Part shown: piece by piece, positions 1 to 64,000 of the stretch
How the letters are laid out: every line of letters begins with the position of its first letter
Numbering within the stretch: the stretch's first letter is position 1
Assembly: GCA_944472155.2 (NCBI GenBank)
Contig: OX235275.1
Coordinates: forward strand, 58,297,228 to 58,361,227
Length of the DNA: 64,000 bases
Origin: Trichobilharzia szidati
Lineage: Eukaryota; Platyhelminthes; Trematoda; Strigeidida; Schistosomatidae
Reading direction: 5' to 3'
Position numbers and translations under genes: made by a program
The notes under the pieces: generated by a model
Told to the model about the DNA's origin: nothing
The model's database searches: none
Seen by the model: only the letters and a program-made list of their open reading frames with translations

Positions 1-569
1 TTCTATGATTTCAGTTGTACTCAGTTTATTGTCACTCAATTTATTAGTAAGTCATCATCTTACACATCTCTCACCTTTATTGCATAACTCCTTTACCATT
101 GTATGTATACACTTACTTTGTTTAAACTTGAACTCTCTTTCTAAAAACTATATAAGCGTAATTTTCTGAGCACTGTTCACTAATTCTGGAGCTTTCTACC
201 AACTGACATCATGTAAAATTTGCAAGTATGTTAACAATCTTTTTCTGTACATGAACTTCATAACAATTTATTTAGGCTGTAAGCAGCCGACGAGAGGCCA
301 ACGAAACATGTAATGATGGTACGATGTTATTCTGCAAAAGCTGTTGTTCTTACTTTATGAAAAGTAATTATAAGTAGTGTAGTTCAATTTATAGATTTAT
401 TTTGTTTCCGCAACGCATTTTCAATCCTCTGTCCCCCTGTATCTTGTCAATTTTTTAAAATGGTTATTCAACACTTGAGTGATCAACTATCAACACTCTC
501 GATTGGACTAGTTTAGATTATCCACAAATCTCCTAAAAATTTTTATTTCTCCAACACTTTGACTCTTCT
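1..569. other. AT-rich DNA, possible retroelement 3' end
   Basis: No coding region is supported here. Around 270-315 there is a short structured stretch containing CCGACGAGAG and CAACGAAAC, loosely like the hammerhead-type hairpins at the 3' ends of PLE copies elsewhere in the window. It could be a PLE 3' untranslated end, but no adjacent PLE coding sequence remains. Confidence 0.3.
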
Positions 570-1395
570 TTTATTATTATTATTGTTCCCTTGTGTTCCT
601 AGTGGAACAAAGGGCTTCAACTGCACGTCTCCACTTGCTTCTGCCTTCTGCTGTACTTTTCATCTGCATCCATGTTAGTCCATACTGTTTCAACTCCTCT
701 TCACACGATCTCCTCCATGTCACCCTTCGACGTCCCACTTGCGGCTACCCTTTCGGGTTCCACTCGAGGGCTTGACACGTGATGTCACCCAACGGCCTCC
801 TCAGTGAGTGTTCGATCCATCTCCACTTTCTCTTGCATATTTGTTGAGCGATTGGTTCTTGTTTTGTTTGTTCCCATAGTTTCTTGTTTGTGATTCTTTC
901 CGGCCATCTGATCTTGAGTACAGAGCGAAGACAGTTGTTGATAAAGGTTTGCAACCTGTTGAAAATATTCTTGGTGACCCACCAAGTTTCTGATCCGTAT
1001 AGAAGAACTGACTTGACATTTGTATTGAAAATCCGAATTTTGTTGTTGATGCTGAGTGACAGTGGAAGATTTCCAGATTGGTTTCAGTTTGATGAATGTG
1101 TTTCTCGCCTTCCCGATTCTCGATTTGACATCCTCGTCCGTTCCTCCTGTAGTTGAGACAATGCTCGCCGGATAAGTGAATGAAGTAACCTCTTTCAAAT
1201 CACTCCGGTTGATGGTGATTGGCACTGCATGTTGCTGCTTTTGTGTTGTTGTTGTTGGTTAGTTATTTTCATGACCTCAATCTTGTCTATGTTCACCTGG
1301 AGTCCTGTCTGTCTTTGCTGCTTCTTCGACCAGTTTGTCGGTTTTCGCATGTAAGTCTTCAATTTTGTGTGACGTCAAACATAAATCTTCTTTTA
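570..1395 (-). mobile_element. RTE-b LINE 3' fragment, antisense
   Basis: The minus strand encodes a decayed C-terminal part of an RTE-type reverse transcriptase. The readable piece (about 1225-785) contains SIVSTTGGTDEDV and RIGKARNTFIKLK, matching the other RTE copies here, followed in another frame by a segment ending RPLGDITCQALEWNPKG. Its 3' end at 570-600 has the RTE tail: a TTATTATTATTATTG run next to the complement of the 'tgttcc-act' end. The copy is 5' truncated and frameshifted, so it is a dead fragment. Confidence 0.8.
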
Positions 1396-1585
1396 ATAAC
1401 TTACATTAACTCCCCATCTTTGTTGTGAAGTAACATTATAACTGCCTAACTTTAAAGTGAGACTACGAAAACAAGCGATCTCTATGATGACATATGTGTT
1501 CTTAATCAATGGTATCACCTTAAAACCTCTGATATCTAGGTAGATCAAGTTCTTGATACCTATTTTGGAAATACAGTGATTTATT
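1396..1585. other. no recognised feature
   Basis: Short AT-rich interval between the RTE-b fragment and a SINE. No reading frame or repeat is supported. Confidence 0.4.
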
Positions 1586-1589
1586 TATT

Positions 1590-1782
1590 TTATTTTTTAT
1601 TTTATTATATCTTGACTCCAAACAGTATTTTTGAGACTAGTACGGAATTTTCAGCATGTGATATCAGTAGCCTAAATTTAGCAGGCTTACCATTGATATC
1701 GGGTGTACATCTGCCGGGGATCGAAGCCCGGACTATATGCATGAGCGTCGAGTGTTCTAACCGCTGTGCCACCGATGCATGC
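1590..1782 (-). repeat. SINE-T2, tRNA-headed, antisense
   Basis: On the minus strand this starts with a tRNA-like head: an A-box-like stretch GTGGCACAGCGGTTAG and a B box GGCTTCGATCCCC. The body contains ACACCCGATATC. The same order occurs at 36790-36985 and 60903-61090. The AT-rich end near 1590-1615 would be the A tail. Confidence 0.75.
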
Positions 1783-2714
1783 GTCTACATAGATGTGTCT
1801 ATGAATCGGACGTCTGGCAGAGATACCAATCTACATCTCATCGAAAGACAACACCCTTTACAGGATTCAAGTCAGCTGTGGTAATATTTATAAAGTCAAG
1901 TTTTGTGAGCAGGAATTTCTGAAATATCGTAAGAAATCACTTTGCGTTTTTGCTGAAGACTTTGCAGTTTGTTAACCTTCATGCTTCTCATCCGAATTCT
2001 TCTGAGTGACTCAGCTCACCGAACACAAATTTAAAGACATGTACACTGTCCCCTTGACTATGGTATTTTACATACCTATCTGTGAAAAGGGGATATTCAA
2101 TTCTCTTCACAGCGATATGCCTAGAAAATGGGATTAAAAGTTACCTTCACTTCTTGTAATTCTCTAATTGAAGTTAGGAGAGTTACTGTAACCATTATAT
2201 GTATGATAAACGCATCGTCTCTGTTGCCTTTACTCAAGAGAAAATAAAGAGTCATCGCGTCTGATTCTGGCTTCTCTGTGTTTACAAAAAACCATCAGCT
2301 CAAAAATCATTTATGACTCGAGATACGTTTCTCCAGTACTACAAGCCATATCTGATGTGTAGCAGTTGGTCATAGAAGTTAATTATGTGGACTGAATCAG
2401 GCGGAGCGTCATTCGAATCCAGAGACTCATTAGATGAAATCTGGAGAAGTAAGCTGTTGAACCATCAACTCACAGCTAGTAAAGGACTAAACAGCGATCC
2501 CATGCTTACTTCATAATCGTGTCTAAAATAATCTCTGTTTAACAGAAACCAGATTGGGAAGCAGGGACATTTCAAAACAACTATGTAAATATAACCCCAG
2601 GGTAATTTTGAACCTGAATAATAAATAAAGAATATGCTTTTTGATAAATTCGTCCTCAAGTTTTACAGGTATGTCACAGTTATAAATAAAGAACTATTCT
2701 TATAAGGAACAACG
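1783..2714. other. no recognised feature
   Basis: About 0.9 kb of AT-rich sequence. Small open frames, including one at 2465-2659 on the minus strand, show no family motif and no repeat in the window. No splice pair or RNA gene was supported. Confidence 0.4.
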
Positions 2715-3012
2715 ACGTTTTCAGTTACACTGGAGAGAATAAAGGATGCACTGAATGCAGAATTGCGACAGCAAAGAACAAGCTGGATTCAGGAGAGGCA
2801 AATCATGTGCTGTTCAAATTGCAACTCTACGCATCGCCCTCAACCAAAGCATAGAATAGCAGTCAAACGTCTACCTCAACTTCATCGACTTCCGAAAAAG
2901 CCTTCGACAGACGGTGTAGACCGAGAAGTAATTTGGAAACTACTTCAACACTATGGTGTACCCCAAGTCTTTATCAACTTCATTTAATAGCTATATGACA
3001 ATGCCACGTGTC
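2715..3012 (+). mobile_element. RTE-b LINE, 5' part of a split copy
   Basis: Fragments of the RT palm are readable across frames: a segment like SWIQERQIMC, then LNFIDF-like and KAFD-like remnants ('cttcatcgacttccgaaaaagccttcgac'-type order), then 'taatagctatatgacaatgcc'. The matching order occurs at 12830-13080 and on the minus strand near 62830-63090. The copy is cut at 3012 by an inserted RTE-a and resumes at 3892. Confidence 0.75.
3000..3012. repeat. target-site duplication, left copy
   Basis: AATGCCACGTGTC immediately precedes the nested RTE-a. The right copy at 3892-3904 reads AATGCCACATGTC (one mismatch). The same target is uninterrupted in other RTE-b copies, for example near 13049. 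Confidence 0.8.
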
Positions 3013-3891
3013 ATAAAATGGACTCACACAAAAAACTTGGAGGATCTGGACTTCGCCGATGATATATGTTTGATTTCTCACAAAATGGAAGATATGCAAG
3101 GGAAAAGCAACAAGTTGGCAGAAGAAGCATCAAACATAGGACTTCAGGTGAACATAGGGAAAACAGAGTTGATGAAGATTCCTGGGCAACACCACCAACA
3201 GCAACAACAACAGACAACAATCAGCATAAATGGGAGGAACCTGAAAGAAACATCTTCTTTTACCTAGCTGGGAAGTATCGTTTTGACTACAGGTAGACGG
3301 AAGTGACGAGGATATCAAAGCAAGAATCGGAAAAGCAAGACAAGCTTTCACTACTCTCAAGTCTGTATGGAGATCCACAGCACTCAGCATCAAAATAAGA
3401 CCGGGATTTTCAACTCCAATGTGAAGTCAGTGCTACTATACAAATCAGAGACTTGACCAGCGTGTCATAAAGAGGATCTCAAACAAACTACAGACCTTCA
3501 TCAACAGCTGTCTTCCCCCATTACTACTCAAGATCAGATAGCCAGAAAAGATCAGCAACAGGGATCTCTGGGAGCAAACCAACCAAGAACCGATTGTGCT
3601 AAAAATAGGCAGGAAGAAATAGAGGTGGATTGGCCATACTCTGAGGAAACCATCAAGTGACATCACTAGACTAGCCATTGCTCGAGTGGAACCCGGCCGA
3701 AAGGGAAGCGGCGAGTTGGTCGTCAGTGCAAGGGTGACTTGGAGGAGGTCATGTGAAGAGGAGATGAAAGCATGTGGGCAGACTTGGAGCCAGGTGAAAA
3801 CTTTAGCAGAGAATCGAACGCAATGGAGACGTGTGGATGAAGCCGTATGTTCCTCTAGGAATTAAAGGAAACAATAATAAATAATATAAAT
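3013..3891 (+). mobile_element. RTE-a (SR2-like) LINE, 5' truncated, nested
   Basis: This copy begins in mid-ORF at IKWTHTKNLEDLDFADD, which holds the catalytic FADD form of the RT YxDD motif. It continues through a QQQQQ-rich stretch, INGRNLKETSSFT, and the C-terminal RTE region in shifting frames (IGHTLRKPSSDIT-like and VGRQCKGDLEEVM-like). It ends with 'gttcctctaggaattaaagg' followed by AATAAT repeats. SR2-like RTEs are established schistosome LINEs. Several frameshifts make it inactive. The 13-bp duplication shows it inserted into the RTE-b copy around it. Confidence 0.85.
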
Positions 3892-3904
3892 AATGCCACA
3901 TGTC
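3892..3904. repeat. target-site duplication, right copy
   Basis: AATGCCACATGTC directly follows the AATAAT tail of the nested RTE-a and pairs with 3000-3012. The host RTE-b continues as 'aggtgatccacag'. Confidence 0.8.
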
Positions 3905-4950
3905 AGGTGATCCACAGAGGGAAACTCAGCGAGGCATTCGAAGTGAATACAGAAGTAAGCCAAGACTGCCTGTCTAGTATCACTGATGAAATTCTCAATT
4001 GTCTCGGACTGGATTATGAGTGAGACTGCATAGGAGTAAGAAGACAGGAATACGTACTACTGACCTTTAAGAAGACTCTAGAAGAACTGAATTACTCAGT
4101 TATCACACAAACTCAGGGACTTACAGGCGAAAACCAACCAACTGGCTGAAGAAGCAGCAAAGTTACGACTCCAGGTGAACATAGACAGGATGGAGGTGCT
4201 GAAGGTGACAAACTTACAGCAACACCGACCAGCACCAGTCACCATCAACAAGAGAAATTTGACACAGATTACTTCCTGACTGCACTTATCTGGTCAGGAA
4301 GCACGGTTTCAACCACAAGCAGTAGGAACTGATGAAAACATCAACAACAGCCAGAATACGCAAGGCGAGATACGCCTTCATCAACATGAAACTGGTCTGA
4401 AAATCTTCTGCACTCAGATAACATGAAGAACCTTATTCGGATGTTCAACAAAAATATGAAGGCAGTCAGTTAGTGCCTCTATATGGTTCAGAAACCTGGC
4501 TAGCATGTCACGGAAAGGATTTCCAACAAATTACAGACTTTTATCAACAGCTGCCTTGGTTGGCTGCACACTGAAGATCAAAAGGCTGGATGACCAGAGA
4601 CACTTAGTAACAAGAAACTGTGGCTGGTGACGAACCAACAGGCGAGAGCCAATTGCTCAACAAATATGCAGGAGAAAATCGAGATGGATAGACCAAGTAT
4701 ACGTTGAGGAGGCCGTCAACTGACAATCCGTGCGATGCAGGCCATCGCTACAGTGGAATTTCAATGGGAAGCAAGGAGTTGGTCGTCACCTCGAGGTTGA
4801 CGTGGAGGAGGTCGTGTGCCAAGAAGGGGATGAGGGACTTTAGTCAATCTTGGGCTCAGCTGAAGAGGACAACATCAAACAGGACAAAATGGAGATGTTT
4901 CGCTGGAGTCCTATGTTCCACTCGGAACCCAACTGAGTATCAACTACTCA
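3905..4950 (+). mobile_element. RTE-b LINE, 3' part of a split copy
   Basis: Continuation of the copy at 2715-3012. Readable order: RT segment after the FADD region, a QVNIDRMEVLKVT-like segment, LIWSGSTVSTTSS-like segment, then a C-terminal frame at 4704-4955 with GSKELVVTSRLTWRRSCAKK and CRSTRNPT-like end. It ends at the conserved 'cctatgttccactcggaac' tail. Many stops and frameshifts are present. Confidence 0.8.
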
Positions 4951-5654
4951 TTTAAAATCAAAAGTAGTGCAATTAGCTTGATCTGAACAACAATGAATTG
5001 TTTGATTGACTTTTTTTTCTGAAAAGCTATAATGTGACATTTGTTTTATCACGTGCTCAGTTTGTATTCTTTCGATAGAGTTTTCACAAAATCTGATAAT
5101 AAGCATAGATTTGCAAAATAACGAAAACAGTAAGTGAGCAGTGTGAAACTGGCTTCGCTAGACGTTAAATACGCCAATTAACTTATAATTCACTTAAACA
5201 ATAGTAGAAACTATGAGAAAAATACTTAAAATTTCGACCCAGTGTTGTTTATTTGAGTAATTCGCCAAATTGTAGAGAGTTAAAAAAAGAGGGAATGTGG
5301 AATTTCACTTTCATTCAGCCTTTTTTGTTTGTCATTTATGCAGCTTTATGGAGATGACAGATGAGAGCTCTACACGTACACACAGTGAGAGGTGGAATGT
5401 GAGTGTGTGTGTTTGTGTGCGTCTGCATGTTTCAGTATGAATTTGAGAAATTATTCCTTTTTGTGACTGACACCGTCACGTAGGTTTTCAGGAATGGTGA
5501 GGGGGGGTGTTCATGATATAATTAGACAATGTAATTTATACTGCTAGTATAATTCATCATGGCTTATCAAGCCGACATGATCCGTGGAATTGTTGATTAG
5601 ACAGTGAACAAAAAAATCAACAATTAGAGCAGAATATTAGAATGGTGCTACATT
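4951..5654. other. no gene seen; TG-rich patch
   Basis: AT-rich interval without a supported gene. A TG-rich patch lies at 5399-5430 and a G run at 5501-5508. No transposon motif was recognised. Confidence 0.45.
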
Positions 5655-5995
5655 GCAAATCTGACTGGTAAAATTCAGTCTGCACCAAAGATAGGACTTG
5701 GCACATCACACTAGTTAGTTACTAGTGTCCAATCACAGTATCCAAAACAGTCTTACAGAAGGTCAATCGCGAGTATGAATAGCTCAGTGGTGACGTCTCT
5801 GACTGCAGTACTCACTGAGTGACGCCGGTTTGAACCTCAGAAGGGACATGAATTCCTTCAAGGCTGCAGATACGCCTAACTGACTGGTGAGTGCTAGCTG
5901 GCAAGAAACCTAGGTGAGGCGAGGCTTCCTACCAATCGCCTTCAACCATCTCACATCATCTAATATAGAAAGTATTTGTATTCACCTCCTAATTG
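5655..5995 (+). repeat. SINE-B, tRNA-headed
   Basis: A tRNA-like head lies at about 5778-5850: A box TAGCTCAGTGGTGACG and B box GGTTTGAACCTC. It is followed by a body with 'cagatacgcc' and 'ctagctggcaagaaacctagg'. Upstream, 5655-5770 holds the 3' body of another unit ('cattgcaaatctgactgg' to 'tagtgtccaatca'), so this is a partial dimer. The tandem-duplicated unit A starts at its B box. Confidence 0.75.
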
Positions 5996-6364
5996 TTTGG
6001 ATTTCATACCCCTCGAAACGGCTCGGCGGTAGAAATCCTGACAACAGCACAAGGCAGCACGAGTTAAATTATCGTGGAGGATGTTAGTGTATTCATGGGT
6101 GCTGTTATGCCTCGATGAAAAATACCAGTAAGTAAGAGACCTAGTTCCACGACTTCCTATCAGTCATTTCTAACAGAAGGTATCTAAAATCACTTTCAAC
6201 TATATTTTGTTTCATTAACTGTTCATTCATTATGTCACGAATAATTTTTTTCATGAGCATAACTCTCCCTTGCTTATATCTCTAACATGACAACAGAATT
6301 CTGAGAAAAGCTTTAATCAGTGTACATGTTTGATTAGCTACTGAAGAAAAGATCTTGTGAAAAA
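5996..6364. repeat. unit A unique spacer
   Basis: This spacer contains 'aaacggctcggcggtagaaa' and 'catgggtgctgt'. It is repeated with substitutions at 12450-12829. No coding evidence is seen. It is part of the duplicated unit and not a separate known element. Confidence 0.55.
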
Positions 6365-7263
6365 TATTGGTCGGCTCGGAACAAGTCTGATTCAAGTGTA
6401 GCAAAGCAAACTACAACTCGTTGGCTTGAAAAAGCCCTCGACCATATTGACAGCAAAATGATTGAAAAGCTGCGCCAACATTATGCAGCTCAGTGCGCCA
6501 AGTCTTTACCAACCTAATTCAATAGGTATATGACAATGCCACACGTCAGATGATCCAAAAACGAAAAACTCATAGAGGTTTCCGAAGTGAATACAGGAGT
6601 AAGACAAGGCTGACTGCCTATTATCACCGAGAATATCCTTAACTCTGGTGGACTGGATTATTAGGAAGACTGCGAGTAAGTAGCAAGAAGACAGAAATTC
6701 GTTGCACTGACTGATAAGAAGACTCTAGAAGATCTGGATTTCGCAAATGATAAATGTCTTATGTCACACAGACTTACAGATGAAAACCGAAAAACCGGCT
6801 GAAGAGGCTGACGGTGAAGATAGATTTCCGGGAAAACATAAAGTAGACGGAGGTGATGAAGGTGACAAACTGACAGCAACAACAACCAGCACTAATCACC
6901 ATCAGACGGAGAGACTTGACGGATGTTACTTCCTTCACCTATTATAGAAGCCCCACGGATCCGAACGGCAATGAAGAAGTTCATCTCTCTATGAAACCAG
7001 TTGTGAAAAATTTCTTAACTCAGCATAAAGAAAAAAATTCAAATCTTTAACACCAGTGTTAAGTTGGTCAGTACTTCTATGTAGGTCATAAACTTGGTAT
7101 TTTCGTCACGTAAAGCATTTCTAACCACCTAATGCAGACTTTTATCAACAGCTGCTTTCAATGGCACCATATTGAAGATGAAATGGCTAGCCAGAAAGAA
7201 TTAGCAACAAGAAAATCTGGAAGCAAACGATTCAAAGACTCCTCCTTCAATAAGGATGCCGAA
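6365..7263 (+). mobile_element. RTE-b LINE fragment in unit A
   Basis: Decayed RTE-b sequence: an RT region with 'ggcttgaaaaagccctcgac', a 'tatgacaatgccacacgtca' segment, a DLDFAN-like relic of the FADD motif near 6733-6755, and C-terminal remnants. The homologous fragment in unit B is 12830-13690. At 7264 it is interrupted by an antisense RTE-a and resumes at 8353. Confidence 0.7.
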
Positions 7264-7270
7264 ATGAAGG
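7264..7270. repeat. target-site duplication, left copy
   Basis: ATGAAGG precedes the antisense RTE-a. The right copy is at 8353-8359. Unit B has a single uninterrupted ATGAAGG at 13684-13690. Confidence 0.75.
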
Positions 7271-8352
7271 GTATTGTTATTATTATTGTTTATTTTAATT
7301 CCTGGAGGAACATAGAGCGTCTCCATTGCGTTCGGTTCTCTGTTAGAGTCTTCACCTGGTTCCAGGTCTGCCCACACGTTTTCATCTAATCTTCACATGA
7401 CCTCCTCCAAGTCACCCTCGCACTGACGACCAACTGGCCGCTTCCTTTTCGGATTCCATTCGAGGGCTTGTCTAGTGATGTCACTTGATGGTTTCCTCAG
7501 AGTATGGCCAGCCAATCAATCTCTATTTCTTCCTGCCTATTTGTTTCACAGTTGATTCCTGATGGGTTGGTTGGCCGACACAGATCCCTGTTGCTGATCT
7601 TTTCTAGCCATCTGATCTTGAGTATTGAGCGAAGACAGCTGTTGATGAAGGTGTGTAGTTTGTTCGGAGTGCCATTCATGATGCGGCGTCAAGTCTCTGA
7701 TCCGTATAGTAGCACTGAATTCACAGTGGATTTGAGAATCCGGATCTTATTTTCATGCTCACTGCTGTTGACCTTCACACAGACTTGAGAGCAATGAAAG
7801 CTTGTCTTGCTTTGCCGATCCTCGCCTTGATGTCCTCGTCAGTTACGTCTGCCTGTAGTTGAAACGATGCTTCCAAGGCAGGTAAAAGAGGTTGTTTCTT
7901 TCAGGTTCCTTCCATTTATGCTGACTGTTGTCTGTTGTTAATGTTGGTGCTGTCACTCAGGAATCTTCATCACCTCTGTTTTCTCTATGTTCAACTGAAG
8001 TCCTATCTTTGATGTTTCTTCTGTTAACTTGTTGCTTTTCGCTTGCATATCTTCCAGTTTGTGGGGAATCAGACATATATCATCGGCGAAGTCTAGATCC
8101 TCCAAGTGTTTTGTGTGAGTCCATTTTATGCCTGTTTCCTCATTGCCCACTGTTTGTCGCACTATCCAGTCTACTGCAATCGGGAAAATCATTGGTGATA
8201 GCAGGCAGCCGTGTCTTAATTCCATCTTTACTTTGAAGGATTTCGTACGATTTCCATTGTGGATTACTTGGCATGCAGCATTGTCGTACAACTGTTGGAT
8301 GAGATGTATAATTGTCCGTGGCACCCCGTAGTAGCAAAGCAGTTGCCAAAGG
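7271..8352 (-). mobile_element. RTE-a (SR2-like) LINE, 5' truncated
   Basis: On the minus strand the frame at 8375-7953 reads LWQLLCYYGVP, then VDWIVRQTVGNEETG and IKWTHTKHLEDLDFADD, which includes the RT catalytic FADD, then QLNIEKTEVMKIPE. Downstream, in other frames, are SINGRNLKETTSF-like and C-terminal segments, with a TATTGTTATTATTATTG tail at the plus-strand left end. It is about 1.08 kb, truncated within the RT domain, and frameshifted after the QQ-rich segment. Unit B preserves the empty site. Confidence 0.87.
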
Positions 8353-8359
8353 ATGAAGG
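8353..8359. repeat. target-site duplication, right copy
   Basis: Second ATGAAGG copy, at the truncated 5' end of the antisense RTE-a. It is followed by 'atatggatgggac', as in unit B at 13691. Confidence 0.75.
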
Positions 8360-8800
8360 ATATGGATGGGACCAAATCTGAGAAGACTGCTGGGTTACTT
8401 CCTGCACCAGAGCCTTATTAGGATTCTGAGTGTGAAACGAATAGTTCGTCATCCGAATATGACGCAGAGAGGAGTGTATCAGGAGAAAATGAAGGCTTAT
8501 ATGGGCAATCGTTCACTCAGCTAAACAAGACTAAAGAGGATATTTCGAAATGCAGATGCATTGTTGAAGCTTTATTTTCCACTCGAAAAAAGGGAATTAT
8601 GATATAATAATAAATGTGATTCCTACAACAGCGCCAGCACCATAATAAAAAGCTTATATATACATATAATTGGCTTTAGAATTTACTTGGAATTTCTACA
8701 TCTTAAAATCCTTTGGAAGATGTGTGTTCGTACTATATTCTTGACCCTAATTTATACTTAGCCTATACCTTAGTTATGCTCTATATTGGTGGACGGTGAC
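8360..8800 (+). mobile_element. RTE-b 3' end and flank, unit A
   Basis: This stretch is almost identical to 13691-14115. It encodes a decayed RTE C-terminal end (GQSFTQLNKTKEDI and CIVEALFSTRK are readable near 8495-8590), the counterpart of the conserved 'AEALCSSRN' end. It is followed by AT-rich DNA. The near-identity with unit B contrasts with the diverged segment upstream. Confidence 0.65.
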
Positions 8801-8804
8801 TAAC

Positions 8805-8871
8805 AGTTGAATCCAGGATGCACATTTCGTCCTATTTGGGAATCGTCATCTGGATGTACCTGCATCTAAAT
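8805..8871 (-). ncRNA. Sm-alpha type 1 hammerhead-like relic
   Basis: On the minus strand: a GGTACATCCAG stem I strand, a corrupted core (ATGACGATT where CTGATGAG is expected), loop CCCAAATA, GGAC, the conserved GAAA, then TGCATCC and TGGATTC. This order matches the natural hammerhead described from Schistosoma satellite DNA. The damaged CTGATGA box suggests it no longer cleaves. Confidence 0.7.
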
Positions 8872-8876
8872 TGAAT
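8867..8876. repeat. target-site duplication of PLE1, left copy
   Basis: TAAATTGAAT flanks PLE1 on the left. The right copy at 10198-10207 reads TAAACTGAAT. The empty site in unit B is TAAATTGAAT at 14198-14207. Confidence 0.75.
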
Positions 8877-8986
8877 GGGAAATGGGCTCCCCATTGGGTC
8901 CCATTCTATCTGATTTCTTTCTAAGTAGGCTATAAAATGGACCTCTGAACAACCTTATCAGTAAGCTCTCATTTTATTGCCGATAT

Positions 8987-9244
8987 ATGGATGATACCTT
9001 TATTCTTTGTGATAATGGTTCCGATAGGGGTACAATAATTACTGAATTCAATGAAGTATATTCGGCGGCTATGAAATTCACATGCGAGGAGGAATCCCAA
9101 AACAGAATCGCTTTCCTGAATGTTCTCCTCACAAGAAAACCAGATGGTAGCGTAACAAAAGAAATTTGCATAGAAAAAGTACATGGACAGGACAATATAC
9201 AGATTTTCACAGCTTCGTTCCTTTCAAGTACAAAAGAAATTTAG
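8987..9244 (+). CDS. PLE1 reverse transcriptase end (fragment)
   Basis: This open frame carries the RT active-site region: it begins at the MDD of RYMDD and continues with AFLNVLLTRKPDG, the conserved strand after the palm in PLE RTs. The true frame shifts near 9170 (after VTKEICIE), so the last roughly 20 residues are out of frame. The ATG is internal to the RT and is not a real start. Confidence 0.7.
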   Translation: MDDTFILCDNGSDRGTIITEFNEVYSAAMKFTCEEESQNRIAFLNVLLTRKPDGSVTKEICIEKVHGQDNIQIFTASFLSSTKEI

Positions 9245-9687
9245 TGAAGACCCTTAGCCACGGAGTTAGAGCTATATGCTCAGAAGAAGTAATTGAAGAT
9301 GAATTAAGCATTGTATATGATACTTTGATCGAAAATAGCTATCCTGAAAAATGTATCAAGAAACATATGACAAAGAAAGCCGAAAAGGACTACCCACTAT
9401 CTGTTAACAAGAAGCCACTTTATATACGACTACAATTCATGGGCGATATACCAAGCGAGTTAATTACGAAGAAATTAAGAAAATCAGTTCAAAGAACTTT
9501 TAATGCTGGCGAACTACATGTATTATTCTCTACAAGACCGATGGTGCTACCTCGACTGAAAGATGAAGTACCTAGACTAGCCACTTCAAATTGTATTTAT
9601 CAATTCAACTGCGCTTGTGGAGCGAGTTATGTTGACCGTTGCTCTACGAACTTGATTTTTCGTGCTCGAGAGCATATCCCACTGTGA
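9166..9687 (+). CDS. PLE1 linker and GIY-YIG endonuclease (fragment)
   Basis: After the frameshift this 173-residue frame holds VPFKYKRNLVKTL, the linker (NSYPEKCIKK, YIRLQFMGD), and the endonuclease start with CIYQFNCACGASYVDR and RAREH. The domain nicks target DNA in PLE retrotransposition. Glycine of YIGR is replaced by D, and a TGA cuts the protein before the C-terminal part, which is still readable to about 9897 (HLEQTSHKASV, AIHLKQPVLCVQKK). Non-functional. Confidence 0.75.
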   Translation: MHRKSTWTGQYTDFHSFVPFKYKRNLVKTLSHGVRAICSEEVIEDELSIVYDTLIENSYPEKCIKKHMTKKAEKDYPLSVNKKPLYIRLQFMGDIPSELITKKLRKSVQRTFNAGELHVLFSTRPMVLPRLKDEVPRLATSNCIYQFNCACGASYVDRCSTNLIFRAREHIPL

Positions 9688-10116
9688 TCAAGCAAAGATG
9701 TAGTTAAAACTATTAACACCTCGATATTAGACCATCTGGAGCAAACCAGTCACAAAGCCAGTGTGGAAGAATCCTTCTCCATAATATACCGGGTGCCTAA
9801 CAAACTACCAAAATCGTCGAAGCACCACATGCTCCAAACAGCAGAGGCTATCGCAATTCACCTCAAACAACCAGTGCTCTGTGTTCAAAAGAAATAAGTC
9901 CAGCCCCTACTACTTCCCTGGCCCTCAGTGGAGACTCTAAATTCATGAATTTGTACTATTACCTTTCCTAATTCTCCTGGCATTCAGTTTATTTTATGTT
10001 GATGTTGTTCAGCTGTAATTTATCAATATTACTGATTCAGTGTTATTTAAACAACATTAATGTTGTTCATAACACTAATTCATTTATTCACTATAATGTA
10101 TATAAAACTGTAAATC

Positions 10117-10160
10117 CTGATGATGAATTTATCGAAAAGAGTACTCTTTGTTCCGTGTCC
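10117..10160 (+). ncRNA. PLE1 3'-end hammerhead-like motif
   Basis: CTGATGA (10117-10123), a 10-base spacer, GAAA (10134-10137), then the self-complementary AGAGTACTCT. Equivalent order occurs at the 3' ends of PLE2 (16779-16815) and PLE3 (40723-40760). Hammerhead motifs are known in PLEs. The helix II pairing here is weak, so activity is uncertain. Confidence 0.45.
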
Positions 10161-10197
10161 ATTCTTTGGAAAACATTAATGGGCATTTTTGATCAGT

Positions 10198-10207
10198 TAA
10201 ACTGAAT
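10198..10207. repeat. target-site duplication of PLE1, right copy
   Basis: TAAACTGAAT, one mismatch from the left copy at 8867-8876. It is followed by 'taaataattactgac', as in unit B. Confidence 0.75.
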
Positions 10208-10224
10208 TAAATAATTACTGACAC

Positions 10225-10440
10225 CTATCGCACAACTGGTGGGGGCTCTGGTGGTCCAAGTGGTCCAGTGGATAACGCTTTAGCGTTTGAAACTATGGGC
10301 ACTGGGTTGGAGCCTCGGTAAGAACACCATCACCACCACCAACCACCAACCAGTCCCAAATAGGACGAAATGTGCATTCTGGATTCCACTGCTAGTCAAT
10401 ATTCACCAGCTGCCTTGAAGTTATATGCCCAGAAGTCGTC
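10225..10440 (+). repeat. Sm-alpha type 1, tRNA head and hammerhead relic
   Basis: A tRNA-like pol III head (A box TGGTCCAGTGGATAACG near 10257, B box GGGTTGGAGCCTC near 10306) is followed by helix II GTCC-CAAATA-GGAC (10353-10366), GAAA (10367-10370) and TGGATTCCACTGC. The stem I strand and CTGATGA box, partly kept in unit B (14351-14373), are replaced here by CAC/ACC repeats, so this copy has lost half of the ribozyme. Confidence 0.75.
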
Positions 10441-10574
10441 GAAGAATCTGCACAAGAAGCCGACAGACATGTCAACCTAAGATTGGGCACACCAGTTCAA
10501 TTACTCGATGGTAAAATCAAAATTTTCTATAGTTTGGTTTGTAAAGGTTAGTTATATTTTTACGAGTTGATCAC
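10441..10574. repeat. duplicated spacer
   Basis: Sequence from 'agaatctgcacaagaagc' through 'atggtaaaatcaaaattttc', repeated almost exactly at 14456-14595. No gene motif seen. Confidence 0.5.
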
Positions 10575-10872
10575 GGATTGGTATCAGTCAGAGAACCATT
10601 GAAAACCCACCAGGGAGTACTGGACAGCTGCTGTTTCATCCTAGTTTGGGAATCATCGATAGTACGCACCCACTCCACAGGTGGTTCTAACCCAGGACCT
10701 TCCGGTTACAAGGCAAGCTCGTATACCATTCAGCCACTGGGACCTGATTCAGTGACCAACCCATGAATTCTAACTTCTACCAATTCGTGATTTATTGCAA
10801 CCCCAACCATTGTCGTTGGTGGTACATCCATCCACACACGTGACATCTAATTGGACCTCACTGGTCACGACT
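10575..10872 (-). repeat. Sm-alpha type 2 element, antisense
   Basis: The minus strand has the tRNA-like head (GTCCCAGTGGCTGAATGGTA and GGTTAGAACCAC), then a hammerhead-like tail with TCCCAAACTAGGATGAAACAG and 'ggttctctgactgat'. A 62-codon open frame on the plus strand across it is identical to that in 14599-14787 and is not a gene. It is effectively identical to unit B 14596-14892. Confidence 0.75.
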
Positions 10873-10905
10873 GATATCAATCCGTGATCAACTCGTAAAA
10901 ACATA

Positions 10906-11315
10906 ACTAACCCTTACAAACCAAACTATAGAAAATTAATTTGATGCTCGCTAGTGACTTGCTACAGGATGGCGTTTCCTGGAGTTCTAGTGAAAAGTCG
11001 TGACCAGTGAGGTCCATCCAGATGTCACGTGTGAGGATGGATGTCCCACAGACGACACTGATTGGGGTCACGCTAAATCACGAATTGGTAGAAGTTAGAA
11101 CTCATGGGTTGGCCATTGAGGAGTCGGGTCCCAATGGCTGAATGGTATACGAGACAGCTTGCTTTGTAACTGGAAAGTTCTGGGTTCGAACCACCCGTGA
11201 AGTAAATGCGTACTGTCGATGATTCCCAAACTAGGATGAAACAGTAGCTGTCCAGTATTCCCGGGTGGGTTTTCCATGGTTCTCTAACTGATATCAATCC
11301 GTGATCAACTCGTGC
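10906..11315 (+). repeat. Sm-alpha type 2 element present only in unit A
   Basis: Starts with 'ggagttctagtgaaaagtcgt' at about 10978, has the tRNA-like head near 11125-11195 (CCCAATGGCTGAATGG, GGGTTCGAACC), the relic core CGATGATTCCCAAACTAGGATGAAACAG (11217-11243), and ends 'ctctaactgatatcaatccg'. It sits next to the antisense copy at 10575-10872, forming an inverted pair. Unit B lacks the block, through loss there or gain here. Confidence 0.75.
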
Positions 11316-11884
11316 AAAAAATCAAAACTGAATTAAATTTGCCTTCTATTATTTTCTGAAAATAAAATTCCATTGACATATTTAAAAGTATATTGTATGG
11401 GTATTTGAATAGCATCAAAAATGCATGACTAGTGTACCTAACACACTCTTATCCACTTATAACATGGATTGCCTTAAACTACTGAGTGCAGTCATTATAT
11501 CAGGTGGTAAGTATGCTCTCTCTCTCTATCTCTGCTTAACTTCTCTCATGAGCCTATCATAGCATGACAGGTAAAAAAAACGATGTACTGTTTTCATTGG
11601 CAGTCTTCAACAATAAATCCCACATACGCTACTCAGCTTGCTGTCAATAAAACAGTTAGCATAGTCAGTGACACTTAAGGTTTTACGCGCTCATATAGAA
11701 ATCTATTGACATTACTACATGCTGTGAATAACACTAGGCATGAAGCCATTGTTATTATCGTTGGTGTAATCGTGTATAATTAAGAAAAAGCAAGTTAGTG
11801 GGGAAATCGCTTCTCGTAAGTTCACCTCAAATCTGTTCATTTATTCAAGGAATTTATACATAGAAGTATTCACTTTGATTGGAC
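11316..11884. repeat. duplicated AT-rich segment, unit A
   Basis: About 0.6 kb repeated at 14921-15488 with few differences. Contains a CT-rich patch at 11517-11530. No coding or RNA gene evidence. Confidence 0.55.
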
Positions 11885-12230
11885 ACTAGTCACTAACTAG
11901 TGTACTGTGTGTCTAGTCCTTTCTTTGGTGCGCACAGAATTCTATCAGTCAGGTTTGCAATGTGGCCACCATTCTAGGTAGCTCGCCATCATAGTACACA
12001 TTGATTTGATGATATTAGATGGTTTGAGGCAATCGGCAGGGAGCCGCACCTGACCTGGGCTTCGTGCTAGCTGGCACTCACCAGTCAGCAAGTCAAGTGT
12101 ATCTGCAACCTTGATAGAACTCATGTCCCTTCTGAGATTCGAGCCTGCGTCACCCTGTGAGTACTGCAATCAGAAACGTTAACACAAATGAACTATCCAG
12201 GCTCGCGACTGACCTCCTGTAAGACTGTAT
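11885..12230 (-). repeat. SINE-B, antisense, empty PLE2 site
   Basis: A minus-strand tRNA-like head lies near 12130-12210 (B box GATTCGAGCC on the plus strand, relic of TAGCTC). The body runs to 11885. The stretch GAATTCTATC at 11937-11946 is the uninterrupted counterpart of the PLE2 target in unit B. Confidence 0.75.
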
Positions 12231-12449
12231 TGGATAATTTGTTTGAACACTAGTAACTAGTGTGATGTGCCTAGTCCTTTTTTGGTGCAGACTGCATTCG
12301 CGAGTTCGAATCTCATTAGAGACATGAGTTCCTTCGGGGCTGCAGATACGCATTGCTGACCAACTGGTGAATGGCAACTAGCACGAAAACCAAGGTCAGT
12401 TGAGGCTTCCTGCTGATTGCCTTCAACCAACTAACATCATGAAATATAG
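12231..12449 (+). repeat. SINE-B at the unit A/B junction
   Basis: A piece of antisense SINE-B body (12235-12292) is joined to a plus-strand copy that starts at its B box (GTTCGAATCTC, 12304) and runs through 'cagatacgcattgctgacc'. With the antisense copy at 11885-12230 it forms an inverted pair. Unit B starts here. Confidence 0.7.
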
Positions 12450-12829
12450 AAAGTATTTGTATTCACCTCCTAATTGTTTGGATTTCATACCCCCAAAACG
12501 GCTCGGCGGTAGAAATCCTGACTACAGCACTAGGCAGCACGAATTAAATTATCATAGGGGATGTGAGTGCATTCATGGGTGCTGTCATGCATCGCTGAAA
12601 AATACCAATAGCTTAGTTCCATGTCTTCGTACCAGTCACTTATAGCAGAAGGCATCTAACATTACCTCCAACTATATTCTGTTTGCCTAACTGTACATTC
12701 ACTGTGTCATGAGTAATTTCCGTTAGCTTTCCCTTGCTTATATCTCTCGCTTGACAACAGGATTCTAATCAAAGCTTTAATCAGTATACATATTTGGTTA
12801 GCTACTGAAGAAAAGATCTTGTGAAAAAT
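12450..12829. repeat. unit B unique spacer
   Basis: Diverged counterpart of 5996-6364, containing the 'aaacggctcggcggtagaaa' segment. No gene recognised. Confidence 0.5.
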
Positions 12830-13935
12830 ATTGATCGGCTCGGAACAAGTCGGATTCAAGTGTAGCAAAGCATACACAGATCAAACTACAACTCTGTGCA
12901 TCATCATCATCGTCGAACAGACCATAGACATCGTTGGCTTGAAAAAGCCCTCGACCACAGTGATAGCAAAATGATTGGGGAGCTGCATCAACATCATGCA
13001 GCGCAGAGCGCCAAGTCTTTATCAACCTAATTCAATAGGTATATGACAATGCCACACGTCAGGTGATCCACAAAGAAAAACTCAGAAAGGTGTTCGAAGT
13101 GAATCCAAGGATAAAACAAGGCTGGCTGCCTATTATCACCGATGATATTCCTAACTGTGATGGGCGGGACTGTGCGTCAGACTGTGAGCAGTGAGAAGAC
13201 AGGAATACGTCGGACCTATAAGAAGACTTTAGAAGATCTGGTTTTCGCAGATGACTCATATTCAGTAACACGCAAACTCGAAGACATGCAGATGAAACCC
13301 AACAAACTGGCTGAAGAGGCTAGCTGCAATAATAGGAGTTCAAGCGGACATGGAGAAGACAGAGATGATGAAGATAAACAAACAACCACAGCTGGCTCCA
13401 ACCGATACCGGCGGAATTACCTAGGCAACGTTGTTTCGACTATAGGCTGAACAGATCTCAAAGGCAGTGCAGCAGTTCATCGTTATGAAACCAGCTGTGA
13501 AACATTCTGAATTCAGCACAAAGAACAAAATTCAGATTTTCAACAGCAGTCTTCAGTCAGTCAGCTCTTCATCACGTCAAGCATTTCTAACACGTTCTGG
13601 AATTTCATCAACAGAAAGAATTAGCAACATGAAAATCTGGAAGTGAACGAATCGAAGACTCTTTCTTCAATGAAGATGCCGAAATGAAGGATATGGATGG
13701 GACTAAATCTGAGAAGACTGCTGGGTTACTTCCTGCACCAGAGCCTTATTAGGATTCTGAGTGCGAAACGATTAGTTCATCATCCGAATATGATGCAGAG
13801 GAGAGTGTATCAGGAGAAAATGAAGGCTTATATGGGCAATCGTTCACTCAGCTAAACAAGACTAAAGAGGATATTTCGAAATGCAGATGCATTGTTGAAG
13901 CTTTATTTTCCACTCGAAAAAAGGGAATTATGATA
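12830..13935 (+). mobile_element. RTE-b LINE fragment in unit B
   Basis: Decayed RT and C-terminal sequence: an interrupted palm with WLEKALDHSDSK-like and 'gacaatgccacacgtcagg' segments, VFADD (near 13242-13256, the RT catalytic motif), LEDMQMKPNKLAEEA, then remnants to the 'ccactcgaaaaaaggg' end. Unlike unit A, no RTE-a interrupts it: GAAATGAAGGATATGG is continuous at 13681-13696. Confidence 0.72.
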
Positions 13936-14119
13936 TAATAATAAATGTGATTCCTACAACAGCGCCAGCACCATAATAAAAAGCTTATATATACATATAA
14001 TTGGCTTTAGAATTTACTTGGAATTTCTACATCTTAAAATCCTTTGGAAGATGTGTGTTCGTACTATATTCCTGCCTCTAATTTATACTTCGCTTAAACC
14101 TTAATTTTGCTCTTTATTT

Positions 14120-14192
14120 GTGGACAGTGACTCACAGTGGAATCCAGGATGGACATTTTGTCCTGTTTGAGAATCGTCATCCGGATGTACCT
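14120..14192 (-). ncRNA. Sm-alpha type 1 hammerhead-like relic
   Basis: Minus-strand counterpart of 8805-8871: a GGTACATCCGG stem strand, damaged core, a CAAACAGGAC-like helix II region, AAAATG and TCCTGGATTCCACTG. It faces the plus-strand relic at 14351-14416. Confidence 0.65.
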
Positions 14193-14197
14193 GCATC

Positions 14198-14207
14198 TAA
14201 ATTGAAT
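14198..14207. other. empty integration site for PLE1
   Basis: A single TAAATTGAAT continuous with 'taaataattactgac'. In unit A the same spot is split by PLE1 with the motif duplicated. Confidence 0.8.
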
Positions 14208-14224
14208 TAAATAATTACTGACAC

Positions 14225-14440
14225 CCGTCGCACAAGTGGTGCTGGCTCTAGTGGTCCAAGTGGTCTAGTGGATAACGCTTTAGCGTTTGAAACTATGAGC
14301 ACTGAGTTTGAGCCTCGGTGGGAACACCATAACTGACTTACTGTGGAATGCAGATACATCCAGCTACCAAGCAGTCCCAAATAGGACGAAATGTGCATTC
14401 TGGATTCCACTGCTAGTCAATATTCACCAGCTGCCTTGAA
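14225..14440 (+). repeat. Sm-alpha type 1, tRNA head and hammerhead relic
   Basis: A box TGGTCTAGTGGATAACG (near 14264), B box GAGTTTGAGCCTC (near 14308). The hammerhead region at 14351-14416 has stem I strand ACATCCAGCTACCA, a damaged core (AGCA for CTGATGA), GTCC (14374-14377), loop CAAATA, GGAC (14384-14387), GAAA (14388-14391), and the distal strand TCTGGATTCCACTGC. This is the best-preserved type 1 layout in the window, but the catalytic box is lost. Confidence 0.78.
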
Positions 14441-14595
14441 GTTATATGCCCAGAAGTCGTCGAAGAATCTGCACAAGAAGCCGACAGACATGTCAACCTG
14501 AGATTGGGCACACCAGTTCAATTACTCGATGGTAAAATCAAAATTTTCTATAGTTTGGTTTGTAAAGGTTAGTTATATTTTTACGAGTTGATCAC
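14441..14595. repeat. duplicated spacer
   Basis: Near-exact repeat of 10430-10574. No gene motif. Confidence 0.5.
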
Positions 14596-14892
14596 GGATT
14601 GGTATCAGTCAGAGAACCATTGAAAACCCACCAGGGAGTACTGGACAGCTGCTGTTTCATCCTAGTTTGGGAATCATCGATAGTACGCACCCACTCCACA
14701 GGTGGTTCTAACCCAGGACCTTCCGGTTACAAGGCAAGCTCGTATACCATTCAGCCACTGGGACCTGATTCAGTGACCAACCCATGAATTCTAACTTCTA
14801 CCAATTCGTGATTTATTGCAACCCCAACCATTGTCGTTGGTGGTACATCCATCCACACACGTGACATCTAATTGGACCTCACTGGTCACGAC
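14596..14892 (-). repeat. Sm-alpha type 2 element, antisense
   Basis: Copy of 10575-10872, with the tRNA-like head on the minus strand and a hammerhead-like tail with TAGGATGAAACAG. The second Sm-alpha copy of unit A does not follow it. Confidence 0.75.
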
Positions 14893-15535
14893 TGATATCA
14901 ATCCGTGATCAACTCATAACATAATCAAAATTGAATTAAATTTGCTCTCTATTATTTTCTGAAAATAAAATTCCATTGACATATTTAAAAGTGCATTATG
15001 TGGGCATTTGAAGAGCATCAAAAATGCATGACTAATCTATCTACCATACTTTTATCCACTTATAACATGGATTACCTTAAACTACTGAGTGCAGTCATTA
15101 TATCAGGTGGTAAGTATGCTCTCTCTCTCTATCTCTGCTTAACTTCTCTCATGAGCCTATCATAGCATGACAGGTAAAAAAAACGATGTACTGTTTTCAT
15201 TGGCAGTCTTCAACAATAAATCCCACATACGCTACTCAGCTTGCTGTCAATAAAACAGTTAGCATAGTCAGTGACACTTAAGGTTTTACGCGCTCATATA
15301 GAAATCTATTGACATTACTACATGCTGTGAATAACACTAGGCATGAAGCCATTGTTATTATCGTTGGTGTAGTCGTGTATAATTAAGAAAAAGCAAGTTA
15401 GTGGGGAAATCGCTTCTCGTAAGTTCACCTCAAATCTGTTCATTTATTCAAGGAATTTATACATAGAAGTATTCACTTTGATTGGACACTAGTCACTAAC
15501 TAGTGTGATGTGCTTAGTCCTTTCTTTGGTGCAGA
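14893..15535. repeat. duplicated AT-rich segment, unit B
   Basis: Near-identical to 11316-11936. Ends in SINE-B body sequence just before the PLE2 target. Confidence 0.55.
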
Positions 15536-15547
15536 CTGAATTCTATC
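15536..15547. repeat. target-site duplication of PLE2, left copy
   Basis: CTGAATTCTATC, repeated exactly at 16827-16838. The SINE-B body continues on either side. Confidence 0.85.
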
Positions 15548-15599
15548 ATAGCATAAACTGAAACTCACACTGCAAGAAAATGGATATCCACAGAGCTTC

Positions 15600-16076
15600 T
15601 TGAAAAAGTATATGTCAATACCTACAGACAGGATAAAGCTGGATACCGTAAAAAAGAAACCTTTGTATCTAAAGTTAAGTTACAAAGGGGAAATTGCAGC
15701 TGACATTCTAAAATGTCGACTAAATAGAGCAGTAGATAGAACATTTCCTGCAGCTAAACTGGTACTCAACTTCTCAACTAAACCAGTACTCACACAGCAA
15801 GTAAAGGATAAATTACCAAAGATGGCCTCATCAATGTGTATCTATGAATTCAACTGCTCATGTGGAGCTAGTTACATTGGCCGTACTCAGAGGGCTTTAT
15901 CCATGCGCGCGCATGAGCATGTACCTGTATGGTTGAGTAAAGGAGTAACCAAGGGTGTAAATAGTGCAGTCTTAGCTCACTTGGTAGATACTGGACACCC
16001 AATAAAACTTGACCAGGTGTTCTCAGTTATTTACCGCGTTTCTAGTAATCTATCTACGTCTCCTATCAGTAGCTGA
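15600..16076 (+). CDS. PLE2 linker and GIY-YIG endonuclease (fragment)
   Basis: A 158-residue frame. Residues 1-75 are the linker (KKKPLYLKLSYKGEIAADI, VDRTFPAAKL). The endonuclease begins at MCIYEFNCSCGASYIGR (about residues 78-95), with the conserved Arg and His-Glu region RALSMRAHEH, then HLVDTGHPIK. In PLEs this domain nicks the target. Motif residues are intact here, unlike PLE1. A frameshift near 16060 moves the C-terminal helix (AEAVAINTRRPSLCLQKK) to the next frame. The ATG is internal to the original protein. Confidence 0.8.
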   Translation: MKKYMSIPTDRIKLDTVKKKPLYLKLSYKGEIAADILKCRLNRAVDRTFPAAKLVLNFSTKPVLTQQVKDKLPKMASSMCIYEFNCSCGASYIGRTQRALSMRAHEHVPVWLSKGVTKGVNSAVLAHLVDTGHPIKLDQVFSVIYRVSSNLSTSPISS

Positions 16077-16778
16077 AGCGGTGGCAATTAATACCAGAAG
16101 ACCATCTCTTTGCCTACAGAAGAAGTATGTTCATTCACTATTTTTACCTTGGCCTACAATAAAGCCAACAAATTCTCCATTAACACTATAAACTCCTTTC
16201 ACAATTTTCTTTTCTTCTTTTATTCCTCTGTTTCATTGACAAACGTTCATTTTCGAATTTTATGATTTCGCGACCTTTCTTATGATTTTATTAACTTAGG
16301 TTTAAGTAGTGCTTTTCTAAGTTGCTATCGTATTTACAAAATCCTGTTCATTCCACCTCATTATATTCATTAATATTACTTGACAATCATTCACCAATAG
16401 TGCTTGTAATTTTACACCATATCATCGTTATTATTTGACAATCATTCTTATTTTTGTTATTTTCAACCTTGAACTTATCTCTAGACCACCCCATTCGTTG
16501 GTTTATTTTCATATTGTCTCACACACCCTGACTACACTCACTCTCGAAACCTGTATTTTCTGTTGACTATATTTATGTATATACACACATCATTAAATTA
16601 AATTAAATTACTTGATCTCATTTTGTCCCATGTTCTCATTGACCATGCATATTAAAAAACTAACTGACTATTGTTCCATCCCATCTTACACTTGTTCCAC
16701 AATACACTTTCTGATGTGATTCTACTTGACTTTACTGGCTATTGTATGCTTAAATTATTGGATTTATAATTGTTGAGC

Positions 16779-16815
16779 CTGAAGAAGAATTTATTGAAAA
16801 CAATTGTTCGCTCTA
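16779..16815 (+). ncRNA. PLE2 3'-end hammerhead-like motif
   Basis: CTGAAGA (16779-16785), a short spacer, GAAA (16796-16799), then AACAATTGTT, which is self-complementary. Same arrangement as in PLE1 and PLE3. The core departs from CTGATGA at one base. Confidence 0.4.
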
Positions 16816-16826
16816 AATATTTTGTT

Positions 16827-17135
16827 CTGAATTCTATCGGTCAGGTTTGCAATGTGGCCACCATTCTAGGTAGCTCGCCATCATAGTACACATTGATTTG
16901 ATGATATTAGATGGTTTGAGGCAATCGACGGGAAGCCTCACCTGACCTAAGTTTCGTGCTAGCTGGCACTCACCAGTCAGCAAGTCAAGTGTATCTGCAA
17001 CCTTGATAGAACTCATGTCCCTTCTGAGATTCAAACCCGTGTCACACTGTGAGTACTGCAGTCAGAGACGTTAACACAAATGGACTATCCAGGCTCGCGA
17101 TTGACCTTCTGTAGGACTGTACTGGATATTTTGAC
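16827..17135 (-). repeat. SINE-B, antisense, remainder after PLE2
   Basis: Continues the SINE-B copy split by PLE2, starting with the right target duplication (16827-16838). The tRNA-like head on the minus strand is near 17025-17095. Counterpart of 11937-12230. Confidence 0.75.
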
Positions 17136-17326
17136 TGGACACTAGTAACTAACTAGTGTGATGTGCCTAGTCCTTTTTTGGTGCAGACTGAATTCTTTAG
17201 TTAGAATCTCATAAGGGACATGAGTTCCTTCAGGGTTGCAGATACGCTTTGCTGACCAACTGGTGAATGGCAACTGGCATAAAACCTAGGTTCAAGTTCT
17301 CCAGCCGATTACCCCCAACCATCTAT
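17136..17326 (+). repeat. SINE-B at end of unit B
   Basis: An antisense body piece (17136-17190) joined to a plus-strand piece from a degraded B box (GTTAGAATCTC, 17200) to 'accatctatc'. Same layout as the A/B junction at 12231-12449; it marks the start of a third, aborted unit. Confidence 0.65.
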
Positions 17327-17352
17327 CATATATATATATATATATATATATG
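17327..17352. repeat. (AT)n microsatellite
   Basis: An alternating AT run of about 24 bases at the point where homology to the duplicated unit stops. Confidence 0.9.
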
Positions 17353-17394
17353 ATATTGATGACAGAGATCAGAGATTACTTTTAATTAGTAACA

Positions 17395-18540
17395 AAATAT
17401 TTGTAACTGAACACCTATGATTTCAGTAGACGTAGCTTCCTTATTCACCAATATCCTATAAAGTGAAACCACGAACTTCGTAAATGACTTCATCGGCTCA
17501 AATACTCTGAATATTGGTATACCCACAAGGTATATCAATGAAATAATAATGAAACGCACGTGGAATGTTCGGTATTGTTTATTCAGCCGTCGAATGAACT
17601 GACAAACAGATGTGGAACCGACTGGTTCTGCACTCGGTTCATTACTCGTCGATTTTTTCTCGGAGTATCTTGATTTCAACATCCTCCGATGGACAGTGAA
17701 TCTGTTCAAAGTTTACAAGTGGTACAGGGATTATATCGTTATCAATAAAAAATTCACGGAAATCTTCAACACCGCTCATTAATCATTGGAATTCAAAATT
17801 GAAGAAGAATCAGAAAGTTAATTACCCTTCGTAGATGTACACCTTTCAAAACGAACTTTACAAAAAGTGATCTAACGTAATCCGAATTGAAATGAACAGT
17901 TGATAAACCTCCACAGTTTCGTCAGGTCGTCATCTCTCTTGAAATAAAAATTTACCAAATATTCACTGAAGATACATTGATTAAGGAATTGGAATCCTTC
18001 AGAAATACTATGACCAAACATGGATATCCAACCTCTTTCATTGATAAACACCTGAACAGAAAGACTGATACGCCGCGAAATCTGGATGTTTCGAAGTCAC
18101 AAAAAATTGTAAATCGGACGTATTTGGGCGGGACTAATAGTAACGTTCTCCGAAGGCGTCTGTGGAGAGCATTTTGAAGAACATTCTTTATTGCTTCTCT
18201 ACAACTCACTTTCTTCACTTATGTTCCTGTTCACCGAATCGTCAAAGACAAAATCCCACTGTTGGTAACCTCAATGTGCATTTACCAATTCACTTGGTGC
18301 TATGAAGTTAAATACACAGGTCTAAATGGGCCCATGAATACTTACCAGGACTGTTGCTAAAAAGAGAACGCGGAACGGTGAATAGATCAGTTCTGAAGCC
18401 TATTATTACGCCTGTTCACGTAACATCATCAAAGATTTCACCTAAAATCGTATGTTGAGAACAATCAACTTGTTAAAAGAATTTCGCCTATATAATGTTC
18501 ATGCGTCCTAAAAACATTGTGTTCAGAAACATTTCATCTG
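17395..18540 (+). mobile_element. decayed PLE with RT and endonuclease remnants
   Basis: Reading across frames gives RT motif A (MISVDVASLFTNI, near 17418), motif B (MGSALGSLLVDFF-like, near 17610), a palm end with KWYRDYIVI (17720) where YVDD is expected, then FKIEEESES and LPFVDVHLSKR. The linker follows (frame 17977-18177) and a weak endonuclease start (SMCIYQFTWCYEVKYTG). Loss of the YxDD aspartates and many stops show an old copy. It differs from PLE1-3 in sequence, so it is probably another PLE family. Confidence 0.75.
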
Positions 18541-18644
18541 ATTTCTTAATGACTATGGCTTCAACTTCAACTCTGTTTTCTTGAATTTTTGTGCAATATT
18601 TTCAAGTATTGATTTTGTAGGGATTTTGTTTTTAATGGATGGGG
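18541..18644. other. no recognised feature
   Basis: Short AT-rich interval between the old PLE and an Sm-alpha copy. Confidence 0.4.
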
Positions 18645-18845
18645 GATTTCGCCATGAGCTGACATCAGTTAGAGAACCATTGGAAAATCTGGGAGTATTG
18701 GACAGATGTTTCGTCCCAGTTAGAGACTCTTTATCAGTACGCACCCACCGGGGTTCGAGGCCAGGACCTTCTGATTACAAGGCGAGCTCGTAGATCACTG
18801 AGCCACTGGGACCTGATCCAATGGCCCACGAATTCTAACTTGTAT
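18645..18845 (-). repeat. Sm-alpha type 2 element, antisense
   Basis: Minus strand: tRNA-like head (CCCAGTGGCTCAGTGATCTACG), then CTGATAAAGAGTCTC, a GGGACGAAACA core relic, and 'aatggttctctaactgatgtc'. The CTGATGA box has a substitution and the 3-base insertion typical of this type. Confidence 0.75.
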
Positions 18846-19642
18846 TGTAACAACAGAAGACAAGGGCCCAGCAACAGATCGTTTATTAAGGAAATCAAAA
18901 CATATTTATGGATTTTCATGTACATTATTATAGATTATTGTTAGCAGAAAAACACAGTATTCTGATTGACTGCTTCTCACTAAAAGTTAATCTTTCATCT
19001 CTTTGTGGCTGTTTCTTGAATGTCAGATCGTCTATCTGCTAATTCTATCCACCTACGCAAAGTCGCCTGTGATTGATTGTTGAATTAGTCATTGTTCTTA
19101 TTTTTCTCACTACCAATATTAGCGACGTAAACATTGACGTAAATTACTGTCTACCGATTTGGCTAGCAGCCAGCTCTCACCATAGTATAACAGACTATGA
19201 AATAATTTTGATTTTCTTAATTTTCGTAACCTCTTTCGCAATCCCGTTTCCTATGAGGTATTTCCAAATAATCAAGAATTGATTACTTGATTTTTGGTGG
19301 ATCTCTATATCAGTTCGTGATCAGAAATGGATTTTTCTTTCGTCAGATGAGATTTAGAGAATATATTTCTTCCTAACCCCTTACCACTTAAAAGTAGGAG
19401 AAGTCAAAGCAAAAGTTGCAACCCAAAAGAACAGCCGATTCAATTCTCTTAAAGCAGATAGCCAGAATAAACCAGACTGAATTAGACTTAAAATACTGTG
19501 CATATTGAAATTCTCAAAGTCACAATTACTTTGCGATTCGCAATTCACATCATTCGAGAAGGTGGCATTTCACCACAGTTTTCCCTGGAAACCAAAAATA
19601 TTCTTATAATCTATTATATTCGAATTTTCTTGATGCTATACG
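18846..19642. other. no gene recognised
   Basis: About 0.8 kb of AT-rich sequence not repeated in the window. A 69-codon frame at 19073-19282 is hydrophobic (mostly I, L, V, F) with no recognisable domain. It is treated as chance. Confidence 0.4.
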
Positions 19643-19744
19643 TGTCAGTCAAGAAAGCAAGCATAATAGATTGATGCAGTATAATAGTTCCTGACTGACT
19701 GACACCACCCACTGATGCATCTTTACTTGCTTTCTTGACTGACA
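19643..19744. repeat. perfect 19-bp inverted repeat
   Basis: TGTCAGTCAAGAAAGCAAG at 19643-19661 and its exact complement at 19726-19744, separated by 64 bases. It can form a hairpin in DNA or RNA. It could be the ends of a very short inverted-repeat element. No flanking duplication was established. Confidence 0.85.
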
Positions 19745-20284
19745 TTTATCGTATGAAGGAAAATCACAAAAACTATGGTCGAATAATTCTCGACTTCCAG
19801 AGGAAACTGTCGTGAAATATCATCTCCTCGAAGTGTTAACACAGCAAATCTCGAAGTAATTGGCGCATTTCGAATTTGAACATGTAGTGTATTTTAAGTT
19901 CAAATTAGCCTGGTTCATTCTGAGTGTCTGCTTCAAGATGAGTGAGGTAGCTGTTCGTCTGGATAACAACTTCTGTTTCTACTTCGGTCACTTTTATGCG
20001 ATCACGGATTGGGATGAGATTGATAGGAATCGACTTAAAATAGTACTCTTCTAATGAGTCATCATGAGATTCAGATGACTATAAAGTTTCAAAATCTTAT
20101 TCTTACACCCTGCTGTTGGTCAAAACAAATCAGAGTATTTATTTTCCGCCTACCTTAGTCGAATCACCTGGAATCAACTGGAACAGTCTTCTTCCTAATA
20201 AAATGTTATTCGTACAGCCACAGGTTACAGCCTACATCTGTTAATATTCACGTGGCTCAGTGAGGTAGAAGATACTAATAAAGG
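19745..20284. other. no gene recognised
   Basis: AT-rich, apparently single-copy sequence within the window. Open frames such as 19860-20054 have no family motif. Confidence 0.4.
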
Positions 20285-20516
20285 TTTTTTTCCCTTCACG
20301 TTCCTCAGTGGAACATAGGGCTTCAAGCTAGTGGCTTGAAGTTTCTGTAGCAGTGTTTATTTTACAGGATGGGGTTGCTAGCCTCATGCCCAACCATTCC
20401 TCATCACCAGCATTATTTCCGGCTTAGCGAGGTAAAGGAGTGCGTCGGTCGGGGATCGACCCCCGGACCATGTGCATCGTTGGCAGGCGTCCTAACCGCT
20501 ATGCCACCGACGCAGT
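20285..20516 (-). repeat. SINE-T1, antisense
   Basis: On the minus strand: tRNA-like head (GTGGCATAGCGGTTAGGACG and GGGGGTCGATCCCC), middle 'ctttacctcgctaagccggaaataatgctgg', then 'gcttgaagccctatgttccac'. The last segment matches the 3' end of the RTE LINEs. Confidence 0.82.
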
Positions 20517-20611
20517 TCAAAATGGGGAAAATCAACTTTTTTTTATATAGTTTAGGTAATTTAAATAAGTGTAACCAGACAGCTTGTACTTAATAATGCT
20601 GATCTATAATG

Positions 20612-20989
20612 TCATTTGTCAAAACTGAAGAAGCCAGCAGTAAACGTTTTTGGAGTTATCAGCATAAATGATTCTGCATCACTGGGAAACAGATACTGAA
20701 CTGGCTGAACACGATCCAGAAATCGAATGAAGGACTGTTGAACTGTACGACGCTGTTCAGCTACACGACGGCGTAATGAAGCTGGATCGGAAGCTATTGG
20801 TGCACGCCTAACTCGTGTGGTTACAAAGGTGTGTGGTTCAGTTAGTGAAGGAAGCTGTAGGTGTGCAGGAGCTAGAGGTGGTAAAGAAGATGACAGTTGG
20901 TCTGAAGCACCTGAATTAGAAGTACATGTAGATCCCACTGCACCAAGACGAGGATTGCCCAACCAATTAAGATGTAAAGACAACTAATA
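20612..20989 (-). CDS. candidate host exon, product not recognised
   Basis: A 123-residue open frame whose composition is unlike its AT-rich surroundings: Ser/Pro-rich at first (LSSSLPPLAPAHLQLPSL), then Arg-rich and charged (RRAPIASDPASLRRRVAEQRR), then QSFIRFLDRVQPVQYLFPS. On the minus strand it is preceded by a pyrimidine-rich stretch ending TTTATTAG, a good 3' splice site, so the first codon (TTG) is probably not a start. It closes with TGA after FFSFDK, so it may be a terminal exon. No family was recognised; no polyadenylation signal or second exon was placed. Confidence 0.5.
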
Positions 20990-21557
20990 AAGGTGAATAG
21001 ACGTATTTAGCATATCAGGTGAGCTGTTTATTGCGTCAGTATTATTATTATACCCACGCATAAATCTACTCGCTCATATCAACTGTTGACGTGATGTGTC
21101 CATTTCACTGGGCGACTGAGATCATAACAGAAATATGTCTGACGAGAGTAAACCCCAGTTCTAATCATAAACTCACTTCAATTAGAGAACCACTGGAAAC
21201 CAGGGTCTCAATTCCTGATCAAACTTGAAATTAAGGAAATCTCTGGTATACAACTACTTGTCACAATTAATCACTAGTACGTGCCTTCAGGTATGAAAAC
21301 AGCCTGCGTATAATTTAGGCTACAGAAAAACGCCACTAGTTTATTGTTCACAATTTCTCTTGTTCAGTTAGTTTCAGTCTCATAAAAAATGACCCCATAA
21401 TAATAGTATCATTTACTCTCACGAGTATTTAAAATGTTAAGAACCTGCTTATTCCCAAGTTTTCACTCAACATGAGAATATGCAGAATCCTGACTGGCAA
21501 CGTATCCCAGCCAGTATATGAGATAGCTATTCCTGAGTTGTGCCACAGTTGTGTCGG
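20990..21557. other. no gene recognised
   Basis: Would be intron or intergenic DNA if 20612-20989 is an exon. A weak match to an Sm-alpha 3' end ('ttcaattagagaaccactggaaacc') lies at 21179-21205. Nothing else is supported. Confidence 0.4.
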
Positions 21558-21565
21558 AAAATGTA
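21558..21565. repeat. target-site duplication, left copy
   Basis: AAAATGTA, repeated at 22618-22625 around the antisense RTE-a. Confidence 0.75.
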
Positions 21566-22617
21566 TTATTATTATTTCCTTTAGTTCCTAGAGGAACATA
21601 GGGCTTCAGCCATGCGTCTCCATTGCGTCCGGTTCCCTGCTGGAGTTTTCACCTGGCTCCAGGTCTGCCCACATGCTTTCACCTCCTCTTCACATGATCT
21701 CCTCCAGGTCACCCTTGGACGACCAACTCGTCGCTTCCCTTTCGGGTTCCACTCGAGGGCTTGTCTAGTGATGTCACTTGATGGTTTCCTCAGAGTGTGG
21801 CCAATCCATCTCCATTTCTTCCTGCCTATTTGTTTCACAATCGGTTCCTGGTTGGTTCGCTCATTGCCAGAGATCTTTGTTGCTGATCCTTTCCGGCCAT
21901 TTGATCTTGAGTATTGAGCGAAGACATCTGTTAATGAAGGTCTGTAGCTTGTTTGAGATGCTCTTTGTGACACGCCAAGTCTCTGATCCGTATAGTAGTA
22001 CTGACTTCACATTGGAGTTGAAAATCCCGATCTTATTTTTAACGCTGAATACTGTTGACCTCCACACAGACTTGAGAGTAGTGAAAGCTTGCCTTGCTTT
22101 CCCGATCCTTGCTTTGATATCCTCGTCAGTTCCGCCTGTAGTTGAAACAATGCTTCCCAAGTAGGTAAAGGAGGTAGTTTCTTTCAGGTTCCTTCCATTT
22201 ATGCTGATTGCTGTCTGTTGTTGTTGCTGTTGGTGTTGGCCAGGAATCTTCATCACCTCCGTTTTCTCTATGTTCACTAGTTCATTGAAGGCGCAGAAGT
22301 CGGCGAAGAGTTCTCCATTTTCATTCATGATGAGTTCCCTTCCTGTGTTGTCTGGTCCAAGTTTGGCGTTCATGTCTCCCATTAGTATTTTAATGTCACC
22401 AGCTGGAGTATTGTCTATTGCTGCCTGTAGCTGTCTGTAGAATTCTTCTTTCTTTTCGAGGTCTGCGTTGTTGGTCGGTGCATAGCACTGTATAATTGAC
22501 ACTTTTCTTCCTTTGGAGTTGAATCTGGCGGTCATTATTCTGGGTGAGATCGCCTCCCATTGTATCAGAGCCTTGGTTGCCGTTGGTGACATCATTATAG
22601 CCACGCCCTCGGTTCGC
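21566..22617 (-). mobile_element. RTE-a (SR2-like) LINE with internal deletion
   Basis: A 1052-bp insertion bounded by an 8-bp duplication, with a TTATTATTATTATT tail at the plus-strand left end. On the minus strand it starts inside the AP-type endonuclease, then jumps near 22280 directly to the C-terminal segment after the RT catalytic domain. The whole RT core is missing. One frameshift near 21865 separates the last part (RKKWRWIGHTLRKPSSDIT to AEALCSSRN). Confidence 0.88.
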
Positions 22618-22619
22618 AA
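21861..22619 (-). CDS. endonuclease/RT-tail fusion ORF of RTE-a
   Basis: A 252-residue open frame. Residues 1 to about 113 are the second half of an AP-type endonuclease (EGVAIMMSPTA, PRIMTARF, IIQCYAPTN, ILMGDMNAKLG with the conserved GD.NA motif, then FADFCAFNELV). It then continues in frame with NIEKTEVMKIPG and the RTE C-terminal region (INGRNLKETTSFTYLGSIV, LLYGSETWRVTK, LQTFINRCLRSIL). The palm with FADD is absent, so the product could not copy RNA. The ATG is internal. It is read best as a deletion derivative. Confidence 0.78.
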   Translation of the reverse strand: MRTEGVAIMMSPTATKALIQWEAISPRIMTARFNSKGRKVSIIQCYAPTNNADLEKKEEFYRQLQAAIDNTPAGDIKILMGDMNAKLGPDNTGRELIMNENGELFADFCAFNELVNIEKTEVMKIPGQHQQQQQQTAISINGRNLKETTSFTYLGSIVSTTGGTDEDIKARIGKARQAFTTLKSVWRSTVFSVKNKIGIFNSNVKSVLLYGSETWRVTKSISNKLQTFINRCLRSILKIKWPERISNKDLWQ

Positions 22620-22625
22620 AATGTA
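22618..22625. repeat. target-site duplication, right copy
   Basis: AAAATGTA following the truncated endonuclease end. Pairs with 21558-21565. Confidence 0.75.
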
Positions 22626-22984
22626 CTTCTTAACTTTTTAACCAAATGTCGTGCGCTTCTTGAAGGATACACAAAAAAGATATCATAGTGGATCGGTTAG
22701 CGCTTCAAGTCAGACAGCACAATATCACACGATCTACTGTAATTTATTTGAAGACTGTCGATGAAGTAAATATATCATGGAATACAGTATGCTGAAAAAT
22801 CTGTACTTTATATAAGCACTGTTCAGAATAAAGCTGTAAATTTGCATATATTCTTCTGAACAATTCTGAAACAATTCCATTGTGGAAAAATATATTTTGA
22901 TGAATTTACAAAGTGTTATACAGTAATATTTACTGATGACCATGTTTAGAGCACAATTTATTGCTGTTAATCATATCAGGCAGA
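22626..22984. other. no recognised feature
   Basis: AT-rich interval with short chance frames only. Confidence 0.4.
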
Positions 22985-23226
22985 TGTAGTGGCCCAGTGG
23001 TATAACGGTTAGGACGTTTGCCGACCATGCACAGGGTCCGGGGTTCGATCCCTGGCCGGCGCACTCCTTTACCTCACTAAGCCAGAAATAATGCTGGTGA
23101 AGAGGAAAGGTTGGGCATGAGGCTAGCAACCCCATCCTGTAAAAATTAAACACTGCTACAGAAACTTCAAGCCAATAGCTTGAAGCCCTATGTTCCACTG
23201 GGGAATGTGAAGAAAAAAAAATGTAG
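22985..23226 (+). repeat. SINE-T1, full-length copy
   Basis: Starts GTAGTGGCCCAGTGGTATAACGG, with B box GGGGTTCGATCCC (23038). The middle is 'ctttacctcactaagccag', then the RTE-like 3' segment 'cttgaagccctatgttccac' (23179-23198) and an A tail (23211-23220). ATGTAGTGGCCCAG occurs at both borders, partly because the SINE head itself reads GTGGCCCAG. Confidence 0.85.
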
Positions 23227-23805
23227 TGGCCCAGCGTGAGATGTTATTCGACGGCCTCCTCAAAGTATGCACGATCCATATCCAGTTTCTTCGTCATCTT
23301 TGTTGAGCAAGAGACTTTTACTTGTTTACTGTTACTAATTCTTTCTGTCTATCTTATCTTTGATATGGAGCGAGCGAAGTCAGTTGTTGATAAACGTTTG
23401 CAGTGGTCAGCTGGAAATGCTTTTCGTGAGACGATCGCCAAGTTTCTGACTGACTTAACAATAGCGTTGAAATTCTGAATCCTGTTTCCTGTGCCAGCTC
23501 AGTGCAGGAGACTTACACACTGAGTTCAGTATGAAGAAGGTCTTTCTTACCTTTCGGATTCTGCTTTTCAAATCCTTTCGCCTTTAGTTTAAAAGATTTT
23601 ACCTAGGTAAGTGAAAGAAGCGATTCCATTCAAATTTCTTTCGTTGTTAAATCAGAGATTGTTATTGTCATTGTTGTTGCTGATATCTTCATCACCCCTG
23701 TCTTCTCTGCGTCCATTCTTCTTCTTCTGCCGGTTTGTTGGTTTTCGTCCGTAGGTCCTCAAGTTTGTGTGACATTCAACATAAATCATCTGCGAAGTCC
23801 TGTGC
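23227..23805 (-). mobile_element. RTE-b LINE fragment, antisense
   Basis: Antisense of the RTE C-terminal region: complements of 'gaggaggccgtcgaat', 'atcaacaactgac' and the segment before 'caaacttgaggacctacgg' are readable in order. It begins where SINE-T1 is inserted. No open frame remains. Confidence 0.65.
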
Positions 23806-24225
23806 AAATTGTGATAGGATAATTTAATGGCACCAGGTGTGTAGCTCGCTTGACGAACTAATACTTGACTTCAATGAATTCATTAAATCGCATCTGGTCA
23901 CCGAATATCAAGGCAAAAGACTTTGTTTCATAGTCCGATCACGAATTAACATCAGTCAAAGGACCACAAAGGACGAAGGTAAACTTGATAGCCATTTATC
24001 TCTCAAGTCTGGAACCTTCCAGCCTCATCCATTAATGTATGTGGATAAAACTGGGACAGTATAACTTAATCGGACATTTTATTGCTTTTTGTCACTAGAA
24101 GAATTAGGTACTTTATCATTTTCTGCGCTAATATACATTTCTTGAAGACTATTCAGCCCGCAGAAAAATTTCTTAGAATAATTCAGGTCGGCAAATTTAG
24201 AATTCACAGGTCACTGCATTCTGAC
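23806..24225. other. no recognised feature
   Basis: AT-rich. Contains a short Sm-alpha-like scrap near 23937-23965 ('atcacgaattaacatcagtc'). No gene supported. Confidence 0.4.
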
Positions 24226-24227
24226 CC

Positions 24228-24425
24228 AAGTGGCTGAATGGTCGATGACATTAGTTTCGTGACTTGGAGGTTCCCGGTTCGATCTGTGATGAGTAGAGTC
24301 ATAGTGGCACACTGATGAAGGGACTCAAACTAGATGAACTTAATAGCTGTTCAGTGTTCCATGGTTTTCAATGGTCTCTTAAACTGACATCGGTTGGTGA
24401 TGAAATCTACTGACCGAAATCAAGA
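24228..24425 (+). repeat. Sm-alpha type 2 element, degraded
   Basis: tRNA-like head (CAAGTGGCTGAATGG, B box CCGGTTCGATC), then CTGATGAAGGGACTCAAACTAGATGAACT, a damaged hammerhead-like core (GACGAAAC lost), and 'aatggtctcttaaactgacatc'. Confidence 0.7.
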
Positions 24426-24889
24426 TAATCGTATAATTCCTCTACTCTGTTTTATCACTGTACACAGTAGCCTAATCAGAAATATAGTACTACTTAGAAA
24501 CGAATCACAGTGTGTATAAATTTGTACTAAATGTACTTATATTCTCACTTTACATACTTTTAACTACTAACCTTAGAAAACGTTTAGGTTGTTTAAAAAT
24601 AATCCGATGTACTCTGAGTAATGGTTATCGATAAGACGAAAAGGTGGGGCTTAGAACTAATCAAAGTAACAGCCTCAACAGTAGACACTTGACGCTCCAC
24701 TGGCTGTTCAACGAGATTTGTTTGATAACTAGGTTACTGCAAACTATTTGTGCCATAGACATTTACTGCATCTCCCTATCTCCGTAAAGAAATAATAACT
24801 GGCATTGAGGATATCTTCTATAGTTCTGGATTGGCAGACTGATATTGATGTAGTTGGGGATGATTGGAGGTGAAATGAGAATTTGGATG
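24426..24889. other. no recognised feature
   Basis: AT-rich. An open frame reading through 25037-24744 on the minus strand overlaps the PLE-P 3' end and has no domain. Confidence 0.4.
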
Positions 24890-24975
24890 GCGACAAACCT
24901 CGAACCAGTAACCTACAAATTACAAGTTCTAGATGAAATTGTGTTCTCTGAGCAGCTGGATGGTTTATTTGAGAA

Positions 24976-25007
24976 GCTTTCATCGCCCAACTAGGCGACA
25001 TCTTCAG
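24976..25007 (-). ncRNA. PLE-P 3' hairpin, hammerhead-like
   Basis: On the minus strand CTGAAGATG, then hairpin TCGCC-TAGTT-GGGCGA, then TGAAAGC. Four related copies occur (36654-36685, 46405-46438, 59858-59891, 60305-60336), with the stem partly kept despite base changes. Confidence 0.5.
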
Positions 25008-25593
25008 CGTATACGTCAATTTGAAGTGAAAACACAAAAGATTGAGCGAAGAAATATTTACTTTTCAATTAGATCCTCTTCTCTGGCTCTACTCTAATAT
25101 ATATAGCATTTTTTACAATACACAACAATTTGCCAAACAAGTGGTGATATGTTTGTTGACAATATTTAAACAGTGTCAAAATGTCAATGGGTAGATAATT
25201 AACACAGAAAATCAATACACATTTAAAAAGTAGAAATGGATAGAATAAATTAATTTTACAAGAATAACACGTAATTAAAGATGAAGTGGTCCAAATAAAA
25301 ATAAAAATAAAATAATTTGGACAATTATAATTTAATAGGGGGAGGGGCTTTTAAATTTCTCCACGAGTTTAATAGTTATCTCTCCTGGTGACCACCTTGA
25401 AAGTGATTGGTTGTTTTTGTGTGTTTTCACACCTTTTAGACTACTTGTATTGGTATTGGTGCTGATTGTTTCCTCGACTTGAACTTTGACCCTTTGTATG
25501 TGAGATTTCCTTCTTATCGGTTGGTAAATTTTGTCTATCTCGATGTGTCTATTGATTGATGATTCACTGAAATACCAGGCTTCTAAAAATCCT

Positions 25594-25818
25594 TTAGCAT
25601 TCTTGGTGTTTCCTCTGTTTAATATATGAACTGTGGTTGTCCCAGTCGAATTGATGTCCGTGGTTGTCTGTATGCAGCGATATGAGGGAGTGTATTTTAT
25701 GTTTCTTGACGGCTAGCTTGTGTTCATGGATACGAAGACGAAGGGGACGTCCACTTTGGCCAATGAAGTGTTTCTCATAGTCGCTACAAAGTATTTCATA
25801 AGATGGTGTTGGTTTCAT
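25594..25818 (-). CDS. PLE-P GIY-YIG endonuclease (fragment)
   Basis: A 74-residue frame, with FIGQSGRPLRLRIHEHKLAV in place of the YIGQ-R-H-E motif (Y to F at the second tyrosine) and SLISLHTDNHGHQFDWDN after it. The domain's role would be target nicking. It lacks its N-terminal tyrosine strand in frame and is followed by a frameshift. A homologous better copy lies at 45771-46139. Confidence 0.7.
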   Translation of the reverse strand: MKPTPSYEILCSDYEKHFIGQSGRPLRLRIHEHKLAVKKHKIHSLISLHTDNHGHQFDWDNHSSYIKQRKHQEC

Positions 25819-26700
25819 CTTCTTTCTCTGTTCAGTCTTTTGGTTGACATAGAACTAAGTGAAGTGATTTTGTTGGTTTTTGTGTGTGACAAAAATTACT
25901 AAAAGTTTGAAGAGTCTTTCATTGATTTCAGAGATGTCCTTTATATATGGCTGGACGATTTTCTTTGAGCTCTTCTTGGAGGCCTTTGATTTGGTAGTTT
26001 TGTTTGAGGTAGATGTCTTCTGATGAAGTTCCATGGATATCCATTCTATAGAATGATATCCATGAGATATTTTTCCTCAATTTTCCTTAAGATAGGAGTT
26101 CTTCACTGAGCACAGGCCCTCTTGAATAGTGTTTGTACGCAATTCCTTTTGTGTGTTATTAAATTGTTGTAGTATAGTATTTCATCTGTGCGAGTTGATT
26201 TTCTAGAAACTTGAGTTTCTAATTTTCCTGTGGTTGCTCACTTGACTAAGAAGTCTAAAAATGGGATTTAGTTCTCGGATTCCTCTTCTCTTGTGAATTC
26301 AGTGTCGTTGAAGATGTTGTTTACTAAGTTGTAAATTTTATCTCACTTGTGTCACCTTCGTAAAGTTACTAAATTTTGGGTTTGACTTTCGGTAAAATTA
26401 TGTCTTCGAGTCGTTGTGTCACTGCTTCTGTAATTAAACCTGATATTGGCGATCCCATATTTGTTCCCTTAACTTGTTCATACATTTGGCTGTTGAATAG
26501 GAAATACGCTGTTAGGCCTATGTTTATGCATTCCATCCAAATTGTGTGCTGTCTTTCTGATTGTTGTGGGAGGCGTTCGTCGTTGCTGAGTTAGTGCTCC
26601 AGGATGCCTTTTCCTAGTTTCCGTCTAGTTGAGATATACAGTGCTGTGACATCAAAGGATACCATTATTTCTTGGTCATCTATTTGAATGCCATCCGTCC

Positions 26701-26775
26701 GGCTCAGTGAACACAACTACATCAAAGTCATCCATATGAGCTACAAATCTTCTCCATCATATACAAATACAAGTT
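26701..26775 (+). repeat. inverted PLE-P terminal fragment
   Basis: A plus-strand 3'-terminal piece (CTCAGTGAACACAACTACATC and GAGCTACAAATC) abuts the truncated 5' end of the antisense PLE-P, in inverted orientation to it. The same terminal piece is in its natural place at 36715-36780. Confidence 0.65.
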
Positions 26776-27384
26776 CAGCAGTTTACCTATGTGAGTTACA
26801 ATACCCGACTACTAAATATTTATTACTCTCACTGCAGTCGCCACCAGTAACACCCAGTGGTTCTCACTGAACAATACTTTATAGTCCTTTTATCATTATT
26901 CTAGATATCTTGCTATGATTAAATGGAGATTGACTGTATAAACTGTTTATCGGAAGGTCAATAATCTACTCTACTCATCCAAATAGCAACAGACGGTACA
27001 TTGAAACTGTGGCTACCATGATGTCACCAAAAGCAGTGAAGAGCCTCAAACAGTGAGAATCATTACTCTCCAGGATAATGATAGAATGACCCAACTCAAA
27101 AGGTTACTTAAAGATCCCACTGAGTCATATGAAAAGGCACGCAGTGACAATAAGTGCGCATCAATACCTGTTGCTAGCAACTGGATTAGTACAGTGGTGA
27201 TTCCTAATCGCTAAGAAATATCCAATGATATAAGGCTAATTCCTAACAATAATGACATAAGAGTGTGTTTTCATGCAACGAACACTTTACGCTAATCACT
27301 AATGAAGGTTAAGTATAAAACAAAAGAAGATGACCAATGAAAAGCGTTTACCAGATACATGATAGGGACTGCGATGCTGTATAT
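26776..27384. other. no recognised feature
   Basis: About 0.6 kb not repeated in the window. No splice-bounded frame or RNA gene was supported. Confidence 0.4.
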
Positions 27385-28205
27385 GTAATGTTATTATTTA
27401 TTACTGTCATCCCCTTTGTTTCCCAGTGGAAAAAGGGCATCAGTAACACATCTCCACTTTCTTCTCTCCTCAGCTGTCCTATTCAGATGCGTCCGCGATA
27501 TTCCATAATATCTCATCTCCTCCATATCACCCTCAAAGCGACGACCCAATCGTCACTTCTCATTGGAATTCCAATTGAGCGGTGGCTTGCATGGTGCTCG
27601 ATGTCATTTGACCGCTTCCTCAACATATTCTCAATCCATAGCCACTTTCTCCTATATATTTGTTGAGTAGTCGGCTATGGGTTGGTTCGTCGCCGGCCAG
27701 AGTTTCGTGTAGCTAATTCTTTCCAGCTGGCCAGCAAATTCATCTTCACTATGGAGTGAAAGATGGCAACTGTTGATAAAATTCTGTGATCACTTGTTAG
27801 AAATCCTTTTTGTGACACACTGGCTAAGTTTCTGATCCGTATAGAAACAGTGATTGACTTCACACTGGTGACGAACATCCGGATCTTGTTCTTTATGCTG
27901 GTTGAATAATTGCTGATAATTTCCAAACTAGTTTCAGGTTGATAAAGGCGTATCTAGCCTTTCCGATTCTGGCTGGCTGGCTTTCACATATTCGTCCATG
28001 CTGTGTTGACTGCCTATGGCTGGAACCTAGCTCTCTAGACAAGGAAAGTCAGGTAGTAATCTCTGATAAAACTCTCCCGTTGATGGTGATTGGTGCTGGT
28101 TGTTGTTGTTGCTGTTCGCTGGTTGGTAATATCCATCACCGCCGTTTTTACAGCATTCACCCAGAGTCCTGTCCTCGCTGCTTCTTTAACCAGTTTGTTG
28201 TTTGT
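27385..28205 (-). mobile_element. RTE-b LINE 3' fragment, antisense
   Basis: Minus strand, in broken frames: TITINGRVLSEI-like segment, 'atacgcctttatcaacctgaaact', KNKIRMFVTSVKS and IRNLASVSQKGFLTS, then 'gaagcggtcaaatgacatcg'. The 3' end at 27390-27440 has 'tttttccactgggaaac' and an ATTATT-type tail. Heavily frameshifted. Confidence 0.72.
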
Positions 28206-28640
28206 AAATGTTAGTAAATTTTAGAAAAACTTCTCAGCAGGTAATTGTGAGAGTAAAATAAAACAAACGATGCCTTAAGATGGTTTCAAAGACCACTGAA
28301 GATATGAAGAGGCTAGAAATCAAACCAGAAAGTACACTACCTTCGATAGAAACAGACCATTAGGTCGACTCTGATAAGACCAAGGTTCTACAGAAAGCTT
28401 TTGGTTCACATAAAGAAGACTAACTACGGAAGCCCTACATATATACGAGTGAATCCCAAAAATTTTGCCCAGGCTTGATGATGTGATGCATGGCAAGTCC
28501 TGGATTAGAAAATAAAATGTGGATATATATGTATCAATAATTTATCCTATTTATTCTAAATTTCCGACAGTCTAAATTTCGATCATAGTCCATAAAATTT
28601 TGTTTTTTTTATGTCTACTTATGAATCCCACAACTGGAAA
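28206..28640. other. no recognised feature
   Basis: AT-rich interval with no supported gene or repeat. Confidence 0.4.
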
Positions 28641-28699
28641 TGACTTTAAGAGATATGTCCCTATATATATGTTAATATACCCAAATAGGGTATCACGTA

Positions 28700-29985
28700 G
28701 TTTTTCTACTTAGTAATCCCGCATCCACAAAGGAGGAATAGGACAAAGCCCTCAAATTACAGGCCTTTTAGTCTTACCAGCACTTTAATCATGATACTGG
28801 AAAGAATCATCAAAAAAAGTATAATGGCATATCTGGAAAACAAGAATTTGTTATCCAGAGCACAGCATGGCTTCCGAGGAAACCTCTCATGCCTGTCAAA
28901 TCTAATTACTGCAAGAGAAAGCTAGGTCAAATCAAGGGAAAACAGAAAACCTGCTGACGTCCTCTTCATAGACTTCAGCAGAGCCTTCGATAAAGTTCCC
29001 CACAAAAGACTACTCATGAAGCTGGAAATTCTTGGTATCAAAATCAGGTTACTAAACGGGATTGGGGAATTCCTCATAGATACGAGGCATCAATAAGTTA
29101 TCTCTGCCCACCGTTTCCCCTATGGTTCTATACGCAGACGACTAAAAAATCTGAAGAGAGCTGAATGGCTACACTGATACGTGCACGTTGCGAGAGGACC
29201 TCAACAAATTGTCCGAGTGGTCCAGAGAATGGATGCTCCATATCAGTGTGGTGAAATGTGCAACCATGCGCGTTGGATTGGCTAGCCTCAGCTCCTACGA
29301 ACTAGAGGGAATAAAACTCCCATCTGTTCAGAATCATTTGGATTTAGGTGTCCTGGTAATTCACGATTTAAAAACTACAGCACACTGTCGCGCGGTGGCT
29401 GCACGTAGTTTCAGGTCCTTATAGGCAATTCACAGAGCCTTTACTATAATCAACAGAGATACGTTCAACTCCGTATATACATCTCCGGAGAGGAAAAGAC
29501 AGGAAAACTGTATCCAGGCAACCAGTCCTTGTCTTAAATGGAACTCACATATTTTAGAAAGGGTCCAAAGGAAAGTAACACTTATGATTCTCGACATCAC
29601 TAACTTGTCATACGAGGAACGACCTAGACAGTTTTAATCTCTTCTCCTTGTCATACCGTGGGCAGAGAGGAGATCTAATTACAATGCTTAAAATTTTAAA
29701 AAATGACTACAGGCCTGACCTATTGTCTCTTTTCCTTCCCATCAGGTCGGAAAACCTTAGAGGACATAGCAGGAGAGTTCAAAAGCTAAAAAGAAATAAT
29801 ATTACTATTTAGTACTGGTTCTCACACAGAGTCATGAACTCTTGAAAATGACTCCCAGAAGAAGCAGTGTCTGCAGCGTCAACTGATTCATCCAAGAAGG
29901 GTTTGGAGAAGCACAGAAATTGACTAGAAAAAAGGTTAACATAAGCTCCAAGCCTTCTATCCTCAACCAATAAATCTGAATCTGA
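28700..29985 (+). mobile_element. CR1/Jockey-like LINE, decayed
   Basis: Reading across frames shows an RT with HGFRGNLSCLSNLITARE (near 28866), DVLFIDFSRAFDKVPHKRLL (motif A, near 28960-29020), then a frame with LNKLSEWSREWMLHISVVKC (29188-29424), and the C-terminal YWFSHRVMNS and PEEAVSAAST-like end (29815-29890). The 3' end carries AATCTGAATCTGAAA, a short tandem tail typical of CR1-like LINEs. Motifs B and C are missing or unreadable around 29090-29160, so this copy has also lost part of the palm. Confidence 0.78.
29188..29424 (+). CDS. CR1/Jockey-like RT downstream fragment
   Basis: A 78-residue frame matching the segment after the YADD strand of Jockey-type RTs: LNKLSEWSREWMLHISVVKCATMRVG, then LDLGVLVIHDLKTTAHC, the KYLGV-like strand. 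It ends at a TAG. Not functional alone. Confidence 0.65.
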   Translation: MREDLNKLSEWSREWMLHISVVKCATMRVGLASLSSYELEGIKLPSVQNHLDLGVLVIHDLKTTAHCRAVAARSFRSL

Positions 29986-30515
29986 AATGTGATGTAACCT
30001 GTTGTAATGACTGCTAGTCCTACCTGATGAGATGTAGGAGAATAGATGTGAATGAAGAGGGTGCTGAGAGTTAGATAATATGAGTTTATCTCATCTCTTG
30101 CATAATTGCAGGTGTCTGTCAACTGCGATAGTGACGAGCTAGCTGACTTAGTGGTACACCACTTGTAATAAGACTCTATGGTGAATTATAAGTAACCTGT
30201 TGAGTGGTATTTCGCTGTCATTTTCCTGAGGGTGATTGGTTCCCGCTAATGGTTACACCATAATTGTTACGGTCTCGATGTGGTCACTGTTGTCACTGTT
30301 ATCGACTTCCCAGTTAATAATTAGGACAGTCGACTTCCATTCAATCGGTGCCCACGGACTCCCAACACTTCTGTATCACATTTTCTCATTTATTTTGCGA
30401 TTTCAGTAGCCGAGCCAGCCTTAAATATTATGTGGACAGCCTATGCCTCCATACTTACTTCTCCTTTCATCAAAAAGGTCATAATATTCATACATAACAA
30501 ATTTGGCGATGGATT
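29986..30515. other. possible LTR retrotransposon leader
   Basis: Lies between the LINE and the gag. 'aacaaatttggcgatgg' at about 30497-30513 just before the gag would suit a primer-binding-site region, but no LTR pair could be shown in the window. Confidence 0.3.
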
Positions 30516-31350
30516 TTGCTGAAGATGGACCCACTGCGTTTAGAGAAACTAATGGAACAGCAGCTAAAAATGATGGAAATGCTTGCTGGTCTACAGATAT
30601 CACGCCCTGCCGATTCATCTACAGCCAACGACAGCATTGGTAGTAGCATCTCAGAATTCGTTTATGATCCAGGTGCGAAAGTGACTTTTGACACCTGGTT
30701 TCGCAGATATGAAGACCTATTTCGAGTAGACTTTGCGGATAAAGATGATGCCTGGAAAGTACGGCTTCTAATTCATAAATTGGGAGCAGATGAGCTAGAT
30801 AAATATTGCAACTTAAATCTCCACAGAAGCACAGTGAAAGATCATTCGATGAAACTGTGTATACCCTTCGTCATCAGTTTAGTGATCAGAGATCTTTATT
30901 CAACATTCGATATCATTGCATGAAACTAGTTTTGAACGAAAATGATGATATCCATACTCAGTTGGGTATAGTCAATCGCACGTGTGAACGTTTTAAATTG
31001 AAATTGCTCTCAAAAGACCAGTTCAAGGTATTGATTTTCATTTTTGTGGTTTACAGTTCCACAAATTCGCTAACATGCGCACACGCCTATTAAATCGTCT
31101 GAAACAAGATCCACGAATGACTTTGAAAGACGTCGGTGAAGAATACCAGCGTTTAATCAACATTCATAACGATACCAACCTGGTGCAGTCTGGCAGCCAA
31201 AACTCAGCAGAAGTGCATTCGATGCATCCAGTACCGTCGACATCAACCGCACCGCGTCATCCTCAGCATAAACCACCATCAGCCTGCTGGTACTGTGCCT
31301 CCTGGCATTTAAAGCAGTTGAAAATGTTAAGCGAAACTCCGTATTTAAAC
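30516..31350 (+). mobile_element. Gypsy-like LTR retrotransposon gag remnant
   Basis: Three overlapping frames form one decayed gag. The first (30516 to about 30825) has the capsid start EFVYDPGAKVTFDTWFRRYEDLF and WKVRLLIHKLGADELDKY. A frameshift then leads to SDQRSLFNIRYHCMKLVLNEND and LGIVNRTCERFKLK (about 30870-31030). A second shift leads to MRTRLLNRLKQDPRMTL and EEYQRLIN (31075 on) and a zinc knuckle start CWYCASWHLK (31287). No protease, RT or integrase follows. Flatworm Gypsy-type gags of this layout are well known. Confidence 0.75.
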
Positions 31351-31464
31351 AGTTGGAAAAATCAATGTCACATTTTAAAAAATATTAACAATCAATGGGA
31401 ATTCAGTAAATTCAATCATGCAGGTGCAAAAAATCAATATTGACGAGTCACTAGTGTATATATC
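31351..31464. other. junction, no recognised feature
   Basis: Short AT-rich junction between the gag remnant and the 3' side of an antisense PLE. Confidence 0.35.
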
Positions 31465-32316
31465 ATAAATGGAACGAGTGAAATTATACCGGGAACAATT
31501 CAAAGTGAGAATAGTGACAATAGTAAAAATTGACGCAATAAAGGAAACGGATACAAAATGATTAAACAAAATGAGAAAATTAGTAGAGCCAACATATGAC
31601 TGGGGATTACCATACTTTAGAATAGAGGGATTAAGACTATGAAAGTCGCAGGGTTTGGACAAACGTCTTCTGTACACAGAACTCTGTCTTTTCTATTTCG
31701 ATAGCCAAAGCTTTAGCAATACAGATGAGTCGGGTATGAAGTTTTTGGGCAAATTGCGTTTCGCCTTGTAGATGACCTTGTAGGATGATAATTATCGACC
31801 AGATGTTCAATGGTAGAGATTCTGATTGCTCCACTTCCACCTCTTCGTAACCACGAAGGATAATGTTCTTGCACCCTCTTGGAAAAAACTGGAGTCGACA
31901 ACTGAAGTGCTCAGCTCCATACGAGCAGGTGAAGTGATAAACACACATAGACTTGGTCAACAGCGAGATCTTATCCTTCAGGCTATTGAGCAGTAATGAT
32001 TGACTAGTAAAGGTTATTCTCAAAGATGAAGCAGGTAATGCTGTTTTCAAATACTGTGAGATCCTTCTTTTAATGATATCAGAAGCTAAGTCACCTTTGA
32101 ATTCCAAGCTCATGCACAGCATTTTCTTGGGAACAGATGATAAGTCACATTCCATAGGGTTTGACTGCATATTCTTGTCTATAAAACGTGGTGGAAATCC
32201 ATTTTCTATTAAAATTTTCCTCAAAAGACTTAACTCATCCTCCACAGTATCAGGGCTACATATGCGCCGGAGGCGAGTGGCAAGCGACCGGGTGTGAAGG
32301 CCATTGAACGGACAGG
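31465..32316 (-). mobile_element. PLE-B copy, antisense (PLE3-like)
   Basis: Minus-strand order: LHTRSLATRLRRICSPDTVEDELSLLRKI, linker (CMSLEFKGDLASDIIKRRIS), endonuclease start SMCVYHFTCSYGAEH, then a frameshifted middle (31910-31780) and the C-terminal RLICIAKALAIEIEKTEFCVQK. The 3' region to 31465 aligns with 40220-40400 of PLE3. The endonuclease YIGR box is destroyed. It is joined upstream to a different PLE copy. Confidence 0.75.
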
Positions 32317-32434
32317 AATTGGACAAACTTATTTCGAAGACTGAGTTTATGTCAGTCTTGTGATCTGTATCCACAAAGTGAGAAAATGTGGAATTGTTGA
32401 CTAACTTTATGACTCTCTTATATAACCACGTCAC
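31637..32434 (-). CDS. chimeric PLE ORF across two elements
   Basis: A 265-residue frame. Residues 1-40 are the C-terminal endonuclease region of one PLE (VNNSTFSHFVDTDHKTDINSVFEI). It then continues in frame into the linker of a second PLE (LATRLRRICSPDTVEDEL) and a broken GIY-YIG domain (CVYHFTC, then FFPRGCKN where RVQEH is expected). The mosaic is the result of two adjacent copies. No function is expected. Confidence 0.7.
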   Translation of the reverse strand: MTWLYKRVIKLVNNSTFSHFVDTDHKTDINSVFEISLSNSCPFNGLHTRSLATRLRRICSPDTVEDELSLLRKILIENGFPPRFIDKNMQSNPMECDLSSVPKKMLCMSLEFKGDLASDIIKRRISQYLKTALPASSLRITFTSQSLLLNSLKDKISLLTKSMCVYHFTCSYGAEHFSCRLQFFPRGCKNIILRGYEEVEVEQSESLPLNIWSIIIILQGHLQGETQFAQKLHTRLICIAKALAIEIEKTEFCVQKTFVQTLRLS

Positions 32435-32737
32435 AGAATTATACGAAAAGTAGTGCGTTTTAAATATAGTGTTGCCTCAAAGAACGTCTTAGCTATTATT
32501 TTTCGGTGTTTCGATGATAGTAATTCAATAGTTGTGTCTCCTTTAAACTGTAAAGTCATATATGTGCGTTTCTTATGCATAGTTTGCAGGCATTTCTCTC
32601 TATCTGTTCTCCACATGGAGATTTTAACAAAATTTTCAGGATATCCATTCTCATAGGATAAGTCTCCTACTTTCCTTATTTCATCGTCAAGAGTGTCGAT
32701 TGTGCAGACTTTTCTAATAAATAACATCAGAGTACTG
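32317..32737 (-). mobile_element. PLE-A copy, antisense, internally deleted
   Basis: Frame 32727-32431 holds the linker: IRKVCTIDTLDDEIRKVG, ENGYPENFVK, YMTLQFKGDTTIELL and KTFFEATLYLK. The first half of the endonuclease is absent and the C-terminal piece follows at 32434-32317. Its upstream continuation (NVPYAYKRNLIS) is at 33503-33545, beyond an inserted RTE-b. Confidence 0.75.
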
Positions 32738-32755
32738 ATGAGATTTCATTTGTAT
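32738..32755. repeat. target-site duplication, left copy
   Basis: ATGAGATTTCATTTGTAT. The right copy at 33503-33520 differs at one base. The target lies in PLE-A coding sequence. Confidence 0.82.
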
Positions 32756-33502
32756 TGAAGAGGACTGATAGGAAGACTCTAGAAGATCTGGATTTCACAG
32801 ATGAATTATTGCTTGATGTCACAGAAACTCGAAAACTTGCGGACAAAAACCAACAAACTGCCTGAAGAGGCAGGCAGAGAACATAGAAAAGACGTAGGTG
32901 ATGGAAATAACCAACTAATGGATAGCAGCAACAACTGGCATCAATCACCATCAACAGGAGAGATTTGATTGAGGTTACTTTCTTCAATTAACCGGTCAGG
33001 AAGCACGGTTTCAACCGCAGACAGTCGGACAGCACGGATGAAGATGTGGAAGTCAGCCTGAATCGGAAAAGTTAAATATGGCGTCATCAATATGAAACCT
33101 GTTTGTAAATCTTTTGCACTCAGATAGCATATAAAATAAGATTCGGATTTTCAACACAAACGTGAAATCGACTGGCTAGCGCGTCACGCAAAGCATTTCC
33201 AACAGGTTGCAGACCTTTATGAACAGCCTCCTGCTCTGAATCCATACTGAAGTTCAAATGGCTGGCCGGCCAGAAAGAATAAGCAATAAGAGACTGTGGC
33301 TCGAGACGAACCAACCAAGAGCCGACTGCTGAGAAAATAAGTAGGAGAAAATGTAGATGTATTGTGCATAAATGGAAGAGGCCGTCGAATGATATCACGC
33401 ACCAGGCCAATGCTGGAGTAGAAACCTAATAGAACCAGGTGAAGATGTGTTGTTGAAGCCCAGTGTTCCGCTGGGAACCCAGAAGAATAATAATAACAAT
33501 AA
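32756..33502 (+). mobile_element. RTE-b LINE inserted in a PLE
   Basis: 5'-truncated copy starting 'aggactgataggaagactctagaagatctgg' (LEDLDFTD-like relic of the FADD motif), then C-terminal remnants and the 3' end 'gttccgctgggaaccc' plus an AATAATAATAACAATAA tail. An 18-bp duplication brackets it within PLE-A. Confidence 0.85.
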
Positions 33503-33545
33503 CTAATGAGATTTCTTTTGTATGCATAAGGTACATTGGACAAAA
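33503..33545 (-). mobile_element. PLE-A upstream remnant
   Basis: On the minus strand it encodes SNVPYAYKRNLIS, matching VPFKYKRNLVKTL of PLE1. It joins directly to 32737 if the RTE-b and one target copy are removed. Confidence 0.75.
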
Positions 33546-33797
33546 ATGGATATATTAGTCACCACCATGCTCCTGTCCATCCCAAGCAAAATACTAAGCT
33601 GCATCATCCTGGAGAGAATCAAACATGCTCTGGATGAGTAACTTTGACCGGAACAGGCTGGATTCAGGAGAAGCAAGTCATGCATTGATCAGATCGCCAC
33701 ATTACGGATCATCATTGAACAAAGTTTTAAATGGCAGTCACCCCTCTATCTCAACTTCATCGACTTTGAAAAAGCCTTTGACAGCGTCGATCGAGAG

Positions 33798-34172
33798 GTG
33801 ATTTGGAAATTACTTCGCTACTACGAGGTGCCACCGACAATTATACATCTCATCCAACAGTTGTACGACAATGCTGCATTCCAGGTAATCCAAAACGGGA
33901 AACTTAAGGAATCCTTCGAAGTGAGGACAGGAGTAAGACAAGCTGGCTGCCTACTATCGCCAATGATATTCCTGATTGCTGTAGAGTGGATAATGCGACA
34001 GACAGCTGCGGGCAATGAGGAAATAGGCATAAAGTGGACTCACACAAAGAACTTGGAGGATCTGGACTTCGCCGATGGTATATGTCTGATTTCCCACAAA
34101 CTGGAAGATATGCAAGCGAAAAGCAACAAGTTGGCAGAAGAAGCATCCAAGATAGGACTTTACGTCAGGTGA
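33798..34172 (+). CDS. RTE-a reverse transcriptase palm (fragment)
   Basis: A 124-residue frame from just after motif A (WKLLRYYEVP), with LIQQLYDNAAFQVIQNG, GVRQAGCLLSP (motif B region), KWTHTKNLEDLDFADG (residues 80-94) and LAEEASKIGL. The second aspartate of FADD is Gly (GGT at 34077-34079), which removes a metal-binding residue. A two-base slip after GLYVR ends the frame. Homologous copies at 3013 and 7953-8375 keep FADD. Confidence 0.75.
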   Translation: MIWKLLRYYEVPPTIIHLIQQLYDNAAFQVIQNGKLKESFEVRTGVRQAGCLLSPMIFLIAVEWIMRQTAAGNEEIGIKWTHTKNLEDLDFADGICLISHKLEDMQAKSNKLAEEASKIGLYVR

Positions 34173-34432
34173 ACATTGAGAAAACAGAGGTGATGAAGAT
34201 TCCTGCACAAGAACAACAACAACAGACAACAATCAGCATAAATGGGAGGAACTTGAAAGAAACAACCTCTTTCACCTACCTAGGAAACATCGTTTCAACT
34301 ACAGGCGGAACTGATGAGGATATCAAAGTGAGGATCGGGAAAGCAAGACAAGCTTTCACAACTCTCAAGTCTGTGTGGAGGTCAACAGCACTCAGCATCA
34401 AAAATAAGATCCGATTTTCAACTTCAATGTGA
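34034..34432 (+). CDS. RTE-a C-terminal segment (fragment)
   Basis: From about residue 48 this frame carries QVNIEKTEVMKIPA, QQQQTTISINGRNLKETTSF, TYLGNIVSTTGGTDEDIKV and FTTLKSVWRSTALSIKNKI, the conserved region after the RT fingers in RTE LINEs. The first part is out of frame. It ends in a frameshift at 34415. Confidence 0.65.
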   Translation: MDSHKELGGSGLRRWYMSDFPQTGRYASEKQQVGRRSIQDRTLRQVNIEKTEVMKIPAQEQQQQTTISINGRNLKETTSFTYLGNIVSTTGGTDEDIKVRIGKARQAFTTLKSVWRSTALSIKNKIRFSTSM

Positions 34433-34895
34433 AGTCAGTGCCACTTACTATCCGGATCAGAGACTTGGCGCGTCATAAAGAGCATCTCAAACAAACTACA
34501 GACCTTCATTAGAACAGTTGTCTTGGCTCTATACTCGAAATCAGATAACCAGAAAAGATAAGCAATAGAGATCTCTGGCAATGAGCATACCAACCAGGAA
34601 CCGATTGTGAAACAAATAGGCAGAATGAAATGGAGATGGATTGGCTGGCCATACTTTGAGGAAACCATCAAGTGACATCACTAGACAGGCCATTGCTCGA
34701 GTGGAACCCGAACGGGAAGCGGCGAGTTGGTCATCAGTGCAAGGATAACTTGGAGGAGGTCATGTGAAGAGGAGATGAAAACGTGTGGGCAGACATGGAG
34801 CCAGGTGAAGACTCTGGCAGAGAACCGAACGCAATGGAGACGCACGGCTGAAGCCCTATTTTCCTCTATGAATTACAGGAAACAATAATAATAAT

Positions 34896-35129
34896 ATGCT
34901 TTTTTCGGAAAACCCTGTGCCAGATACACTTAAAATCAAGAGGTTCAGGTATATAAATGTGTGGATAATAATCAAGTTAATCATTATAATAGTGACAAGG
35001 ATAAGCTCATTCAAGTATTTATATACTCCAATTAGTCAATTATTGTGAATGTATAAAGTAGACTGTACTTATTTATAGTCGTGGATGGAAATAATGACCA
35101 TCGCCTCATAGCGACCAGATAACAGAATG
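34896..35129. other. no recognised feature
   Basis: AT-rich interval after the RTE-a tail. No feature supported. Confidence 0.4.
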
Positions 35130-35290
35130 TTTGCTGTTTAGTGAAACTCAAGACGCGCATATTTCTTCCTATTTGGGACTCATCCCCTAAATGGTATTCC
35201 CACTCAGAGTCGAACACAACACCCAGTTTTCTAATGTCAAAGAGTTCTCCATCAAGCTTCCATCCACTGAATAAAATCACGATAATCTTC
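35130..35290 (-). ncRNA. Sm-alpha type 1 hammerhead-like relic
   Basis: Minus strand: a B-box-like GTTCGACTC, then GAGTGGGAATACC, core GGGATGA, helix II GTCC-CAAATA-GGAA, GAAAT, then GCGCGTC, and TTGAG. The order and the CGCGTC cleavage-side triplet match the Schistosoma hammerhead. Two core changes (CTGATGA to GGGATGA; GGAC to GGAA) probably inactivate it. The 116-codon frame here is incidental. Confidence 0.65.
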
Positions 35291-35705
35291 TGAAATTGTT
35301 CAAGCGTACATACTAAAAACCAAGATATCAGCAGATACTGACAGTTTCGGTCGGCTGTAAAAATCGACCAACGGAAATACAAAATTGACTGAAAGACAAA
35401 ATACTTGGTAAATATTAAACTATGGAACTAAGGTTAAAGGATGCAGTTCAAACACGGTATAATTATAATAAAAATAAAAATAATATTTACAGTAATTTGG
35501 CTATACCCGGAAAGAAAGCCACTATAGGTTGTTCATCTAACCACAGTTAATGCGTCATCAATATTTCAACAGTTTCCTGCCCAACATATATCGAAGATAT
35601 ACATGCAATACACACATAGCAGTGAAAAAATAATCTTGGAATTACGATAACTTTGACAATGTGAAGAAAAACACAAATGTTCAAGTCTTAATTTGTTATG
35701 ATGTG
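35291..35705. other. no recognised feature
   Basis: AT-rich sequence without a supported gene. Confidence 0.4.
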
Positions 35706-35865
35706 ACTGGTTACAGGTTTGATCACGAGCTGACGTCATCCTTGTGTGGGACTCTTCACCTGAACGCACGCACTAGGGTTGGAGCGCAGGAGCTTCCATT
35801 TGTGAGGTGAGCTTGTAGACCACTTAGCCACTGGAACCTGAACCAGTAACCTGTGAACCAACAGC
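35706..35865 (-). repeat. Sm-alpha type 2 element, degraded, antisense
   Basis: Minus strand: CCAGTGGCTAAGTGGTCTACAAGC head and a GGTGAAGAGTCCCACACAAGGATGACG core relic. Paired in inverted orientation with 35985-36150. Confidence 0.6.
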
Positions 35866-35984
35866 TGAATAGTCATAAACAGCAGGGTCAACCAAGTCAG
35901 ACAGGCGGACAGTTCCATGCTGATGACAGTAACTGGTGGCTGTGCTACATATATATATACATAGCGAGTCGGACATCTAAATGG

Positions 35985-36155
35985 ATCAGAGTAATTGAAT
36001 GGTTCAGGAGGTGACCTTACTACCGGAAGGTCCCTGTTCAGTTCGAATCCCAGTTTACTGCGTACTGACGAAGAGTCGCAAACCAGGATGAAACACCTGT
36101 GGTGTCAAGTGGTTCTCTAATTGATGTCGCTTTACGATCGGACCTGTAAAACACG
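35985..36155 (+). repeat. Sm-alpha type 2 element, degraded
   Basis: B box CAGTTCGAATCCC (36039), then CTGACGAAGAGTCGCAAACCAGGATGAAACA and 'gtggttctctaattgatgtc'. The core carries the same 3-base insertion as other type 2 copies. Confidence 0.65.
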
Positions 36156-36329
36156 AGCAACAACCAATACACATCCCTCAAGAAGTGAATATCATGACCC
36201 AATGATCTAGCAAATAGCTCATCTGTTGCATAACAACGTGGTCGGAAGGACTCACTAGTGTGTGAAGCGTTATCTAAAGAATCAAATGAGCGCATAAACA
36301 ACAAGAATTATTCAACAACTATCTTCTTA
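36156..36329. other. no recognised feature
   Basis: Short interval without a supported feature. Confidence 0.35.
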
Positions 36330-36785
36330 AAATTCTCTCTCAATTATTAGACAGAGAAAACACCAAGAATGCTAGAGAATTTTTAGGAGCCTGGTATTCC
36401 AGTGAGTCATCAATCAGTAGACACATCGAGATAGACAAAATTTGCCAACCGATAAGAGGGAAATCTCACACACAAAGGATCAGAGTTCAAGTCAAGGAAA
36501 CAATCAACACAAATACCAACACAAGTAGCCTAGAGGGTGTAAAAACACACAAAAACAGCCAATCAAGTCCTGGGGCACACACCATGAGAAATGACTAATA
36601 ATAAACTCGTGGAGAAATCTAAAAATGCTGACTTCAGCAAATTGAAGTATGCTCTCAAGATGCTGCTCAGTAGGGGAATGAAAGCTTCGTAAATTAACTA
36701 TCCAGCTCAGATAAGACAACCACATCAAAATCATCCTCCTGAGCTACAAATCTCCCCCATCATTTCTAACATTTCACATCACTCT
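36330..36785 (+). mobile_element. PLE-P 3' fragment
   Basis: Starts at NTKNAREFLGAWYSS-like coding sequence (36360-36400), then INRHIEIDKICQPIRG and the 3' region in the same order as the antisense copy at 24890-25610. The hairpin motif is at 36654-36685, and the terminal piece GAGCTACAAATC ends near 36765. Confidence 0.78.
36654..36685 (+). ncRNA. PLE-P 3' hairpin, degraded
   Basis: CTCAAGATG, a weak hairpin GCTGCTCAGTAGGGGA, then ATGAAAGC. Counterpart of 25007-24976. Confidence 0.4.
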
Positions 36786-36789
36786 GTTT

Positions 36790-36985
36790 ATTGAGTCGGT
36801 GGCACAGTGGTTAGGACTCTCGCCGACCATGCACATGGTCCGGGGTTCGATCCCCTGCCGGCGCACACCCGATATCTATGGTCGGCCTGAATTTGGGCTA
36901 CCGATATCCATGCTGAAAGTTCCATACTTGTACTGAAAATACGGTGTAGAATCAAGCTGTAAATCAAAAAAAAATTTTTACTCCC
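36790..36985 (+). repeat. SINE-T2
   Basis: Head GTGGCACAGTGGTTAGGACTC, B box GGGGTTCGATCCCC, body ACACCCGATATCTATGG and TACGGTGTAGAATCAAGC, then an A tail (36965-36975). Closely matches 60903-61090. Confidence 0.85.
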
Positions 36986-36999
36986 ATCGAAAGAACCAG

Positions 37000-37325
37000 T
37001 GACCAGTAGGGTGCAGCAGGTCGGGTGTGAGGACAAATACTCGCCGAAGACATTGGAGAGGGGTCGCGCTATGTCGTGAATTGGCAGAAGTTAGAATTCA
37101 TGGGCCATTCGATCGGGTCCCAGTGGCTAAATGGTATACGAGCTCGCCTTGTAACCAGAAGGTCCTGGGTTGGAATCCCAGTGGGTGTGTACTGATGAAG
37201 AGTCCCAAACTAGGACGAAACATCTGTCCAGTACTCCCAGGTTTTCCAATGGTTCTCTAACTGATGTCAGCTCATGATGAAATCCTGTAACCAATCAAAT
37301 CCCTACAAACCAACACTTGAGAATA
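37000..37325 (+). repeat. Sm-alpha type 2 element, well preserved
   Basis: 5' part GGGTGCAGCAGGTC, tRNA-like head CCCAGTGGCTAAATGG (37119) and GGGTTGGAATCCC (37168), then the hammerhead-like core: CTGATGA (37192-37198), three extra bases, helix II GTCC-CAAACTA-GGAC (37202-37216), GAAAC (37217-37221). Ends 'ctctaactgatgtcagctc' and 'accaacacttgag'. It is the best type 2 copy, but the insertion between box and helix would disturb the fold. Confidence 0.8.
37192..37221 (+). ncRNA. hammerhead-like core of Sm-alpha type 2
   Basis: CTGATGA, AGA, GTCC, loop, GGAC, GAAAC. Canonical spacing has no AGA between CTGATGA and helix II. The insertion is shared by most type 2 copies here. Confidence 0.6.
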
Positions 37326-37439
37326 TATATCGACTGAACGACTTCTCAAAGGTTTTCACAAGCTCTATTTCAGAAGAATTCTATTCTTTAATTGTTTTTT
37401 GTGGTTTGAAGATTCTGTAGTGACTGGTTTAATTTTCAC

Positions 37440-37639
37440 TATCCCTACCCTAAAAAATTCTTTCTTCTTCTAGGTGAGGGACCAAAAACATTTCCAACCG
37501 GCTGCAAGTCGTTATGACCGACTGTCTTTCGCGCACACAAAAGATCAGATGGTTAAGTAGGATTAGTGAAAAGAAATCCTGCCAACGAACCAATCCAGAG
37601 CCTGATGCTCGATATATATATATATATATTAATAGACAG
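37440..37639 (+). mobile_element. RTE-b LINE fragment, left of a PLE
   Basis: Order 'atttccaaccggctgcaag', 'gatcagatggttaag', 'ccaacgaaccaatccagagcc' matches the RTE C-terminal region (RISNRLQVVMTD-like). An AT run at 37612-37631 follows. It resumes at about 38850 beyond an antisense PLE. Confidence 0.65.
37612..37631. repeat. (AT)n microsatellite
   Basis: Alternating AT run next to the PLE5 3' end. Confidence 0.85.
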
Positions 37640-38850
37640 AAGACAAGTAGTTCAGCGAAGAGTCTCTTATCGGCGAATTCATTTTCATAGCTGTACAATC
37701 GCAAATATATATGGTTGTTTTATATGTGTGTACATTAAATTTGTCAAACGAAATTACAGTTATTAAGTTCAGGTGAACTAAGTGTTGATATAAGAGGGTG
37801 GTAACATAAGTGATTAGTTGTCACAAACGATTGTTAAAAAAGATTTACGTAATTACATGAATTCCGGGGTTCGAACCCCGGCCGGCACACTCCTTTACCT
37901 CGTTAAGCCAGAAATAGTGCTGGTGAGAAGGAAAGGTTGGGCATGAGGCTAGCAACCTCATCCTGTAAAATAAACACTGCTACAGAAACTTCAAGTAACT
38001 AACTTGAAGCCCTATGTTCCACTGGGAACGTGAAGGAATGAAAAAAAAAAAAAATTACATGAACAGTTTAATGAAAGAGTTGTACTCAGGGTGTACATGG
38101 AAACAAAATATACGGGATTACACAAGGGTTTTAAGTAAAAAAATAAGCAAACAAACAAAAGTTAAGTCAAATCAACACAGTTGTTACCATGGGAGTAGAA
38201 GTGGTTGAATAATTTTCTTTTGTATGCACAGTTCTGGTTCCTCATGCTTAATGGCTAGGGCTTCTGCGATGCAAAGAAGACGGAATCGTACTGTTTTTGG
38301 AAGGTTGTTCTTCTTTTTGTAGATTACTTTGAAAAAGGAGGCGTTTGTTAAGATGAAATGACCAGTGTTGACGAGGTGTTCGATTATTGCACTCCTTATG
38401 CAGCCATTACTTCCTTTCTGCAGCCACGCTGGATAGTGTTCTTTGACCCTTTTTGACAGGATACGCGTTGAACGACCGATGTACCTGGCTCCACACCAAC
38501 AGGTGAACTGATATATACACATAGAATTGGTCAGGTGCGGGATCTTGTCTTTTGGGCTTCTGCAGATCAGTGGGCGACTAGAGAAGACTACTCCCAATGT
38601 TGCCACAAAGAAAGTTCTTCTTAAAGAGGTGGAGATTCTCCTTCTAAGGACATCACTGAGTAGGTGTCCTTTGAAGTCGAGGTTCATATAAAGTATCATT
38701 TTTGGCACAGATGCTGTTTCTTGCTTTTTGATTTTTTGTTTGATGTTATTGTCTACGAATCTTGATGAGTAACAGTTTTGTATGAAGGTTTCTTTCAGGA
38801 AGTTTAGTTCTTCTTCTATGGGATCAGAGCTGCAGATGCGTCGGACGTGA
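37640..38850 (-). mobile_element. PLE5, antisense, in RTE-b, holding a SINE
   Basis: Minus strand: coding from HVRRICSSDPIEEEL to LCIQKKIIQPLLLPW (38845-38184), then an AT-rich 3' region interrupted by SINE-T1 at 37861-38052. The 3' end is near 37640, with the GCTATGAAAATGAATTCGCCGATAAGAG relic of the motif seen in PLE3. RTE-b sequence flanks it on both sides in the other orientation. It is 5' truncated before the linker. Confidence 0.82.
37861..38052 (+). repeat. SINE-T1, 5' truncated, with 10-bp duplication
   Basis: Begins at the B box (CCGGGGTTCGAACCCCGG), middle 'ctttacctcgttaagccag', RTE-like 3' segment 'cttgaagccctatgttccac' (38004-38023), then an A14-type tail. AATTACATGA lies at 37851-37860 and again at 38053-38062. 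Confidence 0.88.
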
Positions 38851-39110
38851 ATGGGAGAAAATGTGTAAAGGATTGCAAGAATGCTTAGGAGACTGTTGAA
38901 TAACATCAAACTCCAGGCCATCGCTCGACTGAAACCATAATGAGAAGCGACCACTTTGGCATCACTTCGAAAGTGAAATTGTGTAGATCGTGTGAGGCGG
39001 TGATAAAAAGCCTTTAGGTAATCGTGGAGCCAGCTAAAAATACTTAAGAAAACAGCATGAAGTTCTATGTTCCACTTGAAATCCAAGGGCATAATATTAA
39101 TTCGTATCAT
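38184..39110 (-). CDS. chimeric ORF: antisense RTE plus PLE5 endonuclease
   Basis: A 308-residue frame. Residues 1 to about 87 are translated from the antisense strand of an RTE-b 3' end and have no family meaning. From HVRRICSSDP (88) it is PLE: linker (KMILYMNLDFKGHLLSDV, 137-154), GIY-YIG endonuclease with MCIYQFTCWCGARYIGR (197-213), RVKEHYPAWL (221-230), HLVNTGH (245-251) and the C-terminal RFRLLCIAEALAIKHEEPELC. The endonuclease half is uninterrupted, with its motif residues in place, but has no RT. The ATG lies in RTE sequence. Confidence 0.75.
   Translation of the reverse strand: MIRINIMPLDFKWNIELHAVFLSIFSWLHDYLKAFYHRLTRSTQFHFRSDAKVVASHYGFSRAMAWSLMLFNSLLSILAILYTFSPIHVRRICSSDPIEEELNFLKETFIQNCYSSRFVDNNIKQKIKKQETASVPKMILYMNLDFKGHLLSDVLRRRISTSLRRTFFVATLGVVFSSRPLICRSPKDKIPHLTNSMCIYQFTCWCGARYIGRSTRILSKRVKEHYPAWLQKGSNGCIRSAIIEHLVNTGHFILTNASFFKVIYKKKNNLPKTVRFRLLCIAEALAIKHEEPELCIQKKIIQPLLLPW
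38851..39100 (+). mobile_element. RTE-b LINE 3' end, right of a PLE
   Basis: Order 'taggagactgttgaataaca', 'ccaggccatcgctcgactg', 'agaagcgaccactttgg', and 'gaagttctatgttccac' matches RTE-b 3' ends (4720-4940). It would follow 37440-37639 in an uninterrupted copy. Confidence 0.7.
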
Positions 39111-39299
39111 TATTACATGGAATTTTCAGCAGAACACGATGAAGTGAACATTTTTTTCACATTTTGGAAGTCAGTTTGCTTCAGTTGGCAGATGGTTCAA
39201 TTTTTTACTTCAGGTAGTTATAAAACGTGAAGTTTAGAGGTGAGTTTAAGAACAACCGCTGATGATAGGTAGTTGTGTAAGCAATCCACAAACAACCTT
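39101..39299. other. no recognised feature
   Basis: AT-rich interval without a supported gene. Confidence 0.35.
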
Positions 39300-39422
39300 A
39301 GTTTCCTACTGACTGGCATATATGTGACCTCAGAGAAACTGGAGATGGGAACCCGTGTCACTCAGAGAGATATGCTACGACGGAGCTATTCAGGTTTACA
39401 GTTTACCTCCTGAAAACCTGTG
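39300..39422 (-). repeat. SINE-B head remnant, antisense
   Basis: Minus strand: 'cctgaatagctccgtcgtagc' (A box relic) and CGGGTTCCCATCTCC (B box relic). It ends just before the PLE3 target. SINE-like text continues after PLE3 at 40840-40900. Confidence 0.5.
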
Positions 39423-39434
39423 ATAAATATATCA
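39423..39434. repeat. target-site duplication of PLE3, left copy
   Basis: ATAAATATATCA, repeated exactly at 40808-40819. Confidence 0.8.
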
Positions 39435-39572
39435 TACAGAAAATCAAAACAAATGATTCAGCGAAGAGACTCTTTTCAACGAATTTATCATTAAGCTGTA
39501 CAATCGTATGTGTATATGGTTTTTGAGAAATTATATCCTGTGAGGGAATTGAATCATCGGTGTGAATGCATA
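39435..39572 (-). repeat. inverted 3'-end copy at the PLE3 left end
   Basis: Complement of 40640-40785: both hold the segment from 'gcattcacaccgatgattca' through 'tatacgattgta' to 'tcttcactgaatcatttg'. Differences are limited to scattered bases. Confidence 0.85.
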
Positions 39573-39609
39573 ATGTAGCCCTGATACTGTAGAAGATGAG
39601 TTATACATC

Positions 39610-40218
39610 TTGAGGAAAATCCTAATAGAAAATGGATTTCCACCACGTTTTATAGATGAGAACATACATTCAAATCCTAAAAAACGTGACTTATCAACTG
39701 TACCCAAGAAATTACTTTACATGAGCTTGGAATTCAAAGGAGACTTAGCTTCCCATATCAGGATTCGAAGGATATCACAGTCCCTGAAAAGAACACTCCC
39801 TGCTGCATCTCTGAGAATAGCCTTTACTAGTCAACCATTACTGTTCAATAAACTGAAGGACAAGATCCTGCACTTGACTGACTCTATGTGTGTTTATCAA
39901 TTCACCTGCTCGTTTGGAGCTAGGTATATTGGTCGTTCGACTATAGCTTTGTCCAAGAGGGTGCAAGAACATTATCCTGCATGGTTACGAATAGGTGGAA
40001 GTGGAGCAATCAGAAGTGCGATCATTGAACATCTGGTCGATAATGATCACCCCATCTCTATAGCCTCCGCCTTCAAAGTCATCTACAAGGCAAAGGGTAA
40101 TCTACCCAAATCCCTACGTACCCGACTCATCTGTATTGCTGAAGCTTCGGCTATCGAAACAGAAAAGCCAGATCTCTGTGTACAGAAAAAGTTCGTCCAA
40201 ACCCTGCGACTTTCATAG
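39610..40218 (+). CDS. PLE3 linker and GIY-YIG endonuclease
   Basis: A 202-residue uninterrupted frame, which extends upstream without a start to about 39573. Residues 1-90: linker (ENGFPPRFIDENI, LLYMSLEFKGDLASHI, LKRTLPAASLRIAF). Endonuclease: MCVYQFTCSFGARYIGRST (93-111), SKRVQEHYPAWL (115-126), EHLVDNDHPIS (140-150), and LRTRLICIAEASAIETEKPDLCVQKKF. The conserved CxC before GA reads CSF, losing one cysteine that relatives keep. It would nick DNA at the insertion target. No RT is attached, so the copy depends on others. Confidence 0.82.
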   Translation: MRKILIENGFPPRFIDENIHSNPKKRDLSTVPKKLLYMSLEFKGDLASHIRIRRISQSLKRTLPAASLRIAFTSQPLLFNKLKDKILHLTDSMCVYQFTCSFGARYIGRSTIALSKRVQEHYPAWLRIGGSGAIRSAIIEHLVDNDHPISIASAFKVIYKAKGNLPKSLRTRLICIAEASAIETEKPDLCVQKKFVQTLRLS

Positions 40219-40722
40219 GCTTAATCCCTCTATTCTAAAGTATGGTAATCCCAAATCATATATTGGCTCTACCAATTTTTCATTTTTCATTTTGTCTTTT
40301 CAATTTATATTCTCTTCCTTTATTACGTCAATTGTTACTATTACTATTCTCACTTTGAACTGTCCCCGGTACAATTTCACTTGTTCCACTTGTCATTCTG
40401 AATCAATTCATTTTTACAACGTTAGATTCTATGCTATCAAATTTCACACAATATTACGCAACGTTCTTGTTTTATTCGATTTGCCTAGTAATCCTATAAT
40501 TGCACACCCTCTACCTACCAAGTTCTATCCATCCTATTACTTATTCTATATATGACATTAATTTGCTTTGCCACTTTACATTTAACTACGATTATCATCA
40601 CAAACATTTTAGTTTTAATTGCATTTCATATCATTATTATTTTATGCATTCACACCGATGATTCAATTCCCTCAACGGATATAACTTCTTAGAATCCATG
40701 TATGTATATACGATTGTAGAGC

Positions 40723-40760
40723 TTGATGATAAATTCGTTGAAAAGAATCTCTTCACTGAA
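40723..40760 (+). ncRNA. PLE3 3'-end hammerhead-like motif
   Basis: TTGATGA (40723-40729), short spacer, GAAA (40740-40743), then AGAATCTCTT. Same order as PLE1 and PLE2. The inverted copy lies at 39456-39503. Confidence 0.4.
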
Positions 40761-40807
40761 TCATTTGTTTTGATTTTCTATATGTTACAATGGGAATTTT
40801 CCATAAT

Positions 40808-40819
40808 ATAAATATATCA
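40808..40819. repeat. target-site duplication of PLE3, right copy
   Basis: ATAAATATATCA after the PLE3 3' end. Confidence 0.8.
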
Positions 40820-41400
40820 ACTAGTCCCTAGAGCATAAGTTACTGACTGACAGAAGGTCAACGACTGCCTCAAGGTAAGTCGAGATACACAACTGGTGAA
40901 GTCCAGCCTTTACAGCCCTCTTATCTAAAATGGAGACGTAATATAACTGGCATGCTGGACATCTGAGAAGAACACCGCAGTACTAGTACATCCCTAACGG
41001 TAGGAGTTTGTTGCAGACGTGGTGTGAGCGGCTTATAGTGATGACGGTTACAGCTTTTAATCTAATCGCTATCCAAATAGCCTTTCCGGCATCGTAGGAT
41101 ATACAGAAACACTATTTCCAGCCAGTATAGCTCGTTGAGTCACTGTGATAGGTAGTCCCAACCACCATCTTAAACTACCGGCTATCAGTAGGGTCTAGTC
41201 CTTAGTACAGGTATACAGTGAGGATCTAGAAGTCTCACGGAGTCTATAGACACGCCTTGCTGACAACTACTAGTAAATACACCAGGATACTTAGTCACCT
41301 AGCCTGATGACTGATGCAATTCAGGTACCACCAAGATTACGACGAAGACATATGACATCGATTACTTCCTAGTGCCAAGTCAATAGAAATACATAAATAA
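40820..41400. other. no gene; faint SINE-B-like text
   Basis: Scraps such as 'acagaaggtcaacgactgc' (40852) and 'cacgccttgctgacaac' (41251) resemble SINE-B, suggesting one or two very old copies. No gene motif. Confidence 0.35.
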
Positions 41401-42580
41401 TCAATAATTGCACAATAAATTCAATTCAAAATTTTAACAAATGACAATTATCAACACGAAATATGAAAATGTATCTATGGAGAGAGAGAGAAAGAGAGAT
41501 TGTTAGGCAACAGCTGATTTTTCAACAAACAAACGTGTGTCCCACACGCACACACACACACACAAATGTTCACTGATCAACGCACATCAAGGCAACTCTC
41601 AACACAAAACCAAAAATATAGAGAAACAAAGAGAGAAGTGTTTCTTCTGAAAAATTTCATAAATTTTACCTCTTCCCAATTCATTTTCAACGTTTTTATC
41701 CTCTATTCTTCAGGTGAGTGTATTTGTGTGAGTGTGCGTCTTGTTTCTTTCAAGTTCTTATCGCTATTTTTAGTAGTATTCTAAAATTAATTAGAGGAAA
41801 CAGATGTCCAGTGATACAGTCTGATTCCCACCCTCGTCATTCTCCATCTCCTAATCCTCCTACTCGTCCATCTTCTTCTTCTTCTTCTTCTTCTTCTTCT
41901 TGCGATCATTCGTCCTGTTTTGTTGTAGGATAATTGACTCACACTGATTCAAAAACACCGCGCTTTCAGTCTGTAACTAGTTACCGCGCATTTGTGCGTT
42001 AAAGATGTCTATCTGTCTATATATGTGTTTGTGTGTGTGTGTATTTATATTCAATCGAATTTGCTACATTTGTCTTTAATTAAAAAGTGCAAAACCCGCC
42101 TACGCACACACACACACTCACACGCATAACCTGGACAATTGAACACTTGAACACACATTGATTTCAACGGAACAGATGGGATTTATAAATTTTGTTTTCT
42201 GGAAAAAATTTACAATTATTGCAGATAGTGACAATTTTCGTTTTTTATTTTTTATTTATTCTGTAGTCTGGAATTTTTTTCTATGAAGTCACACGTCTTG
42301 ATGTGGTGAAAAGAAAAATAAGATTATTTTCCAAGTTAATTAATCAAAAGCAAAAGAGTGACGGGAGAGTAGGCGGGAGTTTGCATTTTATAACTGCTGA
42401 GTCTGTGGTGATTGATTTAATTGATTTCAAAATGTGATTCAATGTGGTAACTATTATAATATGTTGTATTATGTTCAGGTTAGGTTTGACAGGGACCGCT
42501 GAGACGCTAAGAATCAATGGCTAGCGATTGTTGATGACATGATTCACAATCATTCTTACAGTGGTGTAGATGCATTCACT
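41401..42580. repeat. simple-repeat-rich region
   Basis: Contains a GA-rich run (41479-41500), a CA run (41551-41565), (TTC)n at 41872-41901, a TG run (42027-42043) and a CA run (42104-42122). It is not repeated elsewhere in the window, so it may be host intergenic or 5' gene DNA. A strong donor-like CAGGTGAGTG is at 41711-41720 on the plus strand, but no exon could be defined. The 71-codon frame encoding a serine run is (TTC)n-derived. Confidence 0.6.
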
Positions 42581-42589
42581 TGATGTGAA

Positions 42590-43165
42590 CTACAGGCGGA
42601 ACGGATGAAGTTGTCAAAGCCAGTCAGTCAGAATTGGAACAGCAAAATACGCCTTCAGCAACCTGAAATCAGTTTGGAAGTCTTATGCACTTCGCCGCGG
42701 CATCAAGACAGAAGATTCGGGTTTCCAACACAAATGTGAAGTTTTTCCGAAAGAAACTTGGCCAGTGTGTGTAACGAAAAGGATTTCCAACAGCCTGTTG
42801 CAGACTGTCATCGACAGCTGTCTACACTCCATACTGAGGATCAAATGGCGAGAGAGTGTGGGAAGAAACCAAGCAGGAGCCGGTCGCTCAACAAATATGT
42901 AGGAGAAAATGGAAATGGATCGGGTAAATATTGAGGAAACCGTCGAATAACATCTTGCGCAATGCAGACCGTCGCTCGATTCTAATCTCAATGGGAAGCG
43001 ACAAGTGGGTCGTTGGTGGCGTGGGTGACATGGAGGAGATCATGTGGGGAGGAGATGACAGATGGTGATCAATCGTGATCTAAGCTGAAGAGGATGGCAG
43101 AAGATAGGACAAAGTGAAGATGTGTTGATGAAGCCCTATGCTCCACTCGGAACTCAAGGAAATCA
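42590..43165 (+). mobile_element. RTE-b LINE 3' fragment
   Basis: Order 'ctacaggcggaacggatgaag' (TTGGTDE-like), 'acgccttcagcaacctg', 'ctgtctacactccatactgagg', 'ccgtcgaataacatc', 'gtgacatggaggagatcatg', and 'gaagccctatgctccac' follows the RTE C-terminal layout. No long frame remains. Confidence 0.75.
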
Positions 43166-43625
43166 TATGTGGTTCTATGTGGTTCAGATACTTCGTATAA
43201 ATGTCACGGGAGGCATTGACAACAGTCTACTGGCGACTTTTATCAATAGCCGTCTTCGCAGGCTCCATAGCGAAGGTAGACTAAACCTGGCTAGAAGGGA
43301 TAGGCAAAAAGGAACTCAGGCTGGCTGCGGACCGATTAACAAACTATTGACACACAAATACGCGGAATGACATAGACACGGAGTTAATACTCGATCAGAA
43401 GACCGTTGAGTAACGCCACATAGCGACCTGCCAAGGGGAACCCTAGCGGAAAACGATGGATTAGGCGTCGTCGCAAGGGCAAAGTGGAGGAGATTTCGCA
43501 AGGAGGGAATACAGGCTTATGAGCAATCGTAGAGCAAGCTAAGAAAAACAGAAGAGAACACAGTGAAGTATAGACATACCGCTGAAGCCCTACGTTCTAG
43601 CCGTTGTCATGCAGCTCAGAAAGCT
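43166..43625 (+). mobile_element. second RTE-like 3' fragment
   Basis: Another RTE end directly after the first: 'tatgtggttcag', 'gcgacttttatcaatagccgtcttcg', 'gtggaggagatttcgcaagg', 'acaggcttatgagcaatcg', and 'gaagccctacgttctag'. The wording resembles the 3' end at 8450-8590 more than RTE-a. Confidence 0.55.
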
Positions 43626-43964
43626 TAATCATTCCAAACACCCATAATCCTGCCTGGCTACTTGTTTGAACCAGTAATACATGGAGTCGAACTCTCAACT
43701 TGCAATTTGAACGGACCACTTCAATCTGGCTGGCTAGCAAGCACCAGTATTTGATATGTCTAATATTCAACTACTTATTTCAGCCAATCAATCAGTAGTA
43801 TATACATCATCAGGCATTTTTGCTTGATTTCATCATTGACATTTATGAAATCAAACAGATCACACACACGCACACTGTGTTTCGCACCTCCTTCCGCCTA
43901 AATTATCTGGAGTGTTGAGACTTTGAGACTTGAATGGGATTTTGATTCATTTCAACGATATGCA
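43626..43964. other. no recognised feature
   Basis: AT-rich with a short CA patch at 43861-43878. No gene supported. Confidence 0.4.
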
Positions 43965-44160
43965 CCATTCACAGAGTCAATGAAAACCCAGGAGTACTGG
44001 ACTGATGTTACGTCCTAATTTATGACTCTTCAGCAGTGTGAAACAATTGCCAGACGCATAAGAGATTGAACTCTGTACATTCAGTTTACAAGGCGAGCTT
44101 GTTGACCATTCAGCTACCAGGTCGGAATTCATTGACCCACTAACACTAACTCCTGTCGAT
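43965..44160 (-). repeat. Sm-alpha type 2 element, degraded, antisense
   Basis: Minus strand: GGTAGCTGAATGGTCAACAAGC head, CTGAAGAGTCATAAATTAGGACGTAACA core relic, 'cagtactcctgggttttc'. Confidence 0.65.
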
Positions 44161-44339
44161 TCTGGATACATAGCACTAAGGTTCACGGGATGCTGGCGTT
44201 TCTTATGGATTACAACCCAAAGAACTGTTGTTCTATAGCTAATCAATGAAATTTTAAAGGACACCGAATAAACAGGAAGCCACAACGAAAATAGATGACA
44301 GGTGAGCAAATTCACCTCAAAATGCTGTACAGATTTTGA
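44161..44339. other. no recognised feature
   Basis: Short AT-rich interval. Confidence 0.35.
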
Positions 44340-44565
44340 TTTGACACTAGTAACTAGTGTAATGCGTCTAGTCTTCTCTTTGGTGCAGACTGAATTCTAT
44401 CAGTCAGGTTGTAATGTAGCCACCATTCTAGGTAGCTCGCCATCATGGCGTACGTTGTTTGTGGTGCAGATACGCCTTGCTGACGAGTGCCAACTAGCAC
44501 GAAACCTAGGTCCAAGGCTTCCTGCCGATTGCCTCCAGCCATCTTACATCGCTGTACATATGTAT
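44340..44565 (+). repeat. SINE-B fold-back fragment
   Basis: Antisense body (44345-44450) joined to sense body (44465-44560, 'cagatacgccttgctgac' to 'cctgccgattgcctcc') with both heads missing. Compare the junctions at 12231 and 17136. Confidence 0.65.
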
Positions 44566-45639
44566 TTGTACTCCATAAATGATTGAGCAACAAGAATTAT
44601 AGCATGTCTGATATAGTTATACACCAGTAGTTTCTAGAGATCCGGAAAAATTACGCAATAACCAACAGTTTAATAGAACTGAGGACTTCAAAAGGTGACA
44701 GTTTGTTATTAGATAGGAATCAAGATGGTTGGATGTTCATTTGACAGGTGTGAAAGCTTGTAAGCAGTCAAAGAATCAGTAAAATGTGATCGTGCTATGT
44801 CCAGTACAATGGACATGTGTTACTGAGTCTCTGTGTTCTCCAGGGAACTCCACCCATCAATAATAATGATGATAATACTAATAATAATAATAGAATCATA
44901 GAATGGGCAGACCGTTTCAGCACACAAACATTCGGAAATCAGTCAACGAGTTGTTAGCACCTCCACACCTCATTATTGACGATTTCAGAATACAGACACC
45001 TGTACATCACCGTGATTTGAATTAGTCAAATACTTAAGAATCAAGTTAGAGACCGGTTTATATTGTCCCTCAGATAATCATACCAATAAGTGGTCTGACA
45101 TACATTTCAAAAGTGTGGGCCAGTTGTTTTGAAGCTTACTGACGACTACATTTTCTTGAACAGAAGGGCTAAATCACAAAACTGGTCAGCTCATAGGGGT
45201 GATTTCGATTCAGCTGTGTTCTCCAAGATGTTCGATTAATGTAACTGTCAAGTTGTCATTGTTCTTCTAGTAAATACATCGCTTCACCGCAAGCTTTCAT
45301 ATGCATATATATATAAAGTGAGCTGTTTGCAATTTTCCATGTGAATAATGATATAATTCTATCCTTCTAATGTCAACCATTGTTGTGAGTGGTTGTCAAT
45401 TTTACAATGATCAATAATTTATTGACTTGGAATTTGAATTTTCTTGTCATGTGATTAATTTTTTTATTAGTTAGTCTATAGTGATTTAATTGTTATTCTC
45501 TAATTGATTTGATTATCAAGCTTGTAGAAATTCCCTGACTGCATTTTCGATGTTTCCTCTATTTTAAAATTTCTACAATATTCCAATCAAATTTTTCTCC
45601 GTAATCACCTAAATACATCAGTAAGGCTGATTACAAATC
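44566..45639. other. no gene recognised
   Basis: About 1.1 kb of AT-rich sequence. Trinucleotide AAT/ATA runs at 44866-44890. No supported gene. Confidence 0.4.
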
Positions 45640-45770
45640 CTACCTTTTCACAGATAATTTTTGCTCTTGGATTCGGAGACGAAGGAGATACCCACTTTGA
45701 CGGAGGTAATGTTTATCGCAGCTCAAGCAATTTATTTCCTAAATGGTACTAATCGTTTCTGTCTTTTCTG
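45640..45770 (-). mobile_element. PLE-P endonuclease fragment, antisense
   Basis: The minus strand encodes a decayed form of the same GIY-YIG region as the plus-strand copy next to it: complement of 'tcaaagtgggtatctccttc' and 'cgaatccaagagcaaa' corresponds to GQSGRPLRIRIQEHK. The two copies meet head to head near 45770. Confidence 0.7.
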
Positions 45771-46139
45771 TTGGATCTTTCGGTCTGCATAAAATCGAAT
45801 GAAATGGTTTCACTGCCTTGCGATGTATCTATATCAAACAGTCTTAGCATCTCTGAAATAACAGCTAGAATACTGAAACCGTTTGGTATAGATATGGCAC
45901 ACAAGCCAGTTAAATCGCTTAATTCGATATTAAGCAAACCGAAAGATCCAACAGAAAAAGGAGATAAAATTAATACCATTTACAAAATAAATTGTATGAA
46001 CTGTAACAGACGTTACATCGGCCAAAGTGGGCGTCCCCTTCGAATTAGAATCCAAGAACACAAATCAGCCATGAAAAGACACTATATATATTCCTTAGTA
46101 TCAATGCATACAGACAATTATGGACATCAATTTGATTGA
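45771..46139 (+). CDS. PLE-P linker and GIY-YIG endonuclease (fragment)
   Basis: A 122-residue frame. Residues 1-60 are the region before the nuclease (ARILKPFGIDMAHKPVKSLNSI and LSKPKDPTEKGDKINTIYKI). Endonuclease: IYKINCMNCNRRYIGQSGRPLRIRIQEHKSAM (about 65-96), with Y, YIG, R, H and E positions present, then SLVSMHTDNYGHQFD. A TGA (TGG expected, as in the antisense copy's DW) ends it after QFD. This is the best PLE-P nuclease in the window; the first ATG lies inside the original protein. Confidence 0.78.
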   Translation: MDLSVCIKSNEMVSLPCDVSISNSLSISEITARILKPFGIDMAHKPVKSLNSILSKPKDPTEKGDKINTIYKINCMNCNRRYIGQSGRPLRIRIQEHKSAMKRHYIYSLVSMHTDNYGHQFD

Positions 46140-46404
46140 GATAATGTCAAAATCTTAGACAGAGGAAACACCAAAAAAGCCAGGGAATTCCCAGAAGCCT
46201 GGTACTCAAAACGAATCAGTAATTAACGAACGCGTTAATATAGACCAAATATACCAACTAATAAAAAGTAAATCAGGTGACCAGAAAGTTTAAAATCCAA
46301 GTCAATAGAAAATGGTCAATACATATGTAAAGATGGTTGCCAGGAGACGCACTTATATCACTCAAGAAAAATTTAAATCATTTCACTTTATGCCAAATAT
46401 TGCG

Positions 46405-46438
46405 CTGAAGATGTTTTCCAGAAGGACGACAACCAGCT
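46405..46438 (+). ncRNA. PLE-P 3' hairpin, hammerhead-like
   Basis: CTGAAGATG, hairpin TTTTCC-AGAA-GGACGA, then CAACCAGC. The final GAAA is lost. Counterpart of 25007-24976. Confidence 0.4.
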
Positions 46439-46484
46439 TAGAGAATACTACTAAGTACAAGTCTTAGTATTCTGGCAATTATTA

Positions 46485-46792
46485 GATAGTTGGAGGCAAT
46501 CGACAGGAAGCCCGGTCCGACCTAGGTTTCGTGGTAGTTGGCAGTCATCAGTCAACAAGGCAAGCGTATCTGCAACCTTGAAAGAGCTCATACTCCTTCT
46601 GAGATTCAAACCTGTGTCATCCAGTGTTGCATGTAGTCAGGGACGTTACCACTGAGCTATTCGGGCTCGCGATTGACTTCCTGTGATACTTTGACAGATA
46701 CTTTGGTTGGACACTAGTTAGTAACTATTGTAATGTGTCTAGTCCTTTGTTTGGTGTACGCTGAATTCTATCAGTCAAGTTTTCAGTCCTAC
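46485..46792 (-). repeat. SINE-B, antisense arm of a fold-back
   Basis: Minus-strand head near 46600-46670 (B box complement of GATTCAAACC; TAGCTCAGTGGTAACG), body to 46487. It lies head to head with the plus-strand copy that follows. Confidence 0.78.
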
Positions 46793-47150
46793 AGGAAGTC
46801 AATCACGAGCCTGAATAGCTCAGTGGTAACGTCTCTGACTGCAACACTCACTGTGTAATACGGGTTCGAATCTCAGAAGGGACATGAGTTTCTTTCAAGG
46901 TTTCAGATACACTTGACTTGCTGACTGATGAGTGCCAGCAAGCACGAAACCTAGGTCAAGCAAGACTTCCTGCCAATTGCCTCAAACCATCTGATATTAT
47001 CAAATCAATGTGTACTATGATGGCGAGCTACCTATTGGAATGGTGGCCACATTGCAAATCTGACTGGCAGAATTCAGTCTGCACCAAAGAAAGGAGGACT
47101 AAACACATTACACTAGTTACTGACTAGTGTCCAATCAAAGTATTCTAGCC
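46793..47150 (+). repeat. SINE-B, near-complete sense copy
   Basis: Head TAGCTCAGTGGTAACG (46817) and B box GGGTTCGAATCTC (46862), 'gggacatgag', 'tagcacgaaacctagg'-type middle, 'gtactatgatggcgagctacc', and 'actagtgtccaatcaaag' at the end. It serves as the reference copy for this family. Confidence 0.82.
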
Positions 47151-47434
47151 ATTATTTCAGAAATATTCTTTATACAAGGTGCAGTGCATTTTCTTGTCCT
47201 TTTTTGATGATAGTTTATTGTAAGTAATACGACATTAGTTTTAGACAGTTTTTGATGAATCTCTACGGATATTCATTCTCTTTCAAGAAAGTTGGTATTT
47301 TTCTTCTGATTTATTCGGTACCGGAGAGTTACGGTGTATTCAGACTTCTTCTAAACAGCGTCTGCACACAGTTTCTCTTGTGAATTATTGGGTTGTTCCT
47401 GTATCTCTTTCAATGAAGGTAGTCGTAATTCAAA
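47151..47434. other. no recognised feature
   Basis: AT-rich interval without a supported feature. Confidence 0.4.
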
Positions 47435-47595
47435 AAACCTCAGTACCAGTATCTCTGATTGCAGCACTGGCTTATGCAAATTCAAATCTTCTGTGAGGGA
47501 AAGGAGTCCCCCTTGGGTTGCAGATACGTCTTACTGATGGGTAATATAAGCACGAAACTTAGATTCAAGGATCCCTGTCGATTGTTTCTAATTCT
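47435..47595 (+). repeat. SINE-B remnant
   Basis: 'gtatctctgattgcagcact', 'ttgggttgcagatacgtctt', 'agcacgaaacttagattc' in SINE-B order. The head is degraded. Confidence 0.55.
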
Positions 47596-47899
47596 AATAT
47601 CAAAATATAACCTAACGTATTTCAGGATATCGTTTCGAAATTATCTCCATAGTATGGTGATAACTTCTTCGGCATCACAAAACTATCCACTGCTGATTGA
47701 TTGAGCATGAGTAGATTTATACTACTCATATCGACCAGTAGTGATTGTCAGCTAAAAAATCAAAATGATCTAAACACCAGACAATCGCCTCTCTCTCGTT
47801 TTTAACAGAGCTCATCACCAGTGCACCCGATTTGACTTGGCTCAGAGAGCCGAACTGGCAGATCATATCTATTTTCAAGAGTTGGCTTGTAAAGATTAG
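47596..47899. other. no recognised feature
   Basis: AT-rich interval without a supported feature. Confidence 0.4.
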
Positions 47900-48247
47900 A
47901 TTTTCTCTAACGAGTTTGACAACGGATTGATATCAGTTAGAGAACCATTAAAAACCAGCACAGGAGCATTGGACAGCTGTTTCCTACACCCTAGTTTGGG
48001 ACTTTTCAGTAGCACGCACTCACACCAAGGGGTTAGAACCCAGGACCTTCCGGTTACAAGGCGAGCTGGCTCGTATACCATTCAGCCACTGGGACCTGAC
48101 TCCTCAATGGCCAGCCCATGAATTCTAACTTTTACTAATTCGTGATTTAGCACGACTACCAACCACTGTCATCGGTGGGACATCCATCCTCACACTTAAC
48201 GTCTGGATGGACCTCACTGGTCACGACTTCTCACTAGAACTCCAAGA
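47900..48247 (-). repeat. Sm-alpha type 2 element, antisense
   Basis: Minus strand, in order: 'ggagttctagtgagaagtcg', 'gtgaggtccatccag', tRNA-like head CCCAGTGGCTGAATGGTA (48074-48090), a core relic with CTGAAAAGTCCCAAACTAGG and GGAAACAG, 'ctctaactgatatcaatccg'. It abuts the CR1 copy. Confidence 0.77.
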
Positions 48248-49205
48248 ATAATAATAATAATTTGCTTTATTCCAGAAACAGTACTAGTGGTACAGTGTAG
48301 AATTTTCTACAAAATTTGCATCTAATTTTATCAAACATTTAAAATGAGTATTAAACAAACAAAAAAAATCTAAAGACACCAACAGCAAAAAAAAAACAAC
48401 AGGATAAACACAAAATAATTATAAATGCGAAAAAGTACCAAGAGGTAGAAAGGAAAATAAAAATCATATAATAATAACTCAATATTGGATAGTGGAAGCT
48501 ATGATGTGTTTATGCATGGTGACAGTAAAGCTATAGTCATACAAGAAGTAATGAAATGATATTTAAGAATGTTTATCGCCAAGATGATCAGTTAATTTAG
48601 GTTAAAACAAACACTAAACAAACATAAAATAACATTTCAGGGTTGCTGTTTTGTTTTTTATTGTCAGGTCTAGTGCATTGTTTGTAGTGGAAGTGTGAGT
48701 AATCCTGCGTAATACAAAATTTTAGGGGTGATAATGGAGTTCACAACCAATGACTGTCAGTTTAATATTGCCGAAAAAAATAAAAAATAAGAAAAAAAAC
48801 AACCACAAAAACTAATAATTACATGATGGTTAATGGCAGGAAAATTTGTACTACTCATAGTGCTAATAGAGTCGGAACCAGTGGATACACAATAGAAGGA
48901 ATATAGTAAAGTACAAAAAAGGAAGCCAATGTTAATAATTTAGGTAGCTAAGTATGTTTGAGAAGGAGTTCACTATAGAATACAAAATAAGAGAGAAATA
49001 AAAGAACCTAAAATTATGTTGTTAATAACAAAGCAAGTCATAGGTTTCACGCTTAACATTGTCTCTGTCGCTTAGAACACGGGCCAAGTATGGTGTCGTT
49101 GAGTTCCTGTACTTGGTTGTACGAGCATAGATTATTTTATACTGATTTCTGGTTTTACTTGATGAGATACAAGGAGAGAGTTGGGAATAGTGAGGGTGTA
49201 GCGAA
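48248..49205 (-). mobile_element. CR1-like LINE 3' fragment, antisense
   Basis: Minus strand: a short coding end (SLHPHYSQLSPCISSSKTRNQ and NSTTPYLARVLSDRDNVKRETYD, about 49205-49022), homologous to the C-terminus of the CR1 at 53363-54298. A long A-rich 3' region follows, then 'actgtttctggaataaagc' and an AAATTATTATTATTATT tail at 48248-48265. Inserted between two Sm-alpha units. Confidence 0.82.
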
Positions 49206-49362
49206 TCACTAGCGAGCATCAGATTAATTTTCAAGAGTTGGTTTGTAAGGGTTAGATTTGTTTTCAAGAGTTCGTCAACGGATTGCTTTCAGTTAGAGAA
49301 CCATTGAAAACCCACTAGACAGTATTGGATAGCTGTTTCTTCCTAGCTTGAGAATCCTCAGC
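49206..49362 (-). repeat. Sm-alpha type 2, 3' part, antisense
   Basis: Minus strand from a GGAAGAAACAGC core relic through 'ggttctctaactgaaagc' to 'aatctgatgctcgctagtga', the end of the unit, where CR1 begins. Confidence 0.7.
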
Positions 49363-49600
49363 CGCGCTAAATCACAAAATGGTATAAGTTAGGATTCATG
49401 AGTTGGCCATTGAGGAGTGGCTGAATGGTATACCAGCTTGCCTCGTAACCGGAAGGTCCTGGGTTAGAACCCCCTGGTGTGGTTGTGTACTGCCTATGAT
49501 TCACAAACTATGATGAAACAGCTGTCCAGTACTCCCTCGATGGTTTCCAATAGTTCTCCAACTGATACCAATTCTTTGTTAAACTCGTAAATACAGATCA
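49363..49600 (+). repeat. Sm-alpha type 2 element
   Basis: 'gccgcgctaaatcacaaaatgg', head GAGTGGCTGAATGGTATACC (49427) with B box GGGTTAGAACCCC, a core relic CTATGATTCACAAACTATGATGAAACAGC, and 'agttctccaactgatacc'. Inverted relative to the preceding copy. Confidence 0.75.
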
Positions 49601-51165
49601 TGTATATGTATTATGATCTCAATAATTCGGTTTCTAAAGGGAACAGTGGTAAGATTCCCCCTTCTCAAACTGCATAAATTGCAAATTGTGATGAATTCGT
49701 TCACATCAGCTGCCATCTCAAATCAAATATCATCAAACTCTCAATACTTCTCAAATAATGGAAAACATTTATAGCTCAGATGAATGTAGTTAGTGCCACT
49801 TTACCACATGTACTAGATCCTTTAATTGGAAAGCCTGCTTTCGCCCTACAAACCATTCACCTCAAAAGACACAATCACAGTGAAAATGTACAACTATAGA
49901 AGAGACTAGCACACACGTTCACACCAATACACCTTCCAGATGTGTTTGTCAACAGTTAAGAATGAATACCCAGTCGATAATTATTCTTAATAAATAATTG
50001 AAACATATATATTTTATCAGTGTCATTTCTGGAATGCAGTATCAATTATGAAAGTTATTAAACGCTAATTTTTTTTCAAAAATTAAAAAAAAAGCATCCA
50101 TCTCACAGTGGATCAATAAAAAAAACAACACCATTCATACTGTATATATTCGTCCCAAGGTCATAATACACACATATTACTTTCATTACTATTCATTTAA
50201 ACAATATGATTATGATTAAGAGCACAGTATTTAATCAATAAATGAGAAAGTATTTTATATATGTGTGTATGTTATGTACTGTTAACCTGTGTGTATGTGC
50301 ATATATACGTTATTCAACAATTATTTGAAAAAAAGATTCTCATCCAATAGTTTCTATTGTACATTGAATATATATATTGAAAGTGGCACACAATTTAAAA
50401 AAAGTGAAAAATATTGACCAATCAGAATTAAGAACACATGATAATTGTAGTTTTAAGTATAATTTGTTTTTGCTTATATATCTTGAAATGAAATGAAACA
50501 ATGTTATATTGTTCTAATTTCTTTATTATTACTATTATTATTAATATTACTATTATTTAATAAATATATAAGATTAGAAAGAATAAGGTAATCTAAACCG
50601 ATAGTTAGTGGTTTTCAATTATACGATTAGAAGAGATGAAGAGGCGACCATGGTGACAGACAACCCCGCACGTTTGCACACACACACACTCACAAATACA
50701 CATAAACACACTAATATACATACGCAAGCCTATACACACACACGCATACCTCCATAAATATCCTGTAGAGTACAAATGAATAAGGCATTTTAGTACATAA
50801 TATTATGAAAAAAGAGTGATACATTCATAACATTCATACATCTATAGATATATATATATATAAATAAGGTATCTATTGTTCTCACAATTGATCTGGGCAA
50901 TAAGGGAAACAAAACCAATTTGAAGGCAACAAAATAAAAGAGAATAAACAGATTGGAAAACAAAACAAAACGATTTCCCTATAAACAAAGTACAATCATT
51001 GCCTGTCTAAAATTAGTAGGACATCATGTCTATTTCCTATGTGGATGATATATCAGATGGCCAAGGGATATTTATATTTGCTAAAATACTTGGGAGGTAA
51101 GTCCATTTCGTGTGTTTTTGTGTGTGTGTGTGTGGTTGGGTGGGTGACTGAATTTGTGGATACTT
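49601..51165. other. AT-rich DNA with simple repeats
   Basis: About 1.5 kb without a transposon or supported gene. CA-rich patches at 50678-50745, an AT run at 50847-50862, and a TG run at 51116-51134. It may be host intergenic DNA. Confidence 0.5.
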
Positions 51166-51348
51166 TTTTCTACTAGTATTGATTTTTACGGGATGGGGTT
51201 GCTAGCCTTATGCTCCACAACCTTCTCTCTTTACCAGCCTTATTACTGGCTTAGTAAGGTAAAGGAGTGCGTTGGCGGCCAGGAATCGAACCCTGGACCA
51301 CATGAGTGGTTGGCGAGCTTTCTACCACTGTGCCACTTTGAAACTTGA
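51166..51348 (-). repeat. SINE-T1, 3' part missing, antisense
   Basis: Minus strand: GTGGCACAGTGGTAGAAAGC head, B box GGGTTCGATTCC, 'ctttaccttactaagccag', 'ggctagcaaccccatccc'. The RTE-like tail is absent. Confidence 0.75.
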
Positions 51349-51359
51349 GTTTTATAGTT

Positions 51360-51996
51360 GTCTTCGTTCTCTCCTATTTGTCGTAGGGGTGGCAGAATTC
51401 TTCAGATATCTAGGACAGGTGTTGAATCATTCCTATTACACGTGTTTGTAGTTGATTCGATAAACAAATCTTCGGTTATCAGTCTCTTACCCCACCATGC
51501 TGTTACATTAGATTTTAAAACTGTCGTCTTATCCCATTCTATGCTGTATGGTTGTGTGTAACTGCGTGTAGTAAGTGGTATAGCTGAACTATTCTCTAGA
51601 TTTCTTATCTTTATGCACGTACGTCTAAGTATTAAAAAATCCACTATACCATATTTAGAACGTACTTTATGTGATGAAAATAGTGTCAGACATGAAATAA
51701 CTAAACTTCTTTGCACCACTAAATAAACCATTTCCTGCACCCTTACAGCATCAAACTTTATTGTTATTGTATTTCTTATATTTATAATCCTCTCAACTTT
51801 TTGTTTATGTTTATTTTTTTCTTTCATAAGTGTGGATATAATTTAGGCTGTATTATAACTGTTAATTTTGTGTTTCCCCTCACTATACTATATCAACAGA
51901 ACATTAGATCCAATAATCTATAACATGCTAAAGTTTCCAAACTGAACCGACAATACCGTTTGAAACAAACTCACTGGTATTATTATTATTATATTT
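51360..51996 (-). mobile_element. PLE-N C-terminal coding part, antisense
   Basis: The frame at 51827-51402 ends with IEWDKTTVLKSNVTAWWGKRLITEDLFIESTTNTCNRND, the typical C-terminal helix region after the GIY-YIG domain of another PLE type. It is cut off from its endonuclease by inserted CR1 sequence. A TTATTATTATTATA run at 51979-51993 may be the tail of a further CR1 scrap. Confidence 0.65.
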
Positions 51997-52004
51997 AATA
52001 ATCT

Positions 52005-52202
52005 CAATTCGTGCTTCAAATATTTTTGACTTTATATCGTAAATGTGGACAAATTCCTCCGGTTAATTTCGTTTTAAGTTTTAATTTTATTTATATTTTG
52101 AGTAAATTAGATGCATGATATTGTGACAAATGCTGAGAATTCCATTCTGTATTACAAGTACTGTTTTTGGAATAAAGTAGATTATTATTATTGCTATTAT
52201 TA
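52005..52202 (+). mobile_element. CR1-like LINE 3' tail fragment
   Basis: Last 200 bp of a CR1: 'aatgctgagaattccattctg', 'ttacaagtactgtttttgg', 'aataaagtagattattatt'. Matches 54580-54655. AATAATCT at 51997-52004 and 52203-52210 flank it as a probable target duplication. Confidence 0.75.
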
Positions 52203-52700
52203 AATAATCTAGATTTTGCTGCCAGGTTTTTATGCTCCGCTAGTCTGACTACCCCTGTTCTACTACTTTGACTTATGTATTTGACTTGACAATCATTCAA
52301 GCACGGTAATACACAAACTAAATTGTTTTGTTTTATTGGCTCCACTGGCAGGATCCTTTAACCGACGAAGCTTCTTTCTAATTGCGTTTGTGGGTTTGAA
52401 TGCCACTTTTATTCCTGCGTTTATTGTTAAGAATTCACCGTAAGGTTTTCGAGGTTCCTTCTTTGTAGGGAATTACTACTGATGATTTAGATTCCTTATT
52501 GATAGTGTTGTCATTATCCTGCGCATATTTGACATGCATGTCGTCATTAGTATTACTATTATTATCACTATTACTATTATTATTACTTATTTTATTTTTA
52601 CATTTCCCTACATACTTTCTGACTAATTTATCAGGGTAATTATTAAGTTTCAAAGCTTCTCTTATATGCCTTACTTCCTGTCTTAGATTTTCCTTGGTAC
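52203..52700 (-). mobile_element. PLE-N linker and endonuclease, antisense
   Basis: Minus strand: IREALKLNNYPDKLVRKYVGKCK, an Asn-rich run (NNNSNSDNNSNTND) made by AAT/ATT triplets, SVVIPYKEGTSKTLR, a frameshifted KVAFKPTNAIRK-like segment, then VCVLPCLNDCQVKYISQSSRTG and VVRLAEHKNLAAKSR. This is a GIY-YIG with CLNDCQVKYI in place of the other families' CxC-GA-YI. Its glycine (YIG) is S. Dead copy. Confidence 0.75.
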
Positions 52701-52934
52701 TACTTAGTTTTTGTGCTACTACTTAGTTTTGTGGAAAATTCTACTACCCCTACGACGATAAATAGGAGAGAACAAAGAAAACTATAAAACTGAAGTTTCG
52801 AAGTCGTGTGATTATAATTGATGTTATGATTATGAACAATAATGAATTGTGTTTGAAACGTCATCCAGTAATTAATACTGTTTCACTCACTGTGTGATTC
52901 ATCTAATAAACAAACTAATATGGAATCTCTTTAT
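52701..52934. other. no recognised feature
   Basis: Includes 'tacttagtttttgtgctactacttagtttt', a local duplication. Otherwise nothing seen. Confidence 0.35.
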
Positions 52935-53345
52935 GTTCTTTGAAGTCTTTTCAAGCTGTCTTTGCGACTTCTCATAGACTTTCGTCTCCTTTCAATACGA
53001 TCACTTCGGAAGTGACGCAAAAGGTATTGCTTACTATTTGGGTTACACTCGACGGCTTACTTGATGCGTGATATTGCCAAACAGTCTCCTCCGCATGTAT
53101 CTAATCTACCTTAGTTTCTTTCTGTATGTTTGTTAGATGACAGTATCGTAGTTTGCTTGGCAGCAGAGTTTCTGATTGGTAGTCTATACTGGCCGGCGAT
53201 GGATGTAGATGTTGATAAAAGCCTGCAGAAGCCTGATGTAAATGCCTTCAGTGATGCATACACCAAGTCTCTAAACTATATTGAAACAGTACTGAGTGAC
53301 TTGAAATTAAAAATCGAAATCTCGTTCTATGACAAAAACTGAGTC
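52935..53345 (-). mobile_element. RTE-b LINE remnant, antisense
   Basis: The complement of 'ggttacactcgacggcttac' and 'cagtctcctccgcatgtatc' follows the RTE-b order (compare 760-830). The remainder to 53345 is too degraded to place precisely. Confidence 0.5.
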
Positions 53346-53354
53346 CAGGGTCAC

Positions 53355-54660
53355 TAACTGGTTTGCATTCCTACATTTCTAACAGAATGCAGGACACCGT
53401 ATACAAAGGTAAATCATCCTCTGCTGTACTCACTGAAGCTGGTGTCCCTCAAGGTGCTGTACTCTCCCCACTTCTCTTTTCTTTCTTTCTACGTAACTTA
53501 CCATCTTCAAAAGACAATAATTTTGTCAAATATGCTGACGACCTGACTGTATCTTTGCCTGTCAAATGTCAAAGTGACTGCTCCAAACTAAATGGCTCTC
53601 TGTCAGAAATCAGCCAGTGGTCCAAAGAAAACGGTTTCACCTTAAAACCCTCCAAATACCAAACAGTCAATTTCACCTTTAGGCATAAATCCGACCTAAA
53701 CAAACTGGTTGGCTCTCACGAGGTGTGCAACATAGATGGCACTGAAATAGAAACCAAGTCGGAAATCAAATACCTAGGCGTCATTCTATCTGCTGATCTT
53801 TCCTGGTCGTCTCATATCTTGACGATTTCTAAGAAAATATTCCTTCTTACCTTCTACATCAAGAAGTTAAAACATTCTGGTATAACCCAACCCTTACTCC
53901 TACAATTCGTTAATTCTCGCAACCTGCCTATTATTCTCTATTGCTCCTCCTTAGTTTTCCCCGGGCTACTGAAAAAAGACTATAACATATTACGCAGGAT
54001 GCTAAAGGTTGTCAGCAGGGTAAGCAACGTGCCACTTAACCAGCTTCTTAATATTCTGGTCGACAGGCACATGGACTCATGTGAAAAATGGGCCAAATCT
54101 ATTTTATCTAACTCACACCACCCTCTTCACTCACAACTCTCCCCTTGCATCTCATCAGGCGAAACCAGAAGCCTATATAGAAAACTATATGCTCTCACTA
54201 GCAAGTACAAAAACTCAACCATACCCTACTTAACTCGTGTTCTGTGTGATAAAGAAAGCATTAGGCGTGACACCTATAATTCATTAAATAGTAAGTAGAA
54301 CAACTGGACCTCGTCTTTCCAAATCATATCATTTATAGGTACAACATTTTCTTTCTTATCCTATTCTCTCTCACTCTTTTTTTCCGTTATGTGCTGCTTT
54401 GTCTCTTTCTCCCGCTTACGCCAATAAATATGATAGCACCTACTTTTCTAACACCTTGAAACACTGTTCAGCTTTGGCTTTGCTACCGACATGCCAATAT
54501 GTTGTTGTCATAATGAACTCAGATTTCCTTAATCTATGTAGAATTCTATTCATTGATAATGTACTAACTGGATGCAATACTGTAGTAAAAATGCTGAAAA
54601 TTCCATTCTGTATCACAAGTACTGTTTTGGAATAAAGCAAATTATTATTATTGTTATGCT
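53355..54660 (+). mobile_element. CR1-like LINE, 5' truncated
   Basis: Coding from the RT palm to the C-terminus (53363-54298), then a 0.35-kb 3' region ending 'actgttttggaataaagc' and AAATTATTATTATTG. It is the best-preserved LINE in the window: the frame has no interruption. It lacks the endonuclease and the first RT motifs. Confidence 0.87.
53363..54298 (+). CDS. CR1-like reverse transcriptase, C-terminal 311 residues
   Basis: RNA-directed DNA polymerase of a CR1-like LINE. Visible: SYISNRMQDTVYKGK, motif B EAGVPQGAVLSPLLFS (26-41), catalytic YADD (57-60), LNGSLSEISQWSKENGF, EIKYLGVILSADLSWSSHI, the thumb-like region to 220, then the C-terminal segment PLHSQLSPCISSGETRSLYRKLY and NSTIPYLTRVLCDKESIRRDTYN. 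Motif A and everything upstream is missing through 5' truncation, and the first codon (TTG) is internal. The open frame suggests a fairly recent insertion. Confidence 0.85.
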   Translation: MHSYISNRMQDTVYKGKSSSAVLTEAGVPQGAVLSPLLFSFFLRNLPSSKDNNFVKYADDLTVSLPVKCQSDCSKLNGSLSEISQWSKENGFTLKPSKYQTVNFTFRHKSDLNKLVGSHEVCNIDGTEIETKSEIKYLGVILSADLSWSSHILTISKKIFLLTFYIKKLKHSGITQPLLLQFVNSRNLPIILYCSSLVFPGLLKKDYNILRRMLKVVSRVSNVPLNQLLNILVDRHMDSCEKWAKSILSNSHHPLHSQLSPCISSGETRSLYRKLYALTSKYKNSTIPYLTRVLCDKESIRRDTYNSLNSK

Positions 54661-54978
54661 GAGTGTCGTAGATTTCAGAGTAAAAGAATGTCTGATTGGC
54701 TTTTTCGATCCTAGATGGCTCTGATATCATTATCTGTGCTGCTTGTAGTTAAATCTATATCTCCTAAAGAAATTTATTAGTATCTATTGATTTTCTTGTT
54801 GATTGATTATCTTTATCACTTCTATTTTATATATACCCTCTTGAAGTCCTGTTTCCTCATGCGTCTTCCCCAAAAACCTGTTAGCGTTTGTTTGTAGATT
54901 TTTGAGCGTCCCTGAATTGGATAGCTGTAGTCTGTCTATGTTACAGGTGGCTACACGTGAAACTAACTGTTATTCACA
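54661..54978. other. no recognised feature
   Basis: AT-rich flank after the CR1 tail. No gene supported. Confidence 0.4.
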
Positions 54979-55001
54979 ATATATATATATATATATATAT
55001 T
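54979..55001. repeat. (AT)n microsatellite
   Basis: Alternating AT run of about 22 bases. Confidence 0.9.
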
Positions 55002-55189
55002 TACAACGTCTAGGATAAAACATTTTATGTAGATCGTTAGAAAATTAATGTCCATCGTTTGACTGTCAATCCTTAAACTAGTGCTTCTTGACAGTAAACA
55101 AAAGGGCGCTTTTCTTATGAAAATATATTGGGAGAGAAAACACAAAGAAATGTGAACCGCTGCTAACCGTTTGAGTCATCTACTGCTTG

Positions 55190-55432
55190 ATGTTGCGTAC
55201 GTCAGTTGTTCGCCGGTAGAAGGCTTGACATCTATTTGCGTAGTGCCACGAGCGATCTTTGACCGACTCCCTCCTAAACCTCTCTAAGACCAGTAAAGAA
55301 GGAAGATTGGGTGAGAGACTAATGACCCAACTTCATAAAAGCAAAAGCCACTGTAACCGAAACTTCAAAGCTCTAGCTTTGAGTCCTATGCTCCACTTGG
55401 AACCTAAAGGAATAAAATTTTAAAAAATCAAT
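55190..55432 (+). repeat. SINE-T1, old copy
   Basis: Degraded head; 'aaaggaagattgggtgag'-type middle, 'ccactgtaaccgaaacttcaaag', and the RTE-like end 'tttgagtcctatgctccac' with an AAAATTTTAAAA tail. Confidence 0.65.
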
Positions 55433-55639
55433 AAAATTAAAACTACCTGATGATAAACCGATCTCGTACAGCCCTTGGTTGTGAAATTTTCGTTCAGGTA
55501 GCAGGCCATGACTGAGGTTGAAATAAAAAAATTGAATTAGTGGCTTCTGAATAATCAGCTGACCTGCCGGAGTCCCTTGAACATCACCCTGAACATCTTC
55601 GAATATTACTATATGTTTTATGTTGAAAATAATGTAAAT
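55433..55639. other. no recognised feature
   Basis: Short interval without a supported feature. Confidence 0.35.
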
Positions 55640-56025
55640 CACTAGTGACTTGCCCTATTCAGGTGGGTAGTTGCCTGGAGTTCTAGTGAGAAGTCGTGAC
55701 CAGTAGGGTGCAGCAGGTAAAAGGTGAGGACAAATACTCGCCGAAGACATTGGCTAGGGGTCGCGCTATGTCGTGAATTGGCAGAATTTAGAATTCATGG
55801 ACCATTGGATCGGGTCCCAGTGGCTTAATGGCCTACGAGCTCGGCTTGTAACCAGAAGGTCCTGGGTTCGAACCCAGTGGTGTTGGTGCATACTGTGAAG
55901 AGTCTCAAACTAGTCGAACGAAAAAGCTATCCAGTACTACCAGGTTTTCCAATAGTTCTCTAACTAATGTCATCTCATGATGAAAATCCTGTAATCAATC
56001 AAATCCCTACAAACCAACACTTGAA
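55640..56025 (+). repeat. Sm-alpha type 2 element
   Basis: 'ctagtgacttgccctattc', 'ggagttctagtgagaagtcg', 'gggtgcagcagg', head CCCAGTGGCTTAATGG (55819) with GGGTTCGAACCC (55865), a core relic CTGTGAAGAGTCTCAAACTAGTCGAACGAAAA, and 'ctctaactaatgtcatctc'. The GGACGAAAC part is disrupted. Confidence 0.77.
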
Positions 56026-56244
56026 TACTATTGATTTTATTTGCATGAGAATAAGTAGTTCAGACACTAGATGAGGGATTATAATCACTCTTAATGTCTT
56101 GTTTCCTGTCAAATCGGACATCAAATATGATCAGTCTATGCGTTTTTTATTTCGCGCCATCATCGATAGTTGATGAATTGAAACAGTTTGCTGGAGTTTA
56201 ATTGCCTAAAAGAATAGTTCTTATTTCATATAATACACACAGTG
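56026..56244. other. no recognised feature
   Basis: AT-rich interval. Confidence 0.35.
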
Positions 56245-56485
56245 AAATTGTTTTTATTCCTTTACGTTCCCACTGGAACATAGGGCTTCAAGCTGGAGTT
56301 TTTGAAATTCCGGTAGCAGTGGTGTTTATTTTTAAGAGATGGGGTTGCCAGTCTCATGTGCAACCTTCCCCTTTTACTGGTCTCATTGCTTACTTAGCGA
56401 TGTATTGGAGTGCGTTGGCCCCCGGGGATAGTGCGCCAAACCACCTGCGTGGTTGGCAAGCATTCTAGAGCTGTGCCACCGACAC
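56245..56485 (-). repeat. SINE-T1, antisense
   Basis: Minus strand: GTGGCACAGCTCTAGAATGC head, a degraded B box, 'gcttgaagccctatgttcc' near 56290-56270, and an A-rich tail (complement of 'tttttattcctttacg'). Confidence 0.75.
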
Positions 56486-56870
56486 ATACACACAGTGATA
56501 TGAAATCGTTTATTTATGGATGACATTTCGAGAACAATTTTGTTGTTCATAATGATATCAAGGTGTGCTCACATCAAATTCAGATTTTATTTCTTCGGTC
56601 TCATTTTTTCTTAAACCTTGATTTTCTTGTTAGAATCAGTCGCATTTTCGAGAGAAAGGAATTTAGTTATGTGTAGGGTGATTGATCCTAAAAAATATGA
56701 CCAACTTAGGGAAATCCCCAGCAATTGCACTGTTTACACTGATATAAAATCACTTGACAGAGTGGGATTACGCTACAGTTCTTAAAAGGAGCATACTTCG
56801 GTTAAAGACGAACGTAGATATCTGATTTCATGTTCACCGAAACCAGCCCGCCCTTCACTTCTGGGTTAAC
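56486..56870. other. no recognised feature
   Basis: Fragments like 'gattgatcctaaaaaatatg' have no match in the window. A PLE palm relic around 56690-56780 is possible ('tgtttacactgatataaaatc', reading VYTDIKSL) but too short to claim. Confidence 0.3.
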
Positions 56871-56985
56871 TACTGGCTAGTGAGCTAGACGAATCTGTAG
56901 AGTGCGTCAACCGAGAGTCGAACTTAAACCATGTTCGTGGTTTTCGAACATCCTACCACTAGACCACTGATGTGCAGGCAGTACA
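56871..56985 (-). repeat. tRNA-headed SINE remnant, antisense
   Basis: Minus strand: CAGTGGTCTAGTGGTAGGATG (A box) and AAGTTCGACTCTC (B box). Only the head region remains. Assignment among the SINE-T types is open. Confidence 0.55.
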
Positions 56986-57049
56986 GTATACACCAGACAC
57001 CAATAGGACAGATGTGTAGAATAGTACTACTAGTACACTCGAAGGATAA

Positions 57050-57290
57050 TAAATAACATGGGCCATTGAATCGAGTCCCAGTGACTAAATGGTATACGAC
57101 CTTTCCTTGTAACCAGGAGCTCCTGGGTTCAAACCCTCTGGTGTGGGTGAGTACTACCGATGCCTACCAAACTAGGATGAAACAGTGGTCCAGTACTCCA
57201 ATGCTGGTTTTCGATGGTTCTCTTACTGGTATCCATCCGTTGTAAAACTCGAAAAACATCTAATCCTTACAAATCAACTGTTGAGAAGTG
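57050..57290 (+). repeat. Sm-alpha type 2 element
   Basis: Head CCCAGTGACTAAATGG and B box GGGTTCAAACCC, a core relic CCGATGCCTACCAAACTAGGATGAAACAG, 'gatggttctcttactggtatcc'. Confidence 0.72.
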
Positions 57291-57734
57291 TATAGACAAA
57301 ATCTAAAAGTTATGTGAGTACACCTGAACTCTAAACATCACCAATAAATGCATAGTACTGTATCACTGTGCGTATATGTTTTATAAAAAAATAAAAAATT
57401 ACTCTTTCACGGAAGCATATTGCCTATTTCTAATTGTATGATAGACAAATAGGTTTTTGAAGAATTTCTACTCAAAATTAGTGAGATTAAAGTGGGTTAA
57501 AATAAGGAATGGTTTTTTGTAGACTGAAGTCTAACATCTGACAAAAAATAAAGTACACTGATATTCTTCTGTCACTAAATTTAGAAGACCAGATTTGGTT
57601 AACTCTAAAGACATTAAAATAAGCTTTGATTCCACGTTCATATAGTAATATTCAGAAAGGATATTCACAAGAATGTATGGAAGACTTTATTTAAACAATA
57701 AGCTAATTTTCAAATTTTCGAGAGTTAGTTAGTT
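57291..57734. other. no recognised feature
   Basis: AT-rich interval without a supported gene. Confidence 0.4.
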
Positions 57735-58062
57735 ACAGAGTTTCATCATGAGCTGACATTGGTTAGAGAACCATTGGAAAACCTGGGAGTACTGGACAGC
57801 TGTTTCGTCCAAGTCCGGGTCCCGTCATCACTACGCACCCACTGTAGGGGGTTCGAACCCAGGACCCTCTGGTTACAAGGCGAGTTGGTAGACCATTAAG
57901 CCACTGCGACCCGATCCAATGGCCAGTCCATGAATTCTGACTTCTGCCAATTCACGATACAGCGCAAACGCTAGCCAATGTCTTTAGCGAGTATTTGTCC
58001 TCCCCTTCAACCTGCTGCACCCTACTGGTCACGATTTCCCACTAGAACCCCAAGTAACTACC
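57735..58062 (-). repeat. Sm-alpha type 2 element, antisense
   Basis: Minus strand: 'ggttctagtgggaaatcg', 'gggtgcagcagg', head TCGCAGTGGCTTAATGG with GGGTTCGAACCCC (57850), core relic GTGATGACGGGACCCGGACTTGGACGAAACAG, 'ctctaaccaatgtcagctc'. Confidence 0.78.
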
Positions 58063-58079
58063 TACCTGAATAGGGCCAG

Positions 58080-58165
58080 TCGCCAGTGGTTCTCTAACCA
58101 ATGTCAGCTCATGATGAAACCCTGTAACCAATCAACCAAATCCCTACAAACCAATACTTGAATTT
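58080..58165 (+). repeat. Sm-alpha type 2, 3' piece
   Basis: 'gtggttctctaaccaatgtcagctcatgatgaaaccctg' layout and 'accaatacttgaa': the last part of a unit, inverted relative to 57735-58062. Confidence 0.65.
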
Positions 58166-58189
58166 CAAGAGTAAGTTTGTAGAAATTTG

Positions 58190-58415
58190 ATCTCTTTCAA
58201 GTTTAATCATGGATTGATATCTGTTAGAGAACTAATGGAAACCAGCTTGTAGTACTGGACAGCTGTCTCACCCTAGTCTGAGACTCATCTACAGTACGCA
58301 CCTACACCAGGGGGTTAGAACCCAGGACCTTCTGCTTACAAGGCAAGTTCTTTGACCATTCAGTTACTGGAAACTTATTCAATGGCCCATGAATTCTAAT
58401 TTATACTTTGTAAAT
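58190..58415 (-). repeat. Sm-alpha type 2 element, antisense
   Basis: Minus strand: TTTCCAGTAACTGAATGG head with GGGTTCTAACCCC, core relic CTGTAGATGAGTCTCAGACTAGGGTGAGACAG, 'ctctaacagatatcaatcc'. Confidence 0.72.
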
Positions 58416-58754
58416 AGTTGTTCCTATGGTTTCCTAGAGACACATTCGGCTACTTAAGAATTCGCTTTTGACATCACCCTTTTGAAATCGTTTGCGTGTG
58501 ATCGATTTTTTAAAGTAACGCATGCTAGTTAGTGAAGAAGACGACACTGAGACAACCTTCACCTCTCAATGAGTTCTTACAGTGGTTAGTTCAAGAACTT
58601 CGGGTCTTGCAGTCAATACATTTCCATTCATACTATGTGTGTCATCAGATATGCAGCTGGATGCTAGACAGTCTGTCGTTATTTTATACGATCATTCTGC
58701 TCCCAGAAGACATCATTATCGTGTTTGTTTTAAGGACGCCATTTAAAACATATC
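58416..58754. other. no recognised feature
   Basis: A 78-codon frame at 58532-58768 has no family motif. It may include the missing, decayed N-terminal end of the H4-like pseudogene. Confidence 0.35.
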
Positions 58755-58997
58755 TGGTTACCTGTTAAAGATGGTAGGCATCTGGTGAAAGAAGGACCCG
58801 CTATCTACCACCTAGCTCTTGATGGTAGCAATGTGAAATGCATCCCTAGCAACATCTACGAAGATACTTCTAGTATCCTGGTGGTATCCTTTAAGACCGT
58901 TATCCGTGATGCAGCGACATACAGCAAACATGCCAAAAGGTATCACGTGACCTCTATGGATGTTGGCATTCATCAGCAAAGTGTAGCTGAACCCTAA
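58755..58997 (+). pseudogene. histone H4-like pseudogene
   Basis: The frame aligns along the H4 fold. GPAIYHLALDGSNVKCIPSN corresponds to KPAIRRLARRGGVKRISGL (one residue longer), NIYEDTSSILVVSFKTVIRD to [20 protein letters not shown], and AATYSKHAKRYHVTSMDV to AVTYTEHAKRKTVTAMDV. H4 is a nucleosome core protein and is extremely conserved, so loss of the basic RRLARRGGVKR patch and many substitutions rule out a working H4. The C-terminal LKRQGRTLYGFGG is not readable. The start codon at 58785 is GTG and has no meaning. No introns are seen, as expected for H4 or a retrocopy. Confidence 0.72.
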
Positions 58998-59384
58998 GAG
59001 GAATGATACCCCCACCACCTACTCAGAGACTCGCAGTCGTGCCATCGAGAGAAGATACGACTAATTTGAGAAGACGATTTTTGTCTCGACGTTGGTAAGA
59101 TTAAATAGGATTCTTCATCAAGTGGCGCAGTTACGCACCTAAGCACTTTTAAAGGCAAGTAACTGTCAACTACCTAATCGAAGTATCTGCATGTCTGAAA
59201 CACTCATATTCAATGAATTAAAATTAATGATGGTGAGGATAAGGTAAATGCAATAATGTCATTTCTCTATTCTCCGCTAACATGTCAGCTCCTAGTGCAG
59301 ACACTTTGACCATCCTTCGTGGTGAAGACAGTGTCATTTGTCTTAACTAGTTAACATTGGAATACGGGTCTCTTGTCGTCTCCT
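58998..59384. other. no recognised feature
   Basis: AT-rich interval without a supported gene. Confidence 0.4.
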
Positions 59385-59550
59385 TTTCAAGACATATAGG
59401 ACAGCGACATGTGCTGGCTTCGAGTCTCTGTGAATAACCCATCATATGTTGGGATACAGGTGCACTGGGCTGATGTCTTCTAAACAGGATGAAACACACA
59501 CGTTCTGGACCACACTGTTAGCCACTATCAACTAAATAACATTAGTCTTT
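59385..59550 (+). ncRNA. Sm-alpha type 1 hammerhead-like relic
   Basis: B-box relic GGCTTCGAGTCTC (59418), GGGATACAGGTGCACTGG, then CTGATGTCTTCTAAACAGGATGAAACA (59473-59499), ACACGTTCTGGACC and CACTGTTAGCCACTATC. Lines up with the type 1 copies at 14351-14430 position by position. Core substitutions probably inactivate it. Confidence 0.6.
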
Positions 59551-59839
59551 ATTCTACATAATAATTTTCCCCAAAACTACTAGACATCTATAACTACGCA
59601 TACTACTGTAATAAATTTATCATAGACTACTCACTTAATGGATCGATGTGAATTGTGATATCTGGCTGACCATCAGTTTTGCAAGCCTATTCATTGACGT
59701 TTCTACACTGTTAAACACGAAATTCGTAGATTAGATGTTCAGAGGAAATTCATCTGTCCGAGACGTGACCTAATATTCATAGTACTTGAAAAAATGACGA
59801 GTGTTTGCAGGTCAGACAGATGTTTGTTTCCTCCGAGGT
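59551..59839. other. no recognised feature
   Basis: AT-rich interval. Confidence 0.35.
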
Positions 59840-60190
59840 CAAGGGTTTGATCGCTAAGCTTTCATTATCCTTCTAGGGAGAAAATGTTCAGCGTTAGCTC
59901 TAAGGTGAGCTTTGAAATTTCACTATGTTTGAAATGTGTACGTCACTAGTGGGCTTCACTGTGACTGGTTATTAACGTAGGTTTCATTACGATGGTATCC
60001 ACTTGTATAGATATTCATTCTCCCGTAGACCTGATAATTTGACGTTTCGATCATGTGGCCTATTACTGATAAACTTGGTCTGCATCTACATGTCGATTAA
60101 TTCCAAACTGATCTGAGTATTAGGCGCCTAAGAATTCTTTGAAGTTCCTTATATTCACTCTGTGTGTAAGTATTTTTCATGGTCTTATTT
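59840..60190 (-). mobile_element. PLE-P 3' fragment, antisense
   Basis: Minus strand: the C-terminal EFLGA and YSDQFGINRHVDADQVYQ segment (about 60150-60075), corresponding to EAWYFSESSINRHIEIDKIYQ, then a 3' region with the hairpin at 59891-59858. Confidence 0.68.
59858..59891 (-). ncRNA. PLE-P 3' hairpin
   Basis: CTGAACATT, hairpin TTCTCCC-TAGA-AGGATAA (imperfect), then TGAAAGC. Counterpart of 25007-24976. Confidence 0.4.
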
Positions 60191-60259
60191 GGTAGGATTG
60201 TAAGAAAATCTACTGGAACAACAGATTTCGGTCAAGGTAATCATAGAGGATGACTACTT

Positions 60260-60420
60260 CATTAGCGGGTTATTCATAAATTCCACTTCATTTCGAAGTT
60301 ACAGCTGATGATGTCGTTTCGAAAGACAGTGGAAGCTATGAAGTTAGACTGTCTAGCTTAGAGAACACAATAACATCGATATCATCCACCCTAACTAAAA
60401 GTCTTCACCATAATTTGTGA
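60260..60420 (+). mobile_element. PLE-P terminal fragment, inverted to its neighbour
   Basis: Plus-strand 3' end with hairpin CTGATGATG-TCGTTTCGAAAGAC (60305-60326) and TGGAAGC, then 'agagaacacaataacatcg'. It is oriented opposite to 59840-60190, as at 26701-26775. Confidence 0.62.
60305..60336 (+). ncRNA. PLE-P 3' hairpin, hammerhead-like
   Basis: CTGATGA intact, helix GTC-GTTTCGAAA-GAC, then GGAAGC where GAAA is expected. Counterpart of 25007-24976 with a different but still pairing stem. Confidence 0.45.
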
Positions 60421-60902
60421 ATACCCTTTGTACTTCTGGTAGAAATGTCTTTACCAGCACTCGTTTGTAAAGTCCTCGACGGTTTTGTTATCTTCACCGT
60501 AGCCTTAACTATCAACCGGAATCGGTTAAGAAACCGCTGAAAGGAACAGACAGAAATACTTCGTCATGATGAATTGCTTTTCAGTGGTCCTAATCCAAAT
60601 TCTAGTCAGGGTTATTCCATAGAACTGCCACTTCTCATGATTTGCCTAAGTAGTTTGAAGTCAGTTTATTTCCTTACCAAGTTAATAAGATGAATCTCAT
60701 TTAGTTTTAAAAGCAATCCACATTCTGTCACGTCATCGAAATCGGTTTTTAATTCAGCTACTCAGAGGTAACAAACAATGATTTCCAGTCTGTGCTCGTG
60801 GGCATGGAAGTGTGTGGACCAGTGGAGTTTGGATTCCCAAGCATTGATGTGCTTATCAACTGAATTTTTGCACAATAACATGTCATTAATATTGCCCTAT
60901 CT
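60421..60902. other. no recognised feature
   Basis: AT-rich interval without a supported gene. Confidence 0.4.
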
Positions 60903-61095
60903 TAAAGGTGGCACAGTGGTTAGGACTCTTGCCGACCATGCACACGGTCCGGGGTTCGATCCCCTGCCGACGCACACCCGATATCTATGGTCGGCCTGCA
61001 AAATTTGGGCTACCGATATCACATGCTGAAAATTCCATACCTGTACTTAAAATACGGTGTGGAATCAGGCTGTAATCAAAAAAATAAATAAAAAT
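60903..61095 (+). repeat. SINE-T2
   Basis: Head GTGGCACAGTGGTTAGGACTC (60908), B box GGGGTTCGATCCCC, ACACCCGATATCTATGG, TACGGTGTGGAATCAGGC, A-rich tail to about 61098. TAAAGGT precedes and follows it, a possible 7-bp duplication. Confidence 0.85.
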
Positions 61096-61220
61096 AAAGG
61101 TAACTATTTAGTGCTGTTCAATTTCTGTATCTGATGTTATCAAGATGTCAGAATCAAAATCATAAGGCATTCGACTTCCCACTAATAATAAACCGGTTAA
61201 GTGTGGAATCACTGTTCAGT

Positions 61221-61226
61221 TTTATT
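61221..61226 (-). promoter_or_regulatory. polyadenylation signal AATAAA
   Basis: AATAAA on the minus strand, 36 bases past the stop codon of the candidate exon at 61263-61595, where a short flatworm 3' untranslated region would be expected to end. Confidence 0.5.
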
Positions 61227-61262
61227 ATACAAATTATTAAAACACAAAGTTGTTACACAAAA

Positions 61263-61595
61263 TTACATAGTTTGCGTGAGTACTGGAATACTCCTTGGAT
61301 GTCCAAACCGAGCAGATGGTTGTCTTAATGAGTCATCGCTGTCCCTTGCTCCCGAAACCCTTGAATTGAAGTTTGACCAACAAGAAAGTGCAGTAGCACC
61401 ACGAGCTACACTCCCATAGTTTCCGGTGACCCAAACAAGTTCATACATCATTCCATCCACTCGGGTTCTGAAGCCCATGTAAACCGTAGGTTTGGAATCA
61501 GGGTCTTCTAGCTCCTTTAGCCAGATTTGCATATCCAACAGTCTCGTTGTAAGCGTCAGACTTTCGGAAGCGTCCTTCCACTTTTTTGACGAACA
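61263..61595 (-). CDS. candidate terminal host exon, product not recognised
   Basis: A roughly 110-residue frame unlike any repeat in the window: SSKKWKDASESLTLTTRLLDM, QIWLKELEDPDSKPTVYMGF, RTRVDGMMYELVWVTGNYGS, then ATALSCWSNFNSRVSGARDSDDSLRQPSARFGHPRSIPVL and TAA. Balanced composition with seven tryptophans or tyrosines suggests real protein. Upstream on the minus strand, 'cctgttcactgcttccacgatgctag' is a pyrimidine-rich acceptor candidate ending at about 61596; an alternative start ATG is at 61604-61602. An AATAAA follows. Family unknown; other exons would lie to the right, beyond the RTE-b or off the window. Confidence 0.55.
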   Translation of the reverse strand, partial: CSSKKWKDASESLTLTTRLLDMQIWLKELEDPDSKPTVYMGFRTRVDGMMYELVWVTGNYGSVARGATALSCWSNFNSRVSGARDSDDSLRQPSARFGHPRSIPVLTQTM

Positions 61596-61604
61596 GCCTA
61601 GCAT

Positions 61605-61794
61605 CGTGGAAGCAGTGAACAGGACTCATATGGTAGAAACGATGAACTCCTAGCCACATGTCAGCAATTTTGCTTACTATTGAACCTTTTCAGAATAACT
61701 GTTATTTATTTAGTTTACGAGTCTGTCTAGGTTTCTTCCAAGTAATCTGAAACAATAAGAGATACAACTGAACAGTTAATCTTTGAAGGTGCTG
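61605..61794. other. no recognised feature
   Basis: Would be intron if the candidate exon is real. AT-rich. Confidence 0.35.
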
Positions 61795-63245
61795 ACAAGG
61801 AAATCAATCAGATTTCTCTGGGTTTCAAGTGGAATACAGGACTTCAGCAACACATCTCCACTTTGTTCTATCTTCTACCATCCTATTCAGCTGGGTCCAC
61901 GATTGCTCAAACTCTCTCATCTCTTCGTCACACGATCTCCTCCATGTCACCCTCGCCACCAACGACCCACTTGTTGCTGTACATTTGAATTCCACTTGAC
62001 TGGTGGCCTGCATTGCTCGCGATGCCATTTGACGGCCTCCTCAATGTATGCCCGATCCATCTCCATTTTCTCCTACGTATTTTTTGAGCAATCGCCTCTC
62101 GCCTGTTAGTCTGTTCCCGGCCAGAGTTTCTTGTTGCTTATTCTTTCTAGCCATTTGATATTCAGTATGGAATGAAGGCAACTGTTGATGACATTCTGCA
62201 ACAGACTGTTGGAAATCCTTTCCATGACACGTTGGCCAAAATTCTGAACCGTATAGAAGAAGCGACTTGACAGTGGTGTTGAAAATCCGAATCTTCTACT
62301 CTATGCTAGCTGAGTGCTGAAGATTTCCAAACTGATTTCAGTTTGATGAAGGAGTATCTCGCCTTTCCGATGCTGGCTGGCTGGCTTTCACATCTTCACC
62401 CGTTCCGACCAACCCGCCTGTGGTTGAAACAATGCTTCCTGACCAGATAAGTGAAGGAAGTAACCTTTTTCAAATCTCTCCCGTTGATGGTGATTGGTGC
62501 TAGTTGTTGTTACTGTTCATTGCTTGGTAATTTCCATCATCTCCGTCTTCTTTCTGTTCACCTGGAGATACGTTTTCGATGCCAGCCTCTTCAGCCAGTT
62601 TGTTGGTTTCCACCTGCCTCTAAGTCTCCAAGTTTGTGTGACATCAGATGTATATCATCTGCGAAATCCAGATCTTATGGAGTCTTCTTAACAGTCAGTC
62701 TCACGCAAAGTCTGACGCATGATCCAGTCCACCACAATTAACAATATTATCGTTGATAATAGGTAGCCAGCTTCTCTTACTCCTGTATTCACTTCGAACG
62801 CCTCACTGAATTTTCCATCGTGGATCACCTGACATGTAGCACTGTCATATAACTGCTGAATGAGGATGATAAAGACCTGGGACACTGCATTCCATTGTGT
62901 TGAAGCAGTTTACAAATTACTTATCGGTCAACACTGTCTCATGAAGGCCTTTTCGAAGTCGATGAATTTGAGGTAGAGGTTTTACTGCATTTCAGTGCTC
63001 TGTTCGATGATGATAGGTGGAGTTGCTATTTGATCGACGCACGATTTGCCTTTCCTGAATTCAGCTTGGTCCAGTAAGGCGGACAGAGTTCTGCATCCAG
63101 TACATCGTTTATTTTACTTGGCGTGGACAAGAGCATTATTTCACGCTAATCAGTTCTTGCACACGTCTAAATCGTCCTTCTTCGGCAGCTTGACGAGGTG
63201 GCTAGCCTTTCTTTCAATCGGTAGGTACCTCTCCTTCTTACCAAA
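61795..63245 (-). mobile_element. RTE-b LINE, longest copy, antisense
   Basis: Minus-strand order in broken frames: the RT start EFRKGKSCVDQIATPPIIIEQ (near 63060-63000), FIDFEKAFMRQ-like (motif A, near 62965), VFIILIQQLYDSATCQVIHDGK and FEVNTGVREAGYLLSTIIL (62880-62740, motif B region), DFADD (about 62668-62654), then the C-terminal region to ATWRRSC-like, and the 3' end 'ctgaagtcctgtattccac' at 61850-61830. Frameshifts and stops throughout. It gives the best overview of RTE-b. Confidence 0.83.
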
Positions 63246-64000
63246 CCTTTTGTAGTAATAGCAAAAGCACGCCTTTACAGTAATCACACAAATTCAGCAG
63301 AATCAAATTTGCCTTTAGCAAACTAAAAACTTTGGGATCAGAAGCTACTACTAAAAATATCCAGATAGCAATATGTGATCAACTTGTTAGCGTAAATGGC
63401 ACTTAAGAAAGCAAGAGAAACACTGTGACGATATTTACTACTGACTGATTGAGATGAGAAGTTTTGAGCCACTCCCAATCCCAACCAGCAGGACTTGATA
63501 GTCAGATCGAAGAGTTCTAAACACGGGAGGGCCACACGCTGATAAGACAAGCGAGAACAGCTTCTGGTGACTGCAGTGAAATAAAGACTTGATTAAAGAT
63601 TAATTTTCTAAGCCTAGTCATCGTAATAACCACAAAGAGAGTAGGGGTATAGTTTCCAAATGACCAGTTGCGTGTGTACGTCGTTGTTTTCCAGACTTCA
63701 TATTTTGTTAAGAAACAGTATAATCTGACTTTAACTAGTTGTGTTTTCCTACACAGAAATGAAATGAAAGTGTTCATATTAGCACAGCTGGCTGTAGGAA
63801 CAAGTTTCTTCGGCATACATTATAACGCTTCACCCTGATCAGGTGATTTAATCCCTTAAAATTCCAAGCGTTCTATGCTTCTCAATTCTTTTTTTGTATG
63901 CGTCTCTAAAAATCTACGCACCATATTTTGTCTCGTTTCGCTTTCACAATTGCGTAGGTAAATAACCAAAGACATCTGTTTTTCTGGCACAGATTTGTAG
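63246..64000. other. no recognised feature
   Basis: AT-rich sequence to the window end. Small frames (63338-63550 and 63517-63816, minus strand) carry no motif and do not recur. No repeat family recognised. Confidence 0.4.

Follow-up and report, generated by a model that had tools for sequence, protein, structure and literature searches.

Two tandem units, A and B, lie end to end in the window (the whole 64,000-nucleotide stretch of Trichobilharzia szidati DNA analysed here), and comparison of the window with itself finds about 3.6 kb that is collinear between them, which bears out what the earlier note on this DNA had claimed. The positions of the units, their matching parts and the features within and beside them are given in Table 1. 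The region is repeat-rich DNA in which no host gene was recognised (the Pfam comparison covered three frames, all from inserts). Candidate host exons were judged as follows: the frame at 8422-8607 was rejected since it is similar to C-terminal RTE pieces found in the window, that at 10396-10551 was rejected since it lies mostly within a dispersed repeat adjoining a hammerhead, and for the short signal-like frame at 11413-11562 the sole support is that it is open.

Table 1. Positions in the window of the two units and their associated features
Feature	Position	Strand	Remarks
Unit A	5828-12303	+	Self-comparison and segment alignment
Unit B	12304-17199	+	Self-comparison and segment alignment
Collinear match 1	A 5828-7077 / B 12304-13570		Self-comparison
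Collinear match 2	A 7192-7274 / B 13612-13694		Self-comparison
Collinear match 3	A 8335-8876 / B 13668-14207		Self-comparison
Collinear match 4	A 10198-10898 / B 14198-14919		Self-comparison
Collinear match 5	A 11287-11947 / B 14891-15548		Self-comparison
Collinear match 6	A 11937-12437 / B 16829-17329		Self-comparison
RTE-a	7265-8351	-	Truncated non-LTR element, unit A only; reverse transcriptase match; atgaagg on both sides
PLE1	8873-10202	+	Element fragment, unit A only; flanks taaattgaat/taaactgaat
PLE2	15549-16828	+	5'-truncated element, unit B only; flanks gaattctatca/gaattctatcg
Extra Sm-alpha-like block	~10899-11315	-	Unit A; 27-bp direct repeat on both flanks; either gained by A or lost from B
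Putative conversion tract 1	A 8472-8740 / B 13803-14071		269 columns, 0 differences
Putative conversion tract 2	A 10351-10894 / B 14372-14915		544 columns, 1 difference; repeat sequence
Putative conversion tract 3	A 11472-11903 / B 15075-15506		432 columns, 1 difference
Putative conversion tract 4	A 11937-12035 / B 15538-15548 + 16840-16927		99 columns, 0 differences; adjoins PLE2 junction
Putative conversion tract 5	A 12061-12140 / B 16953-17032		80 columns, 0 differences
Full repeat R+	5672-5964	+	Crosses the start of unit A; its final ~137 bp (5828-5964) are found again, in direct orientation, at 12304 and 17200
R-, end of unit A	12004-12298	-	Inverted copy; self-comparison
R-, end of unit B	16896-17194	-	Inverted copy; self-comparison
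Hybrid R+ at A/B junction	12304-12445	+	Left part like 17200 copy, right like 5828 copy
Third R+ after unit B	17200 to ~17329	+	Ends in TA run; right-hand parent in proposed crossing-over

Two parts of the units were compared with the 1.11-Gb assembly, 40 candidates being scored for each match list. The list for 8335-8876 has 41 matches; only two of these are full-length, and the remaining 39 are confined to its positions 440-534. The first ~400 positions of 12440-13660 are matched elsewhere, among the matches listed, by unit A only, and the other rows begin at position 402 or later, in an old RTE (below). The non-repeat sequence of the two tested parts is exclusive to A and B among these matches. 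The 10 kb on either side of the window hold no further unit matching 8335-8876; they match only dispersed repeats, RTE and PLE pieces.

Inserts in one unit and uninterrupted targets in the other

The earlier note confined RTE-a and PLE1 to A and PLE2 to B, and this is what we find, with the other unit keeping the uninterrupted target in each case. B has a single copy of the short RTE-a flank and a single taaattgaat at the PLE1 target, and A has a single gaattctatca where PLE2 lies in B; the insert limits carry an uncertainty of a few bases. We infer that the inserts arose by target-primed reverse transcription, which would have placed RTE-a and PLE1 in A and PLE2 in B.

RTE-a, whose clade label "RTE" is our assumption, matches RVT_1 (PF00078) at 7953-8414 (E 8.4e-11, from profile position 95 of 205) and is 9-10% diverged from 7 relatives. 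It shares its reverse transcriptase match, its truncation and a short flanking repeat with RTE-type non-LTR retrotransposons, but differs in being a dead fragment. An older, decayed plus-strand RTE belongs to the ancestral unit, lying at about 12841-13587 in B, with a C-terminal piece in A near 8500-8600, and RTE-a sits between two pieces of this old element in the opposite orientation.

The name "Penelope-like" for PLE1 and PLE2 comes from motifs and is presumptive. Shared sequence continues upstream in 17 of 19 PLE2 relatives (PLE2 itself being 5'-truncated), and 8 of the 19 have much the same sequence after the 3' end, as in tandem or partial-tandem copies. PLE2, a 5'-truncated copy from a family whose 3' end is fixed and which has tandem-like or partial-tandem-like relatives, is like the Penelope-like elements described in PMC11167929, from which both inserts differ in that the one frame of each compared with Pfam (9151-9687 in PLE1 and 15552-16073 in PLE2) gave no match; Penelope-like elements are marked by a GIY-YIG endonuclease and a Penelope reverse transcriptase. 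A PDB search of 9151-9687 gave a single match, to a sigma factor, with an E of 0.1.

The earlier note also listed an extra Sm-alpha block in A; the block is there, but its loss from B fits as well as an insertion. It is bounded on each side in A by the identical 27 bases actgatatcaatccgtgatcaactcgt, which B has once, with one change. Recombination between these direct repeats could have removed an ancestral block from B while A retained it, and 27 bp is long for the target duplication of an Sm-alpha-like element; an insertion whose target duplication was long explains the arrangement as well, and we give the loss a little under an even chance. A search of 10899-11315 gave no match to a type I hammerhead, and for this reason the block is not filed as a member of the SMalpha-type SINEs. 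A hammerhead at 37189-37234 does lie inside a related copy elsewhere in the window (36999-37259).

A mosaic of near-identical tracts and diverged islands

The alignment of A with B after removal of the inserts, which the earlier note had proposed, was made as five segment pairs aligned apart; a whole-unit alignment with the inserts left in was rejected, as it wrongly placed PLE2 at the unit end. The alignment shows the reciprocal targets and an identity that is a mosaic: five tracts hold 2 differences in 1,424 columns, and the islands between and around them hold 377 in 2,124 (17.7%). A two-state model (best path) has a log-likelihood of -1077.7 versus -1205.7 for one rate, and the longest identical A/B run is 415, whereas 2,000 shuffles never exceeded 132 when every column was used, or 283 when the 5' block was left out. 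Island divergence is itself uneven: the 5' island stands at 19.4% and the three others that have at least 160 columns at 12.5-13.5%, and some islands may hold older conversions.

Such a mosaic is what recent gene conversion would leave on a duplication that is itself old. The earlier note mentions neither the mosaic nor the repeat junction described below. Conversion as its cause forms part of a joint reading that we consider quite probable (below), in which conversion would, much later than the insertions, have copied short patches of 80-544 columns between the units. The locus shares near-identity tracts among diverged stretches with interlocus gene conversion between duplicates, treated for Drosophila in PMC2588116; the tracts here differ in falling for the most part within repeats, with four large heterologies around them.

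Selection on exons or regulatory DNA in an old duplication might also produce near-identical tracts. The open frame at 8422-8607 lies partly inside tract 1, the left edge of tract 3 is crossed by another short frame, also open, that carries a donor-like gtaagt, and tract 3 has no other match of at least 100 bp in the DNA compared locally, so that there it is the pattern itself that speaks for conversion. However, the first of these frames is similar to C-terminal stretches of RTE copies elsewhere in the window, and the tract limits are abrupt and out of step with open frames. For tract 2, a dispersed repeat, the other copies are at most 87% identical to it (at least 13% different, for copies of at least 100 bp in the DNA compared locally, shorter matches being dropped; a 69-bp inverted match within A is 95.7% identical), yet A and B differ there at only 1 of 544 columns. 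In this one tract the comparison speaks against selection, and over the tracts as a whole we find selection a very unlikely cause.

The earlier note's proviso that the assembler might have set in tandem two haplotypes of what is really one unit, heterozygous for the insertions, draws some force from the region's richness in inverted repeats. Nonetheless, the islands differ far beyond ordinary alleles while the tracts are nearly identical, the inserts carry 3.6-6.7% private changes, the unit-edge repeat occurs in three copies with a hybrid in the middle, and no separate single-unit contig is among the matches listed for 8335-8876 and 12440-13660; we judge such an artefact very unlikely.

The idea that conversion tracts are cut short at the retroelement insertions, which would work as barriers, with reciprocal insertions progressively stopping homogenisation so that the copies drift apart, was considered from the tract ends. 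Two of the 10 lie within 12 columns of one of the 4 heterologies, which 74 of 3,548 circular shifts also reach (2.1%), and one lies within 4 columns, which 354 of the 3,548 reach (10%); we hold this idea to be doubtful.

Origin of the duplication and order of events

Direct R+ copies stand at the two outside ends of the pair of units and where the units meet (5828, 12304 and 17200), so the unit-edge repeat is present three times. In the middle copy a single switch, between 12386 and 12398, fits 33 of 40 informative sites: 15 of 16 to its left side with the 17200 copy, and 18 of 24 to its right side with the 5828 copy (only 11 of 16 up to 12434). The shuffle p of ~1e-4 is optimistic, as gap columns were counted singly and sites in the TA run of the 17200 copy were included. 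This hybrid at the start of B, together with the third copy at 17200, points to unequal crossing-over between flanking repeats, and the duplication was probably made in this way: crossing-over between two direct copies of the dispersed repeat R+ flanking the unit would have duplicated ~3.6 kb in tandem, leaving the hybrid between the units and the right-hand parent at 17200. Other conceivable routes are replication slippage, or template switching close to inverted repeats, with the hybrid formed by later conversion. Template switching is favoured by the head-to-head R+ and R- at the junctions, and conversion is probably active at the locus; but one crossing-over already accounts both for the hybrid and for the succession R+ unit R- R+ unit R- R+, and we think these other routes somewhat unlikely. 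Tandem duplication by repeat-mediated unequal crossing-over (NAHR), an idea discussed for the mouse and rat Abp clusters in PMC3669608, shares with this locus direct repeats at unit edges and a hybrid repeat at the junction; the present case differs in having no gene recognised in the unit and in an age great enough for 17.7% divergence outside the tracts.

The ages of the inserts were estimated from their private divergence versus relatives elsewhere in the genome, which is 64/954 (6.7%) for RTE-a, 62/1221 (5.1%) for PLE1 and 42/1179 (3.6%) for PLE2; the tree branches of RTE-a and PLE1 are 0.103 and 0.068. Half the A/B island distance is 0.101 (~10% per lineage), the tracts standing at 2/1424; the mosaic makes overall A/B identity unusable as a clock. 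The lower islands give a half distance of only 0.068-0.075, which is about equal to or below the private divergence (0.067) or branch of RTE-a and about equal to the PLE1 branch, so from those islands by themselves the clock would not set RTE-a or PLE1 after the duplication, and for these two the empty sites carry the argument. The earlier note's claim that RTE-a, PLE1 and PLE2 were inserted after the duplication is thus supported by the reciprocal targets and by the element divergences, clearly for PLE2 and by a small margin for RTE-a. Its relative dating of the three families from the empty sites does not hold, because these only set each insertion after the duplication and rank no family; ranking needs the element divergences. 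Of the pairwise comparisons, RTE-a older than PLE2 (z 3.2) is the only clear ranking, the other two pairs having z of 1.6 and 1.8.

Taken as a whole, an old tandem duplication by R+ crossing-over, followed by insertion of RTE-a, PLE1 and PLE2 and then by patchy conversion, is in our view quite probable. Each step is of a known type, and the locus is a new instance of known processes. Dating of the element families from it is limited, with one copy per family. It is nevertheless compact, and a single assembly suffices to arrange its duplication, its three retroelement insertions and its recent conversion in a tentative order; it also illustrates that once conversion acts, the average identity of tandem copies is a poor clock.

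Collinear units and their insertions

The window lies at C5:58297228-58361227 of a 1.11-Gb assembly. Self-comparison of 4-19 kb within it gave six collinear matches between unit A (5828-12303) and unit B (12304-17199), which bears out the collinearity reported in the earlier note; the start of a third unit (17200-17329) lies directly after B and ends in a TA run. Five segment pairs, each aligned separately, contain 355 mismatches in 3,534 ungapped columns and are set apart by four large heterologies: the non-LTR retroelement RTE-a, the putative Penelope-like elements PLE1 and PLE2, and an extra Sm-alpha-like block. At all four the opposite unit retains a single uninterrupted copy of the target, and the basic inference that the insertions followed the duplication stands; the extra Sm-alpha-like block may be either a gain in A or a loss in B.

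Heterologies between units A and B, with window positions
Feature	Unit	Position	Strand	Flanking direct repeat
RTE-a	A	7265-8351	-	7 bases
PLE1	A	8873-10202		10 bases, one mismatch
Extra Sm-alpha-like block	A	about 10899-11315		27 bases
PLE2	B	15549-16828		11 bases, one mismatch

The Sm-alpha-like repeat of A (10521-11320) forms a long inverted pair, and its plus copy has the inverted ends gttgatcacggattggtatcagtc ... gactgatatcaatccgtgatcaac, with one mismatch. Several PLE2 relatives in the genome (C1:33176883-33177906, C1:69233785-69235478, C2:52908455-52909543 and others) have a reverse-oriented fragment of that element directly beside them, as though insertion had joined on an inverted tail. 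Each unit also has a pair of type I hammerhead matches, one on each strand: the minus match of A (8811-8855) scores high at 52.1 bits and its plus match is eroded (28.7), and in B the minus match (33.2) is just under threshold and the plus match (14358-14405; 35.7) just over it. Other repeats of the window contain two further type I hammerheads that pass the Rfam threshold, at 37189-37234 and 44474-44518.

A probable single locus and the proposed origin of its duplication

Units A and B could be one duplicated locus or two copies of a dispersed element, and repeats make up much of each: an old RTE fragment, repeats that bear hammerheads, the Sm-alpha-like repeat and the dispersed repeat R. However, 8335-8876 is full-length at only two places among the 41 genome matches listed, the remaining 39 all falling within its positions 440-534, the hammerhead part; and the first ~400 positions of 12440-13660 are matched by unit A alone among the matches listed, the others starting no earlier than position 402, within the RTE part (both searches score 40 candidates). 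Because, in addition, no further unit was seen in the 10-kb flanks of the window, a single duplicated locus is well supported on the parts searched. Limited tests of the unit revealed no recognisable gene or function.

Direct copies (R+, about 137 bp) of the R repeat are present at 5828, 12304 and 17200. The first belongs to a complete repeat of 293 bp (5672-5964), and the other two have about the same start point, each preceded by an inverted copy (R-). The duplication probably arose by crossing-over between the 5828 and 17200 copies, which would make the middle R+ a hybrid, like 17200 on its left and like 5828 on its right. A single switch between 12386 and 12398 in the middle copy fits 33 of 40 informative sites (15/16 on the left, 18/24 on the right). 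The shuffle value for this hybrid, about 1e-4, is optimistic, since gap columns were counted singly and the 17200 copy is in its TA run beyond about 12434; up to about that position, 11 of 16 right-side sites fit. R repeats also cluster, in direct and inverted orientation, at positions 9060-9710 of the 10-kb stretch that follows the window downstream.

The A/B identity mosaic

A two-state model over 3,548 A/B columns (each gap run taken as one column) gave five near-identical tracts of 269, 544, 432, 99 and 80 columns, which together contain 2 differences, and diverged islands with 377 differences in 2,124 columns (17.7%). The longest identical run is 415, and in 2,000 shuffles it reached at most 132 over all columns and at most 283 without the 5' block. 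Gene conversion is marked by short, sharp, scattered tracts, and the mosaic pattern suggests that these tracts were produced by conversion between A and B. Retention by selection explains tract 2 poorly: it is made up of dispersed repeats, and their other copies of at least 100 bp in the DNA compared are at most 87% identical, whereas A and B differ there at 1 of 544 columns; that ceiling excludes shorter matches, one of which (69 bp, inverted, within A) is 95.7% identical. For tracts 1 and 3 no other match of at least 100 bp was found in the DNA compared, so there the case against selection rests on the pattern. Consensus polishing could have removed a few within-tract differences, but it is unlikely to have created such a mosaic from copies 18% apart.

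Order of events

Private changes, sites at which seven relatives share one state and the copy has another, were counted as follows: 64/954 in RTE-a (against the seven other loci returned by the genome search), 62/1,221 in PLE1 (against seven of 43 other matches listed, chosen among the top ones for reaching the 3' end, with three higher-ranked ones skipped) and 42/1,179 in PLE2 (against the best seven of 51 others). With all 19 fetched PLE2 relatives the last value is 27/904, and one of those relatives (L059) itself has 32/909, slightly above PLE2. Tree branches are 0.103, 0.068 and 0.045 for RTE-a, PLE1 and PLE2, respectively. Half the A/B distance is 0.101 over all islands and 0.112 in the 5' island, but it drops to 0.068-0.075 in the two islands that lie between tract 1 and tract 3. 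By this comparison the clock makes PLE2 younger than the duplication and is compatible with the same order for PLE1 and RTE-a, with little margin, above all for RTE-a; for these two the empty sites decide that insertion came later. Divergence in the tracts (0.0014) is far below that of any of the three inserts, which places the proposed conversion last.

The relative dating of three families proposed earlier is possible in part, and it needs the element divergences: RTE-a is clearly older than PLE2 (z 3.2), but the other two orderings (z 1.6 and 1.8) are not clear, all three comparisons being uncontrolled for clock differences between families or source-copy divergence. The events at this locus are all of well-known kinds.
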